From: Leptotrichia wadei
GTDB taxonomy: Bacteria > Fusobacteriota > Fusobacteriia > Fusobacteriales > Leptotrichiaceae
Direction: 5' to 3'
Assembly: GCF_007990445.1 (NCBI RefSeq)
Contig: NZ_AP019841.1
Location: 186,001-250,000 of the forward strand
DNA length: 64,000 nt
Position 1 is the stretch's first letter, and each line of letters begins with the position of its first letter. The translations under genes and the position numbers were made by a program. Below, piece after piece: positions 1-64,000 of this stretch. Below the pieces are notes generated by a model. That model worked only from the letters and a program-made list of their open reading frames with translations, was not told where the DNA came from and ran no database searches.

Positions 1-475
1 TGATTTATACATAAATCTTCCAATGGCAAATATCTATGAAAAAGGAGAAAAAGCCTTTGTAACAATTGTAAAGGGAATACTGGACTTAATAAAAAAACAG
101 GGAATTGTAAATTTGGACTTTGCAGACATTAAGTCTATATTGCAAAATTCAGGCAAAACAGTATTAGGCTTTGGAAAAGCAGACGGAGAGGACAGAGCAA
201 AAAAGGCAGTAGAACAGGCACTAAATACCCCACTTCTAGAACGTCCAATAAAAGGAGCAGGAAAAATACTAATGAACATAACCTCAGGAAAAGACATACG
301 CCTAGAAGAAATCAGCCAAATCGCCACAGCAGTAGCCAAAAGTTCGGAAAATCCAGAATTATTTCTCGCATGGGGAACAGTCTTTGAAGAAACTAAATTT
401 GAAAATCCTGAAGATTTTGAACAAAAAGGGAGCTGTGTAAAAGTATATTTGATTGCAACAGATTTTGGCGATTAA
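1..475 (+). CDS. FtsZ-like protein, C-terminal part (cut by window start)
   Basis: The reading frame is open to the first bases of the window, so the ATG at 23 is probably internal and the gene begins upstream. The visible part is the C-terminal half of an FtsZ/tubulin-fold protein. The segment IKKQGIVNLDFADIKSILQNSGKTVLGFGKADGEDRA matches the FtsZ pattern of a VNLDFAD helix, a G-x-A-x-GxG-like turn and then an 'AIxSPLL'-type helix. It ends shortly after the second beta sheet, with no long linker and no FtsZ C-terminal peptide for FtsA/SepF binding. A paralogue follows at 702-1556. It may be a divergent second FtsZ rather than the main cell-division FtsZ. Whether its GTP-binding half is intact cannot be seen here. 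Confidence 0.8.
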   Translation, partial: DLYINLPMANIYEKGEKAFVTIVKGILDLIKKQGIVNLDFADIKSILQNSGKTVLGFGKADGEDRAKKAVEQALNTPLLERPIKGAGKILMNITSGKDIRLEEISQIATAVAKSSENPELFLAWGTVFEETKFENPEDFEQKGSCVKVYLIATDFGD

Positions 476-565
476 TAAAAATAATTTAAAAATTTATAAA
501 TAAAAAAAAGAAAAAGTAAAAAAATAGATACTGCACTACCTTAAAATAAAGCAACTTTAAATATG

Positions 566-592
566 AAGCTATCAGTTATGGTAGCTTTTTGT
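566..592 (+). terminator. Intrinsic terminator after the first FtsZ-like gene
   Basis: A 7 bp stem (AGCTATC with GGTAGCT, one G-U pair) around a 6 base loop is followed directly by a T run. It separates the two FtsZ-like genes into different transcripts. Confidence 0.65.
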
Positions 593-701
593 TATTATTA
601 GAAGAAAAGGCAAAATTGTATGAAAAATAGTAAAAAAATTTTACTGTATTTTGGGAAAATATGTTAAAATATAGAAAATTTTACAATTAAAGGAGAAAAA
701 T

Positions 702-1556
702 ATGGACGGTATTGGAATAAAAGTTATTGGAATCGGTACGGTGGGAAATGATGTCTTGAATAAGATGATGAAAAAAGAGATTGCGGAAGTTGAATTTGTG
801 GGAATTGACACAAATCAAGAGAATTTGGATAAATTGAATGTAGAATTAAAAATGTTGGCTTCTGAAGATTTAAGCGAGAAGGTTCAAGGTGCATTGAAAA
901 ATACTGATTTAGTATTTATTTTGACAGAAATGTCGGAAAAGAAGAATAATGAGATAGCCTGTGTTGTTTCAGAAGTTGCAAAAACAATGGGAATATTGAC
1001 AGTAGTTCTAGTTGCTACATCAATTAATTCAAATGGAGGAACTGAAGAAATTAAGAAATTAGAAAAAATTTCTGATACTGTTATAGTTTTGCCTCTTAAA
1101 AAATTAGTGGAAGTAGATTCTAGTGCAACTTTTGATAAATTATTTGAAAAAAGAGATAAAATTTTTATAAAAAATGTAGAATTTATAACAAATCTAATAA
1201 AAAAACAAGGGGTAGTGAATCTTGTTTTTGATGATGTAAAAATAATGCTAGGAAATTCAGGAGAAGGCATAACAGCATTTGGTAAAGGTGAAGGGCAGGA
1301 TAAGGTAAAACTTGCTACAGAACAAATAATAAACAGCCCTTTTATAAAAAATCTTCCAAAAGCGAGAAAGATACTGTTAAGCATTACAGCAGGACCAGAC
1401 ATTGGATTAACGGATTTACACGAAGTAACTATGATTATAAATGAAAAATTTGCAGCAGAACAAACAAATATACTATGGGGATACATTATGGATGTTGAGC
1501 TTGAAGATAAAATTGAAGTGGAAATGCTGATAACAGATTTAAAGGAATTACTTTAA
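702..1556 (+). CDS. Degenerate FtsZ paralogue lacking the tubulin signature
   Basis: The whole length (284 aa) aligns by eye with the FtsZ core. It opens with IKVIGIGTVGNDVLNKM (FtsZ: IKVIGVGGGGGNAV), followed by FVGIDTNQENL, a KNTDLVFI strand, MGILTVVLVAT, VIVLPLKKL, and a C-terminal half with IKKQGVVNLVFDDVKIMLGNSG and LLSITAGPDIGL. The T4 signature GGGTGTG, which contacts the GTP phosphates, is absent: after LVFILTEM the sequence reads SEKKNNEIA. The first loop also lacks the run of glycines. This suggests loss of normal GTP binding, so it may have a structural or regulatory role at the division site. There is no C-terminal linker or FtsA/SepF-binding tail. The start has the RBS AAAGGAG just upstream. 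Family membership is clear; function is unknown. Confidence 0.85.
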   Translation: MDGIGIKVIGIGTVGNDVLNKMMKKEIAEVEFVGIDTNQENLDKLNVELKMLASEDLSEKVQGALKNTDLVFILTEMSEKKNNEIACVVSEVAKTMGILTVVLVATSINSNGGTEEIKKLEKISDTVIVLPLKKLVEVDSSATFDKLFEKRDKIFIKNVEFITNLIKKQGVVNLVFDDVKIMLGNSGEGITAFGKGEGQDKVKLATEQIINSPFIKNLPKARKILLSITAGPDIGLTDLHEVTMIINEKFAAEQTNILWGYIMDVELEDKIEVEMLITDLKELL

Positions 1557-1576
1557 CATACAATGTATAAAATAAA

Positions 1577-1756
1577 GATGATGTAGATAAAATTGTTGAA
1601 TTTGTAAAAAAGCAGGAGTGACGATTGTAAAAGAACCTTAAGATGTATTTTTGGGTGGATATCATGTGTATTTTTGTAATTTAGACGGGATATTATTGGG
1701 AAGTGGCTTGGGAACCAGATTTTAAATCTGATGAAAATGGATTATTACAATTTTAG
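1577..1756 (+). pseudogene. Decayed VOC/glyoxalase-family gene fragment
   Basis: Reading 1577-1610 in one frame gives DDVDKIVEFVKKQ. A shift then gives AGVTIVKEP, a TAA stop, DVFLGGYHVYFCNLDG, and after a second shift YYWEVAWEPDFKSDENGLLQF followed by TAG. This is the C-terminal half of a vicinal-oxygen-chelate (glyoxalase/bleomycin-resistance) domain, whose usual end is GGYHGYFxDPDGxYWEVAWNPxF. At least two frameshifts and one in-frame stop show that it is dead. The N-terminal half is not recognisable. Confidence 0.8.
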
Positions 1757-1955
1757 TAAATATATTCTAATTTGTAAAATAGATAAAAATGTTATAAATG
1801 TTAGAAGAAGTAAAAGCAGTAAGTTGATACTTCTTTTTCTTTTTTGATGAAAAATTGTCAGAATATACTTAAAACTTCTTAAAACAAAATTATTGAAATT
1901 AGAAAAAATAAAAGTTGAAAAAAAATAGAAAAATTTTCTTTTTTTGGAAAAAATG

Positions 1956-1964
1956 TGGTATAAT
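1956..1964 (+). promoter_or_regulatory. Extended -10 promoter upstream of rfaE2
   Basis: TGGTATAAT is an extended -10 (TGn plus a perfect TATAAT) about 105 bases before the rfaE2 start. No good -35 is seen 17 bases upstream, which is typical of extended -10 promoters. The same block (AATGTGGTATAATT) stands before cobK at 38617-38629. Confidence 0.5.
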
Positions 1965-2070
1965 TTGATGTATGCTCAAACCTTTTTAAAATTAAATAAA
2001 CTTAGGGATTGAGTAAATTATGAATTAAATACGTTATAATTATAAATAGATAAATATATTGGAGAGAAAA

Positions 2071-2565
2071 TTGGGAAAAAGTTTTAAGGATAATTTGCTG
2101 ACAGCTGATAAAATGAGAGATGAAATAGTGAGATTGCAGAAGGCTGGGAAAAAGGTAGTTTTTACTAACGGAGTTTTTGATATCCTGCATATTGGGCATT
2201 TGACTTATCTAGAGGAAGCTAGAAATTTAGGCGATGTTTTGGTTGTTGGTGTAAATAGCAATGCTTCGGTTAAAGTGAACAAGGGAGATAAAAGACCGAT
2301 AAATAGTGAAACAAATAGAGCTTTTGTGCTTTTGGGTACGAAATTTGTGGATTATACGGTGATTTTTGATGAAAAGACACCAGAAAAACTGCTGGATATT
2401 TTAAAGCCAGATATTCACGTAAAAGGTGGAGATTACAAAAAAGAAGACTTGCCAGAAACAAAAATTGTTGAAAAAAATGGCGGAAAAGTAAAGATTTTAT
2501 CCTTCGTGGATAACATTTCCACAACTGAAATTATTAATAAAATTATTGAAGTTTATAAAAAATAA
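2071..2565 (+). CDS. rfaE2: D-glycero-beta-D-manno-heptose 1-phosphate adenylyltransferase (RfaE2/HldE C-domain type)
   Basis: This is a single-domain nucleotidyltransferase of about 164 aa that activates heptose 1-phosphate with a nucleotide for the LPS inner core. The signature TNGVFDILHIGHLTYLEEARNLGDVLVVGVNSN has the HxGH nucleotide-binding motif near residues 40-43. KGGDY, and the closing ISTTEIINKI, match the ISTT motif of the family. The frame is open to a TTG at 2059, but the sequence GGAGAG at 2061-2066 is a ribosome site for the TTG at 2071, which I prefer. Length fits the stand-alone RfaE2 form, with the kinase domain (HldE N-domain) encoded elsewhere. The closely related GMP/CTP transferases (TagD type) are less likely given the GGDY-K-ED-L-PE segment. 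Confidence 0.85.
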   Translation: MGKSFKDNLLTADKMRDEIVRLQKAGKKVVFTNGVFDILHIGHLTYLEEARNLGDVLVVGVNSNASVKVNKGDKRPINSETNRAFVLLGTKFVDYTVIFDEKTPEKLLDILKPDIHVKGGDYKKEDLPETKIVEKNGGKVKILSFVDNISTTEIINKIIEVYKK

Positions 2566-2619
2566 AAAATTTTAAAAATTATAGAAGAAATATTTGTTAA
2601 TGAAATATATTTTTATTTA

Positions 2620-3033
2620 ATACTAAATTTCATTTAAAAATAAAAATAAATTTTTATAATAAGGTTGTTTAATAACTAATTTATAATCATTCAACTAAAT
2701 TGTTTTTTATTATTTTTTAGATATTTTGATTAATAGATATTTTTTTCATATTACTATGTTTTTTCTTTTTTATTTTTGTAGGATTGCTCATTGCCGCAAA
2801 TTCTACAACCTATGGCTACTAGTCTACGACATTTTCCTGCACTGACAAAAAAAAACTCGCTATGCTCAAACAGTTTTGTCAGCACAGAAAAATGCTCTGA
2901 CGGATTAGCTTGAATTAGACTATATTAAAATTAAAAAATAAAAATTATATTTTAATTATTTGAAAATATTAGGTTTATATCCTTTAATTAGAAAAGTTTG
3001 TAATAAATTTGTTATTTAAATGGACTTTAGTAT
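2620..3033. repeat. MITE-like element with 19 bp terminal inverted repeats
   Basis: The left end ATACTAAATTTCATTTAAA (2620-2638) is the inverted copy of the right end TTTAAATGGACTTTAGTAT (3015-3033), with 17 of 19 positions matching. No ORF lies between. The interior holds a separate large hairpin (2830-2894). The same ends bound shorter elements at 44831-44932 and, more diverged, at 10346-10552. This accounts for the gene-free stretch between rfaE2 and tsaE. Confidence 0.65.
2830..2894. repeat. Large imperfect hairpin inside the 2620-3033 element
   Basis: The arms are CATTTTCCTGCACTGACAAA..ACT (2830-2857) and AGTTTTGTCAGCACAGAAAA plus ATG (2872-2894). They pair over about 22 positions with three mismatches and a few extra A's, closing a 14 base loop. 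The flanks (ACTAGTCTACGA and CTGACGGATTAG) pair weakly beyond this. It is far more GC-rich than its surroundings and could be a transposon end or a structured RNA. Confidence 0.5.
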
Positions 3034-3073
3034 AAAAATAGAATTTAATTGAAATTTAGAAGTGAGAAAAATT

Positions 3074-3526
3074 ATGAAAAATAAAATATTAACATTTAAT
3101 GAGATAAATAAATTAGCAAAAAAATTAGCAGAAAAATTGAGAAGTGGTGGCTATCTGGGGCTTATTGGAGATTTGGGAGCTGGGAAGACTACGTTTACTA
3201 AAAAAATTTGTGAATGTTATAATATTACAGAAAATGTGAAAAGTCCGACATTTACTTATGTTATTGAGTATACTTCTGGAGATTTGCCTGTGTATCATTT
3301 TGACGTTTATAGAATTAGTGATCCTGAGGAAATTTATGAGATTGGGTTTGAGGATTATATTGGAGAAGATGGAAGTGTTGTGATTATTGAATGGGCAGAT
3401 AAGATTTTGGAGGAGATGCCTGAAGATGCAGTGTTTGTTGAGATAAATCATTATTCGGATGCAGCTCGGGAAGTGGCGGTTTATAGGATTTTGGATGGAA
3501 AAAAAGTAGATTATGAGATTGAATAG
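3074..3526 (+). CDS. tsaE: tRNA threonylcarbamoyladenosine biosynthesis ATPase TsaE
   Basis: TsaE is the ATPase that works with TsaB and TsaD to transfer the threonylcarbamoyl group to A37 of ANN-decoding tRNAs. The Walker A motif GDLGAGKTT is at residues 32-40, followed by the family motifs SPTFTYVIEY, HFDVYRI and IIEWADKI. Length (150 aa) is normal. The frame opens with GTG at 3062, but GAAGTGAG just before the ATG at 3074 makes that ATG the better start. tsaB follows 47 bases downstream, so the two partners are probably co-transcribed. Confidence 0.95.
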   Translation: MKNKILTFNEINKLAKKLAEKLRSGGYLGLIGDLGAGKTTFTKKICECYNITENVKSPTFTYVIEYTSGDLPVYHFDVYRISDPEEIYEIGFEDYIGEDGSVVIIEWADKILEEMPEDAVFVEINHYSDAAREVAVYRILDGKKVDYEIE

Positions 3527-3573
3527 CTTTTAAATAATTATAAATTAAAAAAATAAAAAATGGAGAAAAAAAT

Positions 3574-4338
3574 ATGTTGACATTTGCGATGACGACTACG
3601 ACTAAGCTGGCTGGATTGTCGCTTTATGAAAAGGATAAACTTTTGGGGGAAATTCATGTGGAAATGGCGAAGACACATTCTACTACGATTTTAGAACAAA
3701 TTGACAGTCTTTTGAAATGGACTGGGAAAAAGCTGGATGAAATTGAAAATGTGCTTGTTTCGATTGGGCCTGGTTCGTTTACAGGGGTTAGAATAGCAAT
3801 TTCAGTTGTTAAGGGGCTTTTTTTTGGAAGAAATGTGAATTTTTATGAAGTGAATGAATTGGATGCGCTTGGGTTTCAAGGATATTACAATTTGAAGGTA
3901 AATTTGGAAAATGATGAGGATGTGAAAATATATTCATTGATTGATTCTCGGAAGGAAAAAATTTATTGCGCGGCTTATGAAACTTTTAATGGAAAGGCTG
4001 GAAGAAAGCTGGAGTTAGTGAAAAATTACGAGGTTACAAAGCTGGATAATGTAATTGAGGAAATAATTGAAAATAAGCAAGATAAAGGAAATAATAAAAA
4101 AATTTATTTGATTGGAGATGCGGTTTTTAATTATAAGGCTAAAATATTGGATAAATTGGGATATTTTGTAAAAATATTTGAGGATAAGAATTTGGCGATT
4201 AATACGATGACTTATGTGGAAATGTTTTTGGATGAAAATTTGAGGGATGATAATGTTATAAAAAAAACTGATATTTTTAATTTAAAGCCAGATTATTTGG
4301 AAAAATCACAGGCGGAAAGGGATAAAAAACAATGCTGA
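3574..4338 (+). CDS. tsaB: tRNA threonylcarbamoyladenosine biosynthesis protein TsaB
   Basis: TsaB is an ASKHA-fold scaffold that dimerises with TsaD in t6A synthesis. The diagnostic block SIGPGSFTGVRIAISVVKGL lies near residues 63-82, and the N terminus (TTTTKLAGLSLYEKDKLLGE) shows the first ASKHA hairpin, here with the usual aspartate replaced. Length (254 aa) is slightly long for the family, the extra residues being in the lysine-rich second half. An RBS (TGGAGAAA) precedes the ATG. The last codons overlap the start of ftsY by 7 bases, indicating translational coupling. Confidence 0.93.
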   Translation: MLTFAMTTTTKLAGLSLYEKDKLLGEIHVEMAKTHSTTILEQIDSLLKWTGKKLDEIENVLVSIGPGSFTGVRIAISVVKGLFFGRNVNFYEVNELDALGFQGYYNLKVNLENDEDVKIYSLIDSRKEKIYCAAYETFNGKAGRKLELVKNYEVTKLDNVIEEIIENKQDKGNNKKIYLIGDAVFNYKAKILDKLGYFVKIFEDKNLAINTMTYVEMFLDENLRDDNVIKKTDIFNLKPDYLEKSQAERDKKQC

Positions 4339-5561
4339 AAAATTTTTTTAAATTTGGGAAAAAGAAAAAAGGCGAGGAAGAGCAAAAAAGCGAGCTTGAA
4401 AATCAGCTGGATAAAGAAATTCAGGAAAGCGAAGATGAAATACAAAAAATAAAAAAAGAAACAGAAAAAGAAATAAAAAAAGCAGCTGATGAAATCTTAA
4501 AAAAAGATAATAAAGTTAGCGGAAATGCTGAAAGTAAAGACTTTGAAGATGAGAGTAAAAAGAGTGTTGACAAGAAAACAAAAGAAAAGACTGAAAGTAA
4601 ATTAGATGAAAGCGGTTTTGAGGAAAGTGAAAAGACTAAGAAAAAGCCTAAGTTAAAACCGTTAAAAGATAGGCTGGCAACACCTAAGAAGGGATTTTTC
4701 GGGAAATTAAAAGAAATGCTTCTGGGAAAAACGATAGATGACGATTTGTATGAAGAATTGGAGGAACTGCTGATTCAATCGGATATTGGGATGAATATGA
4801 CAATGCAGCTTGTGGAAGAATTGGAAAAATCGGTTTCACGAAAAAAATTGAAAACATCAGAGCAAATTTATGAGGAATTAAAGGAATTGCTAAAGGCTAA
4901 ACTTATTTATAATGATGAAAATAATACAAAATTGAAATTGCATGATGGAAAGCTGAACATTCTTTTGATTGTTGGTGTAAATGGAGTTGGAAAGACTACA
5001 TCCATTGGGAAAATAGCGAAAAAACTGAAGGATAGCGGGAAAAAGGTTATTATTGGGGCTGGAGATACATTTAGGGCGGCTGCGATTGAGCAAGTTGAGG
5101 AATGGGGGAGACGGACTGGCGTGGAAGTTATAAAGCAGGCACATGGAAGCGATCCTGCCGCTGTAATTTTTGATACTGTAAAAACTGCTAAAAATCGTGG
5201 ATTTGATGTGGCAATACTGGATACGGCTGGAAGACTTCACAATAAACGTGATTTGATGAAAGAGCTTGAAAAAATAAATAAAATTATACGTGAGCAGTCT
5301 GGAGAAACAGACTTTGAAACGTTGCTTGTAATTGACAGCACGACTGGGCAAAATGGGCTGGAGCAAGCTAGAATATTCAATGAAATTGTAGATTTGACAG
5401 GAATTATTTTGACAAAATTTGATGGAACAGCAAAAGGTGGAATTATTTTCCCAATTACAGAAGAGCTGAAAAAACCGATTAAATTTATAGGTGTTGGAGA
5501 AGGAATTGAGGATTTACGGGAATTTGATACAAAGGAATTTGTTGAAGCTATGTTTGATTAA
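4332..5561 (+). CDS. ftsY: Signal recognition particle receptor FtsY
   Basis: FtsY is the SRP GTPase that docks ribosome-SRP complexes at the membrane. It has a highly charged Lys/Glu-rich A domain (about residues 1-115), an N domain (FGKLKEMLLGKTIDDDLYEELEELLIQSDIGM), then the G domain: VNGVGKTTSIGKIA (P-loop), GDTFRAAAIEQVEEW (insertion box), LDTAGRLHNKRDLMKEL (G3) and LTKFDGTAKGG (G4/closing loop). The C-terminal IKFIGVGEGIEDLREFDTKEFVEAMF is typical. 409 aa is long because of the acidic N terminus. It overlaps tsaB by 7 bases and is followed closely by pta. Confidence 0.96.
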   Translation: MLKNFFKFGKKKKGEEEQKSELENQLDKEIQESEDEIQKIKKETEKEIKKAADEILKKDNKVSGNAESKDFEDESKKSVDKKTKEKTESKLDESGFEESEKTKKKPKLKPLKDRLATPKKGFFGKLKEMLLGKTIDDDLYEELEELLIQSDIGMNMTMQLVEELEKSVSRKKLKTSEQIYEELKELLKAKLIYNDENNTKLKLHDGKLNILLIVGVNGVGKTTSIGKIAKKLKDSGKKVIIGAGDTFRAAAIEQVEEWGRRTGVEVIKQAHGSDPAAVIFDTVKTAKNRGFDVAILDTAGRLHNKRDLMKELEKINKIIREQSGETDFETLLVIDSTTGQNGLEQARIFNEIVDLTGIILTKFDGTAKGGIIFPITEELKKPIKFIGVGEGIEDLREFDTKEFVEAMFD

Positions 5562-5589
5562 TAAAAAAACAGGAAAGGAAAATGAATTT

Positions 5590-6594
5590 ATGAACACATT
5601 GACAAATAAATTGAAGGAAAAGGCTAAAAAATTAAACAAAACTATTATTTTACCTGAAACAGAAGATGAAAGAGTTTTGCAGGCAACTGAGAAAATTATT
5701 AACGAAGGAATTGCAAAAATTGCTTTGGTTGGAAATGAAAAGGAAATAAAGGAAAGAGCGGCTAAAATTGGTGTTTCGTTGGAGGGCGCGATATTTTACA
5801 ATCCTGACTCTTGTGCGACAATTGATGCTATGTCGGAACTTTTGAAAAAAAGAAGAGAAAAAAAGGGAATGACATTTGAAACTGCAAAAGCGATACTTAT
5901 GTCAGATCCAAGATATTTTGCGGCAATGCTTGTACATCAAGGCAGAGTTGATGGAATGGTAGCAGGTTCATCTTCTCCAACAGCACACGTTTTAAGAGCG
6001 GCAATTCACGTAATTGGACCAAGACAAGGACTAAAGACAGTATCAAGTTCTTTTGTCATGATAACAAATACGCCTGAATTTGGAGATAATGGAACATTTG
6101 TATATTCAGATGGTGGAGTAATCCCTGATCCTACAGCAATGCAGCTAGCCGATATTGCAATTTCTGCAGCTGAAAAAGCTAGATTTACTGCTGGAATAAA
6201 GGAACCTAAAGTGGCATTCCTATCATTTTCCACAAAGGGAAGTGCAGATGGAGTGTCTGTAAGCAAAGTTAGGGAAGCAATTGAAATCTTGAAAGTTAGA
6301 AACGTTGATTTCGACTTTGATGGGGAATTACAATTGGATGCGGCAATTGTGCCAGAAGTGGCTGCTGCAAAAGCTCCCAACTCAAAAGTGGCAGGACAGG
6401 CGAATGTATTAATTTTCCCTGATTTGGATTCAGGAAATATTGGTTATAAATTAACACAAAGATTGGCAAAGGCAAAGGCATTGGGACCATTGATTCAAGG
6501 GTTGGCAAGACCAGTTCACGATTTGTCGAGAGGATGCAGCGTGGAAGATATTGTGGAAGTTGTGGCAATTACGGCTGTGGAATCTGAAATGTAA
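5590..6594 (+). CDS. pta: Phosphate acetyltransferase
   Basis: Pta converts acetyl-CoA and phosphate to acetyl phosphate, the first step of acetate formation. The 334 aa match the short, single-domain Pta class: TIILPETEDERVLQAT at the N terminus, MLVHQGRVDGMVAGSSSPTAHVLRAA, SSSFVMITNTP, and NVLIFPDLDSGNIGYKLTQRLAKAKALGPLIQGLARPVHDLSRGCSVEDI. The open frame begins at 5491 inside ftsY, but the start is the ATG at 5590 preceded by AGGAAAGGA. The intergenic distance to ftsY is only about 28 bases, so pta is probably read with it, whereas ackA downstream has its own control region. Confidence 0.95.
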   Translation: MNTLTNKLKEKAKKLNKTIILPETEDERVLQATEKIINEGIAKIALVGNEKEIKERAAKIGVSLEGAIFYNPDSCATIDAMSELLKKRREKKGMTFETAKAILMSDPRYFAAMLVHQGRVDGMVAGSSSPTAHVLRAAIHVIGPRQGLKTVSSSFVMITNTPEFGDNGTFVYSDGGVIPDPTAMQLADIAISAAEKARFTAGIKEPKVAFLSFSTKGSADGVSVSKVREAIEILKVRNVDFDFDGELQLDAAIVPEVAAAKAPNSKVAGQANVLIFPDLDSGNIGYKLTQRLAKAKALGPLIQGLARPVHDLSRGCSVEDIVEVVAITAVESEM

Positions 6595-6639
6595 TTTTTT
6601 TGACAAAAAATGATTAAAATTGAATTTATATGATATAGG

Positions 6640-6657
6640 TTGTTAATAGTTAAGCAA
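6640..6657. promoter_or_regulatory. Candidate Rex operator upstream of ackA
   Basis: TTGTTAATAGTTAAGCAA resembles the Rex consensus TTGTTAA-N4-TTAACAA: the left half is perfect, and the right half (TAAGCAA) matches 5 of 7. A rex gene is present at 27511-28164. Placement about 85 bases before the ackA start is suitable for control of acetate kinase by the NADH/NAD ratio. This is an inference from sequence resemblance only. Confidence 0.35.
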
Positions 6658-6675
6658 TAATAGTAATTATAGCAT

Positions 6676-6696
6676 CAAGGAGGTCAATCCTCCTTG
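6676..6696. promoter_or_regulatory. Perfect 8 bp hairpin containing SD/anti-SD sequences in the ackA leader
   Basis: CAAGGAGG-TCAAT-CCTCCTTG forms a perfect stem 45 bases before the ackA ATG. No T run follows, so it is not a standard terminator for pta. The right arm (CCTCCTT) could also pair with the ackA ribosome site GGAGG at 6731-6735. It may be a leader structure, a weak terminator, or a member of the CAAGG/CCTTG hairpin family found elsewhere in this window. Confidence 0.5.
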
Positions 6697-6740
6697 TCAA
6701 AAAATAGTAGAAAAATAAACACATAAATTTGGAGGATAAA

Positions 6741-7937
6741 ATGAAAATTTTAGTAATAAATTGTGGAAGTTCATCTGCGAAATTTGAACTTATTGATATG
6801 ACTAATGAACAGTCGTTAGCTAAGGGAAATTGTGAGAGGATAGGAATTGCAAATCCAATTTTCAGTTATAAAAATTTAATAACTGGAGAAAAAATTAGTG
6901 AATTGGAAACTCCTATGGAAAATCATACAGTTGCGGTAGAATTAATATTAAAGACGCTTCAAGATGAGAAAATTGGAGTAATAGCAAGCACAGATGAAAT
7001 TGATGCGATAGGGCATAGAATTGTCCACGGTGGAGAATATTATGAAAAATCTGTACTTGTCGATGATGAAGTTATAAAAAATCTTGAAGAAATCGCACCG
7101 CTTGCACCACTACACAATCCAGCCCATATAATGGGAATAAAAGTTATTCAAAAATTACTTCCTGGAAAGAAAAATGTAGTTGTATTTGATACTGCATTCC
7201 ATCAAACAATGCCGGCAAAGGCATATATGTATCCTTACCCTTATGAAGACTATACAGAATTAAAAGTTAGAAAGTATGGTTTCCATGGGACTTCTCACAG
7301 ATATGTAAGTGGAGTGGCACAAGAAATGCTAGGTAAAAAAGATTCTAAAATTATAGTTTGCCATCTTGGAAATGGAGCGAGTATTTCAGCAGTTCAAAAT
7401 GGTAGAGTTGTAGACACGTCAATGGGAATGACACCGCTTGCAGGAGTTATGATGGGAACTAGAACTGGGGATGTAGATCCTGCCTCTGTTATTTATGTTA
7501 TGAGAAAAAGAGGATTATCTTTGGATGAAATGAATAATAGAATGAATAAGAAATCTGGAATTTTAGGAATGATTGGAACTAGTTCGGATTTCCGTGATTT
7601 AGATGCGGCTAAAAAGGCTGGAGATGAAAAGGCTATTTTAGCTTATGACATGTTCTGCTACAGAATACAGCTTTATATCGGAGCTTATGTTGCGGCAATG
7701 AACGGTGTTGATGCTATTGCCTTTACTGGTGGAATTGGAGAAAATTCTGTTGGGGCTAAAAAACAAATTTGTGAAGGGCTTTCATTTTTTGGAGTTGAGC
7801 TGGATGAAGAAAAAAATGCAAAAAGATTACCAGGAAATGTAGAATTGTCTACAGAAAATTCAAAAGTTAAAATTTACAAGATTGAAACAGCTGAAGAACT
7901 TGTAATTGCAAGAGATACTTATGAATTGACAAAATAA
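6741..7937 (+). CDS. ackA: Acetate kinase
   Basis: AckA makes ATP and acetate from acetyl phosphate. The 398 aa start with MKILVINCGSSSAKFEL (acetokinase signature 1) and contain signature 2, YGFHGTSHRYVS, then HLGNGASISAVQNGRVVDTSMGMTPLAGVMMGTRTGDVDP, and FTGGIGENS near the C terminus. The catalytic arginine and histidine segments (GHRIVHGG, FDTAFHQTMP) are present. A TTG at 6729 is in frame, but GGAGG at 6731-6735 sets the start at the ATG at 6741. It follows pta after a 146 base gap holding a hairpin and a candidate Rex site, so it may be regulated separately from pta. Confidence 0.97.
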   Translation: MKILVINCGSSSAKFELIDMTNEQSLAKGNCERIGIANPIFSYKNLITGEKISELETPMENHTVAVELILKTLQDEKIGVIASTDEIDAIGHRIVHGGEYYEKSVLVDDEVIKNLEEIAPLAPLHNPAHIMGIKVIQKLLPGKKNVVVFDTAFHQTMPAKAYMYPYPYEDYTELKVRKYGFHGTSHRYVSGVAQEMLGKKDSKIIVCHLGNGASISAVQNGRVVDTSMGMTPLAGVMMGTRTGDVDPASVIYVMRKRGLSLDEMNNRMNKKSGILGMIGTSSDFRDLDAAKKAGDEKAILAYDMFCYRIQLYIGAYVAAMNGVDAIAFTGGIGENSVGAKKQICEGLSFFGVELDEEKNAKRLPGNVELSTENSKVKIYKIETAEELVIARDTYELTK

Positions 7938-8003
7938 ATACTGCATTAATAAAATTTTTGTAAAGTTATAATTTTCAATAAATTGCGAGATAAGAGATTA
8001 GAA

Positions 8004-8075
8004 CTGTTCGATAACTATGAAAACTTAGAATTTAATGAAATAGATGTATTTAAGCAAGGAGTCTTACCCTTTTGT
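8004..8075. repeat. Intergenic repeat, copy 1 (CTGTTCGATAAC..)
   Basis: The block starting CTGTTCGATAAC and running through CTTAGAATTTAATGAAATAGAT to AAGCAAGGAGTCTTACCC is repeated, at lower identity, at 10384-10455. It fills the gap between ackA and the flavodoxin gene. No ORF is seen in 7938-8137. Confidence 0.55.
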
Positions 8076-8137
8076 ATAGGAAAAAATCGAACATTTCTAC
8101 TGTGAAAATTGAATAAATAAAGAGAAAAGAGGGAAAT

Positions 8138-8560
8138 ATGTCAACATTAAATATAATTTATTATACAGGCACTGGAAATACTGAAGAAATGGCAAAATAT
8201 ATTGGTGAAGGTGCAGAAAGTGCTGGATCTAATGTAAAACTTATAAATGTGGAAGAGGCTGATGAGAATGCAATAGATGCTGACTTTATTGCATTTGGAT
8301 CGCCTGCAGTTGGAGCAGAGGAAATTGCACCGGAAATGGTGGAATTTTTTGAAGGAATAAAGGATAAAATCATTGGTAAAACAGTTGGGCTATTTGGTTC
8401 TTATGATTGGGGACAAGGTGGCTGGATGGAAACTTGGCGTGAGGAAATTATAAATGAAGGGCTTTCTGTCGTGAATGACGGGCTTATTATTCATTTGGCT
8501 GTTGATGATGATGAAAAAATTGAAAAATGCAAGGAATATGGAAAAACAATAGTTGGTTAA
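8138..8560 (+). CDS. Flavodoxin
   Basis: This is a short-chain FMN-binding electron carrier of 140 aa. The phosphate-binding loop YTGTGNTEEMA lies at residues 9-19. GSPAVGAEE and GLFGSYDWGQGGWMETW are the two loops that stack on the isoalloxazine ring. The protein is very acidic (many Glu/Asp), as expected for a soluble flavodoxin. It has a good RBS (AGAGGGAAAT) and stands alone between ackA and the DUF445 gene. It could replace ferredoxin in pyruvate oxidation or serve reductive enzymes; the partner is unknown. Confidence 0.93.
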   Translation: MSTLNIIYYTGTGNTEEMAKYIGEGAESAGSNVKLINVEEADENAIDADFIAFGSPAVGAEEIAPEMVEFFEGIKDKIIGKTVGLFGSYDWGQGGWMETWREEIINEGLSVVNDGLIIHLAVDDDEKIEKCKEYGKTIVG

Positions 8561-8564
8561 ATAA

Positions 8565-8585
8565 CAAGGGTTAAAAATTCCCTTG
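8565..8585. repeat. CAAGGG/CCCTTG hairpin
   Basis: CAAGGG and CCCTTG pair around a 9 base A/T loop just after the flavodoxin stop. There is no T run after it. It belongs to the set of CAAGG/CCTTG hairpins also seen at 6676-6696 and 48147-48164. Confidence 0.4.
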
Positions 8586-8626
8586 ATACTGATAGATTAG
8601 TTATCTATTAAAAAATGGAGGAAAAA

Positions 8627-9253
8627 TTGGAAAATTTGTTAATCCAGCTTGCCATAATGGTTTTTGTTGGAATACTTATAGGATGGTTTACAAATTATTT
8701 GGCTATAAAATTGTTATTTAGGCCCTATAAGGAAGTAAACTTCCTATTTTTCAAAATACAGGGATTAATTCCCAAAAATAGAGATAAAATTTCAGAAAAT
8801 ATAGCGGAAACGATAGAAAAGGAACTTATTTCAGTAAAATATATTACTGAAAAGCTAAAAGACAGCGATGTTATAAATGATGAAGTTTTGGATAAACTAT
8901 TGGACAAAATTATAGGAGAAAAGCTGAAAAAAAGCATATTAGAAAAAAATCCGCTATTAAAAATGTTTTTAAATGATTCGGTAATTGAAAAAATAAAAGC
9001 GTATTTTAAAAAGGCAATTTTAGAAAATAAAGAGGAAATAGTGGAGGAAATCTTAAAAATTGCAGAAGACAAAATTGATTTTAAGGAAATCATGCTTGAA
9101 AAAATGAAAAATTTCTCGTTAGAAGAAATGGAAAAAATAATTTTGTCTGTGTCTAAGAATGAATTAAAGCATATTGAAATTATTGGTGGAGTATTGGGAG
9201 GAATAATCGCATTATTTCAGTTTTTTATAATGTTATTATTAAAACAGATATAA
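8627..9253 (+). CDS. DUF445 family membrane protein (YheB-like)
   Basis: The family motif GWFTNYLAIKLLFRPYKEV follows an N-terminal transmembrane segment, and GLIPKNRDKISENIAETIEKEL is the second conserved block of DUF445 proteins. A long, charged helical region follows, and a second hydrophobic segment (IIGGVLGGIIALFQFFIMLLL) closes the protein, so both ends sit in the membrane. The function of the family is not established. An ATG at 8615 is in frame, but it overlaps the sequence GGAGG (8617-8621) that serves the TTG at 8627, which I take as the start. The size (about 208 aa) is that of the short DUF445 form. Confidence 0.85.
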   Translation: MENLLIQLAIMVFVGILIGWFTNYLAIKLLFRPYKEVNFLFFKIQGLIPKNRDKISENIAETIEKELISVKYITEKLKDSDVINDEVLDKLLDKIIGEKLKKSILEKNPLLKMFLNDSVIEKIKAYFKKAILENKEEIVEEILKIAEDKIDFKEIMLEKMKNFSLEEMEKIILSVSKNELKHIEIIGGVLGGIIALFQFFIMLLLKQI

Positions 9254-9314
9254 AATAATATTTTAAATAAAAACAATTAGACTAGAGGATTTAAAGAATT
9301 ATTGAGGAGAAAAA

Positions 9315-10325
9315 ATGAATGAAGAAAGAATATTGGAACCTAAGGAATTGGGAGAGGACAATATTCAGAAAAGTTTACGGCCAAGGACTTTTAAGGAATA
9401 TATTGGCCAGCAGGATTTGAAAGAGAAGATGAATATATTTATAAAAGCTGCTAAAATAAGGAATGAGTCGCTGGATCATATTTTGCTTTATGGGCCTCCA
9501 GGGCTAGGGAAAACTACGCTTGCAGGAGTTATTGCTACGGAAATGGGAGTGAATCTGAAGGTGACAACTGGGCCTGTGCTGGAAAAGGCAGGAGATTTGG
9601 CGGCTATTTTGACGTCTTTGGAGGAAAATGATATTTTATTTATTGATGAAATTCATAGATTGAATACATCTGTGGAGGAAATTTTGTATCCTGCGATGGA
9701 AGATGGAGAACTGGATATTCTTATTGGGAAAGGGCCGTCTGCTAGAAGTATACGTGTGGAATTGCCGCAATTTACGTTGATTGGGGCAACTACAAGGGCA
9801 GGGCAGTTGAGTACGCCGCTTAGGGATAGATTTGGAGTTACTCATAGGATGGAATATTATAAGCTGGAAGAATTGAAGGAAATTATACGAAGAGGGGCGA
9901 ATATTCTTGATATTTCCTATGATGAGGATGGAATTACGGAAATTGCCAAAAGAAGTCGAGGGACGCCTAGAATTGCGAACAGGCTATTGAAAAGGGCGAG
10001 AGATTTTGCACTTGTGGAAGGTTCGGGAGTTCTGGAAAAGGAAAGCGTGGATGGAATCCTGAAATTGTTAGGAGTGGATGAAAATGGCCTGGATGAGCTT
10101 GACAGGAATATTTTGCTGTCGATTATAAATGTTTATAATGGAGGACCTGTTGGAATCGAAACTTTGTCGCTTTTGCTCGGGGAGGACAGACGGACAATTG
10201 AAGAGGTTTATGAGCCATATCTTGTAAAAATTGGGTTTATAAAAAGAACTCCACGTGGAAGAGTTGTGACAGAATTAGGATATAACCATTTAGGAATTGA
10301 AAAAATATTTAGTGGAAAAAAATAA
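9315..10325 (+). CDS. ruvB: Holliday junction branch migration ATPase RuvB
   Basis: RuvB is the hexameric AAA+ motor of the RuvAB complex. [20 protein letters not shown] opens the AAA domain. Walker A is [11 protein letters not shown], Walker B is [10 protein letters not shown], and sensor 1 ([20 protein letters not shown]) includes the arginine finger. The C-terminal winged helix ([38 protein letters not shown]) is complete. 336 aa is the usual length. RBS GAGGAG precedes the ATG. ruvA is not adjacent. Confidence 0.97.
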
Positions 10326-10345
10326 AAATTTAAAGATAACAATTG

Positions 10346-10552
10346 ACACTAAACTCCAATTAAAAAGCCAAATTATACTAGATCTGTTCGATAACAAAAA
10401 AAATTTAGAATTTAATAAAATAAATATACTGAAGCAAGGGATCTTGACATCTTGTAAAAATAAAAAAACTTAGGTTATTGAATATATCTATTGGATTTTG
10501 AACTTTTTCAAAGAATTTATAGTAAATTTGCTATTTAAGTGGAAAATGATAT
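10346..10552. repeat. MITE-like element, diverged copy
   Basis: The left end ACACTAAACTCCAATTAAA (10346-10364) and right end TTTAAGTGGAAAATGATAT (10534-10552) are imperfect inverted repeats (about 12 of 19) of the same type as the 2620-3033 and 44831-44932 elements. Inside lies copy 2 of the CTGTTCGATAAC repeat (10384-10455), including AAGCAAGGGATCTTGACATCTTG. It accounts for nearly all of the gap between ruvB and rsmE. Confidence 0.45.
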
Positions 10553-10578
10553 TAAGTAAAAAATGAGGTGAAAAACTG

Positions 10579-11292
10579 TTGTTGACAGTAATAGCGGAAA
10601 AAGAAAATATTGATGAAAATAATGGAAAAATTTTGATAAAAGACAGATCAGACTGTAATCATGTTCAAAATGTGTATCGTTTAAATATAGGTGATGAATT
10701 GCGGGTAATTGACGGGGAATGTGAATATTTTACAAAAATTGCTGAAATTTCAAAAAAGGAAATAGTTGTAAAAATATTGGAAAAAAAAGAAGACAGTTAT
10801 TCTTTGAGTATAAATATTGATATTGCGATGGGGATTTTGAAAAATGAAAAAATGAATTTAGCAATACAAAAACTGACAGAAATTGGTGTAAATCGCATAA
10901 TTCCTTTAAAAACTGAACGAGTTGTTGTAAGAATTAATGAAAAAAAGGAAAAATGGGATGTCGTTGCAAGGGAAACGCTGAAACAATGCAGAGGAGTGAA
11001 ATTTACTGAAATTACATCTGTAAAGAGACTTTCGGAAATTGATTATCAAAAATATGATAAAATAATTTTTGCCTATGAAAATAGTGGTGAATCAAAATCT
11101 TTATCAGAAATAATAAAAAAAGAAGATAAGAATATTTTGTATATAATTGGGCCTGAAGGTGGAATTACAGCGGATGAAGTTGATTTTCTAAAAAATAATA
11201 AGGCAATAGAAATTAGTTTGGGAAAAAGGATTTTGCGGGCAGAAACTGCGGCAATTGTTGTCTGTGGCATTATTGCTAATTTTTATATATAG
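10579..11292 (+). CDS. rsmE: 16S rRNA (uracil1498-N3)-methyltransferase RsmE
   Basis: This SPOUT-fold enzyme methylates U1498 of 16S rRNA. A PUA-like N-terminal part (CNHVQNVYRLNIGDELRVIDG) precedes the SPOUT domain: MAIQKLTEIGVNRIIPL-type helix (here LAIQKLTEIGVNRIIPLKTERVVV), ARETLKQCRG, and the SAM-binding trefoil knot IGPEGGITADEVDFL..SLGKRILRAETAAIVV. 237 aa is typical. Translation most likely begins at TTG 10579 after GAGGTG at 10565-10570. Confidence 0.93.
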   Translation: MLTVIAEKENIDENNGKILIKDRSDCNHVQNVYRLNIGDELRVIDGECEYFTKIAEISKKEIVVKILEKKEDSYSLSINIDIAMGILKNEKMNLAIQKLTEIGVNRIIPLKTERVVVRINEKKEKWDVVARETLKQCRGVKFTEITSVKRLSEIDYQKYDKIIFAYENSGESKSLSEIIKKEDKNILYIIGPEGGITADEVDFLKNNKAIEISLGKRILRAETAAIVVCGIIANFYI

Positions 11293-11598
11293 CTTTTTAT
11301 TTTACTAAAATTAAGAAATAAATTGAAAATTAGCTGAATATATAATATAATATACAATAGCAGTAATAAATAATTTATACAAGGATTTTTGTGCAATTAT
11401 TAAATATTTTAAGTTAATTATTAATAATTTTTTTTATTTGATGCCCATTTTCTTTTTGACTAAATTTTGATTAATACTTGTTTTAGTCAAATCAGTTATT
11501 ATAGTTAAACTTAAATTGTATTGATTTTTTTAAATAAAAAATTAAAGCAGAAATAATTTGATAAATAAAAAAATATAAAAAGAAAGGAAGTTCAGGAA
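11293..11598. other. Gene-free AT-rich stretch with one perfect inverted repeat
   Basis: No ORF, tRNA or terminator with a clear T run is seen. The only structure is TTTGACTAAA (11455-11464) and TTTAGTCAAA (11482-11491), a perfect 10 bp inverted repeat with a 17 base spacer. It could be an operator or a weak hairpin upstream of the rsfS operon. Confidence 0.4.
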
Positions 11599-11949
11599 AT
11601 GAGTGAATTGAATAACAATTATGAAAAGGAAGTTCAGGAAATAATTGATATTATGGAGGATAAGAAGGCACAGAATATAAAAGTGTATGATATGAGAGGA
11701 AAATCGCCATTTTTTGATTATTCAATATTGTGTACTGGGAGTTCTTCTAGAAATATTGAAGCGATAGCGACTGATATAAAGAAAAGCCTTGAAAATGTGA
11801 AAAATGTGGAAGGGCTTGAGGAGGCTAACTGGGTTCTTATTGATGCCGGAGATATAGTTATAAGCGTGTTTAGTAAAGATGCTAGAGATTACTACAGACT
11901 GGATGATTTTTATAATGGCGTGAATGAAGGAAACGAGGAAACAGAATAG
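11599..11949 (+). CDS. rsfS: Ribosomal silencing factor RsfS
   Basis: RsfS (YbeB/Iojap family) binds ribosomal protein L14 and blocks 30S-50S joining in starvation. The core reads KVYDMRGKSPFFDYSILCTGSSSRNIEAIATDIKKSL, then WVLIDAGDIVISVFSKDARDYYRLDDFY, matching the family's D-x-S-x-L-DY-F-V-I-x-T-G-S-S and GDVVVHIF blocks. 116 aa is normal. It heads a plus-strand operon with pbp2, rnj, yhbY and a PAP2-like gene. Confidence 0.93.
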   Translation: MSELNNNYEKEVQEIIDIMEDKKAQNIKVYDMRGKSPFFDYSILCTGSSSRNIEAIATDIKKSLENVKNVEGLEEANWVLIDAGDIVISVFSKDARDYYRLDDFYNGVNEGNEETE

Positions 11950-11973
11950 ATAACAGTTATAAAGAGGAAAATT

Positions 11974-13950
11974 ATGAGAGAATTAGATAAAGAAGAGAAA
12001 AATGTACGATTTATTGCCTTTCTTATTCTTGTCGGAGCTGTTTTTCTAATATTAATTGCACGTCTGTTTACATTGCAGATATTAGAGGCTTCACAATATG
12101 CAGAACAGGCATTGCAAAATAGAATTAGAACAAATATAATAAAAGCTACACGTGGAGAAATTTACGACAGGGAAGGTAAATTGCTTGCTAAAAATACAAC
12201 AGGATATCAGCTGGTTCATATGCATACATATACGTTAGATCCAAATGACTTGAAACTTTTAAAGGAAGTTAAGGGAATGACGCCAGAAAAGATGGATGCT
12301 AGGCTTGCTAACGAACGTAAGGCTGTGGCAAAACGGATTAAGGAAACAATGGGCGATATAAATACTATAAGCCAGCTTACAGGATATCAGGTTGACTATC
12401 TTATAGATAGATTTTATAAGCAGCAAAGAATGGGAACTGATAAAAAGATACTTGTTATTGAAGATTTAGACAAGCAGGTGGCATTAAGGGCAATTGAAAA
12501 AATTAATAATGACAGAATCGACATTGTGGAGTATAATAAGAGATTTTATCCTGAAGATGCGCTTGCATCGCATGTTATTGGATACGTAAAGCCTATTAGT
12601 GAAAAGGAATTCAAGGATCTGGAAAAGGATGGATATAGAAATAGTGACCTGATTGGTAAAAAAGGTGTTGAACGTTCTTACGACAAGGAAATGAAAGGTC
12701 AAGACGGTAGGGAAAATGTTGAAGTTGATGCTAAAGGAAATGTTATAAGGCAAGTGGAGGCAACAGAAAGTGTTGCAGGAAAAAATGTCTACTTGTCAAT
12801 TGACATGGAATTGCAAAAATATATGACAGATGCATTTTCAGGTAAAAGCGGGGCTTTTATTGCAATGGAAGCTAAAACTGGAAAAATAATTACATTTGTA
12901 AGTAATCCTGAAATCAGCTTGAATTTATTAAGTTCGAGAATACCTGATAATCAATGGACTGAACTGGTAAATTCAAAGGCAAAGCCGCTTGTTAATAAGG
13001 GAATTGCTGGACTTTATCCACCAGGATCGACTTTTAAAGCGGTAACGGGAATGGGAATACTGGAATCTGGAATTTCTCCTTATGCTACTGTAAATTCAAC
13101 TGGACAGTACAGATACGGGAAGTTAATATTTAGGGATTCGCATAAATCTGGAAGCGGAATTACCAATTTTGCAAAATCCATAGAGCAATCTGTAAATACA
13201 TATTATTATGTATTTTCACAAAAAGCTGGAATTAACAATATTGTAAAATATGCAAAGGAATTTGGAATTGGATCTAAGACGGGAATTGACATTCCTGGAG
13301 AATTGACAGGAACATTGCCTAGTCCTGAATGGAAGAAGAAAAGATTTAAGAAGAAACAGGATCAGAGATGGCTGCCTGGAGATTTGATAAATATGTCAAT
13401 TGGACAAGGATATGTTTTGGCAACTCCAATTCAAATTGCCTCAGTTTATCAAACTATAGCTAATAATGGTGTAAAATTAAGACCTACGGTTGTTGACAGA
13501 TTTGTGACATATTCAGGAAAAGTTGAAAATAATAAGCCTGTAGTAATAAAAAAATTGAAGGTAAGTCCAAAGAATTTGAAACTATTACAAAATGCCTTGA
13601 GATTGCCGGTAAGTGGTCCAGGTGGAACAGCTAAAGTTTTATATATACCAAATTATCCAGTTTCAGCAAAAACAGGGACTGCACAAAATTCAGGATTTGG
13701 AGATAACCACTCGTGGATTGCGGGATATTTTCCATCTGATAATCCTCAAATTGTTTTTGTATCAATTGTAGAAGGTGGAGGATATGGAGGAGTAGCCTCA
13801 GGAGCTATGGCACAAAAATTCATATACAAATATAGAGATAAATACGTCTTGAAAAAACAGGATGCTGAGAAAAAGAAACAGGAAGAAGAAAAGAAAAAGC
13901 AAGAGGAAAAAAATAAGAATTTAAAAAATAATAACAATGTAAAAAATTAA
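11974..13950 (+). CDS. mrdA: Penicillin-binding protein 2 (elongasome transpeptidase)
   Basis: This is a class B PBP of 658 aa. One N-terminal transmembrane segment (FIAFLILVGAVFLILIARLFTLQIL) anchors it. The pedestal domain starts at RGEIYDREGKLLAKN. The transpeptidase domain has the catalytic GSTFK (SxxK), SVN (SxN) and KTGTAQ (KTG) motifs, and the ends match PBP2 rather than PBP3 (GYPPGSTFK-like LYPPGSTFKAVTGMGILESG; SIGQGYVLATPIQIA). It crosslinks peptidoglycan for rod-shape growth. The C terminus is a lysine/glutamate/asparagine-rich tail of about 35 residues, an add-on not needed for catalysis. rodA is not adjacent. Confidence 0.93.
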   Translation: MRELDKEEKNVRFIAFLILVGAVFLILIARLFTLQILEASQYAEQALQNRIRTNIIKATRGEIYDREGKLLAKNTTGYQLVHMHTYTLDPNDLKLLKEVKGMTPEKMDARLANERKAVAKRIKETMGDINTISQLTGYQVDYLIDRFYKQQRMGTDKKILVIEDLDKQVALRAIEKINNDRIDIVEYNKRFYPEDALASHVIGYVKPISEKEFKDLEKDGYRNSDLIGKKGVERSYDKEMKGQDGRENVEVDAKGNVIRQVEATESVAGKNVYLSIDMELQKYMTDAFSGKSGAFIAMEAKTGKIITFVSNPEISLNLLSSRIPDNQWTELVNSKAKPLVNKGIAGLYPPGSTFKAVTGMGILESGISPYATVNSTGQYRYGKLIFRDSHKSGSGITNFAKSIEQSVNTYYYVFSQKAGINNIVKYAKEFGIGSKTGIDIPGELTGTLPSPEWKKKRFKKKQDQRWLPGDLINMSIGQGYVLATPIQIASVYQTIANNGVKLRPTVVDRFVTYSGKVENNKPVVIKKLKVSPKNLKLLQNALRLPVSGPGGTAKVLYIPNYPVSAKTGTAQNSGFGDNHSWIAGYFPSDNPQIVFVSIVEGGGYGGVASGAMAQKFIYKYRDKYVLKKQDAEKKKQEEEKKKQEEKNKNLKNNNNVKN

Positions 13951-13971
13951 AATGAAGGAGGTGTTTGCTAA

Positions 13972-15843
13972 ATGTCAGAAAAGGAAAAAGGCGAGTTCGG
14001 TAATCAAATCTTAAAAAGAAATTTTTCCAAGAAGGAAGATATTAATAAAATAAAATCTGGAATGAAAAGATTTAGAAGGAAAAGTACGAATCGAAGACAT
14101 TTAGATGAAAAAAATGAAATACGTTATATTCCAAGAGTAAATGATAGGAATAGACATATAGACAGAAAAGTGGATGGAAAAGAAGAAAAAATGTATGTAA
14201 TCCCACTTGGAGGTCTTGAAGAAGTTGGAAAAAATATGACAGCTTTTCAATACAAGGATGAAATTATTGTGGTGGATGCTGGTCTTACATTTCCAGAAGA
14301 TGAGCATTTGGGAATAGATGTTATAATTCCTGATTTTTCATATCTGGAATCAAACTGTCATAAAATAAAGGGACTTTTATTGACGCACGGACATGAAGAT
14401 CATATAGGGGCAATCCCTTATTTTTACCAAAAGTTAGGGACAGAAAATATACCAATGTACGGTGGAAGATTAACACTTGCACTTGCAAGGGCAAAATTTG
14501 AAAAAAAAGATGCAAAATTACCAAAGGAAAAGGTTATTAGCGGAAGAACTATTTTAAAAGTTTCAAAATATTTTACAGTTGAGTTTGTAAGTGTAACTCA
14601 CAGTATTGCAGACTGTTATGCAATTTGCATTAAGACTCCTGCAGCAACTATTTTACATTCTGGGGACTTTAAAGTTGATTTGACTCCTGTTGACGGGGAA
14701 GGATTTGACTTTGGAAGATTGGCTCAGCTGGGAGAAGAAGGCGTGGATCTTTTGCTTTCGGATAGTACAAATGCGCAAATACCAGGATTTACGCCATCTG
14801 AAAGAACAGTTGGAGAAAGTTTGAAGGATGAATTTGCAAAGGCTAAGGGAAGAATAATTTTGGCAGCTTTTGCTTCACACGTTCACAGATTGCAGCAAAT
14901 TGTAAATATTGCGACAAAACATGGAAGAAAAATTGCAATTGACGGAAGAAGCATGGTTAAAATTTTTGAAATATGTTCAAATCTTGGATATTTAAAAATA
15001 CCGAGAGATATAATGATTGATATTGACAAGGTTGAAACTTATCCAGCAAATAAAGTGCTTATATTGTGTACTGGAACACAGGGAGAACCACTTGCGGCAC
15101 TTTCCAGAATTGCAAACGGGACACACAAGCATATTTCATTAAGAGAAGGAGATACAGTTGTAATTTCTGCAACACCTATTCCTGGAAATGAAAAAGCTGC
15201 TACCAAAAATATAAATCAGCTTATGAAACGGGATGCAAATGTTGTTTTTGAAAAAGGAATTGGAATACACGTATCAGGACATGGCTGCCAGGAAGAACAA
15301 AAATTGATGATAAATCTTGTGAAACCTAAATATTTTCTGCCTGTACATGGAGAATATGCGATGATTAAAAAACATAAGGAATTGGCAATGGCAGTTGGAA
15401 TACCTGAAAAAAATGTTGTTTTGGCAGAAAATGGAGCAAAATTGGAATTGTCTAAAAATAGTTTCAGATCTGTTGGAAGAGTGCCGAGCGGGGCTACATT
15501 TATTGATGGATTTGGAATTGGCGATGTTGGAAATGCTGTGCTGAAGGATAGACAAAATCTGGCAGATGATGGAATTGTAATTATTACGATTTCTCAATAT
15601 AGAAATGGAAAATTTAATAGGCAAGTAGAGCTTGTAACACGTGGATTTGTGTATAATAAGGATGCGGAAAGCTTGCTTTCTGAAACAAAGAAACTTGTTA
15701 GAACAGAACTTATTAATATGGAAAATGAAGGAATAAAGGAAATTGGAAAAATTAAGCAAAAAATAAGGGCAAAAGTTGGAGAATTCCTTAATAAGGAAAC
15801 AGATAGAGAGCCTATAATTTTACCAATTATAATGGAGGTTTAG
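13972..15843 (+). CDS. rnj: Ribonuclease J
   Basis: RNase J is a metallo-beta-lactamase/beta-CASP exo- and endoribonuclease. A basic N-terminal extension of about 70 residues precedes IPLGGLEEVGKNMTAFQY. The zinc site LLTHGHEDHIGAIPYF is intact, with further ligands in THSIADCYAI and HSGDFKVD. The beta-CASP part has SDSTNAQIPGFTPSE and VHRLQQIV, and the C-terminal metal histidine is in FLPVHGEYAMIKKH. 623 aa is slightly longer than Bacillus RNase J1 (about 555) because of the extension. A strong RBS (AAGGAGGTG) precedes the ATG. Only one RNase J gene is seen in the window. Confidence 0.95.
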   Translation: MSEKEKGEFGNQILKRNFSKKEDINKIKSGMKRFRRKSTNRRHLDEKNEIRYIPRVNDRNRHIDRKVDGKEEKMYVIPLGGLEEVGKNMTAFQYKDEIIVVDAGLTFPEDEHLGIDVIIPDFSYLESNCHKIKGLLLTHGHEDHIGAIPYFYQKLGTENIPMYGGRLTLALARAKFEKKDAKLPKEKVISGRTILKVSKYFTVEFVSVTHSIADCYAICIKTPAATILHSGDFKVDLTPVDGEGFDFGRLAQLGEEGVDLLLSDSTNAQIPGFTPSERTVGESLKDEFAKAKGRIILAAFASHVHRLQQIVNIATKHGRKIAIDGRSMVKIFEICSNLGYLKIPRDIMIDIDKVETYPANKVLILCTGTQGEPLAALSRIANGTHKHISLREGDTVVISATPIPGNEKAATKNINQLMKRDANVVFEKGIGIHVSGHGCQEEQKLMINLVKPKYFLPVHGEYAMIKKHKELAMAVGIPEKNVVLAENGAKLELSKNSFRSVGRVPSGATFIDGFGIGDVGNAVLKDRQNLADDGIVIITISQYRNGKFNRQVELVTRGFVYNKDAESLLSETKKLVRTELINMENEGIKEIGKIKQKIRAKVGEFLNKETDREPIILPIIMEV

Positions 15844-15844
15844 A

Positions 15845-16180
15845 ATGATACAGCTTTCAAGTAAGGAGAGAGCTTTTTTAAGAAAATTGGCACATAATTT
15901 AGATCCGATTGTGAGAATTGGGAAGGATGGAATTGATGAAAATGTGATAAATTCCATTGCAGAAGTTGTGAAAAAAAGAGAATTGATAAAAGTAAAAATA
16001 TTGCAAAATTCCTCAGTTAAATTTGACAGGGAAATGGGAGATGAAATCGCTAGAGGTACAAAATCAATATTTGTTGATAAAATAGGGAATATATTGATTT
16101 TTTTCAAGCCTAAACATAAAAAGGATGCAAAAATTACTCCTGAATTTGACAAGTTTAGAAAAAGTAAAGCTAAAAAATAG
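15845..16180 (+). CDS. yhbY: YhbY family RNA-binding protein (CRM domain)
   Basis: The CRM domain starts with LSSKERAFLRKLAHNLDPIVRIGKDGIDENVINSIAEVVKKRELIKVKIL, matching the family pattern L-x-x-x-LKAxAHxLxPVVxIGKxGLT with the GxxG-like loop. It binds pre-50S ribosome particles. 111 aa is normal. It starts 1 base after the RNase J stop, so the two are probably coupled. Confidence 0.93.
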   Translation: MIQLSSKERAFLRKLAHNLDPIVRIGKDGIDENVINSIAEVVKKRELIKVKILQNSSVKFDREMGDEIARGTKSIFVDKIGNILIFFKPKHKKDAKITPEFDKFRKSKAKK

Positions 16181-16204
16181 GAAGAAAATAGAGAGGAAAA
16201 ATAA

Positions 16205-16666
16205 ATGAGTGGAGGAATACTGTTTGGAAATAGATTACTTGATGTTGCGGTAATTTCATGTTTTTCGGCACAGTTTTACAAAGTTTTTTTCCCTTTATTC
16301 AAGGGTCAAAAGCCTCAATGGGCAAGGCTTATCCAGACTGGCGGAATGCCAAGTTCCCATGCTTCGACAGTAGTTTCCCTTGTAACAGGCGTATTTTTGC
16401 TAAAGGGATTCAGGTCAGTTGAATTTGCGATTGCAATGGTGTTTGCCGGGATTGTGCTGTATGATGCGACAGGAGTAAGACAGCAGGCAGGAAAGCATGC
16501 AAGAGCTATAAATAGGCTGGTGGATGCCATTGAACATAACGATGGTATAGAAATTATTAATGAAAAATTTAAGGAGCTTCTGGGACATACTCCAATTGAA
16601 GTATTTTGGGGAAGTATTTTAGGAATTGCTGTTGGACTTTTATTTAAAGGATATATATTGGGATAA
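16205..16666 (+). CDS. Divergent PAP2 family membrane protein (DUF212, YuiD-like)
   Basis: The pattern QFYKVFFPLFKGQKPQWARLIQTGGMPSSHASTVVSLVTGVFLLKG and then FAGIVLYDATGVRQQAGKHA is that of the acid-phosphatase/vanadium-haloperoxidase-related family. The PSSH catalytic-type motif and following hydrophobic helices are present. It is a small membrane protein of 153 aa with about four transmembrane segments. Its substrate is unknown; an isoprenoid or lipid phosphate is plausible. It is the last gene of the rsfS operon and is followed by a terminator. Confidence 0.88.
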   Translation: MSGGILFGNRLLDVAVISCFSAQFYKVFFPLFKGQKPQWARLIQTGGMPSSHASTVVSLVTGVFLLKGFRSVEFAIAMVFAGIVLYDATGVRQQAGKHARAINRLVDAIEHNDGIEIINEKFKELLGHTPIEVFWGSILGIAVGLLFKGYILG

Positions 16667-16686
16667 ATAAAAATATTTTTACTGGA

Positions 16687-16720
16687 AAATCACAGTTATT
16701 AATTTAGCTGTGATTTTTTT
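16687..16720 (+). terminator. Intrinsic terminator of the rsfS operon
   Basis: AAATCACAG and CTGTGATTT form a 9 bp stem with a 12 base loop, followed by a run of T's. Confidence 0.85.
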
Positions 16721-16771
16721 ATTGAAATAGGAAGAAGTTAAAAAAAATATGTGCATATACAAAAATAATTC

Positions 16772-16800
16772 TTTACAAATAAATTTTTTTATAGTATAAT
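16772..16800 (+). promoter_or_regulatory. Promoter of the amino-acid transport operon
   Basis: TTTACA, a 17 base spacer, and a perfect TATAAT stand 72 bases before the first permease start. Confidence 0.8.
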
Positions 16801-16871
16801 ATTTTTATATACAAATATAAAAGATAAAAAAAGTAAAATATACAATAATATTTTTAGAAAGGAAAAACAAA

Positions 16872-17531
16872 ATGGACTTTAATTTTATAGTAGAAAATAT
16901 TCCTAAATATTTAGAAGCAATGAAATTAACTGTGTTTATAGGAATTTTTGGAATTATATTTTCAATATTGATTGGGATAGCTTGTGCATTGGTGCTTTAT
17001 TATAGAGTTCCAGTGGTTAGGCAGATCGTGGGAGTTTATATTGAGCTTTCGAGAAATACGCCACTTGTAATACAGCTGTTCTTTCTGTATTTTGGGCTTC
17101 CAAAAATCGGGATTACATTTAATTCGTATGTCTGTGCTGTGATTGGATTATCTTTCCTTGGCGGAAGTTATATGTGTGAGGCATTTCGGAGCGGACTGGA
17201 GTCAGTTTCAAAAGGGCAGCGGGAATCTGGACTAAGCATTGGGCTTACAGAATCACAGCTTATAACTAATGTGATACTGCCACAGGCATTTACAGTTTCC
17301 TTTCCAGCGATAGCGGCAAATATAATATTTCTTTTAAAGGAAACTTCAGTAATAGGGATTTTGGCTTTAATGGAACTGATGTACCTGACTCGGGATTTGA
17401 TAGGACTATATTATAAAACGAATGAAAGTCTGTTTATGCTTGTTGCAGCATATTTGATTATTATTTTACCAGTTTCGTTTGTTTTAACAGTAATTGAAAG
17501 GAGAATAAGATATGCAACTGTCGGGAATTGA
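16872..17531 (+). CDS. Polar amino-acid ABC transporter permease
   Basis: This 219 aa inner-membrane permease belongs to the HisM/GlnP class. It has about five hydrophobic helices, the N-terminal NIPKYLEAMKLTVFIGIFGIIFSILIG block, and the EAA loop that docks on the ATPase (RSGLESVSKGQRESGLSIGLTESQLITNVILPQAF). It overlaps the second permease by 20 bases. Together with the ATPase and the binding protein at 21341-22189 it makes a complete importer. The substrate is likely a polar amino acid; which one cannot be told from the sequence. Confidence 0.92.
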   Translation: MDFNFIVENIPKYLEAMKLTVFIGIFGIIFSILIGIACALVLYYRVPVVRQIVGVYIELSRNTPLVIQLFFLYFGLPKIGITFNSYVCAVIGLSFLGGSYMCEAFRSGLESVSKGQRESGLSIGLTESQLITNVILPQAFTVSFPAIAANIIFLLKETSVIGILALMELMYLTRDLIGLYYKTNESLFMLVAAYLIIILPVSFVLTVIERRIRYATVGN

Positions 17532-18189
17532 TGTTATTTTTAAAGGAGTCAATTTACAAAGACTTATGGGCGGGCTTATTGTGACAGGACAAATTGCCCT
17601 TGTTTCCATAGTGTTTTCAATATTATTTGGATTAATTTTAGGAATAGTTATGACTTCAAAAAATAAAATTATTTATTGGACTTTAAAATTTTATCTGGAA
17701 AGTATGAGAATCATTCCCTTGCTTGTGTGGCTGTTCATAATTTATTTTGGAATTGCGAAAGGCTTTGATTTGCATATTGATTCAGAGACTACGACAATAA
17801 TAGTGTTTGTGATTTGGGGAACGGCTGAAATGATGGATATTGTGAGAGGAGCAATTATTTCTCTTCCAAAAATTCAAGGGGAAAGCGCAAAGGCTCTGGG
17901 GCTTGATACAAGTCAGGTTTATAGATATGTGCTGCTTCCGCAGGCAGTAAGAAGAATTGCACCTGCAGCGGTAAACCTTATAACAAGAATGATTAAGACA
18001 ACTTCACTTGCGATTTTTATAGAAGTTGCAGAAGTTCTAAAAATAGGACGGCAAATTATAGAATTTTCAAGCAGGAAAAATCCGATGGCACCATTCTGGG
18101 TGTATCTGTTCATATTTTTTCTATATTTCATAATTTGTTATCCAATTACATTATTATCAAAGAAAATGGAGAAAAAATGGGCTGTTTAA
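17512..18189 (+). CDS. Polar amino-acid ABC transporter permease (second subunit)
   Basis: This 225 aa protein is related to the preceding permease. GLIVTGQIALVSIVFSILFGLILGIVMTS is the first helix region, and RGAIISLPKIQGESAKALGLDTSQVYRYVLLPQAVRRIAPA is the EAA coupling loop. It starts inside the end of the first permease gene, so translation is coupled and the two probably form a heterodimer. Confidence 0.92.
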   Translation: MQLSGIDVIFKGVNLQRLMGGLIVTGQIALVSIVFSILFGLILGIVMTSKNKIIYWTLKFYLESMRIIPLLVWLFIIYFGIAKGFDLHIDSETTTIIVFVIWGTAEMMDIVRGAIISLPKIQGESAKALGLDTSQVYRYVLLPQAVRRIAPAAVNLITRMIKTTSLAIFIEVAEVLKIGRQIIEFSSRKNPMAPFWVYLFIFFLYFIICYPITLLSKKMEKKWAV

Positions 18190-18216
18190 AAAATAAAGGA
18201 AATGGAGGTAAGCAAA

Positions 18217-18999
18217 ATGGCAGATTCGGAAGTTTTATTGGAACTTTCTGATATAAAAAAAGAATATAAAAAAGGCGTACCCGCACTAAAAGGAGTTTCA
18301 CTTTCAGTAAATAAAAGCGAGGTTGTAGTAATACTGGGGCCTTCTGGATGTGGGAAAAGTACACTTTTAAGATGTATAAACGGACTTGAAGAAATTCAGT
18401 CTGGAGAAATAAAATTACAAGGAAATGTTATTAATAAAGACAAGACAAAATGGCATTTAATACGACAGAGAATAGGAATGGTGTTTCAAAGTTACGAATT
18501 ATTTGATCACATGACAGTTATGCAAAATCTTCTGTTAGGACCACTTAAAGTACAGAAGAGGGATAAAAAGGAAGTTACGGAGCAAGCGGAAAAACTGCTC
18601 GAAAGAGTAGGACTTCTAGATAAAAAGAACTCATATCCAAGAGAACTGTCAGGAGGACAAAAACAAAGAATAGCAATTATAAGATCACTATGTATGAATC
18701 CAGAAATAATGCTATTTGATGAAGTTACAGCGGCGCTTGATCCTGAAATGGTAAGAGAAGTGCTGGATGTAATGCTGGAACTGGCAAAGGAAGGAATGAC
18801 AATGATAATCGTTACTCATGAAATGGAATTTGCTAAAGCGGTTGCGGATAGAATAGTATTTATGGATTCTGGAGAAATCGTTGAAACAAATTATCCGCTG
18901 GAATTTTTTAGAAATCCAAAAACTGAAAGGGCTAAGAAATTCTTAAATATATTTAATTTTGAAAAGAAAGATAAGATGGAATCAGCTTTGTTGATATAA
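18217..18999 (+). CDS. Amino-acid ABC transporter ATP-binding protein
   Basis: The ATPase has Walker [11 protein letters not shown]-loop VFQSYELF, the ABC signature [11 protein letters not shown], Walker [14 protein letters not shown] and switch histidine VTHEM. This order and spacing are those of GlnQ/HisP-type ATPases. An in-frame ATG exists at 18202, but GGAGGT at 18204-18209 serves the ATG at 18217. About 260 aa, slightly longer than GlnQ at the C terminus. Confidence 0.94.
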
Positions 19000-19057
19000 A
19001 TAAAAAATTCAGTAAAACAATTTAGTGAATGCTAATTGTTGAAGGGAGAATAAAAGT

Positions 19058-20323
19058 ATGAAAAAATTATTAGGATTTAGAAAATTGAATTTATTGGCAC
19101 AGATATTGATTGGTGCATTATTAGGTATTTTGGTTGGGCAGTTATTTCCCTCGTTTGCTAAAGAGTTAAAGATACTGGGAGTGCTGTTTACAAGTTTAGT
19201 TCAGATGGTTATTGTGCCGCTTGTATTCCCGCTGGTTGTTTTATCAATAGTTACAATGAAAAATACTAAAAAGTTTGGAAATCTTGCGTTTAAGACATTT
19301 TTACACTTTTTCTCAATTACAACATTAGTAATCACGCTTAGCCTTATTTTAGGGAAAGTGACAGGAATTGGTGCAAATATAAAAGCTGGAAGCATTTCCA
19401 CAGAAGCTATTAAAGATGTTGCTTCTAACATTAATTTAAACGATTTCTTAACATCAATTGTACCTAAAAATGTATTTACAGCATTTGCAGATGGAAATCT
19501 TTTACCAGTTATATTTTTTGCAGTATTTCTGGGAATAGCCTTAATTGCTGTTGGAGATGACAATAAACCTGTTATAACATTCTTTGAATCTTGGATAAAG
19601 GCTATGTATAAGATTGTAGATTATGCCATTGCATTTGCACCTGTGGGAGTGTTTGGACTGATTGCAAGCAATGTGGCGAAAACTGGACTTGGAGATTTGT
19701 ATTTGTTAGGACAGTTTGTACTGCTTCTTTATGTTGGATACTTGGCGGCTCTATTAATCGTATTTCCAATTATTGCATATGTATTCAAAGTTCCTTATTT
19801 AAAATTATTATCAAATATTAAGGATTTGGTGCTAATAGCCTTTACAACAGGAGGTTCTGCAGTAGTTTTGCCGACGCTTCTTGAACGTAGTGAAGAAAAT
19901 GGAATATCTGAATCAGTTTCAGCTTTTGCTACACCGCTTGGATATTCATTCAATCTTATTGGAGCCTGCATTTATATAAGTTTATCGGTAACATTTATAA
20001 CAAACTTGTACTCAACTCCGCTTACATGGGGTCAATTAATTCCATTAATATTATTTTTGACAATAATTACAAAGGGAATTGCAGCAGTTCCATCTGGAGC
20101 ATTGGTTGTACTGCTTGCAACTGCGGCACAACTTAATTTACCTGCAGAAGGCATTGCCTTGATTGTATCAGTTGACTTTTTGGCAAATGCTGGACGTACA
20201 GCGGTAAATGTAGTTGGAAACACACTTATTCCTGCGATTATTGAAAAAACTGGAGAATATGAAGTTGTGGAAACAGAGGAAGTGTATGCTGGACTTCGAG
20301 AAAATGCAGCTGTAACTGAATAG
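19058..20323 (+). CDS. Dicarboxylate/amino acid:cation symporter (DAACS family)
   Basis: The 421 aa contain the hallmarks of the glutamate/cystine symporter family: an N-terminal LAQILIGALLGILVGQLFP helix, FTSLVQMVIVPLVFPLVVLSIV, and the re-entrant hairpin region where the serine-rich motif reads TTGGSAVVLPTLLER. The C-terminal part reads IITKGIAAVPSGALVVLLATA and DFLANAGRTAVNVVGN. The last motif differs from the common D-x-x-RTxxNVxGD by ending in GN, and the NMDG block reads FNLIG, so substrate preference may be unusual. It sits inside an ABC amino-acid operon, so the cell may move the same solute by two energetically different routes. A short hairpin (19016-19040) precedes the RBS. Confidence 0.9.
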   Translation: MKKLLGFRKLNLLAQILIGALLGILVGQLFPSFAKELKILGVLFTSLVQMVIVPLVFPLVVLSIVTMKNTKKFGNLAFKTFLHFFSITTLVITLSLILGKVTGIGANIKAGSISTEAIKDVASNINLNDFLTSIVPKNVFTAFADGNLLPVIFFAVFLGIALIAVGDDNKPVITFFESWIKAMYKIVDYAIAFAPVGVFGLIASNVAKTGLGDLYLLGQFVLLLYVGYLAALLIVFPIIAYVFKVPYLKLLSNIKDLVLIAFTTGGSAVVLPTLLERSEENGISESVSAFATPLGYSFNLIGACIYISLSVTFITNLYSTPLTWGQLIPLILFLTIITKGIAAVPSGALVVLLATAAQLNLPAEGIALIVSVDFLANAGRTAVNVVGNTLIPAIIEKTGEYEVVETEEVYAGLRENAAVTE

Positions 20324-20355
20324 ACTTTAAAAATAAAAATAGAAAGGATGAAAAT

Positions 20356-21303
20356 ATGTCAAAAGTATATATAATTCATGAAAATATGGATTGGACAAGA
20401 TATCTAACTGCAAGGCTGGATGAATTGTCAGTTCCTTATGAAGAACTGGATTTGTCAGAAGGAATATTAAATATAGGAAAAGAGCCTGAAAAAGGCGTGT
20501 ATTATAACAGAATGAGCGCTTCTTCACATACAAGAGGGCATAGATATGCACCAGAATTAACGGAGCAAGTCTTAACATGGCTGGAAAACAAAGGAACAGA
20601 AGCAGTCCGTGTAGTTAATGGAACATCTGCAATAAATCTTGAAGTGAGTAAATTGAAACAATACATCTTACTGCAAAAGGCAGGGATAAATACCCCAAAA
20701 ACATTGGGAACTGTGGGAAAAGAGCAAATCTTAAATGCTGCTAAGGAACTTGACACATATCCTTTTATCATAAAGCACAACAGAGCTGGAAAAGGGCTTG
20801 GGGTAAGGCTTATAAGAAGTTATGAAGAACTTGACAATTATGTAAATGGAAACGATTTTGAAGATTCTGTCGATGGAATAAGCTTGATTCAGGAATATGT
20901 GAAGCCTGTAGATGGACATATCATAAGAGCTGAATTTATAGGTGGAAAATATCTTTATGCCGTAAAAGTTGACTCAAGCGATGGATTTGAACTATGTCCA
21001 GCAGATTCGTGCCAGATAAATGATAAATTCTGTCCTGTAGGAGAAGAAGCTGCAGAAAAAACAAAATTTAGAATTATTGAAAGATTGCCAGAAAATCAAA
21101 TTGAAAAATATGAGAAATTTTTGAAAGAAAACCACATAGATGTGGCGGCAATTGAGTTTATCATAAATGAAAACAATGAAGTTTTTGTTTATGACATAAA
21201 TACAAATACCAATTACAATGCCGATGCTGAAAAAATAGCTGGGAAATATGCTATGTTGGAACTAGCTAAATATTTAAAAGATGAATTGGAAAAATTAGGA
21301 TAA
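20356..21303 (+). CDS. ATP-grasp enzyme (RimK-like ligase) in an amino-acid transport operon
   Basis: The central and C-terminal parts have the ATP-grasp fold: KLKQYILLQKAGINTPKTLG, YPFIIKHNRAGKGLGVRLI (phosphate-gripping loop), LIQEYVKPVDGHIIRAEFIGGKYLYAVKVDS, and the metal-binding end VAAIEFIINENNEVFVYDINTNTNYN. Length 315 aa. Such enzymes join a carboxylate to an amine or thiol through an acyl phosphate. The N-terminal region (YYNRMSASSHTRGHRYA) resembles the substrate domain of RimK/glutathione-synthetase-like proteins. Since it lies between a symporter and the binding lipoprotein of an importer, it probably modifies the imported amino acid or a peptide of it. The substrate is unknown. 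Confidence 0.85.
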   Translation: MSKVYIIHENMDWTRYLTARLDELSVPYEELDLSEGILNIGKEPEKGVYYNRMSASSHTRGHRYAPELTEQVLTWLENKGTEAVRVVNGTSAINLEVSKLKQYILLQKAGINTPKTLGTVGKEQILNAAKELDTYPFIIKHNRAGKGLGVRLIRSYEELDNYVNGNDFEDSVDGISLIQEYVKPVDGHIIRAEFIGGKYLYAVKVDSSDGFELCPADSCQINDKFCPVGEEAAEKTKFRIIERLPENQIEKYEKFLKENHIDVAAIEFIINENNEVFVYDINTNTNYNADAEKIAGKYAMLELAKYLKDELEKLG

Positions 21304-21340
21304 GAAATAATAAAAATATTAAATAAATTTGGAGGTAATT

Positions 21341-22189
21341 ATGAAAAAGAATTTTGAAAGGCTTGTAAAAATTATTGCAATCTTAGTTTTAGGAGTATTT
21401 GCAATAAGCTGTGGAAAAGGTGGAAAGGGAAGTGCTGAACCGGGATCAATTGAGGCAATAAAAAAAGCAGGAAAAATTAGAATAGGAGTATTTGGAGATA
21501 AGCCGCCATTTGGATTTGTTGATGAAAATGGGAAAAATCAAGGATATGATATTTATTTGGCAAAAAGACTTGCAAAAGATTTATTAGGTGACGAAAATAA
21601 AATAGAATTTATCACATTGGAAGCTGCAAACAGAGTGGAATATTTATTATCAAATAAAGTTGATATTATTCTAGCAAACTTTACAGTAACAGATGAAAGA
21701 AAACAAAAAGTTGATTTTGCAAAACCTTATATGAAGGTATCATTAGGGATTGTTTCGCCAGAAGGTGCTCCAATAAAAGATGTGAAGGAGCTGAAAGGTA
21801 AAAAATTGATAGTGAACAAAGGAACAACAGCAGAGATTTACTTCACTAAAAATTATCCAGATATAGAATTGTTGAAATATGACCAAAATACAGAAACATT
21901 TAATGCATTATTAGATAAAAGGGGAGCTGCACTTGCACACGATAATACTCTAGTATTCGCATGGGCAACAGAAAATCCAGGATTTGTTGTGGATGTTAAA
22001 CAGTTAGGGGAACAGGACTACATTGCTCCAGCTGTAAGAAAAGGGAACAAGGAGCTGCTGGACTGGCTAAATGCTGAAATAGATGCTCTTACTAAGGAAG
22101 GGTTCTTTGAAAAAGCGTATAAAGCAACTCTTGAGCCTGTTTATGGGAATAAAGTTGATCCTAAAACAGTGATTATCGAAAATAAATAG
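21341..22189 (+). CDS. Amino-acid ABC transporter substrate-binding lipoprotein
   Basis: The N terminus (KKNFERLVKIIAILVLGVFAISCGKGG) is a lipoprotein signal with a lipobox ending at the cysteine of AISC. The mature part is a type II periplasmic binding protein of the polar amino-acid family: GKIRIGVFGDKPPFGFVDENGKNQGYDIYLAKRLAKDL, then VDIILANFTVTDERKQKVDFAKPYMKVSLGI. The arginine in TDERKQ contacts the carboxylate of the ligand. A TTG at 21329 is in frame, but GGAGGT sets the ATG at 21341. Last gene of the operon. Confidence 0.93.
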   Translation: MKKNFERLVKIIAILVLGVFAISCGKGGKGSAEPGSIEAIKKAGKIRIGVFGDKPPFGFVDENGKNQGYDIYLAKRLAKDLLGDENKIEFITLEAANRVEYLLSNKVDIILANFTVTDERKQKVDFAKPYMKVSLGIVSPEGAPIKDVKELKGKKLIVNKGTTAEIYFTKNYPDIELLKYDQNTETFNALLDKRGAALAHDNTLVFAWATENPGFVVDVKQLGEQDYIAPAVRKGNKELLDWLNAEIDALTKEGFFEKAYKATLEPVYGNKVDPKTVIIENK

Positions 22190-22202
22190 AATGAGTGAAC
22201 TA

Positions 22203-22232
22203 CTCCCGCTTTTAGAAGCGGGAGACTTCTTG
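22203..22232 (+). terminator. Strong hairpin after the uptake operon (terminator or IS605-type end)
   Basis: CTCCCGCTT-TTAG-AAGCGGGAG is a perfect 9 bp stem, followed by ACTTC and a T-rich stretch. It could end transcription of the operon. Its flanks (GTGAACTACTC..GAGACTTC) match those of the second hairpin at 22347-22378 (GTGAACTACTC..GAGCTTC), so it also looks like an IS200/IS605-type end. Confidence 0.55.
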
Positions 22233-22274
22233 CTATCTTTTTGTTAAATAATAAAATTTATGAAGATAAAAATT

Positions 22275-22306
22275 AAACTGCTTCAAAATATTGAGGCAGT
22301 TTTGTT
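22275..22306 (+). terminator. Intrinsic terminator
   Basis: AAACTGCTTCA and TGAGGCAGTTT pair (one G-T pair) with a 6 base loop, followed by TGTTTTTATTTTT. This is the cleanest terminator after the transport operon. Confidence 0.8.
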
Positions 22307-22342
22307 TTTATTTTTACTAAATTACAAATAATTATTTATTTG

Positions 22343-22640
22343 AATGTGAACTACTCACGACTAAAAGTCAAGAGCTTCATAAGACAACTGAAAAAGTAAG
22401 TTATCTTCTAAGAAGTTTGATTTTAAAATCCTTATTCTTTTTGGCTAGTCCACAATAGCCGCTACTAGATAAGACATTATGTCTACACTGCTACTTTTTA
22501 TTTGTATATTATATTTTAAACCCAAATATATTATACTCTAAAATTAGTAATATTGCAAATTTTAAAGCAACATTTTCAATGTTGGTGTATTCATCTCATG
22601 GCTAAAGCCACGAGTGTTCTAACGCACTTAATAAAATATA
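22343..22640. mobile_element. Remnant non-autonomous IS200/IS605-type element
   Basis: This gene-free stretch has an IS605-type imperfect hairpin at each side: GTGAACTACTCACGACTAAA..GTCAAGAG at 22347-22373 and CTCATGGCTAAAGCCACGAG at 22596-22615. On the minus strand the left part also reads AACTTCTTAGAA followed later by TTAGTCGTGAG, resembling the right ends of the tnpB elements at 42551-42621 and 47359-47429. No ORF lies between. Probably a small ORF-less element or two fused ends. Exact boundaries are uncertain. Confidence 0.4.
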
Positions 22641-22782
22641 AGATTAGTTATGAAAAATGTTATTCTATTTTTTATTAAATATGGAAAATTTAAATAAATT
22701 ATGGTATTATTATAGTAAAATTAATTTGATTTATACATACAGATTTAATTTGAAAAGTAATATAAATAAGGCGGAAATGACT

Positions 22783-24852
22783 ATGAAAACATATAACTTG
22801 CTTTATGAAAATTTGGAAAATGTAAAAATAAAGGGTGTTACAAAAACAAATATTCCAAAATTTAAAAAATTGGGAGTTTCTACACTTTATGATCTGCTTT
22901 ATTTTTTTCCAAGAGCTTATGAAAATAGAAATAATCATAAGAAAATCGGTGATATTTTGGCAGATGAATTTGTGATTTTGCAGGGAACAGTTGTAAATGT
23001 GGTTAATCAGTATATAAAATCTGGAAGGACTATGTTTCGGGCTGTTTTGAGTGATGATAGCGGAATGATTGAGCTTGTGTGGTTTAATAACAGGTTTGTG
23101 AAAAATGGAATTCATATTGGGGATGAAATTACTGTTTATGGAAAAGTGAGAAAAACTATGAAATTTCAGCTTGTAAATCCTGAATATAAAAAAATCAAGC
23201 AGGCTAGTTTTGATATGCAGGAACAAAAGCAGATATTGCCAATTTATCCGTCTACCGAGTCACTTAGACAGCAGGCAATCAGAAAAGTTATGGAAAATGC
23301 CTTGATGGATTATGGATATTTATTACAGGAAAATCTACCAAAGGAATTTTTACAGAAAGAGAAACTGCTTGGAAGAAAAGAGGCGGTTTTAAATATTCAT
23401 TTTCCAGAAAATGAGGAAAAGCAAAGTAAGGCACGAAAAAGATTTATGTTGGAGGAAATTTTGCTTCTGGAAATGGGAATTTTACAAAATCGTTTCAGTG
23501 TAGACAAGGCAAATAAGAATATTTATAAACTAGAGGACAACAAAAATCTTGTGAGCAAATTTATAAAGAGTCTGGATTATGAATTGACAAAAGCTCAGAA
23601 ACGTGTGATAAAGGAGATTTATTCTGAATTAAAGGGTGGAAAGATTGTAAATAGGTTGATTCAGGGAGATGTTGGTTCTGGAAAGACGATTGTTTCATTT
23701 ATAATGCTTCTTTATATGGTTGAAAACAATTATCAAGGTGTAATTATGGCGCCTACAGAAATTCTTGCAACACAGCATTATCTAGGAATTGTAGATGAAT
23801 TTATGAATCTAGACATACGAGTGGAACTTTTGACTGGGAGTGTGAAGGGAAAGAAAAAGGAAAAATTACTGAACGAGATAAAAGAAGGGCTTGTTGACAT
23901 TGTAATTGGGACACATTCTCTAATCGAGGACAATGTAATTTTCAAAAATCTTGGACTAATTGTAATTGATGAACAGCATAGATTTGGGGTAACACAGCGA
24001 AAACTTTTACGTGACAAGGGAAATCTTGCCAATTTAATTGTTATGAGTGCCACTCCAATCCCACGTTCGCTTGCACTTACAATTTACGGAGATTTGGATG
24101 TTTCGATCATTGACGAGCTGCCTGCTGGAAGAAGTCCGATTAAGACAAAGTGGATACAAAATGAAATTGACAGGCAAAAAATGTATAATTTTATGGAAAA
24201 GAAAATGAAGGATGGACGGCAAGTTTATATAGTGTCGCCGTTAATTGAAGAAAGTGAAAGCCTGAATGTAAAATCAGCACAGGAAACATACGAAGAATAC
24301 ATTTCAATTTTCCCAAATAGAAAAATCGGACTTATGCACGGACGGCAAACTTACAAGGAAAAGCAGAAAGTCATGGAACAGTTTAAGAATCATGAACTTG
24401 ACATTCTAGTTTCCACAACAGTAATCGAAGTTGGAGTAAATGTGCCAAATGCTTCGATTATGGTAATCCGTGATGCTCAAAGATTTGGACTTTCCTCGCT
24501 TCATCAGCTGCGTGGAAGAGTTGGACGTGGGAAATACCAGTCCTACTGCTTTTTGGAATCCGAAACAACAAATGAAATTTCGGCAAAAAGGCTGGAAGTT
24601 ATGGAAGAAACGACAGATGGATTTAAAATTGCTGAAGAAGATTTGAAATTACGTAATTCTGGGGAAATTTTAGGAACAAGGCAAAGTGGAGTGTCTGATA
24701 TGCTTTTTACGGATATTGTAAAAAATGTGAAGGAAATTAAACTTGTGCATGATTTTGTGGTGGAATATTTGGAAAAAAATGATGGGAAAATAGAAAACGA
24801 ATTTTTGAAAATGGATATTTATAAAAAGTTTTTCAATAATTCAGAAGATTAA
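22783..24852 (+). CDS. recG: ATP-dependent DNA helicase RecG
   Basis: RecG reverses stalled replication forks and processes branched DNA. The 689 aa contain the N-terminal wedge (OB-fold) domain (LYDLLYFFPRAYENR, DEFVILQGTVVNV, LSDDSGMIELVWFN) and the SF2 helicase domains: LIQGDVGSGKTIVSF (motif I), APTEILATQH (Ia), IVIDEQHRFGVTQR (II), MSATPIPRSLALT (III), IEVGVNVPNASIMVI and FGLSSLHQLRGRVGRG (V-VI). The open frame reaches back to 22657, but the RBS-like AAGGCGG at 22768-22774 and family homology at MKTYNLLYENL point to the ATG at 22783. Confidence 0.95.
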   Translation: MKTYNLLYENLENVKIKGVTKTNIPKFKKLGVSTLYDLLYFFPRAYENRNNHKKIGDILADEFVILQGTVVNVVNQYIKSGRTMFRAVLSDDSGMIELVWFNNRFVKNGIHIGDEITVYGKVRKTMKFQLVNPEYKKIKQASFDMQEQKQILPIYPSTESLRQQAIRKVMENALMDYGYLLQENLPKEFLQKEKLLGRKEAVLNIHFPENEEKQSKARKRFMLEEILLLEMGILQNRFSVDKANKNIYKLEDNKNLVSKFIKSLDYELTKAQKRVIKEIYSELKGGKIVNRLIQGDVGSGKTIVSFIMLLYMVENNYQGVIMAPTEILATQHYLGIVDEFMNLDIRVELLTGSVKGKKKEKLLNEIKEGLVDIVIGTHSLIEDNVIFKNLGLIVIDEQHRFGVTQRKLLRDKGNLANLIVMSATPIPRSLALTIYGDLDVSIIDELPAGRSPIKTKWIQNEIDRQKMYNFMEKKMKDGRQVYIVSPLIEESESLNVKSAQETYEEYISIFPNRKIGLMHGRQTYKEKQKVMEQFKNHELDILVSTTVIEVGVNVPNASIMVIRDAQRFGLSSLHQLRGRVGRGKYQSYCFLESETTNEISAKRLEVMEETTDGFKIAEEDLKLRNSGEILGTRQSGVSDMLFTDIVKNVKEIKLVHDFVVEYLEKNDGKIENEFLKMDIYKKFFNNSED

Positions 24853-24878
24853 TTTGAAATATGGTAAGGAGAAATTTT

Positions 24879-25763
24879 GTGAAACAGTATTTGGCAGATT
24901 TTGGGCTGCTTTTTGTGGGGATATTTTGGGGACTTGGATTTGTATTTGTAAAAATTGGGTTAAATACTGGAATTGATCCATTTTATTTATCGGCGATTAG
25001 ATTTCTTGTAGGAGGGCTTATTCTTTACGGGATTTTCTTTAGAAAAATTGGTAAATTTACAAAACATGATATTTTTGCTGGATTGATAGTTGGAATTTTT
25101 CAGTTTTTTGGATATGCCTTTCAAACTTATGGGGCAATGCTTACGACTGCCAGTAAAAATGCTTTTTTTACTTCGATTAATGTTATAATTGTGCCTTATA
25201 TTTTTTGGCTGCTGCATAAAAAGCGTCCCGATGTTTTTGCATTTCTGGCTTCAGTTATTTGCGTACTAGGAGTTGCTGTAATTAGTTTTGACAGGAAGAT
25301 GAATCTTGCAAACCTTAATTTTGGTGATATTTTGACAATTATAAGTGCGGTGTTTTTTGCGGGGCAGATTGCTACAAATGGATATTTTAGTAAAAAGGTT
25401 GAGCCGTTAAAATTGGTCGTTATACAGATGTTTGTGGCGGGAATATTATTTGTAGCAAACTTTTTTATTTTTTCAGATGTGGGTAAAGTTGAAAAGCCTG
25501 CTGGAATGATGCTAGTTTCGATAATTTATTTGACAATTTTTTCAACGGCGATACCGACAGTGCTGCAGACATTTTGCCAAAAATATACGACTTCTACGAG
25601 GGCTTCAATTTTAATGTCGACAGAATCGTTATTTGCTCCACTTTTTGCATTTTTTATATTAAGTGAGAGATTGTCGCTTAGAGTGGCAGTTGGGGCTGGA
25701 TTGGTACTTTTTGCGGTGCTTGTGTCGGAGACTAAATTAGGATTTAAGAAAATTGAGAAATGA
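24879..25763 (+). CDS. EamA/DMT family transporter
   Basis: About ten hydrophobic helices arranged as two EamA repeats: LLFVGIFWGLGFVFVKIGLNTGIDPFYLSAIRFLVGGLILYG in the first and ILTIISAVFFAGQIATNGYF..YTTSTRASILMSTESLFAPLFAFFILSERLSLRVAVGAGLVLFAVLVSE in the second. These proteins move metabolites or drugs across the inner membrane; the substrate is unknown. An ATG at 24861 is in frame, but TAAGGAGA at 24865-24872 favours the GTG at 24879. It follows recG by 9 to 26 bases and may be co-transcribed. Confidence 0.9.
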   Translation: MKQYLADFGLLFVGIFWGLGFVFVKIGLNTGIDPFYLSAIRFLVGGLILYGIFFRKIGKFTKHDIFAGLIVGIFQFFGYAFQTYGAMLTTASKNAFFTSINVIIVPYIFWLLHKKRPDVFAFLASVICVLGVAVISFDRKMNLANLNFGDILTIISAVFFAGQIATNGYFSKKVEPLKLVVIQMFVAGILFVANFFIFSDVGKVEKPAGMMLVSIIYLTIFSTAIPTVLQTFCQKYTTSTRASILMSTESLFAPLFAFFILSERLSLRVAVGAGLVLFAVLVSETKLGFKKIEK

Positions 25764-25863
25764 AAAATAAAAAATTAATTGATGTTTTGTATTAAAATTT
25801 ATCAAATAATATGATAAAATAAAATGTATAATAATGAGTTTAATAAGGAGAGAAAAAATAAAA

Positions 25864-26379
25864 ATGAAAATAGTTTTATATGGACATCCAACTTTACGAG
25901 AAAAAGCGGAAAAAGTTGATGAAGTTGATGATAATGTAAGAGAAATTTTGGATGAAATGGTTGCTCTTATGAGAAAGGCTAATGGAGTGGGACTTGCAGC
26001 GAATCAAGTGGATATTGCTAAAAGGTTTTTTGTGCTTGAGCACGACGGGATTTTGAAAAAAGTTGTTAATCCTGAAATTTTGGAGTTTTCTGAGGAAATT
26101 GCAGATATGGAGGAAGGATGCTTGAGTATTCCTGGGGTTTATAAAAGGGTTAATCGTCCTGCAAAAATCAAAGTAAAATATTTGAATGAAAATGGGGAAG
26201 AAGTTGTTGAAGAATTGGAAGAAATGTGGGCTAGGGCATTTCAGCATGAATTTGACCATATTGAAGGGATTTTGTTTACAGACAGGCTTTCAATTTTGAA
26301 TAAAAGGCTTGTTGCTAAAAAGCTGGATGTTCTGAAGAAGGATTTTGCCAAGGGTAGAATTTACAGGGACTTGGATTAG
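25864..26379 (+). CDS. def: Peptide deformylase
   Basis: Def removes the formyl group from nascent N termini. All three metal/active-site motifs are present: GVGLAANQV (motif 1), EGCLSIPG (motif 2, cysteine ligand) and FQHEFDHIEG (motif 3, HExxH). 171 aa is typical. The frame is open to 25834, but the ATG at 25864 matches the family start (MKIVLYGHPTLREKAEKV). The RBS AAGGAG lies 13 bases before this ATG, a little long. It pairs functionally with fmt, 66 bases downstream. Confidence 0.96.
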   Translation: MKIVLYGHPTLREKAEKVDEVDDNVREILDEMVALMRKANGVGLAANQVDIAKRFFVLEHDGILKKVVNPEILEFSEEIADMEEGCLSIPGVYKRVNRPAKIKVKYLNENGEEVVEELEEMWARAFQHEFDHIEGILFTDRLSILNKRLVAKKLDVLKKDFAKGRIYRDLD

Positions 26380-26444
26380 AATATTATTTTTATTTAAATA
26401 AAATAAACGTGTTTGGAAAAAAGTCAGGAAAGTGGGGAAATTAA

Positions 26445-27395
26445 ATGAAAACAATATTTATGGGAACACCTGAATTTGCAATACCAAGTTTGGAAGTTGT
26501 ATTTAAAAATACTGATTTACAGCTTATTTTTACAAAAGAGGACAAAAGGAATGCTAGAGGAAATAAAATAATATTTTCTCCTGTAAAGCAGTTTGGAATT
26601 GATAATAATGTGGAAATTATTCAGCCTAGAAAAATGAAGGATGAGGAAGTTATTAATAAAATTAAGGAAATAAATCCTGATTTGATTGTGGTTGTGGCTT
26701 ATGGGAAAATTTTACCAAAAGAAATTATTGATATTCCCAAATATGGGATAATAAATGTTCATTCTTCACTTTTGCCAAAATATCGGGGAGCTTCGCCTAT
26801 TCATTCTGCTATTTTAAATGGAGATGCCGAAACTGGAGTGAGCATAATGTATATTGAAGAAGGGCTTGACTCTGGAGATGTGATTTTGAGGGAATATTGT
26901 GAAATTACAGAAGATGACACTCTTGGAACTTTGCACGATAAATTGAAGGAATTAGGAGCAGATGGGCTTACTAAGGCTTTGAAATTGATTGAAAATGGGG
27001 AAGTTCAGGCGGAAAAGCAGGATGACAGCAAGGCTACTTTAGTGAAGCCGATTACGAAGGAGCAGGCAAAAATCGACTGGAATAATACAAAGGAAGTCAT
27101 TTATAATCAGATACGTGGATTGAATCCGTTTCCGGCGGCATATACTTTTAATGAAAAAGGTGAAAATATAAAAATTTACAAAAGTGAAAAAATTGATAAA
27201 AAGTATGAGGATGAAAATGGAAATGAAATAGAAAATGGGACAGTTGTTGAGATTATTAATAAAAAAGGGCCTGTTGTGAAAGTTGCAAATGGTGGGCTAT
27301 TGATTTTGCAGGCAAAATTTGAAGGGAAAAAGCTTCAAAGGGGAGCCGATATTATTAATGGACGTAAAATGACAGCTGGAGAAAAGTTATTATAG
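26445..27395 (+). CDS. fmt: Methionyl-tRNA formyltransferase
   Basis: Fmt formylates initiator Met-tRNA. MKTIFMGTPEFAIPSLE is the typical start. The formyl-THF site has NVHSSLLPKYRGASPIHSAILNGDAETGVSIMYIEEGLDSGDV, with the catalytic N, H and D residues. The C-terminal domain (IYNQIRGLNPFPAAYT..) is complete. 316 aa is normal. It forms the usual def-fmt pair. Confidence 0.96.
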   Translation: MKTIFMGTPEFAIPSLEVVFKNTDLQLIFTKEDKRNARGNKIIFSPVKQFGIDNNVEIIQPRKMKDEEVINKIKEINPDLIVVVAYGKILPKEIIDIPKYGIINVHSSLLPKYRGASPIHSAILNGDAETGVSIMYIEEGLDSGDVILREYCEITEDDTLGTLHDKLKELGADGLTKALKLIENGEVQAEKQDDSKATLVKPITKEQAKIDWNNTKEVIYNQIRGLNPFPAAYTFNEKGENIKIYKSEKIDKKYEDENGNEIENGTVVEIINKKGPVVKVANGGLLILQAKFEGKKLQRGADIINGRKMTAGEKLL

Positions 27396-27422
27396 CGTCT
27401 ATCTTAAAATGTGGGTAGAAAG

Positions 27423-27454
27423 TTAGGCTATATTTATAGCTAATCTATTTTTTT
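27423..27454 (+). terminator. Intrinsic terminator after fmt
   Basis: TTAGGCTATA and TATAGCTAA form a stem with one bulged G, then TCTATTTTTTT. Confidence 0.7.
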
Positions 27455-27510
27455 GAATGTTTTATTATAATTTTTAAGTGGATAATTTTCTAATTTTCAT
27501 AGGAGGAAAT

Positions 27511-28164
27511 ATGAAGTTAAAAAAATTGGAAATTTCAGAAAGAGTTGTACAAAGATTGACAGAATATTTATCTATTCTAAAGGAAGCGAGAAAACAGGAT
27601 AATGAAATAAATTCAATTGAACTTGCTAAAATTATGAATACCACTTCTGCTCAAGTGCGTAAGGATTTATCGACATTTGGTGAGTTTGGTGTGCGTGGAA
27701 AAGGTTATGATGTTGATAAATTGATAGAAATTATTACAGAAATTCTTGGAATTGACAAAATTAACAATGTTATAATTGTAGGGCACGGTAAAATGGGAGA
27801 AATGCTTTCATCAAATTTAGATGTTCTAGGTGAAGGCTTTAAAATTGTTGGAATATTTGACAAGGATAGTAATAAAATTGGAAAAGTAGCTGCAAATGAT
27901 TTGATTGTTCAAGATATTAGAAATGTAGGAGAATTTATAAAAAATATGAAAAATGATTCTAATACGAAAATTGATATGGCAATTTTGGCAGTTGTAAAGG
28001 AACAGGCACAAATTGCAGCGGAAGGACTTGTAAAAAATGGAATTTCTGCGATACTCAATATGACGACTTATAAATTGGAACTAGGTGAAAACGTAAAAGT
28101 TGTGGATATGGATATTTCAGCAAAATTGCAGGAATTGAATTTTTGGAGAATAAATAATAATTAA
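27511..28164 (+). CDS. rex: Redox-sensing transcriptional repressor Rex
   Basis: Rex is a dimeric repressor that leaves DNA when NADH is high. The N-terminal winged helix reads ISERVVQRLTEYLSILKEARKQ..INSIELAKIMNTTSAQVRKDLSTFGEFGVRGKGYDVDKLIEII, where VRKDLS-FGxFGxRGxGY is the recognition region. The NAD-binding Rossmann domain begins at VIIVGHGKMGEMLSS (GxGxxG variant GHGKMG). 217 aa is normal. The in-frame TTG-type region upstream is ignored: AGGAGG at 27501-27506 sets the ATG at 27511. A candidate target lies upstream of ackA (6640-6657). Confidence 0.95.
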   Translation: MKLKKLEISERVVQRLTEYLSILKEARKQDNEINSIELAKIMNTTSAQVRKDLSTFGEFGVRGKGYDVDKLIEIITEILGIDKINNVIIVGHGKMGEMLSSNLDVLGEGFKIVGIFDKDSNKIGKVAANDLIVQDIRNVGEFIKNMKNDSNTKIDMAILAVVKEQAQIAAEGLVKNGISAILNMTTYKLELGENVKVVDMDISAKLQELNFWRINNN

Positions 28165-28261
28165 TTGAAAAATGTAAAAAAATAAAAGTTGAAAAATGTT
28201 GTATTAATCAAGTTTTGTAGACTTTTAAAAATAATAAAAAAAGAATATTGAAAGGAGAGCT

Positions 28262-29119
28262 ATGACTATAATTGATGGAAAAGCACTTTCAGAAAAGACT
28301 TTGGAGGAAATCAAAGAAGTACATGGTGAATTGCAGGAAAAGGCTGGCAGAAAAGCTGGGCTTGCGGTAATTATAGTAGGAGAAAATCCAGCTTCTAAAA
28401 TTTATGTGAGAAATAAAATAAGAGCTTGTGAAAAAGTTGGATTTCATTCTGAAACAATCAGACTTGATGAAAATATTTCAGAGGAAAATTTACTTTTGGA
28501 AATTGAAAAATTAAATAATGATGACAATATAGATGGTATTCTGGTTCAACTGCCGCTTCCAAAGCACATTGATGAACTGGAGGTTATAAATGCAATTTCA
28601 GCAGAAAAGGATGTGGATGGATTCCATACAACAAATATTGGGAAAATGATGATTGGAGATGAAACAGGATTCTTGCCTTGCACACCCTTTGGAGTAATTC
28701 AAATGTTTGAAGAATATGGCATTGAATTGCCGGGAAAAGATATTGTTGTAATTGGGCAAAGTAATATTGTAGGAAAGCCAATGTCGCTTTTATTAATGCA
28801 AAAGCATGCGACAGTTCAAACTTGTAATTCAAGAACTAAAAATTTGTCTGAAAAGCTTCAAAAGGCTGATATTATAATAGCGGCAGCAGGATCTCCAAAA
28901 TTAGTTAAAGGTTCAGATGTGAAAGATGGAGTTGCTGTAATTGACATTGGAATAAATAGGGTAGATGGGAAAATATGCGGAGATGTGGATTTTGATGAAG
29001 TTTCAAAAAAAGCCTCATTTATTACACCAGTTCCGGGCGGAGTCGGTCCAATGACAATCGCAATGCTAATAAAAAATACATTAAAATCATACAAACAGAA
29101 AATAAACAAATCAAAATAA
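28262..29119 (+). CDS. folD: Bifunctional methylenetetrahydrofolate dehydrogenase/methenyltetrahydrofolate cyclohydrolase
   Basis: FolD interconverts one-carbon units on THF and supplies the formyl-THF used by Fmt and purine synthesis. Signature segments: IIVGENPASKIYVRNKIRACEKVGF (with the catalytic YxxxK), GILVQLPLPKHIDE, DVDGFH, VIGQSNIVGKPMSLLL (NADP-binding GxSxxVGxP) and ITPVPGGVGPMTIAMLIKNT. 285 aa is the usual length. RBS AAAGGAGAG precedes the ATG. Confidence 0.96.
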   Translation: MTIIDGKALSEKTLEEIKEVHGELQEKAGRKAGLAVIIVGENPASKIYVRNKIRACEKVGFHSETIRLDENISEENLLLEIEKLNNDDNIDGILVQLPLPKHIDELEVINAISAEKDVDGFHTTNIGKMMIGDETGFLPCTPFGVIQMFEEYGIELPGKDIVVIGQSNIVGKPMSLLLMQKHATVQTCNSRTKNLSEKLQKADIIIAAAGSPKLVKGSDVKDGVAVIDIGINRVDGKICGDVDFDEVSKKASFITPVPGGVGPMTIAMLIKNTLKSYKQKINKSK

Positions 29120-29140
29120 AAAAAGAAAGTGAGAAAATTA

Positions 29141-29620
29141 ATGAAGGATAAAATTAAATTTATTGAAAAATTAGCTGAAAGTATGAATGAAAACAAAATT
29201 GAATCTGTAAAATATGAAGATAATAATTTTGAAGTTTCATTAACTAAGAAAAAAAAGGAAAGAAATGTTATTTTTGGAAGTCCAATAGCTCAACCTGTAG
29301 TGGCTTCAAATATTACGCAGGAAGTGGAAGTTCAAGAAGCGGAAGATTCTGCTCCAGTACAGCAAGCGACTCCAGAAGAAATTTCAGGAACAAAAATTAC
29401 TTCTCCAATGGTTGGAACTTTTTATGGTTCGCCATCACCAGCGGCAGGTCCATTTGTAAAGGAAGGAGATTCTGTAACAGAAGGGCAAACGCTTTGCATA
29501 GTTGAAGCAATGAAACTTATGAATGAAGTTAAATCAACAGTTTCAGGGAAAGTTAAAAAGATTTTTGTTAAGGATAACGAAAGTATAAAAAAAGGTCAAA
29601 CATTAATGATTATTGAGTAA
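29141..29620 (+). CDS. accB: Biotin carboxyl carrier protein of acetyl-CoA carboxylase
   Basis: The C-terminal biotinyl domain is complete: [47 protein letters not shown], with the biotinylated lysine in EAMKLMNE. The first 35 residues are the usual AccB N-terminal helix ([32 protein letters not shown]), joined by an Ala/Glu/Gln/Pro-rich linker. This points to the ACC form rather than a decarboxylase subunit. A GTG at 29129 is in frame, but the GAAAGTGAG sequence fits the ATG at 29141. accC is not next to it. Confidence 0.93.
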
Positions 29621-29659
29621 TTTTTATAAAAAATATAAATAAAAAAGAAGGGATAAAAT

Positions 29660-30973
29660 TTGGAAGAGAAAAGGATTTTGTTGAATATTGTTCTGTTGTT
29701 AGTTTTATTGTTTTTTACATCATTTTTATCAGCTGCAGAATCTGCATTGTCATCACTTAAACAGATTCACTTAAAAAGCGATTCAAAGGAAAAGGAAAAA
29801 ACTAAGGAAAGCGAACTTTTAAAACTTTGGCTGGAAAATCCAAATGAATTGCTTACAACACTTTTGTTTGTAAAGACAATTTCTTATTCTTCAATGGTTT
29901 TTACAGGAATTTATTTAATAAAAAAAATCTATGCAAAAGGTCTTTATTTGGGGATTTCATTTTTTGTATTAATTATTTTTATTTTATTATTTTCAGAATT
30001 AATTCCAAGATTGGTAGCTAGAAATAATATTTATGGAGTTTCTAGAACATTAATAATACCGTTAAATACAGTGAGAATTGTTTTAAGACCGTTAATTCAG
30101 CTGTTTATACATATTTCAAGATTTGTTGTTGGAATATTTAAAATAAAAGTAAAGGATCAGATGTTTGAGATAACAGAAGATGAAATTTTGACTTTTTTAA
30201 AGGCTGGAACAGAAAGCGGTGTGTTTGAAGAAGGCGAAGAAGAAATGATAAGCAGTATCTTTGAATTTTCAGAAACGACCGTTAAGGAAATACTTACTCC
30301 CAGAATAGATGTTTTTGCATTGGAGGCTGAAAACAGAATTGAAGATGTATGGAATGAAATTTTAGATCAAGGATTCACACGTATTCCTATCTATAACGAA
30401 ACGATTGACAATATTGTAGGAACAGTTCATATGAAGGATTTGCTTCATTATGACAGGCAAACAGGAAATAATCCGCCTATAAAGGATTTTATGAAGGAAG
30501 CCTACTTTGTTCCAATTACAAAGCCGCTAGTCGAATTACTGGAAGAATTTAAGTTAAAGCAGCTTCATATGGCAATTGTAATTGATGAATACGGAGGAAC
30601 TCAGGGAATAGTTACAATTGAAGACTTGCTGGAGGAAATTGTTGGGGAAATAAGGGATGAATTTGATCAGGAAGAGGAAAATATTCAACAAATTCGTGAA
30701 AAAATATTTGATATAAGAGGGGACACGCCTATTGAGGAAATAAATGACAAATTGGAAATAGAAATCCCAGTATCTGAAGAATATGATACAATTTCTGGAT
30801 ATATTCAGGATAAATTGGGAAAAGTTGCTGAAGTTTTCGATCAAGTTAAGGAAAATAACTTTATATTGAAAGTAACGGATGTAGATAATAAACGTGTTGA
30901 AAGAGTAAGAGCGATTATTATTGAGCAAAAAGAAGACAAGGAAGAAGTAAGGAGAGAAAATGGAAGAGATTAG
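29660..30973 (+). CDS. CNNM/CorC-type membrane protein with CBS domains (hemolysin family)
   Basis: Domain order: DUF21/CNNM membrane domain (about residues 1-180, three to four helices, FTSFLSAAESALSSLKQIHL), two CBS domains (VKEILTPRIDVFALEAENRIEDVWNEILDQGFTRIPIYNETIDNIVGTVHMKDLL; then PLVELLEEFKLKQLHMAIVIDEYGGTQGIVTIEDLLEEIVGEIRDE), and a CorC/HlyC C-terminal domain. Homologues take part in Mg/Co efflux; direct hemolysin activity is doubtful. The start is TTG after AAGAAGGGA. The end overlaps the NUDIX gene by 14 bases. Confidence 0.92.
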   Translation: MEEKRILLNIVLLLVLLFFTSFLSAAESALSSLKQIHLKSDSKEKEKTKESELLKLWLENPNELLTTLLFVKTISYSSMVFTGIYLIKKIYAKGLYLGISFFVLIIFILLFSELIPRLVARNNIYGVSRTLIIPLNTVRIVLRPLIQLFIHISRFVVGIFKIKVKDQMFEITEDEILTFLKAGTESGVFEEGEEEMISSIFEFSETTVKEILTPRIDVFALEAENRIEDVWNEILDQGFTRIPIYNETIDNIVGTVHMKDLLHYDRQTGNNPPIKDFMKEAYFVPITKPLVELLEEFKLKQLHMAIVIDEYGGTQGIVTIEDLLEEIVGEIRDEFDQEEENIQQIREKIFDIRGDTPIEEINDKLEIEIPVSEEYDTISGYIQDKLGKVAEVFDQVKENNFILKVTDVDNKRVERVRAIIIEQKEDKEEVRRENGRD

Positions 30974-31412
30974 ACCTCGAATACGTGTAGCAGGAATTCT
31001 TATTGAGAATGACAAAATTTTACTAATCCAGCATTACAAAAATAATAAAAAATACTGGCTTATTCCTGGTGGAGGAAATGACTGGGGCGAAACTGCAAAG
31101 GAAGCATTAATCCGTGAATACAAGGAAGAAACAAATATGGATATAGAAGTTGATGAGTTTTTATTTTTTTCAGAAACTATTTATCCAAATAAAGAGCGTC
31201 ACATTTTAAATTTATTTTTTAGAATACATCGCAATGAAAAAAATGACAGTATCATAAAATTAGGAGATGAAGCTGTTTTAACCGATTTGAAATTTGTAAC
31301 AAAAGAAGAACTCAAAAAAATGACAGTTTATCCAAATATTAAAGAGAATTTATTAAAATTAATGAATGGCGAAAAGGTAGAAAATTATTTAGGAAGTTTA
31401 TGGAATGAATAA
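30960..31412 (+). CDS. NUDIX hydrolase
   Basis: The NUDIX box reads GGNDWGETAKEALIREYKEETNMDI, with the metal-binding glutamates in REYKEE; the usual glycine near the end of the box is replaced by asparagine. The protein (150 aa) starts with RIRVAGILIENDKILLIQHYKNNKKYWLIPGGG. It hydrolyses a nucleoside diphosphate linked to another moiety; the substrate cannot be predicted. It overlaps the upstream CBS gene by 14 bases, so translation is coupled. Confidence 0.9.
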   Translation: MEEIRPRIRVAGILIENDKILLIQHYKNNKKYWLIPGGGNDWGETAKEALIREYKEETNMDIEVDEFLFFSETIYPNKERHILNLFFRIHRNEKNDSIIKLGDEAVLTDLKFVTKEELKKMTVYPNIKENLLKLMNGEKVENYLGSLWNE

Positions 31413-31460
31413 AAATTCTAATATTATAATTAAAATTTCAGAAAAGAGGAAAAAAATAAA

Positions 31461-31991
31461 ATGACAGTTGAAGAAAAAGAAGAATTAAAGAAATTAGTGC
31501 GTTCAGTGAAGGATTTTCCAGAAAAGGGAGTAACTTTTAGAGATATTACAACAGCTTTAAAGGATAAAAGAGGATTGGAAATTATCATAAAGGATTTTAC
31601 AGACAGATATAAAAATAAAGGAATTGATTATGTAGTAGGTGCCGATGCGAGAGGTTTTATTTTTGGAGCTGCAATTGCATATAATATCGGTGCTGGATTT
31701 GTTCCGGCAAGAAAGCCTGGAAAATTGCCAGCAGAAGTGGAAAGTGTGGAATATTCATTGGAATATGGAAAAAATAGCATAGAGATTCACAAGGATGCCT
31801 TTGAAAAAAATTCAAAAATATTAATAGTAGATGATCTGTTAGCAACAGGAGGAACAGCCGAAGCAATGGTTAAGCTAGTGGAAAAATTAGGAGCTAAAGT
31901 TTACGAGTTAGCATTTATGATAGAATTAGTTGATTTAAAGGCTAGAGATTTGCTGAAAGGTTACGAAGTGTATACTCAGTTAAAATATTAA
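31461..31991 (+). CDS. apt: Adenine phosphoribosyltransferase
   Basis: Apt salvages adenine with PRPP. The PRPP-binding motif is ILIVDDLLATGGTAEAM, and the N-terminal part SVKDFPEKGVTFRDITTALKD and VVGADARGFIFGAAIAYNIGAGFVPARKPGKLP is diagnostic for Apt. 176 aa is normal. A terminator follows 14 bases after the stop. Confidence 0.96.
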   Translation: MTVEEKEELKKLVRSVKDFPEKGVTFRDITTALKDKRGLEIIIKDFTDRYKNKGIDYVVGADARGFIFGAAIAYNIGAGFVPARKPGKLPAEVESVEYSLEYGKNSIEIHKDAFEKNSKILIVDDLLATGGTAEAMVKLVEKLGAKVYELAFMIELVDLKARDLLKGYEVYTQLKY

Positions 31992-32004
31992 ATAATCAAA
32001 AAAC

Positions 32005-32038
32005 AAAGTACCTAAAATAATATCAGGGTACTTTTTTT
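32005..32038 (+). terminator. Intrinsic terminator after apt
   Basis: AAAGTACC(T) and (A)GGGTACTTT pair around a 12 base loop, followed by a T run. Confidence 0.85.
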
Positions 32039-32146
32039 ACAAAAAAATTTTTTAAAAGAAACTGTCTAAAATGCTTGAAATATGGTATTTAATATGGGCT
32101 CTCAAATTGAATTTTGAAAAAAATCAAAAAAATTTCAAAAAAGTAG

Positions 32147-32175
32147 TTGACAAATATTTTCTTTTATGATAATAT
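32147..32175 (+). promoter_or_regulatory. rRNA operon promoter
   Basis: A perfect TTGACA, 17 base spacer and TAATAT. The sequence upstream (TCAAAAAAATTTCAAAAAAG..) is A-tract rich, like an UP element. The promoter of the tRNA cluster at 43772-43800 has the same upstream block (AAAAAAGTAGTTGACAAAT), so both stable-RNA operons share a promoter type. Confidence 0.85.
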
Positions 32176-32323
32176 ATATCTTGTCGATACGAAAATGTAT
32201 CAACGGACAATAGAGATATTAATAACATAAAGAAGCAATTAAGTGTATAATCAATAAAGTCAAGTATCTTGAAAAAGATAACGTCAAGACTAATTAGGTG
32301 AAATTTAAATATATGTAAATATA

Positions 32324-33837
<1,514 letters not shown>

Positions 33838-33873
33838 TAAGGAGTATAAGCACTGCTTCTTTATATATCTTAT

Positions 33874-33950
<77 letters not shown>

Positions 33951-33961
33951 TAAGAAGTCTT

Positions 33962-34037
33962 GGGGATATAGCTCAGTTGGGAGAGCGCTGCCCTTGCAAG
34001 GCAGAGGTCAGCGGTTCGAACCCGCTTATCTCCACCA
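33962..34037 (+). tRNA. tRNA-Ala (TGC)
   Basis: A 76 base cloverleaf with encoded CCA. The anticodon loop is CTTGCAA and the acceptor GGGGATA pairs with TATCTCC. It is the second spacer tRNA of the rRNA operon. Confidence 0.97.
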
Positions 34038-34118
34038 ATATTATTATTTAGGACAATGGGAAATGAATAGTAGGTAAAAGATTATAACTAAACTAGAGTA
34101 AAAAGTTATTCTGGATAT

Positions 34119-37019
<2,901 letters not shown>

Positions 37020-37080
37020 AGATAATCTTTTACTGCTGCTATTTATTTCTCATTGTCTTAATGGACAGTATGTATATCTA

Positions 37081-37195
37081 GTTTGGTGATGATAACGACA
37101 GGGATACACCCGGAAACATTTCGAACCCGGCAGTTAAGTCTGTTAGTGCCTAAAATACTTGGATTCGTCCTGGGAAGATAGGTAGTTGCCAAACT
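37081..37195 (+). rRNA. rrf: 5S ribosomal RNA
   Basis: GTTTGG at the 5' end pairs with CCAAAC at the 3' end, enclosing the conserved ACACCCGGAAACATTTCGAACCCGG-type loop. About 115 bases. Confidence 0.93.
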
Positions 37196-37210
37196 TTTTT
37201 AAATATGTGT

Positions 37211-37287
37211 GTCTCCGTAGCTCAGCCGGTTAGAGCATCTGACTGTTAATCAGAGGGTCGTTGGTTCGAGTCCAACCGGGGACGCCA
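37211..37287 (+). tRNA. tRNA-Asn (GTT)
   Basis: A 77 base cloverleaf with encoded CCA. The acceptor GTCTCCG pairs with CGGGGAC and the anticodon loop is CTGTTAA. It closes the rRNA operon 15 bases after 5S. Confidence 0.97.
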
Positions 37288-37331
37288 TTTTTTTATTTGC
37301 AGAATTGAATTTATTTTTGTTGTGTCATATT

Positions 37332-37352
37332 CTCCTTAGCGGAGTTTTTTTT
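37332..37352 (+). terminator. Weak terminator of the rRNA operon
   Basis: CTCC-TTAGC-GGAG is a 4 bp GC stem followed by eight T's. The short stem makes this uncertain, but its position after tRNA-Asn fits. Confidence 0.45.
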
Positions 37353-37369
37353 ATTTTTTGTAAACAAAA

Positions 37370-37425
37370 AATATGCCATTCATCTCACGACTAAAGTTAC
37401 GGATGTTTTGGCATAATTAATAAAT
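37370..37425. repeat. Orphan IS200/IS605-type end hairpin
   Basis: ATGCCA and TGGCAT bracket CATCTCACGACTAAAGTTACGGATG. The core CTCACGACTAAAG is the inverted form of the CTTTAGTCGTGAG found at the ends of the tnpB elements (40744-40761 and 45517-45530). No element body is attached. Confidence 0.45.
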
Positions 37426-37450
37426 AATTATTTTAATTAAATTTTTTAGT

Positions 37451-38077
37451 TTATAATGCTATGTATTTTTCATTTTCAAAGGTAAATATTTTGTATTGAC
37501 CGTTACCGATTAATTTTCGTTCATCTAAATCATCAGCTTCTCTATTTTGAATATAGTTAAAAAATAATTCCAGTACAGTTCCATGTGTTACAATTAGGAT
37601 ATTTCCTGATTTTTGTTCTTCTCTAATTTTTTCTAGGCCTTTTAAAAATCGTTCTAATCCATCTTTTAATTCTTCTCCTTTTATATTTTTGGCATTGTAA
37701 TTTTTTACATCGTAAAAGTAATTATGGGCTTCTTTCGGATATTTAACGAAAGTTTCTTTAAATGTCAGACCTTGCCATTCTCCAAAGTGTATTTCGTTTA
37801 ATTCAGGTAATTTTTGAAGTTTTAGTTTTTGATCTGAAGTTTTTTCTTGTTCATATTTATTATTTTCTAAGATTATTTCTGCAGTAGCAATTGTTCTTCC
37901 CATTTGGCTTGTATAACCTGCTTCAAATTTTACATCTTTAAGTTCCTTGGCAGTTTCTTTTACTTTTTTAATTCCTTCTGGAGTAAGTGGTGAATTTAAC
38001 TGACCTTGAAATTTTTCCAGTACATTCCATTCTGTTTGTCCGTGTCTGACAATGTATAGTTTTAATTTATTATTCAT
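37451..38077 (-). CDS. Histidine phosphatase family protein (phosphoglycerate mutase-like)
   Basis: The catalytic LYIVRHGQTEWN motif (RHG) is at residues 7-18, followed by FQGQLNSPLTPEGIKKVKETAKEL, the second active-site arginine in TSQMGRTIATAEII, ELNEIHFGEWQGLTF and the C-terminal histidine in ILIVTHGTVLELFF. 208 aa is normal for the small GpmB/CobC-like class. It may act on a phospho-sugar, a small metabolite or alpha-ribazole phosphate; its proximity to cobK makes the CobC role worth considering, but sequence alone cannot tell. Convergent with the rRNA operon. Confidence 0.9.
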   Translation of the reverse strand: MNNKLKLYIVRHGQTEWNVLEKFQGQLNSPLTPEGIKKVKETAKELKDVKFEAGYTSQMGRTIATAEIILENNKYEQEKTSDQKLKLQKLPELNEIHFGEWQGLTFKETFVKYPKEAHNYFYDVKNYNAKNIKGEELKDGLERFLKGLEKIREEQKSGNILIVTHGTVLELFFNYIQNREADDLDERKLIGNGQYKIFTFENEKYIAL

Positions 38078-38326
38078 GTTTTTTATCCTTTCTGTAATTC
38101 TTTATATTATAGAACTCAAATTTAATTTGTTCGTTTAATAAAAGATTTGAGTAACTTAATATTTATATCATATCATAAAAATTTTTTCAACTTTTATTTT
38201 TTAGATTTTTTACTAAAGTATAATAAGTTTTTTGAAAAAATTTATAATAAATTAATTATTTAAATGAAAAATAATGTTAATACTATTTTTGGTAAGGTGC
38301 CAAGATCTCTTATTAGTAATATAGTA

Positions 38327-38387
38327 AAACTACTTTAAAGTTATGGCTACTTACTCAAAATCTAAATTTATGTAATTTTAGTAGTTT
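38327..38387. repeat. 61 bp palindromic element with AAACTACT ends
   Basis: It runs from AAACTACTTTAAAG to TTTTAGTAGTTT. Its inverted relative, with the same internal blocks (ACTCAAA..CTAAATTTAT), is nested in the first intron element at 39468-39542. Confidence 0.6.
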
Positions 38388-38620
38388 GATTTTAAAGAGG
38401 TTCGAGTATAAAATATAATTTTTATTTTTAAACGAGTTTTATCATAAAATCATATTGATAAAAATTAAGATAGTATAAGTTTTGGATTTGCTTAAAAATT
38501 AGGTGATGGAGATAAAAATAATTATGATTTTTAATTTTCTTTATATGAAAAAATAATTTATTAATTTTAAGTAATAAATTAAAATTTATGAAATAAATAG
38601 CAATAAAAAATAAATAATGT

Positions 38621-38628
38621 GGTATAAT
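38621..38628 (+). promoter_or_regulatory. Extended -10 promoter of cobK
   Basis: TGTGGTATAAT gives an extended -10 with a perfect TATAAT at 38623-38628, about 150 bases before the cobK ATG. The same block precedes rfaE2. Confidence 0.5.
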
Positions 38629-38778
38629 TAGAAAGTGATAAATTGTAATTTTTAAAATTAAGCAGTTTTTTACAATTGAAATATGAAAGGCATAAAATAA
38701 TGAACAGTTTTTTATATTATTGGTAAAAAAGGGGATAATTGGAGGAATTTAAAATTATAGTTAGGAAAGGGAAATTAG

Positions 38779-38988
38779 ATGATTTGGATAATTGGAGGAA
38801 CAAAGGATTCTAGAATTATTTTAGATGAGGTTATGAAAGCCAGGGAAGATGACATTGTTGTGAGTACGGCTACTGAATATGGCGGGAAATTACTTGAGGA
38901 TGTGGCTGAAAATAAACGGATACATATAATTTCAGAAAGATTGGGTGTATTACAAATTGAAAATTTAATTTTGGAAAAAAATATTGAT
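38779..38988 (+). CDS. cobK: cobK exon 1
   Basis: Encodes the N-terminal nucleotide-binding fold (MIWIIGGTKDSRIILDEV .. LILEKNID). It ends in ATTGAT; the first intron base makes a TAA stop at 38989-38991. The ATG has the RBS GGAAAGG at 38764-38770. Confidence 0.85.
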
Positions 38989-41900
38989 TAAAATTATGGC
39001 TGGAAATTTAAGAAAGGCGATATAGTCAGCATATATAGAAATATGTATGCATAGGCAGTTTTAAAACTGTCTAATACTGCTTGAATTGCTGGAAAACCCT
39101 AAAGCCAATTTGACTACAACATAATATCTTTTTTTGAACAAAATTTAGATATAAGTGTGAATGTTGCGAAAGCGGAAAAAATAAATTGGATGGCATAAAG
39201 ATATAAAGTTTATCGTGGTTAAAGCCTAAGTGCTAAAATTAAATAGAATAATGGGCAATCAGCAGCTAAGACTGAAAAGTAAAGTTCAACGACTATCCCT
39301 TTAGGGAGTACACCAAAGCTGGTGGAAGCGGGCAGACCCGAGCAGGTGAGGCTGTGGGATAAGATATAGTCTGTGCTTAATAGAGATATTAAGAAGTTCA
39401 GAAATATTGCAATTTATTAATATAAGAAACTGATTTTAGTAATATGTAGTGAACTCTATTTAAAATTAAACTGCTAAAAATCATATAAATTTAGGGTTTG
39501 AGTAAAATAGTCATAACTTTGAGTTCAGTTTTAAAGCAGTTTTACTATAATTACAGTATTTGAGAGAACTGCATAGGAAGTAGCGAGCCTATGTGAACGA
39601 TAACTTCTAAAAATAAAATAAGTTTTAGAAGTTCAGTTAATTATTGATGCAAGTCATCCGTATGCACAAAATATTAGTAATATTGTCATTTCAATGGTAA
39701 GTTATTTAAATGAGCGGAATATTGCGGAGAAAAAGATAAAATATGTAAGATTTGAAAGAAAAATATTGGATTATGGAACTGAAAATGTATTTCAGTTTAA
39801 AAGTTTGAAGGAGCTAATTGCATTTTTGAATAAATTTGAAAATAAAAATATATTGAGTACATTGGGATCAAATTCCTTAGTAGAGTTAAGAGGTATAGAA
39901 GAAAAGAATAATTTATTTATTAGGATACTGCCTACAACGGTTTCTATACAAAATGCAGAAAAACTTGGATATTTGCCTAAAAATATAATTGCTATGCAAG
40001 GACCTTTTTCTAAAGAAATGAATGTTGCAATATTGGAAAATTACAAAATTGATTAAAACTACAACTGTAAAGCATATAATTGAAACTAAAAATTGCAAAT
40101 TAGTTTGTAAAGTATAGTCAGCATATATAGAAATATGTATGCATAGGCGGTTTTAAAACTGCCTAATACTGCTTGAATTGCTGGAAAACCCTAAAGCTGG
40201 TTTAACGACAACATAATGTCTTGTTTAGGATAAAATAAATGTGAAGATATAAGTGTGATCGTTGCGAAAGCGGAAAAAATAAACCAGATGGCATAAAAAA
40301 TAAAAATGGTTAAAACCTAAGTGCTAAAAGAAAATTTATCTTAAAAACAATGGGCAATCAGCAGCCAAGACCGCAAGGTAAGGTTCAACGACTATCCCTT
40401 TAAGGGAGTACACCAAAGCTGGTGGAAGCGGGCAGGCCCAAACAGGTAAAGCTGTGGGATAAGATATAGTCTGTGCTTAATAGAAATATTAAGAAGTTCA
40501 AAAATATCTTAAAAAATATAAGATGTTAATAGAACTGCATAAGAAGCAGCGAACTTGTGTGAACATAAACTCTTTAAAAAAATAAGAGATTTCAGTATCT
40601 TATTACAAAGGAAAGTGGAGAAACAGGTGGAGAACTTCAAAAAGTTCAAGCATGTCAGGAATGTGGAGTTGGTATTTTAACAATAAAACGTCCAGTATTG
40701 GATTATGGAACAATTTTTTATTAAATAGTGCAAAAATACTTGCGACTTTAGTCGTGAGACATGTACTCGTAGGGTATGAATTGCACGAAAATTTTAGTAA
40801 GCATATAGGGAAACTTGTATGTAGACACGGAGCAAAACCGTGCAACAAAGAAACTGAACTACTGGGAACTCTTAAAGCTAGTATAACCACAACATAATAC
40901 CTAAGTGAGAATACGGTATAGGTGTGAAGGTGGCGAAAGCAGAAAAAATATACTAGATGGTGTAAGGTTAAATCCTAAACATTATGATAATAGACAATCA
41001 GCAGCTAAGCCTGAAAAGGAAAGTTCAACGACTATCCCTCGTGAGGGGAGTACAATACAAGCGATTGGTATTGGAAGTGGTTTCGCCTAAGTCTTTGAAA
41101 TAGGATATGGATAAGATATAGTCTGTGCTTGTTAGAGATAACAAGAAGTTCAAGGCTAATCTCCTTAATTTATTAAGGAGTGTATATGCCATGAGAACTG
41201 CATAAGTAGTAGCGTACTTATGTGAACGACGCTTCCCACTGTTGTGGGGTTTTAAAAACTTTAAAAATATTTAAAAAATATTACTTTTTAATAGATAAAA
41301 TGTAGAATATACGGGATAATATCTCTGATGAAAAGGAGGTGATTATATATGTATTTAACATTAAAACAACAGGTAAAACATCTTAGTAAAAAAGAGTTTA
41401 GGAATTTAAAATATTTGTGCCATATAGCATGAAGCTGTATATAATATTAGACAGTATTATTTTAATAAGAAAAAGTATTTAAGTTATAATGAAAACTATA
41501 AAAAATTAAATTCTAATATGGCTCAACAAATTCTAAAAGAAGCAGATGGAAGTTTCAAATCATTTTTTGGGCTTTTAAAACTTGCTAAGAATGGTCAATA
41601 TAATTTTAAAGATATAAAATTACCTAAATATCTTGCTAAAGATGGATTTACAACTCTTGTTATAGGTTTTGTAAGATTAAAAGATGATATTCTGATAGTT
41701 CCTTATTCAAATTCATTTAAGAAAACTCATCAGGAAGTTAAAATTAAGCTGCCACCAGTATTAAAAGGCAAGAAGATAAAAGAGATTAGAATAATACCAA
41801 AACAACATTCTAGGTACTTTGAAATTCAATATACTTATGAAGTAGAGGAAGTTCAAAGGGAATTAAATAAAGAAAATGCACTAGGAATTGATTTAGGTAT

Positions 41901-42660
41901 AAACAATCTTTGCACTTGTGTTACAAATACTGGAGCATCATTCATAATAGATGGCAGAAAATTAAAATCAATAAATCAATATTATAATAAGATAAATGCA
42001 AAATTACAAAGTATAAAAGATAAGCAAAAGATTAAGCGGACAACATTAAGACAAAAGCGAATAGCTAGAAAGAGAAATAATCGCATAAATGATTATCTTT
42101 CAAAAGCAGCAAGAATAATTATAAATTATTGTCTTAATAATGATATAGGAAAACTAGTTCTAGGATGTAACGAAGATTTTCAAAGAAATTTATAAATAAT
42201 CAAAACTTTGTAAATATACCATATGGAAAATTAAGAGATAAATTAATATATCTATGTAAACTATATGGAATAGAATTTAAACTACAAGAAGAAAGTTATA
42301 CATCAAAAGCAAGTTTCTTTGATGGAGATGAAATTCCAATATATGATAAAGAAAATCAAAAAGAATATAAATTCAGTGGAAAAAGAATAAAAAGAGGACT
42401 ATATCAAACAAGTAAAGGCTATCAATTAAATGCAGATTGTAACGGAGCATTAAACATATTAAGGAAAAGTAAAGTTGTGGATTTAAGCGTCCTATACAAT
42501 AGAGGTGAGCTGAACACGCCTAAAAGAATAAGGGTAGTGTAAAGCTATCAAACTTCTTAGAAAATTTTTGAATATTTTTAAAGATTTTGGAACCCTGCGA
42601 TTTTAGTCGTGGGAGGTTCAGACGATTAAAGAATTAATTGAATATGTAGTGAAATCATAA
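38779..42660 (+). CDS. cobK: Precorrin-6A/cobalt-precorrin-6A reductase gene split into four exons by group I intron elements
   Basis: Exons 38779-38988, 39637-40053, 40596-40721 and 42622-42660 add up to 792 bases and, joined, give a single open frame of 263 codons. The product has every CobK/CbiJ block in order: IIGGTKDSRII, VVSTATEYGG, LIIDASHPYAQNISN (across junction 1), ILSTLGSNSL, RILPTTV, IAMQGPFSKEMN, YKIDYLITKESGETGGELQKVQACQECGVGILTIKRPVLDYG (across junction 2) and IFYTIKELIEYVVKS (across junction 3). The enzyme reduces the corrin ring in cobalamin synthesis using NADPH. No other cob gene is adjacent. If splicing occurs the protein is complete; without it the gene is dead at codon 71. 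YigZ follows 19 bases after the stop. Confidence 0.85.
38989..39636 (+). mobile_element. Group I intron element 1 in cobK (ORF-less IStron derivative)
   Basis: A 648 bp element in sense orientation. The 5' exon ends TTGAT and the element ends AGTTCAG, so the U before and the G at the end fit group I splice sites. Core motifs: Q CAATCAGCAGCTAAG at 39256, R GTTCAACGACTA at 39284-39295 and S AAGATATAGTC at 39361-39371; GACTA in R pairs with TAGTC in S to form P7, and TTGCTG at 39086-39091 pairs with CAGCA of Q to form P4. A CATAGG/CCTATG hairpin (39573-39594) and an 11 bp terminal stem (ACTTCTAAAA with TTTTAGAAGT) follow. No ORF, so splicing would be RNA-driven and mobility would need proteins in trans. 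Confidence 0.85.
39468..39542. repeat. Palindromic element nested in intron element 1
   Basis: AAACTGCT at 39468-39475 and AGCAGTTT at 39535-39542 are perfect inverted ends. The interior (AAATTTAGGGTTTGAGTAAA) is the inverse of the 38327-38387 element. It lies after the S element and before the 3' hairpin, i.e. in a peripheral loop of the ribozyme. Element 2 lacks it, and this explains much of the size difference (648 versus 542 bp). Confidence 0.65.
39637..40053 (+). CDS. cobK: cobK exon 2
   Basis: Begins LIIDASHPYAQNISNIVISMVSYLN; the conserved DASHPYA motif lies in its first codons and is missed if translation is taken from the ATG at 39694. It ends in ENYKID, again at TTGAT, followed by an intron-encoded TAA. 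Confidence 0.85.
40054..40595 (+). mobile_element. Group I intron element 2 in cobK (ORF-less IStron derivative)
   Basis: A 542 bp element closely related to element 1. The 5' flank is TTGAT and the end is TTTCAG. Core motifs: P-side AATTGCTGGAAAA near 40196, Q CAATCAGCAGCCAAG at 40355-40369, R GTTCAACGACTA at 40383-40394, S AAGATATAGTC at 40461-40471, with P7 formed by GACTA/TAGTC. The 5' part (TATAGTCAGCATATATAGAAATATG) is identical to element 1. No ORF is present. Confidence 0.85.
40596..40721 (+). CDS. cobK: cobK exon 3
   Basis: Encodes YLITKESGETGGELQKVQACQECGVGILTIKRPVLDYGTIFY (42 codons) with no start codon of its own. It ends in TTTAT. Too short for ordinary gene callers. The final 13 codons (exon 4, 42622-42660) are TIKELIEYVVKS and TAA. 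Confidence 0.85.
40722..42621 (+). mobile_element. IStron 3 in cobK: group I intron plus decayed tnpB
   Basis: A 1900 bp element in sense orientation. The 5' flank is TTTAT and the end is GGTTCAG. The intron core lies in the first 500 bases: Q CAATCAGCAGCTAAG at 40995, R GTTCAACGACTA at 41023-41034, S AAGATATAGTC at 41113-41123, and a CATAAG/CTTATG hairpin near 41202-41223. A CCCAC-TGTT-GTGGG hairpin (about 41228-41241) separates the core from tnpB. IS605-type hairpins stand near both ends (CTTTAGTCGTGAG at 40747; TTTTAGTCGTGGGAGG near the right end). It is nearly identical to IStron 4 at 45493-47429. No tnpA is present. Confidence 0.88.
41349..42542 (+). pseudogene. tnpB: Decayed tnpB in IStron 3
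   Basis: Compared with the intact copy at 46103-47350, about 17 bases are missing after codon 26, giving a frameshift and a TGA at 41430-41432. A further 24 bases are missing in frame, and about 13 are missing near 42190, giving a second frameshift with a TAA at 42193-42195. The RuvC-I region (ALGIDLGINNLCTCV) and the C-terminal region (LNADCNGALNIL, in another frame) can still be read. The RNA parts of the element remain intact, so it could still splice. Confidence 0.9.
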
Positions 42661-42679
42661 AATGAAAGGAGAATTAGGC

Positions 42680-43270
42680 TTGAAGAGTGTACAAAAGGAA
42701 ACGGTAATTGAATTTGAAGAAAAGAAATCTAAATTTATTGGATACATTAAACCAGTTTCAACAGTGGTTGAAGCAGAAAAATTTATCGATTCAATAAAAA
42801 AAATGCATCCGACAGCAACTCATAATGTCCCGCTTTACAGAGTTATAGAAAGTGGACAGGAGTACTTTAAATACAATGATGATGGCGAACCTGGCAATAC
42901 AGCTGGAAAGCCTATGGCGGAAATACTGAAAATTTTGGATATTTATAATGTTGCATTAGTTGCTACAAGATATTTTGGCGGCATAAAACTTGGAGCTGGT
43001 GGACTTATAAGAAATTATGCTAAAACTGCAAAATTGGCTGTTAATGAAGCCGGAATTGTGGAATATGTAGAAAGATCTATTTTTATTTTGGACTATGATT
43101 ATGAAAATACTTCTGAAATAGAAGCATTTTTAAGTGGAAATAGCCAAAAATTTGGGGTAGAAATATTAGAGAAAAACTATTCAAATAGAGTAACAATGAA
43201 AATATTGGCAAATGATGAAATTGAATCTGAACTAAATAGATTGCAGAAAATTATTGTAATAAAAATGTAG
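42680..43270 (+). CDS. YigZ/IMPACT family protein
   Basis: The N-terminal domain has the family pattern EFEEKKSKFIGYIKPVSTVVEAEKFIDSIKKMHPTATHNVPLYRV and the signature DDGEPGNTAGKPMAEIL..VALVATRYFGGIKLGAGGLIRNYAKTAKLAV. The C-terminal DUF1949 domain is complete. About 196 aa. Function is not firmly known; IMPACT relatives bind translation factors. An ATG at 42662 is in frame, but AAAGGAGA at 42665-42672 suits the TTG at 42680. The short distance to cobK suggests co-transcription. Confidence 0.9.
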   Translation: MKSVQKETVIEFEEKKSKFIGYIKPVSTVVEAEKFIDSIKKMHPTATHNVPLYRVIESGQEYFKYNDDGEPGNTAGKPMAEILKILDIYNVALVATRYFGGIKLGAGGLIRNYAKTAKLAVNEAGIVEYVERSIFILDYDYENTSEIEAFLSGNSQKFGVEILEKNYSNRVTMKILANDEIESELNRLQKIIVIKM

Positions 43271-43339
43271 AAAAATTTGGGTGTATTGTCAAATCATGCA
43301 TAACAAAAAAGTAAAAATAATGTAAAAAATATTTTTTAA

Positions 43340-43491
43340 GAGGCTGTCTCATAATTCAAAAATAATTTTACTAACATAAATATTAATATATTTTAAAAAT
43401 CAATAGATATTATTTTTATTGATTCTATAAATATGGTAAAATATATAAAATTTATGATTTAGGAATTTTATTTATTTTATGAAACAGCCCT
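43340..43491. repeat. 152 bp MITE-like element with IS-type ends
   Basis: GAGGCTGTCTCATAA (43340-43354) is an inverted repeat of TTATGAAACAGCCCT (43477-43491), 12 of 15 matching. Such GGCTGT-CTCA ends are common in several DDE insertion sequences. The interior is AT-only with no ORF. The rest of 43271-43770 shows nothing supported apart from this element and the tRNA promoter. Confidence 0.55.
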
Positions 43492-43771
43492 ATTTTTTTT
43501 CTTATTACTGTGTTGTCAAAATAATATTCATTCTGATGAATAACAGTCCAATATTTTCTTATATCCTCTATTTAATGCATTCTATATCCTTGATACTTTT
43601 TTCTTTATTTTATTCATGCTGTAAAAATTTTCGTATTAAACCATTTATATTCTCATTTGTTAAGAAATTTTGGTATATCATTTACTATGTTTTTTTTTAT
43701 ATATTTTTTTGTTGTGATTGATTATCCAATACGCCTTTAAAAAAAAATCAAAAAAAATTTTAAAAAAGTAG

Positions 43772-43800
43772 TTGACAAATAGATTTAAATATGATATTAT
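43772..43800 (+). promoter_or_regulatory. Promoter of the tRNA cluster
   Basis: TTGACA, 17 bases, TATTAT, preceded by an A-tract. Nearly the same upstream sequence as the rRNA promoter at 32147-32175. Confidence 0.85.
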
Positions 43801-43850
43801 ATTTCTTGTCTGTGAGTGGTAAAAAAATAAACAGATAAAAGAATAATTGT

Positions 43851-43925
43851 GCGGCCTTCGTCTAGTGGTTAGGACTCCAGGTTTTCATCCTGGCAACAGG
43901 GGTTCGATCCCCCTAGGCCGTACCA
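43851..43925 (+). tRNA. tRNA-Glu (TTC)
   Basis: A 75 base cloverleaf with encoded CCA; anticodon loop TTTTCAT, acceptor GCGGCCT with AGGCCGT (one G-U at the end). Confidence 0.95.
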
Positions 43926-43967
43926 AAATTAAAACTGAATATAAAATATTAAATGGTGATTATTTAT

Positions 43968-44043
43968 GGTCGCATAGCTCAGTTGGGAGAGCACCTGCCT
44001 TACAAGCAGGGGGTCATTGGTTCGAGCCCAATTGTGACCACCA
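43968..44043 (+). tRNA. tRNA-Val (TAC)
   Basis: A 76 base cloverleaf with encoded CCA; anticodon loop CTTACAA, acceptor GGTCGCA with TGTGACC. Confidence 0.95.
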
Positions 44044-44047
44044 TTAT

Positions 44048-44124
44048 GGAGGTGTAGCTCAGCTGGTTAGAGTGCTTGCCTGTCACGCAAGATGTCGCGA
44101 GTTCGAGTCTCGTCACTTCCGCCA
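44048..44124 (+). tRNA. tRNA-Asp (GTC)
   Basis: A 77 base cloverleaf with encoded CCA; anticodon loop CTGTCAC, acceptor GGAGGTG with CACTTCC. Confidence 0.95.
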
Positions 44125-44130
44125 TTTAGT

Positions 44131-44206
<76 letters not shown>

Positions 44207-44228
44207 CTATTTAAATTTAGAATGTTGT

Positions 44229-44313
44229 GGAGAGGTTCCCGAGTGGCCAAAGGGATCAGACTGTAAATCTGCCGGCTCAGCCTTCGAAGGTTCGAATCCT
44301 TCTCTCTCCACCA
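44229..44313 (+). tRNA. tRNA-Tyr (GTA)
   Basis: An 85 base class II tRNA with a long variable arm and encoded CCA; anticodon loop CTGTAAA. Last of the five-tRNA cluster. Confidence 0.95.
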
Positions 44314-44381
44314 TTTTTTTTTATAAAGATAAAAATTGTTATAAATATATAAATCATAATTCGTAGGAGGAATTATTAGCT

Positions 44382-44741
44382 ATGGTTAGAAAAATAAAAG
44401 GAGCTGGAAATAAATCAGGTGGAAGCCAACAGGATATAATTAAACAAGCTCAAGTAATGCAACAGGAAATGTTAAAGATCCAAGAGGGATTAAAGGATAA
44501 ATTTGTAGAAAGTTCTGTAGCTGGTGGTGGAATCACTATTAAAGCTAATGGTCAAAAAAAATTAGTTGATTTATCAATTTCTTTGGATGTTTTAAAAGAT
44601 GCAATTGAAGAAAATGATTCAACAATTGTTTCAGATTTAATTATAAATGCAGTGAACGAAATCATGGATAAAGCTGAAGAAATGGCTGAAAAGGAAATGG
44701 AAGTAGTTACTGGTGGAGTAAATATTCCAGGATTATTTTAA
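44382..44741 (+). CDS. YbaB/EbfC family nucleoid-associated protein
   Basis: A 119 aa DNA-binding protein with the family pattern: DIIKQAQVMQQEMLKIQEGLKDKFVESSVAGGGITIKANGQKKLVDLSISLDVLKD and NEIMDKAEEMAEKEMEVVTGGVNIPGLF. It has a helix-strand-helix dimer core and a basic N terminus. It has a strong RBS (TAGGAGG) 11 bases before the ATG. Usually next to recR or dnaX, here it follows the tRNA cluster with no terminator between, so it could be transcribed from the tRNA promoter. Confidence 0.92.
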   Translation: MVRKIKGAGNKSGGSQQDIIKQAQVMQQEMLKIQEGLKDKFVESSVAGGGITIKANGQKKLVDLSISLDVLKDAIEENDSTIVSDLIINAVNEIMDKAEEMAEKEMEVVTGGVNIPGLF

Positions 44742-44771
44742 GAAATAAAATTTTAAATAAATATTTTTATT

Positions 44772-44800
44772 AAAACCAGAGTAGTGTCTGGTTTTTTATT
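44772..44800 (+). terminator. Intrinsic terminator after ybaB
   Basis: AAACCAGA-GTAGTG-TCTGGTTT then a T run. Confidence 0.88.
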
Positions 44801-44830
44801 TTTTCATAATTAATTTTAAAAAAGTATTTG

Positions 44831-44932
44831 ATACTAAGCCCCATTTAAAAATAGAAGTTATATTCTAACAAGAGATACTGAATCTTTAAAAAAAGTTTAT
44901 AATCAGTTCGGTGTTTAAATGGGAAATAGTAT
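44831..44932. repeat. 102 bp MITE-like element
   Basis: ATACTAAGCCCCATTTAAA (44831-44849) and TTTAAATGGGAAATAGTAT (44914-44932) are inverted repeats matching at 16 of 19 positions, of the same family as 2620-3033. It is the smallest copy in the window and ends about 15 bases before the RBS of the MFS gene. Confidence 0.65.
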
Positions 44933-44962
44933 GAGATGTAAAAAAGAAAGGAGATGGAACAA

Positions 44963-45492
44963 ATGAAAAAAAATATAAATAGAATGATAATAATGATGTT
45001 TTTATGTATGGTTGTATATAATTTAGGACATCCAGGAACACCTGACCTGATTCAGATGAGAGGCTGGAAAAAGAGTATTTCCGGAGAGTTTTTAGCATTT
45101 ATGAGTACAGCAATGTTTATTTCTTCGCCTTATCTGGGAGCATTGGCAGATAGATTTGGAATGAAGAGGATTTTTGTGCTTATGCCGTTTTTTTATGGGA
45201 TTGCCCAGCTTGTTTTTGGATTTGTTACAAGTCTTCCTATTATATTTTTAGCTCGAATAGTTGCAGGATTTGTTTCGGGAGGAACTTTTGCAGTAGCTTT
45301 TGGATATGTCAGTCAGTTATCTGAAAAGGAGGAGAAGGCAAAAAATATAGCTAAAATCAGTTCAGCAATTGTAATTGGAGGGGCGATTGGGAAAAAAATC
45401 GGAGGAATTGTGGCAACTGCTGATCCTAGGTATTCTTTTGGGCTGCAGTTTATTTGTGGGGGCATTTTATCGCTTTTTATTTTGGTATTTAT
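44963..45492 (+). CDS. MFS transporter exon 1
   Basis: N-terminal half, ending in SLFILVF plus the first two bases of a codon (AT). The intron starts TAAATAG and gives a stop at 45497-45499. Confidence 0.85.
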
Positions 45493-48084
45493 TAAATAGT
45501 GCAAGAATACTCGCAACTTTAGTCGTGAGATAAATTGCACGAAAATTTTAGTAAGCATATAGGGAAACTTGTATGTAGACACGGAGCAAAACCGTGCAAC
45601 GAAGAAACTGAATTGCTGGGAACTCTTAAAGCTAGTATAACCACAACATAATACCTTCGTTCAAATATGGTATAAGTGTGAAGGTAGCGAAAGCAGAAAA
45701 AATATACTAGATGGTGCAAGGTTAAATCCTAAACATTATGATAATAGACAATCAGCAGCTAATCCTGAAAAGGAAAGTTCAACGACTATCCCTCGTGAGG
45801 GGAGTACAATACAAGCGATTGGTATTGGAAGTGGTTTCGCCTAAGGTGTTGAGATACACTATGGATAAGATATAGTCTGTGCTTGTTAGAGATAACAAGA
45901 AGTTCAAGGCTAATCTCCTTAATTTATTAAGGAGTATATATGCCATGAGAACTGCATAAGTAGTAGCGAACTTATGTGAACGACGCTTCCCACTGTTGTG
46001 GGGTTTTAAAAACTTTAAAAATATTTAAAAAATATTACTTTTTAATAGATAAAATGTAGAATATACGGTATAATATCTCTGATGAAAAGGAGGTGATTAT
46101 ATATGTATTTAACATTAAAACAACAAGTAAAACATCTTAGTAAAAAGGAGTTTAGGAATTTAAAATATTTATCTCATATAGCCAAGAACTTAACTAATGA
46201 AGCTATATATAATGTTAGACAACACTATTTTCAAAATAAAAAGTATTTAAGTTATAACGAAAACTATAAAATGCTTAAAAATAGTGAAAATTACAAGAAA
46301 TTAAATTCTAATATGGCTCAACAAATTCTAAAAGAAGTAGACGGAAGTTTTAAATCATTTTTTGGACTTTTAAAACTTGCTAAAAACGGTCAATATGATA
46401 ATAAAAAAATAAAATTACCTAAATATTTTGCTAAAGATGGTTTTACAACTCTTGTTATAGGTTTTGTAAGATTAAAAGATGATATGCTGATAGTTCCTTA
46501 TTCAAATTCGTTTAAGAAAACTCATCAGGAAGTTAAAATTAAGCTACCACCAGTATTAAAAGGCAAGAAAATAAAAGAGATTAGAATAATACCAAAACAA
46601 CATTCTAGGTACTTTGAAATTCAATACATTTATGAGGTAGAAGAAGTTCAAAGGGAATTAAATGAAAACAATGCACTAGGAATTGATTTAGGTATAGATA
46701 ATCTTTGTACTTGTGTAACTAATAATGGAGCATCATTCATAATAGATGGTAGAAAATTAAAATCAATAAATCAATACTATAACAAGACAAATGCAAAATT
46801 GCAAAGCATTAAAGATAAGCAAAAGATAGAGCATATAACATTAAGGCAAAAGAGAATAGCTAGAAAGAGAAATAATCGTATAGAAGATTATCTTTCAAAA
46901 GTAGCAAGAATAATTGTAAATTATTGTCTTAATAATGATATAGGAAAACTAGTTCTAGGATATAATGAAGATTTTCAAAGAAATTCAAATATAGGAAGTA
47001 TAAATAATCAAAACTTTGTAAACATACCATATGGAAAATTAAGAGATAAATTAATATATCTATGTAAACTATATGGAATAGAATTTAAACTGCAAGAAGA
47101 GAGTTATACATCAAAAGCAAGTTTCTTTGATGGAGATATAATTTCAGTATACGATAAAGAAAATCCGCAAGAATATATATTCAGTGGAAAAAGAATAAAA
47201 AGAGGACTATATCAAACAAGTGCAGGTAAACTCATAAATGCGGATTGTAATGGAGCATTAAATATTTTAGGGAAAAGTAAAGTTGTGGACTTAAGTGTCC
47301 TATACAATAGAGGTGAGCTGAACACACCTAAAAGAATAAGGGTAGTGTAAAGCTATCAAACTTCTTAGAAAATTTTTGAATATTTTTAAAGATTTTAGAA
47401 CCCTGTGACTTTAGTCGTGGGAGGTTCAGGAGAGAAATTGTAAAAGAACCAGTAAATATGTCAAACATTAAAGATAATAAGAGTTTAAATCCGTTTTCGA
47501 CTTTTAGATATATAAAGGAACTTGATGGATTTTCAAAATTTTTCTGTCTTATAATTTTTTTATCTGGAATTGGGATTTATTCTTATGCGAGCGCGTTAAA
47601 TTATTTTTTTAAATTTTACGAAAAGGTTTCGGCAGATACAATCGGAACTTTTGTAATGTGTTCATCACTTTTGGCATTTTTAGGGACGGCATTTTTTCTA
47701 GAAAAGTTATTAAAGAGATTTAAAGAAAAAATTATTCATAAAGTTATGATTTTTACTGGTATAATATTGATGTCATTTATATTTTTTAGAGTAAAGTCAG
47801 GAACGACGCCATATTTTATAATGGCTGCTTATACAATGACCTATGAAATAGTACGTTCTCTTGGAAATACGATTATTGCTAGAAGATATGTTGAAAATCA
47901 AGGTAAAATTCTAGGAGTAGTGTCTGCAGCAGATTCGCTTGGAAATGCTGTTGGTTCTTTTTTATCTGGGCATTTACTGGCATTTAATCCATTTTTGCCA
48001 TTTATTGCGAATATTGGAATAATGGCTGTTGTACTAATTTTAATCAAAAATTTTAGTCGTGTTTTTTTGATAAATTCTGATTGA
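44963..48084 (+). CDS. Major facilitator superfamily transporter gene split by an IStron
   Basis: Exons 44963-45492 and 47430-48084 total 1185 bases and, joined at TTTAT|GAGAGA, give one open frame of 394 aa, the normal MFS length. Exon 1 holds about six helices with the MFS loop motif GALADRFGMKRIFVLMPFFYG and RIVAGFVSGGTFAVAFGYVSQLSEKEEKAKNIA. Exon 2 holds the second half (FCLIIFLSGIGIYSYASALNYFFKFYEKVSADTIGTFVM .. QGKILGVVSAADSLGNAVGSFLSGHLL). The substrate is unknown; drug/metabolite efflux is typical. ATG 44963 is preferred over 44954 because AAGGAG ends at 44953. Unspliced, the protein stops at 45497, in the element. Confidence 0.85.
45493..47429 (+). mobile_element. IStron 4: group I intron with intact tnpB, inserted in the MFS gene
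   Basis: A 1937 bp element in sense orientation. The 5' flank is TTTAT and the end GGTTCAG. Intron core: Q CAATCAGCAGC at 45749, R GTTCAACGACTA at 45777-45788, S AAGATATAGTC at 45867-45877, P7 by GACTA/TAGTC. A CATAAG/CTTATG hairpin follows (45954-45975), then a CCCAC/GTGGG hairpin, an internal promoter (TATAAT at 46069-46074) and tnpB. The right end carries the imperfect hairpin around TTTAGTCGTGGG. Known IStrons, such as those of Clostridioides difficile, have this architecture: intron core first, transposase genes second, 3' splice site at the far end. There is no tnpA, so a Y1 transposase would have to act in trans. Confidence 0.9.
46103..47350 (+). CDS. tnpB: TnpB RNA-guided nuclease of IStron 4 (IS1341-type, no zinc finger)
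   Basis: 415 aa. RuvC-I is ALGIDLGIDNLCTC (catalytic D), RuvC-II is LVLGYNEDFQRN (catalytic E), and RuvC-III is NADCNGALNIL (catalytic D), so the nuclease triad is intact. Between II and III the usual CxxC..CxxC zinc ribbon is missing; instead it reads EESYTSKASFFDGDIISVYD..GKRIKRGLYQTSAGK, like the TnpB group with EEYTSKxSxxDG. The N terminus (MYLTLKQQVKHLSKKEFRNLKYLSHIAKNLTNEAIYNVRQHYF) is the WED-like part. TnpB cuts DNA next to its target-adjacent motif using an RNA from the element's 3' end. A strong RBS AAGGAGGTG precedes it. Confidence 0.93.
   Translation: MYLTLKQQVKHLSKKEFRNLKYLSHIAKNLTNEAIYNVRQHYFQNKKYLSYNENYKMLKNSENYKKLNSNMAQQILKEVDGSFKSFFGLLKLAKNGQYDNKKIKLPKYFAKDGFTTLVIGFVRLKDDMLIVPYSNSFKKTHQEVKIKLPPVLKGKKIKEIRIIPKQHSRYFEIQYIYEVEEVQRELNENNALGIDLGIDNLCTCVTNNGASFIIDGRKLKSINQYYNKTNAKLQSIKDKQKIEHITLRQKRIARKRNNRIEDYLSKVARIIVNYCLNNDIGKLVLGYNEDFQRNSNIGSINNQNFVNIPYGKLRDKLIYLCKLYGIEFKLQEESYTSKASFFDGDIISVYDKENPQEYIFSGKRIKRGLYQTSAGKLINADCNGALNILGKSKVVDLSVLYNRGELNTPKRIRVV
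47250..47449 (+). ncRNA. Predicted omega/reRNA of TnpB at the right end of IStron 4
   Basis: In IS200/IS605 elements the guide RNA overlaps the end of tnpB and the right end of the element, and its guide is the flanking host sequence. Here the scaffold would run through AAACTTCTTAGAA and the TTTAGTCGTGGG hairpin to GGTTCAG, with the guide starting at GAGAGAAATTGTAAAAGAAC (47430 on). The target-adjacent motif would be TTTAT. The 5' limit is a guess. No direct evidence of expression. Confidence 0.5.
47430..48084 (+). CDS. MFS transporter exon 2
   Basis: Starts with the last base of the split ATG codon, then REIVKEPVNMSNIKDNKSLN and the C-terminal six helices. The ATG at 47458 lies in the cytoplasmic loop and would give only half a transporter. 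Confidence 0.85.
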
Positions 48085-48146
48085 TTAAGTAGTTTTAAAA
48101 AAGAGGAAATAAAATCTCTTTCATTAGGTAACGGATTTATTATAAA

Positions 48147-48164
48147 AAGGGGCCTTGACCCCTT
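48147..48164. terminator. Hairpin between convergent genes
   Basis: AAGGGG-CCTTGA-CCCCTT, flanked by A's on the left; read on the minus strand it is followed by TTTTTATA, so it could terminate the DUF1269 gene, and it may act in both directions. A smaller AAAGAG/CTCTTT hairpin lies at 48099-48120. It belongs to the CAAGG/CCTTG hairpin family. Confidence 0.55.
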
Positions 48165-48191
48165 GCCATAAAATAAACCAAAATATATTTT

Positions 48192-48863
48192 CTATTTTTT
48201 AAATTTATTTTTTAAATCTAATACAAATTTTGTTAAATCTTCAGTAAATGCTTCTGCATTAACCTTTACTTTTTCTGAAAAATTATCTAAATTGTCTTTT
48301 ATTTCTTTAGATTTATTTTCAAATTTTTCCTTTAGTTCTTTATATTCAATATCTGTTCTTAATTTTCTTTCATATTCTTCCGCCAATTCCAAATCTTTTC
48401 TTACAATTTTTGCATCTTTTCTTAAAATAGTTTCTGTTTCATATTTATTCAAAAAGTTATCAAGTTCAGAAGTGTTTGATTCAGATGTTAGCAAAATTAA
48501 GGCATAATGGTCATTTACCAAATATTTTGACACATCTTCAAATATACCAACTACTTTTTTATCAGCCTTTTCACCATGGCTTCCGCCTATTAAAGCTCCG
48601 ATAGTTCCTCCAAAAATAACACCTAATGGTCCTCCAATAATTCCGATGAAGCTTCCAAGCAGACCACCGTTTAAAAATCCAATATTCCCATTTTTATTTA
48701 CTTCAAATCCATCTTTAAAGGATAATTTATCACTTTCTTTTTTTACAACAGCCGCCTGTGTAATTATATAATTTTCCCCAACATATTTTTCTTTTATATC
48801 CGCCAATGCTTCAAATGCGCTTAACTGATTCTTAAATGTCGCAAGTAATACATTATTTTCCAT
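48192..48863 (-). CDS. DUF1269 domain-containing protein
   Basis: The N-terminal part (VLLATFKNQLSAFEALADIKEKYVGENYIITQAAVVKKES) and the glycine-zipper membrane hairpin (GFLNGGLLGSFIGIIGGPLGVIFGGTIGALIGGSHGEKADKK) match the DUF1269 family. The C-terminal 90 residues form a charged coiled-coil that is longer than in most members. Family function is unknown. An upstream ATG adds six residues, but AAAGGAT before the ATG at 48863 favours MENNVLLATF. Confidence 0.85.
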   Translation of the reverse strand: MENNVLLATFKNQLSAFEALADIKEKYVGENYIITQAAVVKKESDKLSFKDGFEVNKNGNIGFLNGGLLGSFIGIIGGPLGVIFGGTIGALIGGSHGEKADKKVVGIFEDVSKYLVNDHYALILLTSESNTSELDNFLNKYETETILRKDAKIVRKDLELAEEYERKLRTDIEYKELKEKFENKSKEIKDNLDNFSEKVKVNAEAFTEDLTKFVLDLKNKFKK

Positions 48864-48935
48864 AATTATCGATCCTTTCATATCTTGTTTTTATACATTT
48901 TACTCCTTTTAAAATAGTTTTTATTGTGCTGTCAC

Positions 48936-50579
48936 TTATTTTTTACTTTTCAAAAATAAATTTATTCCCATAATTCCAGCAATAATAAATCCCAATAATC
49001 CTAATCCAGAAATCCCAAAAATTTTTGGCGGGATATTTGCCAAAGCCAGTATTGATGATCCAACAAACAGTGATGAGATAATAATCGCCAAAACTAGTTC
49101 CTCAAAAGTTTTTTGAAATTTCTCAAATCCAATTATTTCATGCCTATGTTTTAGTTCATTTTTTTGAATTTTTTCCAAAATTGTTTTTAAATCTGTCGGC
49201 AAAGTTAGCCAGTTTTCAGAAAAAGTTTCCAGTTTTCTTGTTTCCTTTTTAAAAATATTAATCGGATTTATTCTCTCCTTTGCAATTTTGTCCATATATG
49301 GCTGCATAACTTCATTAATGTTAAGATTTGGATCTAAATGCCGTCCAATTCCTTCAATTTGACCAATTCCCTTTATCAGCAAATAAATATCTTCTGAAAG
49401 TAAAATTTGATTATCACTGAATATTTTTCTCGCTTTTTCAAAAATCGTAACAATATCTATATTTTCTAGTGAATTTTCATCAATCATTTCGATTATCCCA
49501 TAAAGTTCCCTCTCAAATTTTCTTTCATCTGGCACTTCAAATTTAATCGCTAATTCCTGTATTGTTTCAACCATTTTTTTCACATCTTTTTTTAGTGAAT
49601 AAATAATCAAGTTAATTAAAAATTCCCGCTCATTTGGATAAAGTTTTCCCATTGCCCCAAAATCAATAAATACAATTTGCCCATTTTCCTTTAAAAAAAT
49701 ATTTCCAGGATGAGGATCAGCATGAAAAAATCCATACTTCAAAAATTGCGTTAAATAAAGGTCAAGTCCAATTCTAGCTATTTTTTTAGGATCTTGCCCT
49801 ATTTTTATTATTTTTTCCTTGTCGGTAATTTTAAAGCCTTCTATCATTTCCATTGTGAGAATACGATCGTTGGAAAGCTGCTTGTACACAGCTGGCACGT
49901 GGATTCTGTCATCCTCTTTAAAGTTATTTGCAAATCGCTGCATATTACGAAGTTCATTATTTAAGGAAAGTTCCTCATTCAGCATTTTCTCAAAACTTTC
50001 CACAATATTTCCAATATTCATTTTTTTTATATCTTCATAATAATTTTCCAAAGTTTTTGCAAGATTTTTCATAATTTCCAAATCAATTTCCACAACAGGC
50101 TTTATATTTTCCCTCTGTATTTTTACAACAACTTTTTCTCCACTTTTTAACTTTCCCCTAAATACTTGTCCAATTGAAGCTGAGGCCATCGGTTCTTCTT
50201 CTATTTCCTCAAAATAGGCATCTATTTCAATCCCAAGTTCCAAATTCATTTTATTTTTTACATCAACTTTTTCAACTTCTACATTATCCTGCAATTTTTG
50301 AAGCTCTATGATCATTTCTTCAGGCAAAATATCCTTTCTATTGCTCAACATTTGTCCAAATTTCACATACACAGGACCCATTTCTTCAATTGCCATTCTT
50401 ATTCGCTCATAAAAAGTACAGGAATTTATTTCATTAATTTTGTCACTGTATTTTCGTTTTACATTTTTAGGAATATATCTTTCCAGTTCCCCCCTTTTAA
50501 ACAATTCATCAAATCCATATTTGGCAATTACAGAGGAAAGTTTCATAAGTCTTCTTGTTTTTTGCATAAAATCTACCAT
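48936..50579 (-). CDS. ABC1/UbiB/AarF family atypical kinase
   Basis: 547 aa with the family motifs: MGPVYVKFGQMLSNRKDILPEEMIIELQKLQDNV (KxGQ), EEEPMASASIGQVFRGKL (A-rich loop), KVVVKIQRE (lysine), TMEMIEGFKI, FFHADPHPGNIFLKENGQIVFIDFGAMG (catalytic loop and DFG). Two C-terminal transmembrane helices (LVLAIIISSLFVGSSILALANI and GLLGFIIAGIMGINLFL) anchor it. These proteins support isoprenoid-quinone synthesis in aerobes; in an anaerobic fermenter without an obvious quinone its job may be lipid handling. The quinone link is an inference from the family. Confidence 0.9.
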   Translation of the reverse strand: MVDFMQKTRRLMKLSSVIAKYGFDELFKRGELERYIPKNVKRKYSDKINEINSCTFYERIRMAIEEMGPVYVKFGQMLSNRKDILPEEMIIELQKLQDNVEVEKVDVKNKMNLELGIEIDAYFEEIEEEPMASASIGQVFRGKLKSGEKVVVKIQRENIKPVVEIDLEIMKNLAKTLENYYEDIKKMNIGNIVESFEKMLNEELSLNNELRNMQRFANNFKEDDRIHVPAVYKQLSNDRILTMEMIEGFKITDKEKIIKIGQDPKKIARIGLDLYLTQFLKYGFFHADPHPGNIFLKENGQIVFIDFGAMGKLYPNEREFLINLIIYSLKKDVKKMVETIQELAIKFEVPDERKFERELYGIIEMIDENSLENIDIVTIFEKARKIFSDNQILLSEDIYLLIKGIGQIEGIGRHLDPNLNINEVMQPYMDKIAKERINPINIFKKETRKLETFSENWLTLPTDLKTILEKIQKNELKHRHEIIGFEKFQKTFEELVLAIIISSLFVGSSILALANIPPKIFGISGLGLLGFIIAGIMGINLFLKSKK

Positions 50580-50662
50580 TTATTCTGCTTCTCCTTTTTC
50601 ACTTTTTTAATAGTCTTTTGTAAAAGGCTAAAATACAAGATTTTTAAATTAATTAAACTTTT

Positions 50663-51850
50663 TTAAAAGTATTTTGTAACATCGAAAAATACAATAATAA
50701 GCATTAATACAAGCAAAAATATCATTCCAATAAAATGAACCTTTTCTTCAATTTTTTTATTAATTTTAATTCCAAAAAATTCAGGAATTATAAAAATTAA
50801 TCTTCCTCCATCAAGTGCAGGAATTGGCAGCAAGTTCATAATTCCGATATTTATGGAAATTAAAATAAAGACACCAAGCATAGCAAACAGACCTCCTTGC
50901 CCATAAGCCTCTCCAATGACTTTAGGAAGCCCTACAGGACCTGTCATCTCCTTCATTGCTACTTTCCCTGTCACGAGCATTTTAACACCGTCAAGCGTCA
51001 TTTTAAAGTAATCTCCGAACATAATAAAACTTATTTTTATTCTTTCTCCAAATGTTGATTTTTGACTTAGTAAATGAATTCCAAGGATATTCCCCTTAGT
51101 TTTTTCACTATAAGTCAATTTTACATTTTCAGTAATTTCCTTGTTATTTCTCAATATTTTTAAAACAACATCTTCATTTTTATAACTTTGACTGATTTCA
51201 CCAATTTTTTTTGTCATCTCAGTCCAGTTTTTTATATTTTTACCATTAACTGCCAAAATTTTGTCATTTACTTTCAATTTTCCATTTGCTTTTGAATTTT
51301 GCTCAATTCCTCCAACTATTGCCTGTGAATATTGAGGAGGTACAGTTCCTGCAATAGAAAGCATTATGTATAAGGCAATCAAAGCGGAAATAAAATTCAT
51401 TACAACTCCTGCAATTAGCACAATAAATCTGCTAAATGGAGATTTTGTAAAAAATCCATTTTTCTGAATATTTTCCTGCCTTTTCAATTCTTGCTCTACA
51501 GCCGTATCTAATCTTTTTTCCACTTCACTAATAAATTCTTCATCTTTAATTTCATTCTCATTATTTTTTTCACCTTTCAATTTTTCAATAATTTCATCCA
51601 TTTTTTCCTTCTTAAATGCTTCCAAGTCAAACTTTTCAGGCTGCATTCCTTCAATATTGACAAATCCTCCCAATGGTAAAATTCTAATTGAATAAACTGT
51701 TTCCTTCTTTTTTACTGAAAAAATTTTTGGCCCCATCCCAATTGCAAATTCTGTAACAGGCATTCCAAAATATTTGGCTGTAGCAAAATGCCCTAGTTCA
51801 TGTATAAATACTATTATTCCTAAAATTATTATTGTAAAAATTATTCCCAT
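50663..51850 (-). CDS. rseP: Site-2 intramembrane metalloprotease RseP (M50 family)
   Basis: 395 aa. The zinc site IHELGH is in the first helix and NLLPIPALDGGRLIF in the last region supplies the third ligand. FAIGMGPKIFSVKKKETVYSIRILPLGGFVNIEGM is the family's membrane-reentrant loop. One PDZ domain (NSKANGKLKVNDKILAVNGKNIKNW) follows. An unusual lysine/glutamate-rich insert (about residues 75-125) separates the first loop from the next helix. It cleaves membrane-bound anti-sigma or signal peptides. The rest of the minus-strand group lies downstream or upstream with gaps of about 80 to 115 bases. Confidence 0.93.
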   Translation of the reverse strand: MGIIFTIIILGIIVFIHELGHFATAKYFGMPVTEFAIGMGPKIFSVKKKETVYSIRILPLGGFVNIEGMQPEKFDLEAFKKEKMDEIIEKLKGEKNNENEIKDEEFISEVEKRLDTAVEQELKRQENIQKNGFFTKSPFSRFIVLIAGVVMNFISALIALYIMLSIAGTVPPQYSQAIVGGIEQNSKANGKLKVNDKILAVNGKNIKNWTEMTKKIGEISQSYKNEDVVLKILRNNKEITENVKLTYSEKTKGNILGIHLLSQKSTFGERIKISFIMFGDYFKMTLDGVKMLVTGKVAMKEMTGPVGLPKVIGEAYGQGGLFAMLGVFILISINIGIMNLLPIPALDGGRLIFIIPEFFGIKINKKIEEKVHFIGMIFLLVLMLIIVFFDVTKYF

Positions 51851-51964
51851 TACTCACTCTCCATTTTTTATATTTATATTTTTAAATTATTAAAAAATAC
51901 TGCTTTAAATGAGAAAAACTCAAAAAAAGCAGTTAAATTCCAAAACTTAACTTTTGATATTTGA

Positions 51965-52507
51965 TTATAAGTAAGTACCGTCTCCTTCATCTTCTCCTAA
52001 TGAAGCATCAATATCTTCGTAATCAATTTCCATTGGAATAGAAGTTAAAACTTTATCGGTAACTTTTGACAAATGTGCACTCATTGCATAAGCGGCTCCA
52101 CTTACAAAATCTATTACCCTTTGTCCTACTTCATATTCTAGAAATTCCAAACTGAATGTTACAATTTTATTTTCTTTTATTGCATCTGCAATTAATCTCG
52201 AATCTTCAAAAACTTTTGGTCTAATAATCGAGACATTTACTTTAGATGTTGGCATTTTTGTAATTTCCTCCTTTTTTCCTACCCCAAAAAGGCTTCCTAT
52301 CCCCTTTTTTTCTTCAGGCTGTTTTTCTGGTTCTACACGGGCTGTTGCTGTTGTTTTGTGCTGAACTTTAGACTGCTGATTTTGTTGTGGCTGCTCTGTT
52401 GCCACTTCTTTTTTTTCATTTTCTGACAATTCTTCAGATAATTCGTCATCATCATCATCTTCAATGTCATCGCCAAAAAATTCCATTAATTTTTTTTTAA
52501 GTCCCAA
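51965..52507 (-). CDS. sepF: Cell division protein SepF
   Basis: 180 aa. An N-terminal amphipathic membrane-binding helix (GLKKKLMEFFGD) is followed by an acidic and Gln-rich linker, then the SepF core: VNVSIIRPKVFEDSRLIADAIKENKIVTFSLEFLEYEVGQRVIDFVSGAAYAMSAHLSKVTDKVLTSIP. SepF tethers FtsZ to the membrane and can replace FtsA. It is next to yggS, the common order in Firmicutes (yggS-sepF). Confidence 0.93.
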   Translation of the reverse strand: MGLKKKLMEFFGDDIEDDDDDELSEELSENEKKEVATEQPQQNQQSKVQHKTTATARVEPEKQPEEKKGIGSLFGVGKKEEITKMPTSKVNVSIIRPKVFEDSRLIADAIKENKIVTFSLEFLEYEVGQRVIDFVSGAAYAMSAHLSKVTDKVLTSIPMEIDYEDIDASLGEDEGDGTYL

Positions 52508-52518
52508 AGCATAACCTC

Positions 52519-53202
52519 CTATTCAAATAATTTACTTCCTATTCTAATTATAGTTGCACCATTTTTTAATGCTTCTATATAGTCATTTGACATTCCCATA
52601 GAAAGAGTTGTAATATAATCATATTTTTCCTGATATTCTTCCTTCAGATTTCTCATATTTGAAAAATAATCATTTATTTCTTCTTTGCTTGCCTCAAACG
52701 GAGCCATTGTCATAAAGCCTATTATTCTTACATTACTCATAGAAAAATATTTCTCGCTATCTTCTTTAAAATCTTCAATGTAAACTCCTGTTTTTGATTC
52801 TTCCTTTGAAACGTTAATTTCAATTAATCCATTTATAATTCTGTCATTTTCAATAGCTTTTTTATTTATTTCTTTTAAAAGTTCATAGGAATCAATTGAA
52901 TGTATTAAATTTACACTATTAATTATATACTTTATTTTATTTTTTTGCAACCTTCCAATAAAGTCCCATTTAATATTTTTATATTTTTCATCTGAAAATT
53001 CATTCAGCTTATCCCGATAAAGCTGAGCCCGATTTTCACCAAAGTAATCATAGCCCATTTCAATTAGAGTCTTATGTTCCTCTACATTAAGATACTTGCT
53101 TACAAACAGAATTTTAACTTTTTCAGGATAGGGAGAATATTTTTTTATATCTTCCAAAATTTTTTTATAATTCTGCTGAATTTTTGCACTGTTCAGTTCC
53201 AT
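52519..53202 (-). CDS. yggS: YggS family pyridoxal phosphate homeostasis protein
   Basis: 227 aa PLP-binding barrel. The PLP lysine is in VKILFVSKYLNVEEHKTLIEMGYDYFGENRAQ, then KWDFIGRLQKNKIKYI (family: WHFIGxLQxNK), IEINVSKEESKTG, and LSMGMSNDYIEALKNGATIIRIGSKLFE. It buffers free PLP. 11 bases separate it from sepF. Confidence 0.95.
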   Translation of the reverse strand: MELNSAKIQQNYKKILEDIKKYSPYPEKVKILFVSKYLNVEEHKTLIEMGYDYFGENRAQLYRDKLNEFSDEKYKNIKWDFIGRLQKNKIKYIINSVNLIHSIDSYELLKEINKKAIENDRIINGLIEINVSKEESKTGVYIEDFKEDSEKYFSMSNVRIIGFMTMAPFEASKEEINDYFSNMRNLKEEYQEKYDYITTLSMGMSNDYIEALKNGATIIRIGSKLFE

Positions 53203-53336
53203 TCCTGCTCCTTACTGTTTTGACTTGTTGTATTTGAGATATATTTGAAATCTTTTAATATAAAGCAATTTATTGTGTATATCTTTTATAAGAACAAATA
53301 TGATATTTTTACAATTACACTATTATAACCTTTTTT

Positions 53337-54632
53337 TTAAATAAATTCAACAAATACATCATTTGCTAGCAACATTCCCTTTTTTGTCAGTCGAATTCTT
53401 GCCTCACAAGTTTTTTTCACTATTTTTTTGTCAAAACCTCCATTATTTTTTGTATTTTTTTGTTTTACATAGAGAAATTCTTTATTTTTTTCATCAGTAA
53501 AATTTATTTTTTCCAGGAAAAATTTTTCCAGTAATCCACTTTCTATAAGTTTTTCAACCTTTTCATCTTCAAAATATTCAATTCCCTCTTGAATAAGCCG
53601 CAGCCCCAACATTTTTTTTAGCTTCTCGCTTTCAGTTTCATCCACAATTTCAACCGTATTTTCATCAACCGGCAATTTTCCATCATCAATCAGATTATAA
53701 TGTTTCTTAAAAGTCCGTACATTGCTGTGCCTATTATCGCCAAAATAACTAGCAGCACTCATTCCAACGCCAATAAATTTCTGATTTCGCCAATATTTCA
53801 AATTATGTCTTCCCGCATTTTTCTGCAATTTTCTTAAATCTTCAAATTTTTTTATTTCATTAATTTCAACATCTTTATCTTCATCATCTATTCTTGCAAA
53901 ATTAGAAATCTCATACTGACAATATCCATTTTCCCCAAAAAAATCAATAATTTTTTCATACATTTCTGCTTCCAAATCCTGATCAATTTCGGATAAAATC
54001 CCCTTTTGCAACTTGCTCCAAAAAACCGTTTCTTCTTCCCAAATAAGCGAATAAATCGACACATTTTCAGGTTTTAATTCCCGCAAAATATCAAGATCCC
54101 TTTGCAAATCCTCAAGACTTTGATTAGGAATTCCGAACATCAAATCCGCTGTAATATTGGAGAATCCTGCTTTTCTTGCCATTTTATAAACATTTATTGC
54201 ATCTTCAGAACTATGCTGTCTTCCAATAAATTTTAAAACATGATCTTGAAAACTCTGAATACCGATACTTAACCTATTTATTCCAATTTTGTTAAGTTTT
54301 TTCAGTTTTTCAAAAGTCACATCCGTCGGATTCAACTCCAGCGTAATTTCAGCATTTTCAGACCAATCAAGTTCGTCTAATATTTCACTTATCATCGCAA
54401 CAGGCAGTAAAGAAGGTGTTCCTCCGCCAAAATAAATTGTATCATATTTGATTTTTGGATACATTCTAATTTCTTTAATCAAATAATCAGTATATTTTCT
54501 ATATTCCTTTTTCATTCTCACAAATGTGCAAAAGTCGCAGTATTCGCACTTTTTATCACAAAATGGAATATGAATATATATTGCATCAATATTTTTTTCC
54601 TTCGATGCTTTAATATTTTTTACTTCAATCAT
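53337..54632 (-). CDS. hemW: Radical SAM heme chaperone HemW
   Basis: The iron-sulfur motif IYIHIPFCDKKCEYCDFCTF has CxxxCxxC plus the HemW-type following cysteine. YFGGGTPSLLP, ITLELNPTDVTFEKLKKLNKIGINRLSIGIQSF, and ADLMFGIPNQSLEDLQRDL are family blocks. The C-terminal HemW domain is present with a charged insert (about residues 250-285 and 370-400), making the protein 431 aa (usual about 380). It carries heme for insertion into proteins; the old name is oxygen-independent coproporphyrinogen oxidase-like protein. CPO activity is not implied. Confidence 0.9.
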   Translation of the reverse strand: MIEVKNIKASKEKNIDAIYIHIPFCDKKCEYCDFCTFVRMKKEYRKYTDYLIKEIRMYPKIKYDTIYFGGGTPSLLPVAMISEILDELDWSENAEITLELNPTDVTFEKLKKLNKIGINRLSIGIQSFQDHVLKFIGRQHSSEDAINVYKMARKAGFSNITADLMFGIPNQSLEDLQRDLDILRELKPENVSIYSLIWEEETVFWSKLQKGILSEIDQDLEAEMYEKIIDFFGENGYCQYEISNFARIDDEDKDVEINEIKKFEDLRKLQKNAGRHNLKYWRNQKFIGVGMSAASYFGDNRHSNVRTFKKHYNLIDDGKLPVDENTVEIVDETESEKLKKMLGLRLIQEGIEYFEDEKVEKLIESGLLEKFFLEKINFTDEKNKEFLYVKQKNTKNNGGFDKKIVKKTCEARIRLTKKGMLLANDVFVEFI

Positions 54633-54741
54633 TATTTTTTTACCTTTTTTAAATTACTTAATATATTTTACCATATGTAAGATGTGATTTCAAACTTTTT
54701 GCATTAATATCTTAATAAAAATTACAAAATTTCAGATAAAA

Positions 54742-54765
54742 CAAAAGGGAGAAATACAACTCCCT
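54742..54765 (-). terminator. Terminator of the TonB operon
   Basis: Read on the minus strand: GGGAG-TTGTATTT-CTCCC then TTTTGTTTT. Confidence 0.75.
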
Positions 54766-54783
54766 CTCTAACCTTCTTTTTCA

Positions 54784-55851
54784 TTATTTAAGTTCAAATT
54801 CAAACGATTTTGATATTGTACATTTCAAAATTTCTGGATTTTTTATTTTTACTCTTATTTTACTAGCAGCCTTTCTTGCTTCTTGTTGAAAAATCGAATT
54901 TCCTCCTGATACTGAAATTACACTAACAGAACCGCTACTATTGAAATGAAATTTTACTGAAACAGTAACAACTCCTTTATTCCCAAGCCTTCGTGCTGCA
55001 ATAGGATAACTTAAATTCGGATTATACGAAACTGTAAAATCTTTTCCCTCATTACAAACATTTATGTTTTTTTCTTTATCTTTTTCATTATTTCTTTTCT
55101 GTTCATTATCATCATTTTTGCTAGATTTTTTGCTAATTTTTTCTAAATTTCTTACCTTTGAACTACCACTATCTTCAGCTTTCCTATTAATATTTCCTCT
55201 GTTACTACCATCTTTTCCACTGTTACCGTCATTACCTAATTTCTTAACAAAAGAATCACTTTTAACATTTTTATTAACAACATCTCCATGATTCCCAATT
55301 TCTCCACTAAAAATATTAGTTCTTGTCTTATTAATATGAGAATCATTTTGATTATTTCCAACAGTATTTTCTGAAACATTTTTTGAAATATTTGTAGGTG
55401 TTGATGTTGTATCTACCGCCTTTTCTTTTGAAACTACTTTCACATCCTCATTTTTTTGCAAAACTTTTTCAGTGTACTTAATTTCCTTCTGATCATTCAA
55501 GTTACTAATTTTCTTTGAGTTAGATTCAAATCTTGAGTTTGAAATTCCATCATTTTGTGAAATTTCTATTTTCTCAGAATTTCTAATATTTTTAGTATTA
55601 TGAACATCCTTCACTCTCTCATTATTTACAAATTTGTCATTTACAGATTTATCATTTTCCTCTCCATTATTTTTATTTCCAGCCACTCCTTCTGGAACAT
55701 CTGAAACATTTGTAAACACACTTTCACTCAAATTTATCGTTATTGGCTCATTTTTCTTATTTTCTTTTTCATTATTATTTGAAACATAATAGGCTACAGG
55801 AATAAATAAAGCCATAACATTTAAAACAATTGAAATTATATAAAATTTCAT
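54784..55851 (-). CDS. tonB: TonB-like energy transducer with Asn/Ser/Lys-rich spacer
   Basis: 355 aa. One N-terminal transmembrane segment (FYIISIVLNVMALFIPVAYYV). The C-terminal TonB domain reads NPNLSYPIAARRLGNKGVVTVSVKFHFNSSGSVSVISVSGGNSIFQQEARKAASKIRV, the YPxxAxxxGxxGxVxVxF pattern. Between them lie about 230 residues rich in Asn, Ser, Lys, Asp and Glu, with almost no proline; classical TonB spacers are Pro-rich. It would span the periplasm and pull on the plug of the receptor encoded just upstream (55904-57979). Confidence 0.9.
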   Translation of the reverse strand: MKFYIISIVLNVMALFIPVAYYVSNNNEKENKKNEPITINLSESVFTNVSDVPEGVAGNKNNGEENDKSVNDKFVNNERVKDVHNTKNIRNSEKIEISQNDGISNSRFESNSKKISNLNDQKEIKYTEKVLQKNEDVKVVSKEKAVDTTSTPTNISKNVSENTVGNNQNDSHINKTRTNIFSGEIGNHGDVVNKNVKSDSFVKKLGNDGNSGKDGSNRGNINRKAEDSGSSKVRNLEKISKKSSKNDDNEQKRNNEKDKEKNINVCNEGKDFTVSYNPNLSYPIAARRLGNKGVVTVSVKFHFNSSGSVSVISVSGGNSIFQQEARKAASKIRVKIKNPEILKCTISKSFEFELK

Positions 55852-55903
55852 TTTTTCCCTTTCTTTAACGCTTTAAACAAATTTATGAAACAAACTCACT
55901 TTT

Positions 55904-57979
55904 CTAAAATTCATAACTTGCTCCAATGTAATAAGTTCGTTCATCAGCTGGTGAATACACTGTACTTCCTGTAAGAGGATCTTTCCCTTGAGCAACATTG
56001 TATTTTTTATTAAATATGTTTTTTACTCCTGCATTAAGTCCAAATCCATTTTTATGTTTATATTTCAATCCTAAATCTGTTGTAGAATATGAAGGTATTT
56101 TTTCATTGTAGGTATCCACTGAACTTGAGTAATAATTTAAGTTAGCAGTCGTTCTCAAACCATCTGCTATTTCATAATCAAGTCCTAATGTAACTTTTGT
56201 AGATGGAACTCCTGGTATTTTTTGTCCATCTTTGAAATTATAAGTTGTTGAAGCTAATACATCATCTCCAACTTTCTTAATTTTGGCATTTACATATGTA
56301 AATGATTCATTTACTCTCAATTTACCTAAATATTGCTCAGCAAATAGCTCTACACCTGTTCTTTCGGTAGCTTTTAAATTATGGAATGTCCATCTTGCTG
56401 TACTTGGTCCTCCTAACACTCCGTGATCCATATTCAAGTATACTTCGTTATTTGTTCGTGTATGAAATGCTGTAGCACTTACAAATGAATTCCATAACAT
56501 ATCTTTAAATCCTACTTCATACGTATTAAATTTTTCTGTTTTTAAATTATTTAAAGTATAATTTCTAGCACCTGGTGCATAATCAACAAATTCTGTTGCA
56601 GCTGGTGATCTAAATCCTCTTTCATATTTCGCATAAACATTTCCTGTATCAGAATATTTGTAATTAAGTCCCAATTCATAAGTACTATTACTATCTTTTC
56701 TCGAACCGTGCATTTCTCTTGCTGGAATAGTTACAAATCCTCTTCCACCGGGTACCGGCATTCTTGTAGACGGAACTTCTCTATTTGTTTTATATTCTGC
56801 TCTTTCAAATCTATACCCTGCTGTCCCTTCTAAATTACCAACAAGTTTATGACGCCCTAACAAATAAAATGAATTCGTTTCTTTCGCTAAATCAACATTC
56901 ATAATTGGTGTTCCAAATATAGTTTGTTCTCTACTTCCCTTATGATTAATGTAGTTATATCCAAAAATTATATTCCCATTTTCAAGTCCATAATTTCCCT
57001 TAAAATTAATTCCTTTTTTATTATCTTCAAATTTCGTTTTAGGCATTCCATACATAGTTTTATTTGTATCCTGTTTATATCCTGTCAATGACAATTTCAA
57101 ATTATCAGTAACTTTTCCTTCGTATCCCAAGCTATACTCTTTTCTATTAACATCAATATCACTCAAAATTCCAGGCTGTCTTCTATCACTCAAAAGTTGT
57201 GATTTTGTTAAATCTGACGCCAATGTTTCTTCTGAATCATATCTCGACGCTTTAAATTTCAAACTATGATTATCTGTTATATTATATTTCAAACTCCCAT
57301 TCAAATATTCATTTGCTTCTTTTGAACCTCTTCTATATCCTTTTCCATTAACATTTTCATATCCTAAATCAATAATAAATTTATTTCCATAGTTGATTCC
57401 AGCATCAAATCCTAATTTATTTGTCCCATAAGAACTATTTTGATAATAAACTTTACCAGAAGCTCCTTCTTTTGTTCTATCTTTTGTAATGATATTTACA
57501 ACTCCACCTCGAGTTCCACTTCCATACAGAACTGTTCCTCCACCATTTATTATTTCCACTCTTTCTACATCATTAACAGATATTGTATTTAAAGGAATAT
57601 ACGCATGAGAAGTGTCAATCGTATCCATCGCAACATCCCCATCAATAAGTATTTTTACCGAAGAAACTGCTTTAGAAATATTCGCACTTGTTCCCAATCC
57701 AAATCTACCTTGCCCTCTAATATCTACTGCTGAACCAAATCCAGTTTGAGTTATATTAATTCCTGGCGCCTGTTTCAATATATCTTCTACCGTATTATAT
57801 CCTTTTTCTTTAATATCCTCTGATGTAATAATAGTTACATTTTTTATCTGATTATCAACATTATCACTAAATCCTGTCGCTGTCACAACTGTTTTTTCAA
57901 GTTTCCCTTCATATTTTCCCTCTGCATATAAAGATAAACTAGCTAAAATTAAACTTAAAATTGTAATTTTTTTTAACAT
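55904..57979 (-). CDS. TonB-dependent outer-membrane receptor
   Basis: 691 aa. A signal peptide (MLKKITILSLILASLSLYAEG) is followed by a plug domain: EKTVVTATGFSDNVDNQIKNVTIITSEDIKEKGYNTVEDILKQAPGINITQTGFGSAVDIRGQGRFG, with VERVEIINGGGTVLYGSGTRGGVVNIITK. A 22-strand barrel with many aromatic girdle residues follows, ending in TYYIGASYEF with a C-terminal phenylalanine for the BAM machine. The TonB box is near TVVTATG. Substrate is unknown: siderophore, heme or cobalamin are all plausible, since the sequence most resembles the FepA/colicin-type receptors by its plug. Confidence 0.92.
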   Translation of the reverse strand: MLKKITILSLILASLSLYAEGKYEGKLEKTVVTATGFSDNVDNQIKNVTIITSEDIKEKGYNTVEDILKQAPGINITQTGFGSAVDIRGQGRFGLGTSANISKAVSSVKILIDGDVAMDTIDTSHAYIPLNTISVNDVERVEIINGGGTVLYGSGTRGGVVNIITKDRTKEGASGKVYYQNSSYGTNKLGFDAGINYGNKFIIDLGYENVNGKGYRRGSKEANEYLNGSLKYNITDNHSLKFKASRYDSEETLASDLTKSQLLSDRRQPGILSDIDVNRKEYSLGYEGKVTDNLKLSLTGYKQDTNKTMYGMPKTKFEDNKKGINFKGNYGLENGNIIFGYNYINHKGSREQTIFGTPIMNVDLAKETNSFYLLGRHKLVGNLEGTAGYRFERAEYKTNREVPSTRMPVPGGRGFVTIPAREMHGSRKDSNSTYELGLNYKYSDTGNVYAKYERGFRSPAATEFVDYAPGARNYTLNNLKTEKFNTYEVGFKDMLWNSFVSATAFHTRTNNEVYLNMDHGVLGGPSTARWTFHNLKATERTGVELFAEQYLGKLRVNESFTYVNAKIKKVGDDVLASTTYNFKDGQKIPGVPSTKVTLGLDYEIADGLRTTANLNYYSSSVDTYNEKIPSYSTTDLGLKYKHKNGFGLNAGVKNIFNKKYNVAQGKDPLTGSTVYSPADERTYYIGASYEF

Positions 57980-58037
57980 AAACTCTATTCTCGCATGACA
58001 TCAGTATTTTTTGCCACGCTCTCCTTTCTCCATTTTA

Positions 58038-58457
58038 TTATTTATCATTTTTTTGTATATTAAGACTAACATTTTTTACATTTTCATTACGTAATTTCGA
58101 CATTACTTCTACAATATATCCATATTCAAGATGCTCATCCGCTGTCAATGTCATATTTTCAAGCATTTCTTTAGGTAATTTCAAAATTTCACCGTGGATA
58201 TTCTCCTCTGAAATTTCTTTAGTATCATTACCCACCTTTAAAAAATATTTCTTGTTTCTATTTACTATTATTTCTACCTTCGTTTCTTCCTTCTTATCAA
58301 ATTTAGCATTCGATTTTGGAACAGAAAGTTGAAATTGTGAATATTTATTAAATGTTGTAGCAATCATAAAAAATATTAATAACATAAATATAACATCAAT
58401 AAGATTAAGCATTGATATCTCTGCATTCTGTCTACTTCTTCTATTAGAAAATTTCAT
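58038..58457 (-). CDS. exbD: ExbD biopolymer transport protein
   Basis: 139 aa. Short cytoplasmic start, one transmembrane helix with the proton-carrying aspartate (MLNLIDVIFMLLIFFMIATTF), and a periplasmic domain ending in MTLTADEHLEYGYIVEVMSKLRNENVKNVSLNIQK. It works with ExbB to energise TonB. 29 bases from exbB. Confidence 0.92.
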   Translation of the reverse strand: MKFSNRRSRQNAEISMLNLIDVIFMLLIFFMIATTFNKYSQFQLSVPKSNAKFDKKEETKVEIIVNRNKKYFLKVGNDTKEISEENIHGEILKLPKEMLENMTLTADEHLEYGYIVEVMSKLRNENVKNVSLNIQKNDK

Positions 58458-58485
58458 TTTTTATTCCTTTCAATACTTTATAATT

Positions 58486-59106
58486 CTATTTTTTCACTCT
58501 TCCCATAATATGCAAAGCTGCTCTCTCCATTTCCAACGCTATTGCATCTATTCTTCTATTAAAGTAATTATAAAAAATTAAAGAAGGTATCGCTACAATT
58601 AGACCAAACGCCGTAGTATACAGTGCTTCAGATATTCCAGCTGCAACTATTTTTGAACTTTCAGCACTCGCAGATAACGCCGAAAACGATGTTATCATTC
58701 CCGTTACTGTCCCAAGAAGCCCCAACTGAGGTGCCGTATTTACAACTGCTCCTAAAAGCCACATTCCTTTTTCCAATTTCCCTGCTTGTGCCAAAACAGC
58801 TTCCCTTATTATTTCTTCAAGATACTCCCTCTCTGATTCCTCAATCTTATCCAAATCTATATTTTCCATCGTTTTTGTAACAATTCTAGAAACCGAATCT
58901 CTTTTTGGTTTTACAATTTCGATAATCTTTTCCCTACTTTCTGTTTTCAACGCTTTAAACAGCTGTTTCCTATACTCTTTTGTAAATTCCCTCTCTTTCG
59001 TAGAAAAAATCCATAATTTTTCTAAAATTACTGCAACTCCACAAATAGAAGCCAGCAGTATTCCCCACATAAATATTCCACCTGCGATAAAATAATGTAA
59101 CAACAT
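58486..59106 (-). CDS. exbB: ExbB/MotA/TolQ family proton channel protein
   Basis: 206 aa with three transmembrane segments; the last two hold the family core LEKGMWLLGAVVNTAPQLGLLGTVTGMITSFSALS and GISEALYTTAFGLIVAIPSLIFYNYF. With ExbD, receptor and TonB in the same operon, this is a complete TonB system (ExbB rather than TolQ). Confidence 0.92.
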   Translation of the reverse strand: MLLHYFIAGGIFMWGILLASICGVAVILEKLWIFSTKEREFTKEYRKQLFKALKTESREKIIEIVKPKRDSVSRIVTKTMENIDLDKIEESEREYLEEIIREAVLAQAGKLEKGMWLLGAVVNTAPQLGLLGTVTGMITSFSALSASAESSKIVAAGISEALYTTAFGLIVAIPSLIFYNYFNRRIDAIALEMERAALHIMGRVKK

Positions 59107-59384
59107 CCGTTTTCCCTTTCTATAAATTATTTTGATAACAATAATATTTTATATCAAAAATTTATGTTAGTCAAATATTTTTTTATTCTACCAATTTTAA
59201 AAAATAAAAAATGGAACTGCCAAATTAAATTGTACAAATAATAAAATTCCTGTTATCCTTACAACTTTTTTAGCAAGTTCCACAACTTTTTTAAAATTTA
59301 TTCTAAAAATTTATCTAAATTATTCTGATTTCTATTCTAAAAACAAAAATCTTTTACTATTACTTAGCAATTTATCTATAATAA
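59107..59384. promoter_or_regulatory. Control region of the exbB operon
   Basis: On the minus strand, TTGACT (59174-59169), 17 bases and TAAAAT (59151-59146) form a promoter about 40 bases before exbB. AATATTATTGTTATCAAAAT just after it is somewhat like a Fur box, but the match is weak. GGAACT at 59213-59218 and AGTTCC at 59276-59281 are inverted and bracket the upstream part; this could be the terminator of the DUF438 gene. No ORF. Confidence 0.4.
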
Positions 59385-60971
59385 TTATTTTTCAGCTTCA
59401 TTTCTTCTAATTTCATCAGAAATTTTTTCTATCAATTCGTCTAAAGGAAACCCACCACGCATTGAAATCATATCAAGTGTCGCAACTTTAGACATTATCA
59501 TATATTGAATTGGATCAAGCAATTTCTTGTATGTAGGCGATAATGTTGGCATAAATTCTCTTATGTAGGGATATTTATCTATTATTTCTCCTATTACTGT
59601 ATTTTCTGTTAGTCCATAAGGATTTTTGTTTTCTTCAAAATCTTTTTCATTCTCTTGATTAATTTCAGATTTTTTAGGTTTTTCCCAAGTTACAAGCGTT
59701 CTCTTTCCTTCAAGACTTCTTATTCTCGTAACATCTTGCATCATCTCAAGAACCCCTTTAAATGTACCATTTTCATCTCTCACAGCAACATAATAAATAT
59801 AAATAAATTTCCCATTCATTTCAAGCCAAAAGTCAACTTCATCTTGCTCATTATTTCTAAATGCATCAATTATTTCCAAAACCGAAGCGACACTTTCTCT
59901 CGGATGACAGTTTTTAACATCTCTTCCTATAACTCCTGCACTTCTAGGAAAAATTCTATGTTTTGTATCAGTGTAAAACTTAACAATCTCATTCTCATCT
60001 ACAAAAGACAAATCTACTGGCATATGTTGAAAAATCAAATTTATTTGCTCCAAAGTAAGTTTTCCTTGCTTAACATCTAACACATCAGACTTTCCTCCAC
60101 CTGTATTCATATTATATTTTGAAAGAAGCCCAGCTAAATCATTCATAAAATTACCTGTTTGAGACATATTTTCATTCAAATTTTCATTTTCCTCAGCTTT
60201 TTCTTCTTTTTTCTCAGGCAAAAATCCTTTAGGCTTATCAATCAAAAAATATCCTATCTCATCATCTCCACTTCTCATATTCCTAAATTCTTCCTCAGTA
60301 ATCATTTTAAGTGAAGTTGGAAATAAGATTTCTTCTTCCTTATGCATTATATCCAACGTCAATTCCCAAGCAATTTCCTGTTTCGCATAAAATTCTTCCA
60401 TTTTATCTTCCATTAACAGTTTTCTAGCCTCACTTATATTATCCCTAACCGCATTATCAAAAGTCCACATTATTCTAGACGGTCTGTCAAATCCTTTTCT
60501 TTCTAATATTGAAAATAATTGATGCTGTTTTCTAGCCAAATGTGTCAAATTAAATGTATAAAGTTTATCGTAAAACTCCAGCCATCTATTTTTTATAAAT
60601 TTCTTATTCAATTCTTCCTTCATTTCAGCAATCAACTTTCTAGCCGCTTCATTTTCCTTCAAATAAGTTTTTATTGGATGTCCCTCAGGCAACGAAGAGT
60701 CCTCTCTTTCAATAATTTCATCAAACAAATCAAGCACATCATTCATCTTATCATGGACAGTCGCATCATCAAATCCTAAATCTTTTATTTTCTGCTCAGA
60801 ATAGGCAAACTCAGCAGGAGTTATCTTTTTATCTTTAAAAGTCTCCCTTATCAATTTTCTCGTAGTCTCTACATCAACATTTCCTTCTATATAATTTTTC
60901 TTAATTTTCGTCATTTTCTCAATCAAATCAAAATTTATATTCAAATGATCCTTCATATTTGCTTTTTCCAT
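59385..60971 (-). CDS. DUF438-hemerythrin-PAS-DUF1858 sensor-like protein
   Basis: About 528 aa. Domain order: DUF438 (residues 15-80), a helical hemerythrin-like domain with several His/Glu pairs (LPEGHPIKTYLKENEAARKLIAEM; HLARKQHQLFSILERKGFDRP; LDIMHKEEEILFPTSLKMIT), a linker, a PAS domain (LIFQHMPVDLSFVDENEIVKFYTDTKHRIFPRSAGVIGRDVKNCHPRESVASVLEIIDAFRNNEQDEVDFWL), then a DUF1858 C-terminal domain (TVIGEIIDKYPYIREFMPTLSP). Likely binds iron or senses oxygen/NO, but no output domain is visible. Start: GAGGTG 9 bases before the ATG at 60971 rather than the in-frame ATG at 61025. Confidence 0.88.
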   Translation of the reverse strand: MEKANMKDHLNINFDLIEKMTKIKKNYIEGNVDVETTRKLIRETFKDKKITPAEFAYSEQKIKDLGFDDATVHDKMNDVLDLFDEIIEREDSSLPEGHPIKTYLKENEAARKLIAEMKEELNKKFIKNRWLEFYDKLYTFNLTHLARKQHQLFSILERKGFDRPSRIMWTFDNAVRDNISEARKLLMEDKMEEFYAKQEIAWELTLDIMHKEEEILFPTSLKMITEEEFRNMRSGDDEIGYFLIDKPKGFLPEKKEEKAEENENLNENMSQTGNFMNDLAGLLSKYNMNTGGGKSDVLDVKQGKLTLEQINLIFQHMPVDLSFVDENEIVKFYTDTKHRIFPRSAGVIGRDVKNCHPRESVASVLEIIDAFRNNEQDEVDFWLEMNGKFIYIYYVAVRDENGTFKGVLEMMQDVTRIRSLEGKRTLVTWEKPKKSEINQENEKDFEENKNPYGLTENTVIGEIIDKYPYIREFMPTLSPTYKKLLDPIQYMIMSKVATLDMISMRGGFPLDELIEKISDEIRRNEAEK

Positions 60972-61140
60972 AAAACATATCACCTCATATTTCGTTTCTT
61001 CTAAATTCAATTTTAAAACTATCATAACTTAATTTTGTTTAAAAAATATTTGACTATAAAACTTTCTTTTATTCTATCATGTTTTTATTTCTAAAACGTG
61101 TAACTTATGGTACATTTTTCAAAAATATTTTCCATTACAA

Positions 61141-61188
61141 ATAAAAAAACAGGAAAATCATTCTCGCTACAAGAAATTTCCCTGTTTT
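61141..61188 (-). terminator. Terminator of the phosphohexomutase gene
   Basis: Minus strand: AAACAGGGAAAT .. ATTTTCCTGTTT with a T run after it. Confidence 0.8.
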
Positions 61189-61292
61189 CATCTATTTATT
61201 TACTTCAATTCTTATTCAATTTTATAAACTTTGTATAAAATTTTTATTTTCTCTAAGTCTATCAAATTTCTCAAAATATTTACTTCAAAAAA

Positions 61293-63011
61293 TTATAATC
61301 CAATAAATTTAGAAAATTCTTCCATTGTTTTATCAAGTTTAGCTTTGACATTTTCGTTAGAATCTGCATTTACGCTGAAATAGAATTTAATTTTTGGTTC
61401 AGTTCCAGATGGTCTTGCTGTAATAAATGTATTGTCTTCAAGCACAAATTGTAATACATTTTCTTTTGGTAAATTAATTTCTTTTTCTTCACCAGTTTCC
61501 AAGTTATGTTCTTTGTGTGAGAAGAAATCTCTTTTAATTTTAATTTTCTTACCAAGCAATTCATCTTTAACATTTTCTCTCAAGTTAGACATCAATGCTG
61601 CCATTTGTTCAATTCCGTCTTTACCTTTCAATGTTACTGATTTAATTCCTTCTAAATAATATCCGAATTTTTCATATAATTTTTGCAATTCTTTGTAAAT
61701 AGAAGTTCCTTTTGAGTGGTAATAAGTTGCCATTTCAGAAATAACCATTGAAGTTACCAACGCATCTTTATCTCTTGCATGAGTTCCAATCAAATATCCG
61801 TAACTTTCTTCAAATCCAAATAAATATGATCCTTTTAATTCTTTATTTTCAAATTGTCTAATTTTTTGTCCAATATATTTGAATCCAGTCAATGTTTTCA
61901 TAACTCCAACATTTTTAGCAGGTGCAACAACATCAATCATTGGTGTAGAAACAACTGTTGTAATAACTTGTGCATCAGCTGGAATATCTTTTTTGTAATT
62001 CAATAAATATTGCAATAACAATAATCCTACTTGGTTTCCGTTTGGATAATACCATTCATTTTTGTCATCTCTTATCGCAATACCGATTCTATCAGCATCT
62101 GGATCATTTGCCAAAATTAATTGTGCTCCAATTTCATTTCCTAATTTTGTTCCCAATTTAAATGCTGCCACTTCTTCTGGGTTTGCATAAACTACTGTTG
62201 GGAAGTTTCCATCTGGTTCAATTTGTTCTTTTACAACTTCAAAATTGTATCCAAAATCAGATAAAATTCTCTTCATTGGTCTTCCACCAGTTCCATGAAG
62301 CGGAGTATAAACAATCTTGAAATCTTCTTTTCCTGGAATATCTGTATGTATAGTTTGTTTTTTAATTGCTGCTATATAGTCATCATCAATTTTATGATCA
62401 AGTTGAATAATTAATCCTTTTTCTCTTCCTTCTTCTTCAGAAATAACTTTTATTTCTTCCAATGTAGAAATTTTATTTACTTCATCAACAATTGCTGGTG
62501 CATGTGGGTCAACAACTTGTGCTCCATCATCCCAATAAACTTTATATCCATTGTATTCTGCAGGATTATGAGAAGCTGTAACAACAATTCCTGACATACA
62601 TCCTTTATATCTTACACCAAATGACAACTCAGGAGTTGAACGTAAACTTTCATAAATATATGCTTTAATTCCATTTGCAGCCATTACTCTTGCAGTATTT
62701 AGTGCATATTCTCTCGAACCTATTCTACAGTCATGAGCAATTATGATTCCTTTTTCTTTTGCCGCTTTTTCATCAAAACTCAACATATAGTTTGCAAGTC
62801 CTTGAGTTACTTTTCTAATTACATATTTATTCATTCTATTAGTTCCAATTCCACGAACTCCTCTAATTCCACCAGTTCCAAAACTCAAATCTTTGAAAAA
62901 TCTATCTTCTATTTCTTTTTCATTCCCTGCAATGCTTTTCAATTCTTCTCTGTCTTTTTCGTCAATGGCATCTGAATTTAGCCAATATTCGTATTTTTTC
63001 ATGTAGTCCAT
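61293..63011 (-). CDS. pgcA: Phospho-sugar mutase (alpha-phosphoglucomutase/phosphomannomutase)
   Basis: 572 aa of the alpha-D-phosphohexomutase superfamily. The phosphoserine loop is VVTASHNPAEYNGYKVYW, the metal loop LANDPDADRIGIAI, the sugar loop FGFEESYGYLIG, and the phosphate-binding C-terminal part TARPSGTEPKIKFYF. FKDLSFGTGGIRGVRGIGTNRMN opens domain 1. The length and motifs fit PgcA-like glucose-1-phosphate/glucose-6-phosphate mutases. The ATG follows TAGGAGG with six bases between. It supplies glucose 1-phosphate for polysaccharide or glycogen. Confidence 0.94.
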   Translation of the reverse strand: MDYMKKYEYWLNSDAIDEKDREELKSIAGNEKEIEDRFFKDLSFGTGGIRGVRGIGTNRMNKYVIRKVTQGLANYMLSFDEKAAKEKGIIIAHDCRIGSREYALNTARVMAANGIKAYIYESLRSTPELSFGVRYKGCMSGIVVTASHNPAEYNGYKVYWDDGAQVVDPHAPAIVDEVNKISTLEEIKVISEEEGREKGLIIQLDHKIDDDYIAAIKKQTIHTDIPGKEDFKIVYTPLHGTGGRPMKRILSDFGYNFEVVKEQIEPDGNFPTVVYANPEEVAAFKLGTKLGNEIGAQLILANDPDADRIGIAIRDDKNEWYYPNGNQVGLLLLQYLLNYKKDIPADAQVITTVVSTPMIDVVAPAKNVGVMKTLTGFKYIGQKIRQFENKELKGSYLFGFEESYGYLIGTHARDKDALVTSMVISEMATYYHSKGTSIYKELQKLYEKFGYYLEGIKSVTLKGKDGIEQMAALMSNLRENVKDELLGKKIKIKRDFFSHKEHNLETGEEKEINLPKENVLQFVLEDNTFITARPSGTEPKIKFYFSVNADSNENVKAKLDKTMEEFSKFIGL

Positions 63012-63480
63012 GATATTCCTCCTAAAGTTTTATTTAAAAAATTTAATTTATTATTTTTTATCCAATTTGATAAAATTTTTTTGATCAAAAATGGATTTAA
63101 GCAGGATAACTATTGATTTAAAATTTAATTTATTGAATCAATAAATTTTTCTGCTCTATACTAATTTTACCACATTTATTTCAATTAACAAGTGCCTAAA
63201 TGAAAAAAATTATATTTTTTTTGCTAAATTTTGTTTTTGTATTCTAAGTTTATTTTTTAAGGAAATAGAAAATGACAAAATTGAAAAAATATAGTATAAT
63301 GTAGAAAAGTCACTTTAAAACCGATGACTATTCTATTCCAATCTAAATTTTGAGTTTTATTTATTTTATATAATTTTTAGATAGCTTTGAGAATAGGTTT
63401 GTTATATGGTAAAATTGATTAGGAATTTTAGATTTGGAATTTATTAAATTTAGATAGAATTTTTAGAAAGGATAATTAAG
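63012..63480. other. Intergenic region with the ftsK promoter
   Basis: Holds AATTTATTGAATCAATAAATT (a hairpin at about 63127-63147), then ATGACA, 17 bases and TATAAT (63272-63300) as a plus-strand promoter. A segment after it (ACTTTAAAACCGATGACTATTC .. CAATCTAAATTTTGAG) resembles loosely the AAACTACT palindromic family. No ORF. Confidence 0.5.
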
Positions 63481-64000
63481 ATGAGTAGAAGAAAAGTTGA
63501 AGGTATAATCTGGTTTGTTGCTGGGATTATATTGGTATTGCTGTTGGCAAATAAATCAAAAATGCTCAGTGATAATATTGGTGAAAATATATTTTCACTT
63601 ATATTAAGTGGAATTACGCTATTTTTTGGAAAAATGACGTGGTTTATTGCGATAATTGCTATGCTGTATGGAATAATTCTGTTTTTCTATGAAAAAATTG
63701 GGATTAATTTGACACAAGGAAAGGCTGCGGCATTAGCGGGGCTATTTTTAAGCTGGGGAATGATTTTGATAAGAAGTTCTGTTGTTCATGGAAAACCCTT
63801 GTCGGGAAACTTTACTGAAGCGGGCAGACAGCTTTTGGAAATAGGGTTTAACCGTGAAAGCGGAGGAATTTTAGGAGCATTGCTGTCAATGCCGTTTTTC
63901 AAGGTGCTGCATTTTCAATGGATGTTTTTTATTCTTTTAATATTGTCATTGTTTTTTGTGGTATGGTTAATTAGAGATCTTATTGAACTTGGATATGAAG
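63481..64000 (+). CDS. ftsK: DNA translocase FtsK, N-terminal membrane part (cut by window end)
   Basis: The frame is open to the window edge (173 codons). It begins MSRRKVEGIIWFVAGIILVLLLANKSKM and has about four transmembrane helices, with FGKMTWFIAIIAMLYGIILFFYEK and GNFTEAGRQLLEIGFNRESGGILGALLSMPFF between, the pattern of the FtsK/SpoIIIE N-terminal (4TM) domain. The motor lies beyond the window. RBS AAAGGAT is 7 bases before the ATG. The call rests on the membrane pattern and this motif only. Confidence 0.75.
   Translation, partial: MSRRKVEGIIWFVAGIILVLLLANKSKMLSDNIGENIFSLILSGITLFFGKMTWFIAIIAMLYGIILFFYEKIGINLTQGKAAALAGLFLSWGMILIRSSVVHGKPLSGNFTEAGRQLLEIGFNRESGGILGALLSMPFFKVLHFQWMFFILLILSLFFVVWLIRDLIELGYE

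Follow-up and report, generated by a model that had tools for sequence, protein, structure and literature searches.

Introduction

Group A IStrons, as set out in the available text of the survey by Tourasse (2014, PMC4227781), have a self-splicing group I intron core of class IA2 with P7.1 and P7.2, an IS200/IS605 tnpB inside and subterminal palindromes at both ends. They are inserted 3' of TTGAT, ATTAT or TTTAT, have TCAG as their 3' end and leave no target duplication. One of them, LbISt1 of Leptotrichia buccalis, was reported there as a single copy of 1760 bp. The same text describes the BcISt1 IStrons of emetic Bacillus cereus, whose ORFs were lost while the ribozyme and the 3' stem persisted, with vertical inheritance at orthologous sites. 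Three group I introns in one gene, with exon skipping, were described in orf142 of phage Twort (Landthaler and Shub 1999, as summarized in the available part of PMC11878797).

We analysed a window of 64,000 nucleotides from Leptotrichia wadei (NZ_AP019841.1, positions 186,001 to 250,000), in which cobK is interrupted by three elements. The host is an oral bacterium. On their sequences, all three belong to the group I introns of the group A IStron type. As far as the available descriptions go, they resemble group A IStrons in their TTGAT or TTTAT targets, TCAG end, P7.1 and P7.2 hairpins, 3' stem-loop and lack of target duplication, and element 3 also has an IS200/IS605 tnpB in the same place (broken) and both end sequences. 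Unlike these IStrons, introns 1 and 2 have neither tnpB nor mobile ends, three elements occupy one gene, and two of them are common to three species. Introns 1 and 2 are like the ORF-less BcISt1 in that the ORF was lost, the ribozyme and 3' stem were kept and inheritance was at orthologous sites; however, the BcISt1 described belongs to group B (IS607) and to closely related strains, whereas the cobK introns belong to group A, are found in three species and have also lost the mobile ends. In Twort, too, a single protein gene has three group I introns, but it is a phage gene, and no IStron tie was seen for its introns in the text available, while cobK is a bacterial biosynthetic gene. The kind of element is already known; what is unusual is the presence of two apparently immobilised, inherited IStron introns together with a third.

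Structure of the interrupted cobK gene

The features are given below in window positions.

38779..38988, + strand: cobK exon 1, 210 nt, 70 codons; 3' end ATT GAT, giving the TTGAT target
38989..39636, + strand: intron 1, IStron-derived group I intron, 648 nt, without tnpB and without the end sequences of its mobile relatives
39025..39029, + strand: intron 1 internal guide GTCAG, read from sequence, able to pair with TTGAT of exon 1 (P1)
39366..39371, + strand: intron 1 P7 3' strand ATAGTC, pairing with an upstream GACTAT
about 39443..39552, strand not given: nested repeat of high copy number, in the periphery of intron 1
39637..40053, + strand: cobK exon 2, 417 nt, 139 codons; 3' end ATT GAT, giving the TTGAT target
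40054..40595, + strand: intron 2, IStron-derived group I intron, 542 nt, without tnpB and without the end sequences of its mobile relatives
40117..40121, + strand: intron 2 internal guide GTCAG, read from sequence, able to pair with TTGAT of exon 2 (P1)
40596..40721, + strand: cobK exon 3, 126 nt, 42 codons; 3' end TTT TAT, giving the TTTAT target
40722..42621, + strand: intron 3, nearly whole group A IStron, 1900 nt
40739..40758, + strand: left-end hairpin sequence of element 3, CTTGCGACTTTAGTCGTGAG, a left end common to 15/15 TTTAT-type copies
40797..40801, + strand: intron 3 internal guide GTAAG, read from sequence, able to pair with TTTAT of exon 3 (P1)
41349..42542, + strand: broken tnpB (RNA-guided endonuclease TnpB family) in intron 3, frame lost at at least two places
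42595..42613, + strand: right-end hairpin sequence of element 3, CTGCGATTTTAGTCGTGGG, a right end common to 15/15 TTTAT-type copies
42622..42660, + strand: cobK exon 4, 39 nt, 12 codons and the stop

When 38989-39636, 40054-40595 and 40722-42621 were taken out, an open CobK of 263 residues was obtained (792 nt including the stop), which matched PF02571 (CbiJ/CobK) over residues 2-260 (E 7.4e-62, 209.4 bits, cut-off 28.6) and, weakly in sequence, the solved structures 5c4r and 4x7g (E about 2e-4). This bears out the initial annotation, made from the sequence alone, that cobK carries three group I introns and still reads as one 263-codon gene, and the alignment to CobK/CbiJ that it had proposed is a whole-length match. 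Its remark that total exon length is divisible by three holds for each exon alone (4/4), with all three introns at phase 0; since all exons are multiples of three, exon skipping would likewise stay in frame. All three elements that it listed are present, with the correction that element 3 is an IStron whose tnpB is broken and that element 1 contains a nested repeat; because of this repeat, which is missing from intron 1 of the two other intron-bearing species, cobK has received four insertions in all.

Introns 1, 2 and 3 follow TTGAT, TTGAT and TTTAT, respectively, and each starts with TAA, which is the first codon met on reading in from the exon, and finishes with TCAG (3/3). The coding sequence has three TTGAT sites, two of which are now occupied. 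An uninterrupted cobK was found in 10 species of the genus, and in a codon alignment the three junctions map within their continuous coding sequence, so the gene structure is not due to chance; the empty sites of these relatives also indicate that no target was duplicated. The junctions had been said to be placed to the base; for introns 1 and 2, repeated letters leave the borders uncertain by 1 and 2 nt, respectively. The spliced product is identical either way, and the borders chosen agree with the TAA...TCAG borders of other element copies. A second intact cobK elsewhere, which according to the same annotation would, together with a lack of spliced transcript here, point to a dead gene, was looked for in this genome and none was found.

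Selection on the exons

Among the three intron-bearing species, exon dN/dS was 0.18-0.22 (bootstrap upper limits 0.28-0.37; dS 0.32-0.49), and the joined exons had no stop or frameshift in any of them. In six pairs of intact relatives dN/dS was 0.06-0.12, about two to three times lower than in the split genes, so constraint on the split cobK may be relaxed. For the lineage of this genome alone, the codon-position test was not significant (p 0.14) and the synonymous share was high (12/24, p 0.002). Six matches to TP-methylase, free of stops, were also found in this genome; some of them, not all, are probably B12 genes. We take cobK as a putatively working gene, predicted to encode the precorrin-6A reductase of B12 synthesis.

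A covarying group I core

We drew the pair model from intron 2, a choice favouring the model. Trees and pair counts were restricted to the core, which begins at the guide and extends as far as the P9 hairpin, because the nested repeat disturbed whole-intron alignment, and domain 9 was folded sequence by sequence only. The shared core comprised 79 modelled pairs, including P7.1 and P7.2, in 26 introns, with 94.8% of 2054 cells paired and two-sided changes at 39 pairs. None of 500 shuffles was as high on four of five measures, while on the fifth, further pair types, the value of 65 did not exceed the shuffles (mean 68.4). This set holds 12 of the 15 TTTAT copies; L049, L053 and L061 lacked the anchor motif and were left out. 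In the six cobK cores (introns 1 and 2 of three species) all 474 of 474 pair cells were standard and 10 pairs were changed on both sides, slid controls being 31.6-39.5% paired; again, no shuffle out of 500 was as high on four of five measures, and further pair types were no higher than in the shuffles.

A guide GUCAG or GUCAA accompanied the TTGAT target in 14/14 introns (6 cobK, 8 mobile), and GUAAG accompanied TTTAT in 14/15 copies, the remaining copy being 5'-deleted. An Rfam search, run at the gathering score and with E values of up to 1, detected no group I intron at cobK. The same search missed mobile copies and the likely LbISt1, so its result at cobK is uninformative, and covariation on our own alignments was used instead. 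The likely LbISt1 is L175 of genome G001, a copy of 1755 bp and the sole match there, which very probably corresponds to the element of L. buccalis as reported in the excerpt of the survey. The class name IA2 was taken from the part of that survey available (PMC4227781).

Introns 1 and 2 occur in three species

Of 13 genomes of the genus, 3 have introns 1 and 2 at identical cobK positions; they are from three species that form one supported clade (100/99). A tnpB match was found in none of these six introns (532-648 nt) and in 8/8 fetched mobile copies of the TTGAT type; those copies were chosen by their TTGAT motif, from which their 8/8 TTGAT follows. The right-end sequence was present in 8/8 of them and the left-end one in 7/8 (L175 diverged), and the six cobK introns, short stray matches aside, had at most the final 9-11 nt. 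As they are without tnpB and without the mobile palindromic ends, introns 1 and 2 were filed as IStron-derived introns, not IStrons, and they have apparently lost mobility. It was the end-sequence comparison alone that told the cobK introns from the mobile copies; a simple scan for hairpins close to the element ends did not. Several cobK introns also allow other short hairpins, possible substitutes for the mobile ends, to be drawn close to their termini, so immobility is not proved.

The group I identity of introns 1 and 2 and their retention through splicing are well supported, since they occupy the same positions in three species, all modelled core pairs are kept, the exons are under purifying selection and no second cobK was found.

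Intron 3 belongs to a TTTAT-type family

This genome has 15 near full-length copies of the TTTAT type, intron 3 among them, all with a TTTAT target and all sense-oriented in genes or at a gene start (15/15). One copy splits the only dnaB found in this genome; a further DnaB_C match was RadA. Given this sense placement and the copy within dnaB, the family very probably splices in vivo. If it is the sole dnaB, the split gene is a natural test of the IStron splicing efficiency required in vivo. A 2024 study reportedly dealt with a conflict between IStron splicing and guide RNA.

None of the 12 remaining genomes of the genus had element 3 at this cobK site. In its core one P4 pair is mismatched (A.C), as is also the case in the dnaB copy; otherwise the core pairs as its sister copies do. 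Left unspliced, intron 3 would bring an immediate stop after codon 251 and a protein of 251 residues, and since only the last 12 residues would be lost, the case for its splicing is weaker.

Proposed origin and alternative explanations

We consider it highly probable that a working cobK needs the self-splicing of three group A IStron-derived group I introns. The guide of each would pair with the pentanucleotide closing its 5' exon (GUCAG with UUGAU, GUAAG with UUUAU), guanosine would attack after the U of the target and the exons would then be joined, while the in-frame UAA opening each intron would halt ribosomes before the ribozyme. Introns 1 and 2 would have arrived in an ancestor of the three species and then lost tnpB and the shared mobile ends; they would now be resident, retained because cobK is unreadable without their splicing. 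Intron 3 would be a later IStron insertion, confined to this species, and its tnpB would be decaying.

That cobK is instead dying, B12 synthesis being no longer needed, insertions tolerated and the open exons a remnant, would fit the raised dN/dS, the four insertions and the 12 of 33 genomes of the family without a cobK match (some of them incomplete). We hold it to be very improbable, because dN/dS is clearly below 1 at the dS observed, the joined exons are clean in three species, the TP-methylase genes, some of them likely for B12, are free of stops and every modelled core pair is kept. It is less likely than not, yet more probable than a dying gene, that introns 1 and 2 splice and intron 3 does not or need not, acting as a stop that shortens CobK by 12 residues. 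The TAA right after codon 251, the broken tnpB, the P4 mismatch and the restriction to this genome would agree with this; against it, the core otherwise pairs like its sisters, one of which splits the only dnaB found despite its own P4 mismatch, and the 12-codon exon 4 is still open and similar to that of the relatives.

The origin of introns 1 and 2 is more evenly balanced, and the odds are about even that they were two separate mobile TTGAT IStrons, each stripped independently later. TTGAT IStrons occur in at least 3 of the 13 genomes, and the intron 2 core is as close to the mobile copy L170 (0.90) as to intron 1 (0.90), but in the tree a clade of the six cobK introns excludes the 8 mobile copies (support 0.973), both introns lack tnpB and the same end sequences, and in G007 the two introns are similar at their 5' ends. 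A local duplication is not claimed, because the tree supports introns 1 and 2 as sisters and pairwise identity does not. It is improbable that an intron no longer mobile as DNA was copied to a second cobK TTGAT site through RNA, by GUCAG-guided reverse splicing, reverse transcription and recombination; if true, an IStron would thereby have reverted to a pure group I intron that is mobile as RNA.

Returning to three self-splicing introns in a working gene, the description of three independent insertions is doubtful for introns 1 and 2, which group together and are shared by three species, and only element 3 is clearly separate. Selection through splicing, also proposed in the initial annotation, can be upheld for elements 1 and 2 and is not shown for element 3, with its 251-residue product and mismatched P4. 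Three elements in one short gene, called very unusual there, are indeed unusual, but sense insertion is the rule among the TTTAT-type copies of this genome. cobK seems to document, in nature, how a transposon was pared down to a resident intron within a bacterial protein-coding gene: what served DNA mobility is gone, what serves RNA splicing has been maintained by compensatory changes, and dependence of the host gene on its introns apparently predates the split of the three species. The passage from selfish element to fixed intron becomes testable in one small gene, with mobile cousins in the same genus.

Occurrence elsewhere

In literature searches whose coverage excluded most subscription papers, no report of a precorrin-6 gene with a group I intron was found; among the matches listed, no IStron title from 2015 on named Leptotrichia or cobK, and only the 2014 survey, in its available part, was relevant to Leptotrichia introns. 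An IS605 with TnpA lies at C1:371 kb; it has different end hairpins and lacks the P7 motif searched, and is not claimed as the mover of the IStrons. A comparison of TnpB with plasmids gave 7 records of 66-74% identity, none from Leptotrichia. When named genomes were scanned with CobK exon 2, no Leptotrichia was among the 80 loci retained, records of near relatives having possibly been excluded, and the best of these loci were from Cetobacterium, with 37-43% identity.

Structure of the split cobK gene

We looked at the architecture of cobK, the B12 gene coding for precorrin-6A reductase (CobK/CbiJ), which is divided in the window as follows.

38779-42660, + strand: cobK, split by three insertions
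38989-39636, + strand: intron 1, 648 nt
40054-40595, + strand: intron 2, 542 nt
40722-42621, + strand: intron 3 (element 3), 1900 nt

When the three insertions are removed, cobK is 792 nt long, that is 263 codons and a stop, and the protein read from the joined exons has a PF02571 (CbiJ/CobK) match spanning residues 2-260 (E 7.4e-62) and weak matches to the solved structures 5c4r and 4x7g. Since all four exon lengths are divisible by three, every insertion lies at phase 0; each of them opens with TAA, an in-frame stop placed directly at the junction. The coding sequence is continuous across the junction positions in 10 species of the genus with an uninterrupted cobK. The initial annotation had described one 263-codon gene carrying three group I intron elements, and had named a second intact cobK elsewhere, together with no spliced transcript from this one, as the finding that would overturn this. 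The genome holding the window (G000; 2.40 Mb, 4 contigs, rated 100% complete) yielded no further cobK. The description proved real, with better support for introns 1 and 2 than it had stated.

Selection on the exons was estimated in the three species with a split cobK. Their exon dN/dS ranged from 0.184 to 0.219 (bootstrap limits 0.116-0.366), against 0.059-0.124 for six pairs of intact relatives, therefore the split cobK is under purifying selection, weaker than in its relatives. On the G000 lineage alone, 12 of 24 polarised changes were synonymous versus an expected share of 0.22 (p 0.002), and the codon-position test was not significant (p 0.14). As an unspliced cobK would stop at codon 70, such constraint on the exons would not be expected unless introns 1 and 2 splice. 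The same argument is weak for intron 3, because RNA that retains it still encodes 251 of the 263 residues; this part of the initial description is thus real but weaker.

The three insertions are related to IStrons

The pentamers ending the 5' exons (targets) of introns 1, 2 and 3 are TTGAT, TTGAT and TTTAT, and all three insertions end in TCAG. These borders are those reported for group A IStrons, which are described as chimeric elements combining a group IA2 intron with an IS200/IS605 element (PMC4227781). Element 3 has both the left and the right end common to its family and contains a tnpB (NF040570, PF01385) broken at two or more places. G000 has 15 near full-length copies of this family, element 3 among them; all are preceded by TTTAT, and 12 have an open tnpB (414-415 codons). 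Introns 1 and 2 belong to the TTGAT-type family, and no strong match to them elsewhere in G000 was detected among the 40 of 120 candidates scored. Across 13 genomes of the genus, intron-2-type matches of at least 290 bits outside cobK occurred in G010 (6), G001 (1) and G012 (1), and all eight were fetched. TTGAT precedes 8/8 of these mobile copies, although this motif itself served to place the border; every copy has a tnpB match, with an open 369-codon stretch in three. The single G001 copy very probably corresponds to LbISt1, the element published for L. buccalis. G010 also had the highest number of intron-2-like match rows among the 13 genomes; these 52 rows include pieces of one copy.

Ribozyme core and guide

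Core helices P2 to P9, with P7 as a pseudoknot, were written from intron 2, hence favouring this intron, and then counted on 26 introns. Standard pairs filled 94.8% of 2054 cells and two-sided changes were found at 39 of the 79 core pairs; on four of five measures none of 500 shuffles scored as high, while the fifth, the number of further pair types, was not above shuffles. In each TTTAT copy 6-9 cells are left unpaired; some of these are in P8, most fall outside the central helices, and misalignment may account for them. Among the six cobK introns (introns 1 and 2 of three species), 474/474 cells pair and 10 pairs are changed on both sides, the pair-type measure again not exceeding shuffles. 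P7 is invariant in the alignment and therefore uninformative on covariation. Rfam gave no match on the cobK introns, nor on the likely LbISt1.

The guide, the intron-internal sequence able to pair with the target (P1), goes with the target sequence across cobK and mobile copies. It is GUCAG in five of the six TTGAT-target cobK introns (GUCAA in intron 1 of G007) and in 8/8 mobile TTGAT copies, and GUAAG in 14 of the 15 TTTAT-target copies, the remaining one being without that part.

TTTAT-type IStrons in other genes

All 15 TTTAT copies are sense-oriented and located inside a gene or at a gene start. This bias is given without a p-value because the strand preference of IS200/IS605 could contribute. 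The 14 copies outside cobK have a Pfam match on at least one flank, weak for one (L055). They include the following.

G000 C1:689151-691883 (L057, L177, L178): IStron with open tnpB, splitting dnaB
G000 C1:82519-84462 (L060): splits cbiN, another cobalt/B12 gene
Window 45493-47429 (L050): second IStron of the window, splitting an MFS transporter gene
Window 46103-47350: open TnpB of L050, 415 aa

Matches to PF03796 (1-131 and 134-255) lie on opposite sides of the copy in dnaB, as do matches to PF02547 (2-262 and 265-322) in queA. Parts of mfd were found on both sides of another copy (L051), and a further host is an arginase-family gene. L049 splits the apparent ATG start codon of a methyltransferase gene, and L053 is found just upstream of a start codon. 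Part of the ribozyme is deleted in a single copy (L061), and this copy is inserted two codons ahead of its gene's stop, where a splicing failure would cost almost nothing. Since the replicative helicase is essential and no second dnaB was found in G000, it is very probable that the dnaB copy is spliced out, unless two states were mixed in the assembly; the remaining dnaB hit was RadA. The eight TTGAT-type copies of relatives likewise have open sense frames on both flanks, at phase 0 in 7/8. Two MITE-like remnants of about 310 bp (G000 C1:880949-881260 and C1:1984443-1984754) have neither ribozyme core nor tnpB; their similarity to the TTTAT IStron is confined to its left and right ends and a short stretch in the middle.

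History and mobility of introns 1 and 2

G007 and G012 carry introns 1 and 2 at identical cobK positions, without intron 3, and form one clade with G000 in the CobK tree (100/99). A cobK match was present in 21 of 33 genomes of the family, 18 uninterrupted and these three split. Most simply, the ancestor of the three-species clade would have gained both introns and its descendants kept them.

All six cobK introns lack tnpB. The mobile right end was found in 8/8 TTGAT-type and 15/15 TTTAT-type copies, and the left end in 7/8 (L175 being diverged) and 15/15; the six cobK introns match these end sequences in the final 9-11 nt and in scattered short pieces, and nowhere else. Given current knowledge of IS200/IS605 transposition, elements lacking such ends should not move, and introns 1 and 2 are accordingly expected to be immobile. 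Other short hairpins are, however, possible near the ends of these introns, and a simple hairpin scan there did not distinguish the introns from mobile copies. The six cobK introns form a clade separate from the mobile copies (0.973) but pairwise identity gives no such separation, so one intron may have been copied from the other, or the two may have inserted separately.

Introns 1 and 2 are IStron-derived introns, apparently immobilised and shared by three species, and a younger IStron, element 3, has since entered the gene that carries them. Precedents, each for a single feature, are reported for ORF-less IStrons inherited vertically and for IStrons inserted within genes (118 of the 202 sites of a 2014 survey; both PMC4227781), and for a phage gene with three group I introns (cited in PMC11878797).

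Nested inside intron 1 of G000 is a further insertion (window 39443-39552), a roughly 105-bp repeat that recurs at 39 or more other places. The repeat can fold into a long hairpin, and one of its copies precedes the only TnpA gene detected (C1:371121) by about 200 bp.
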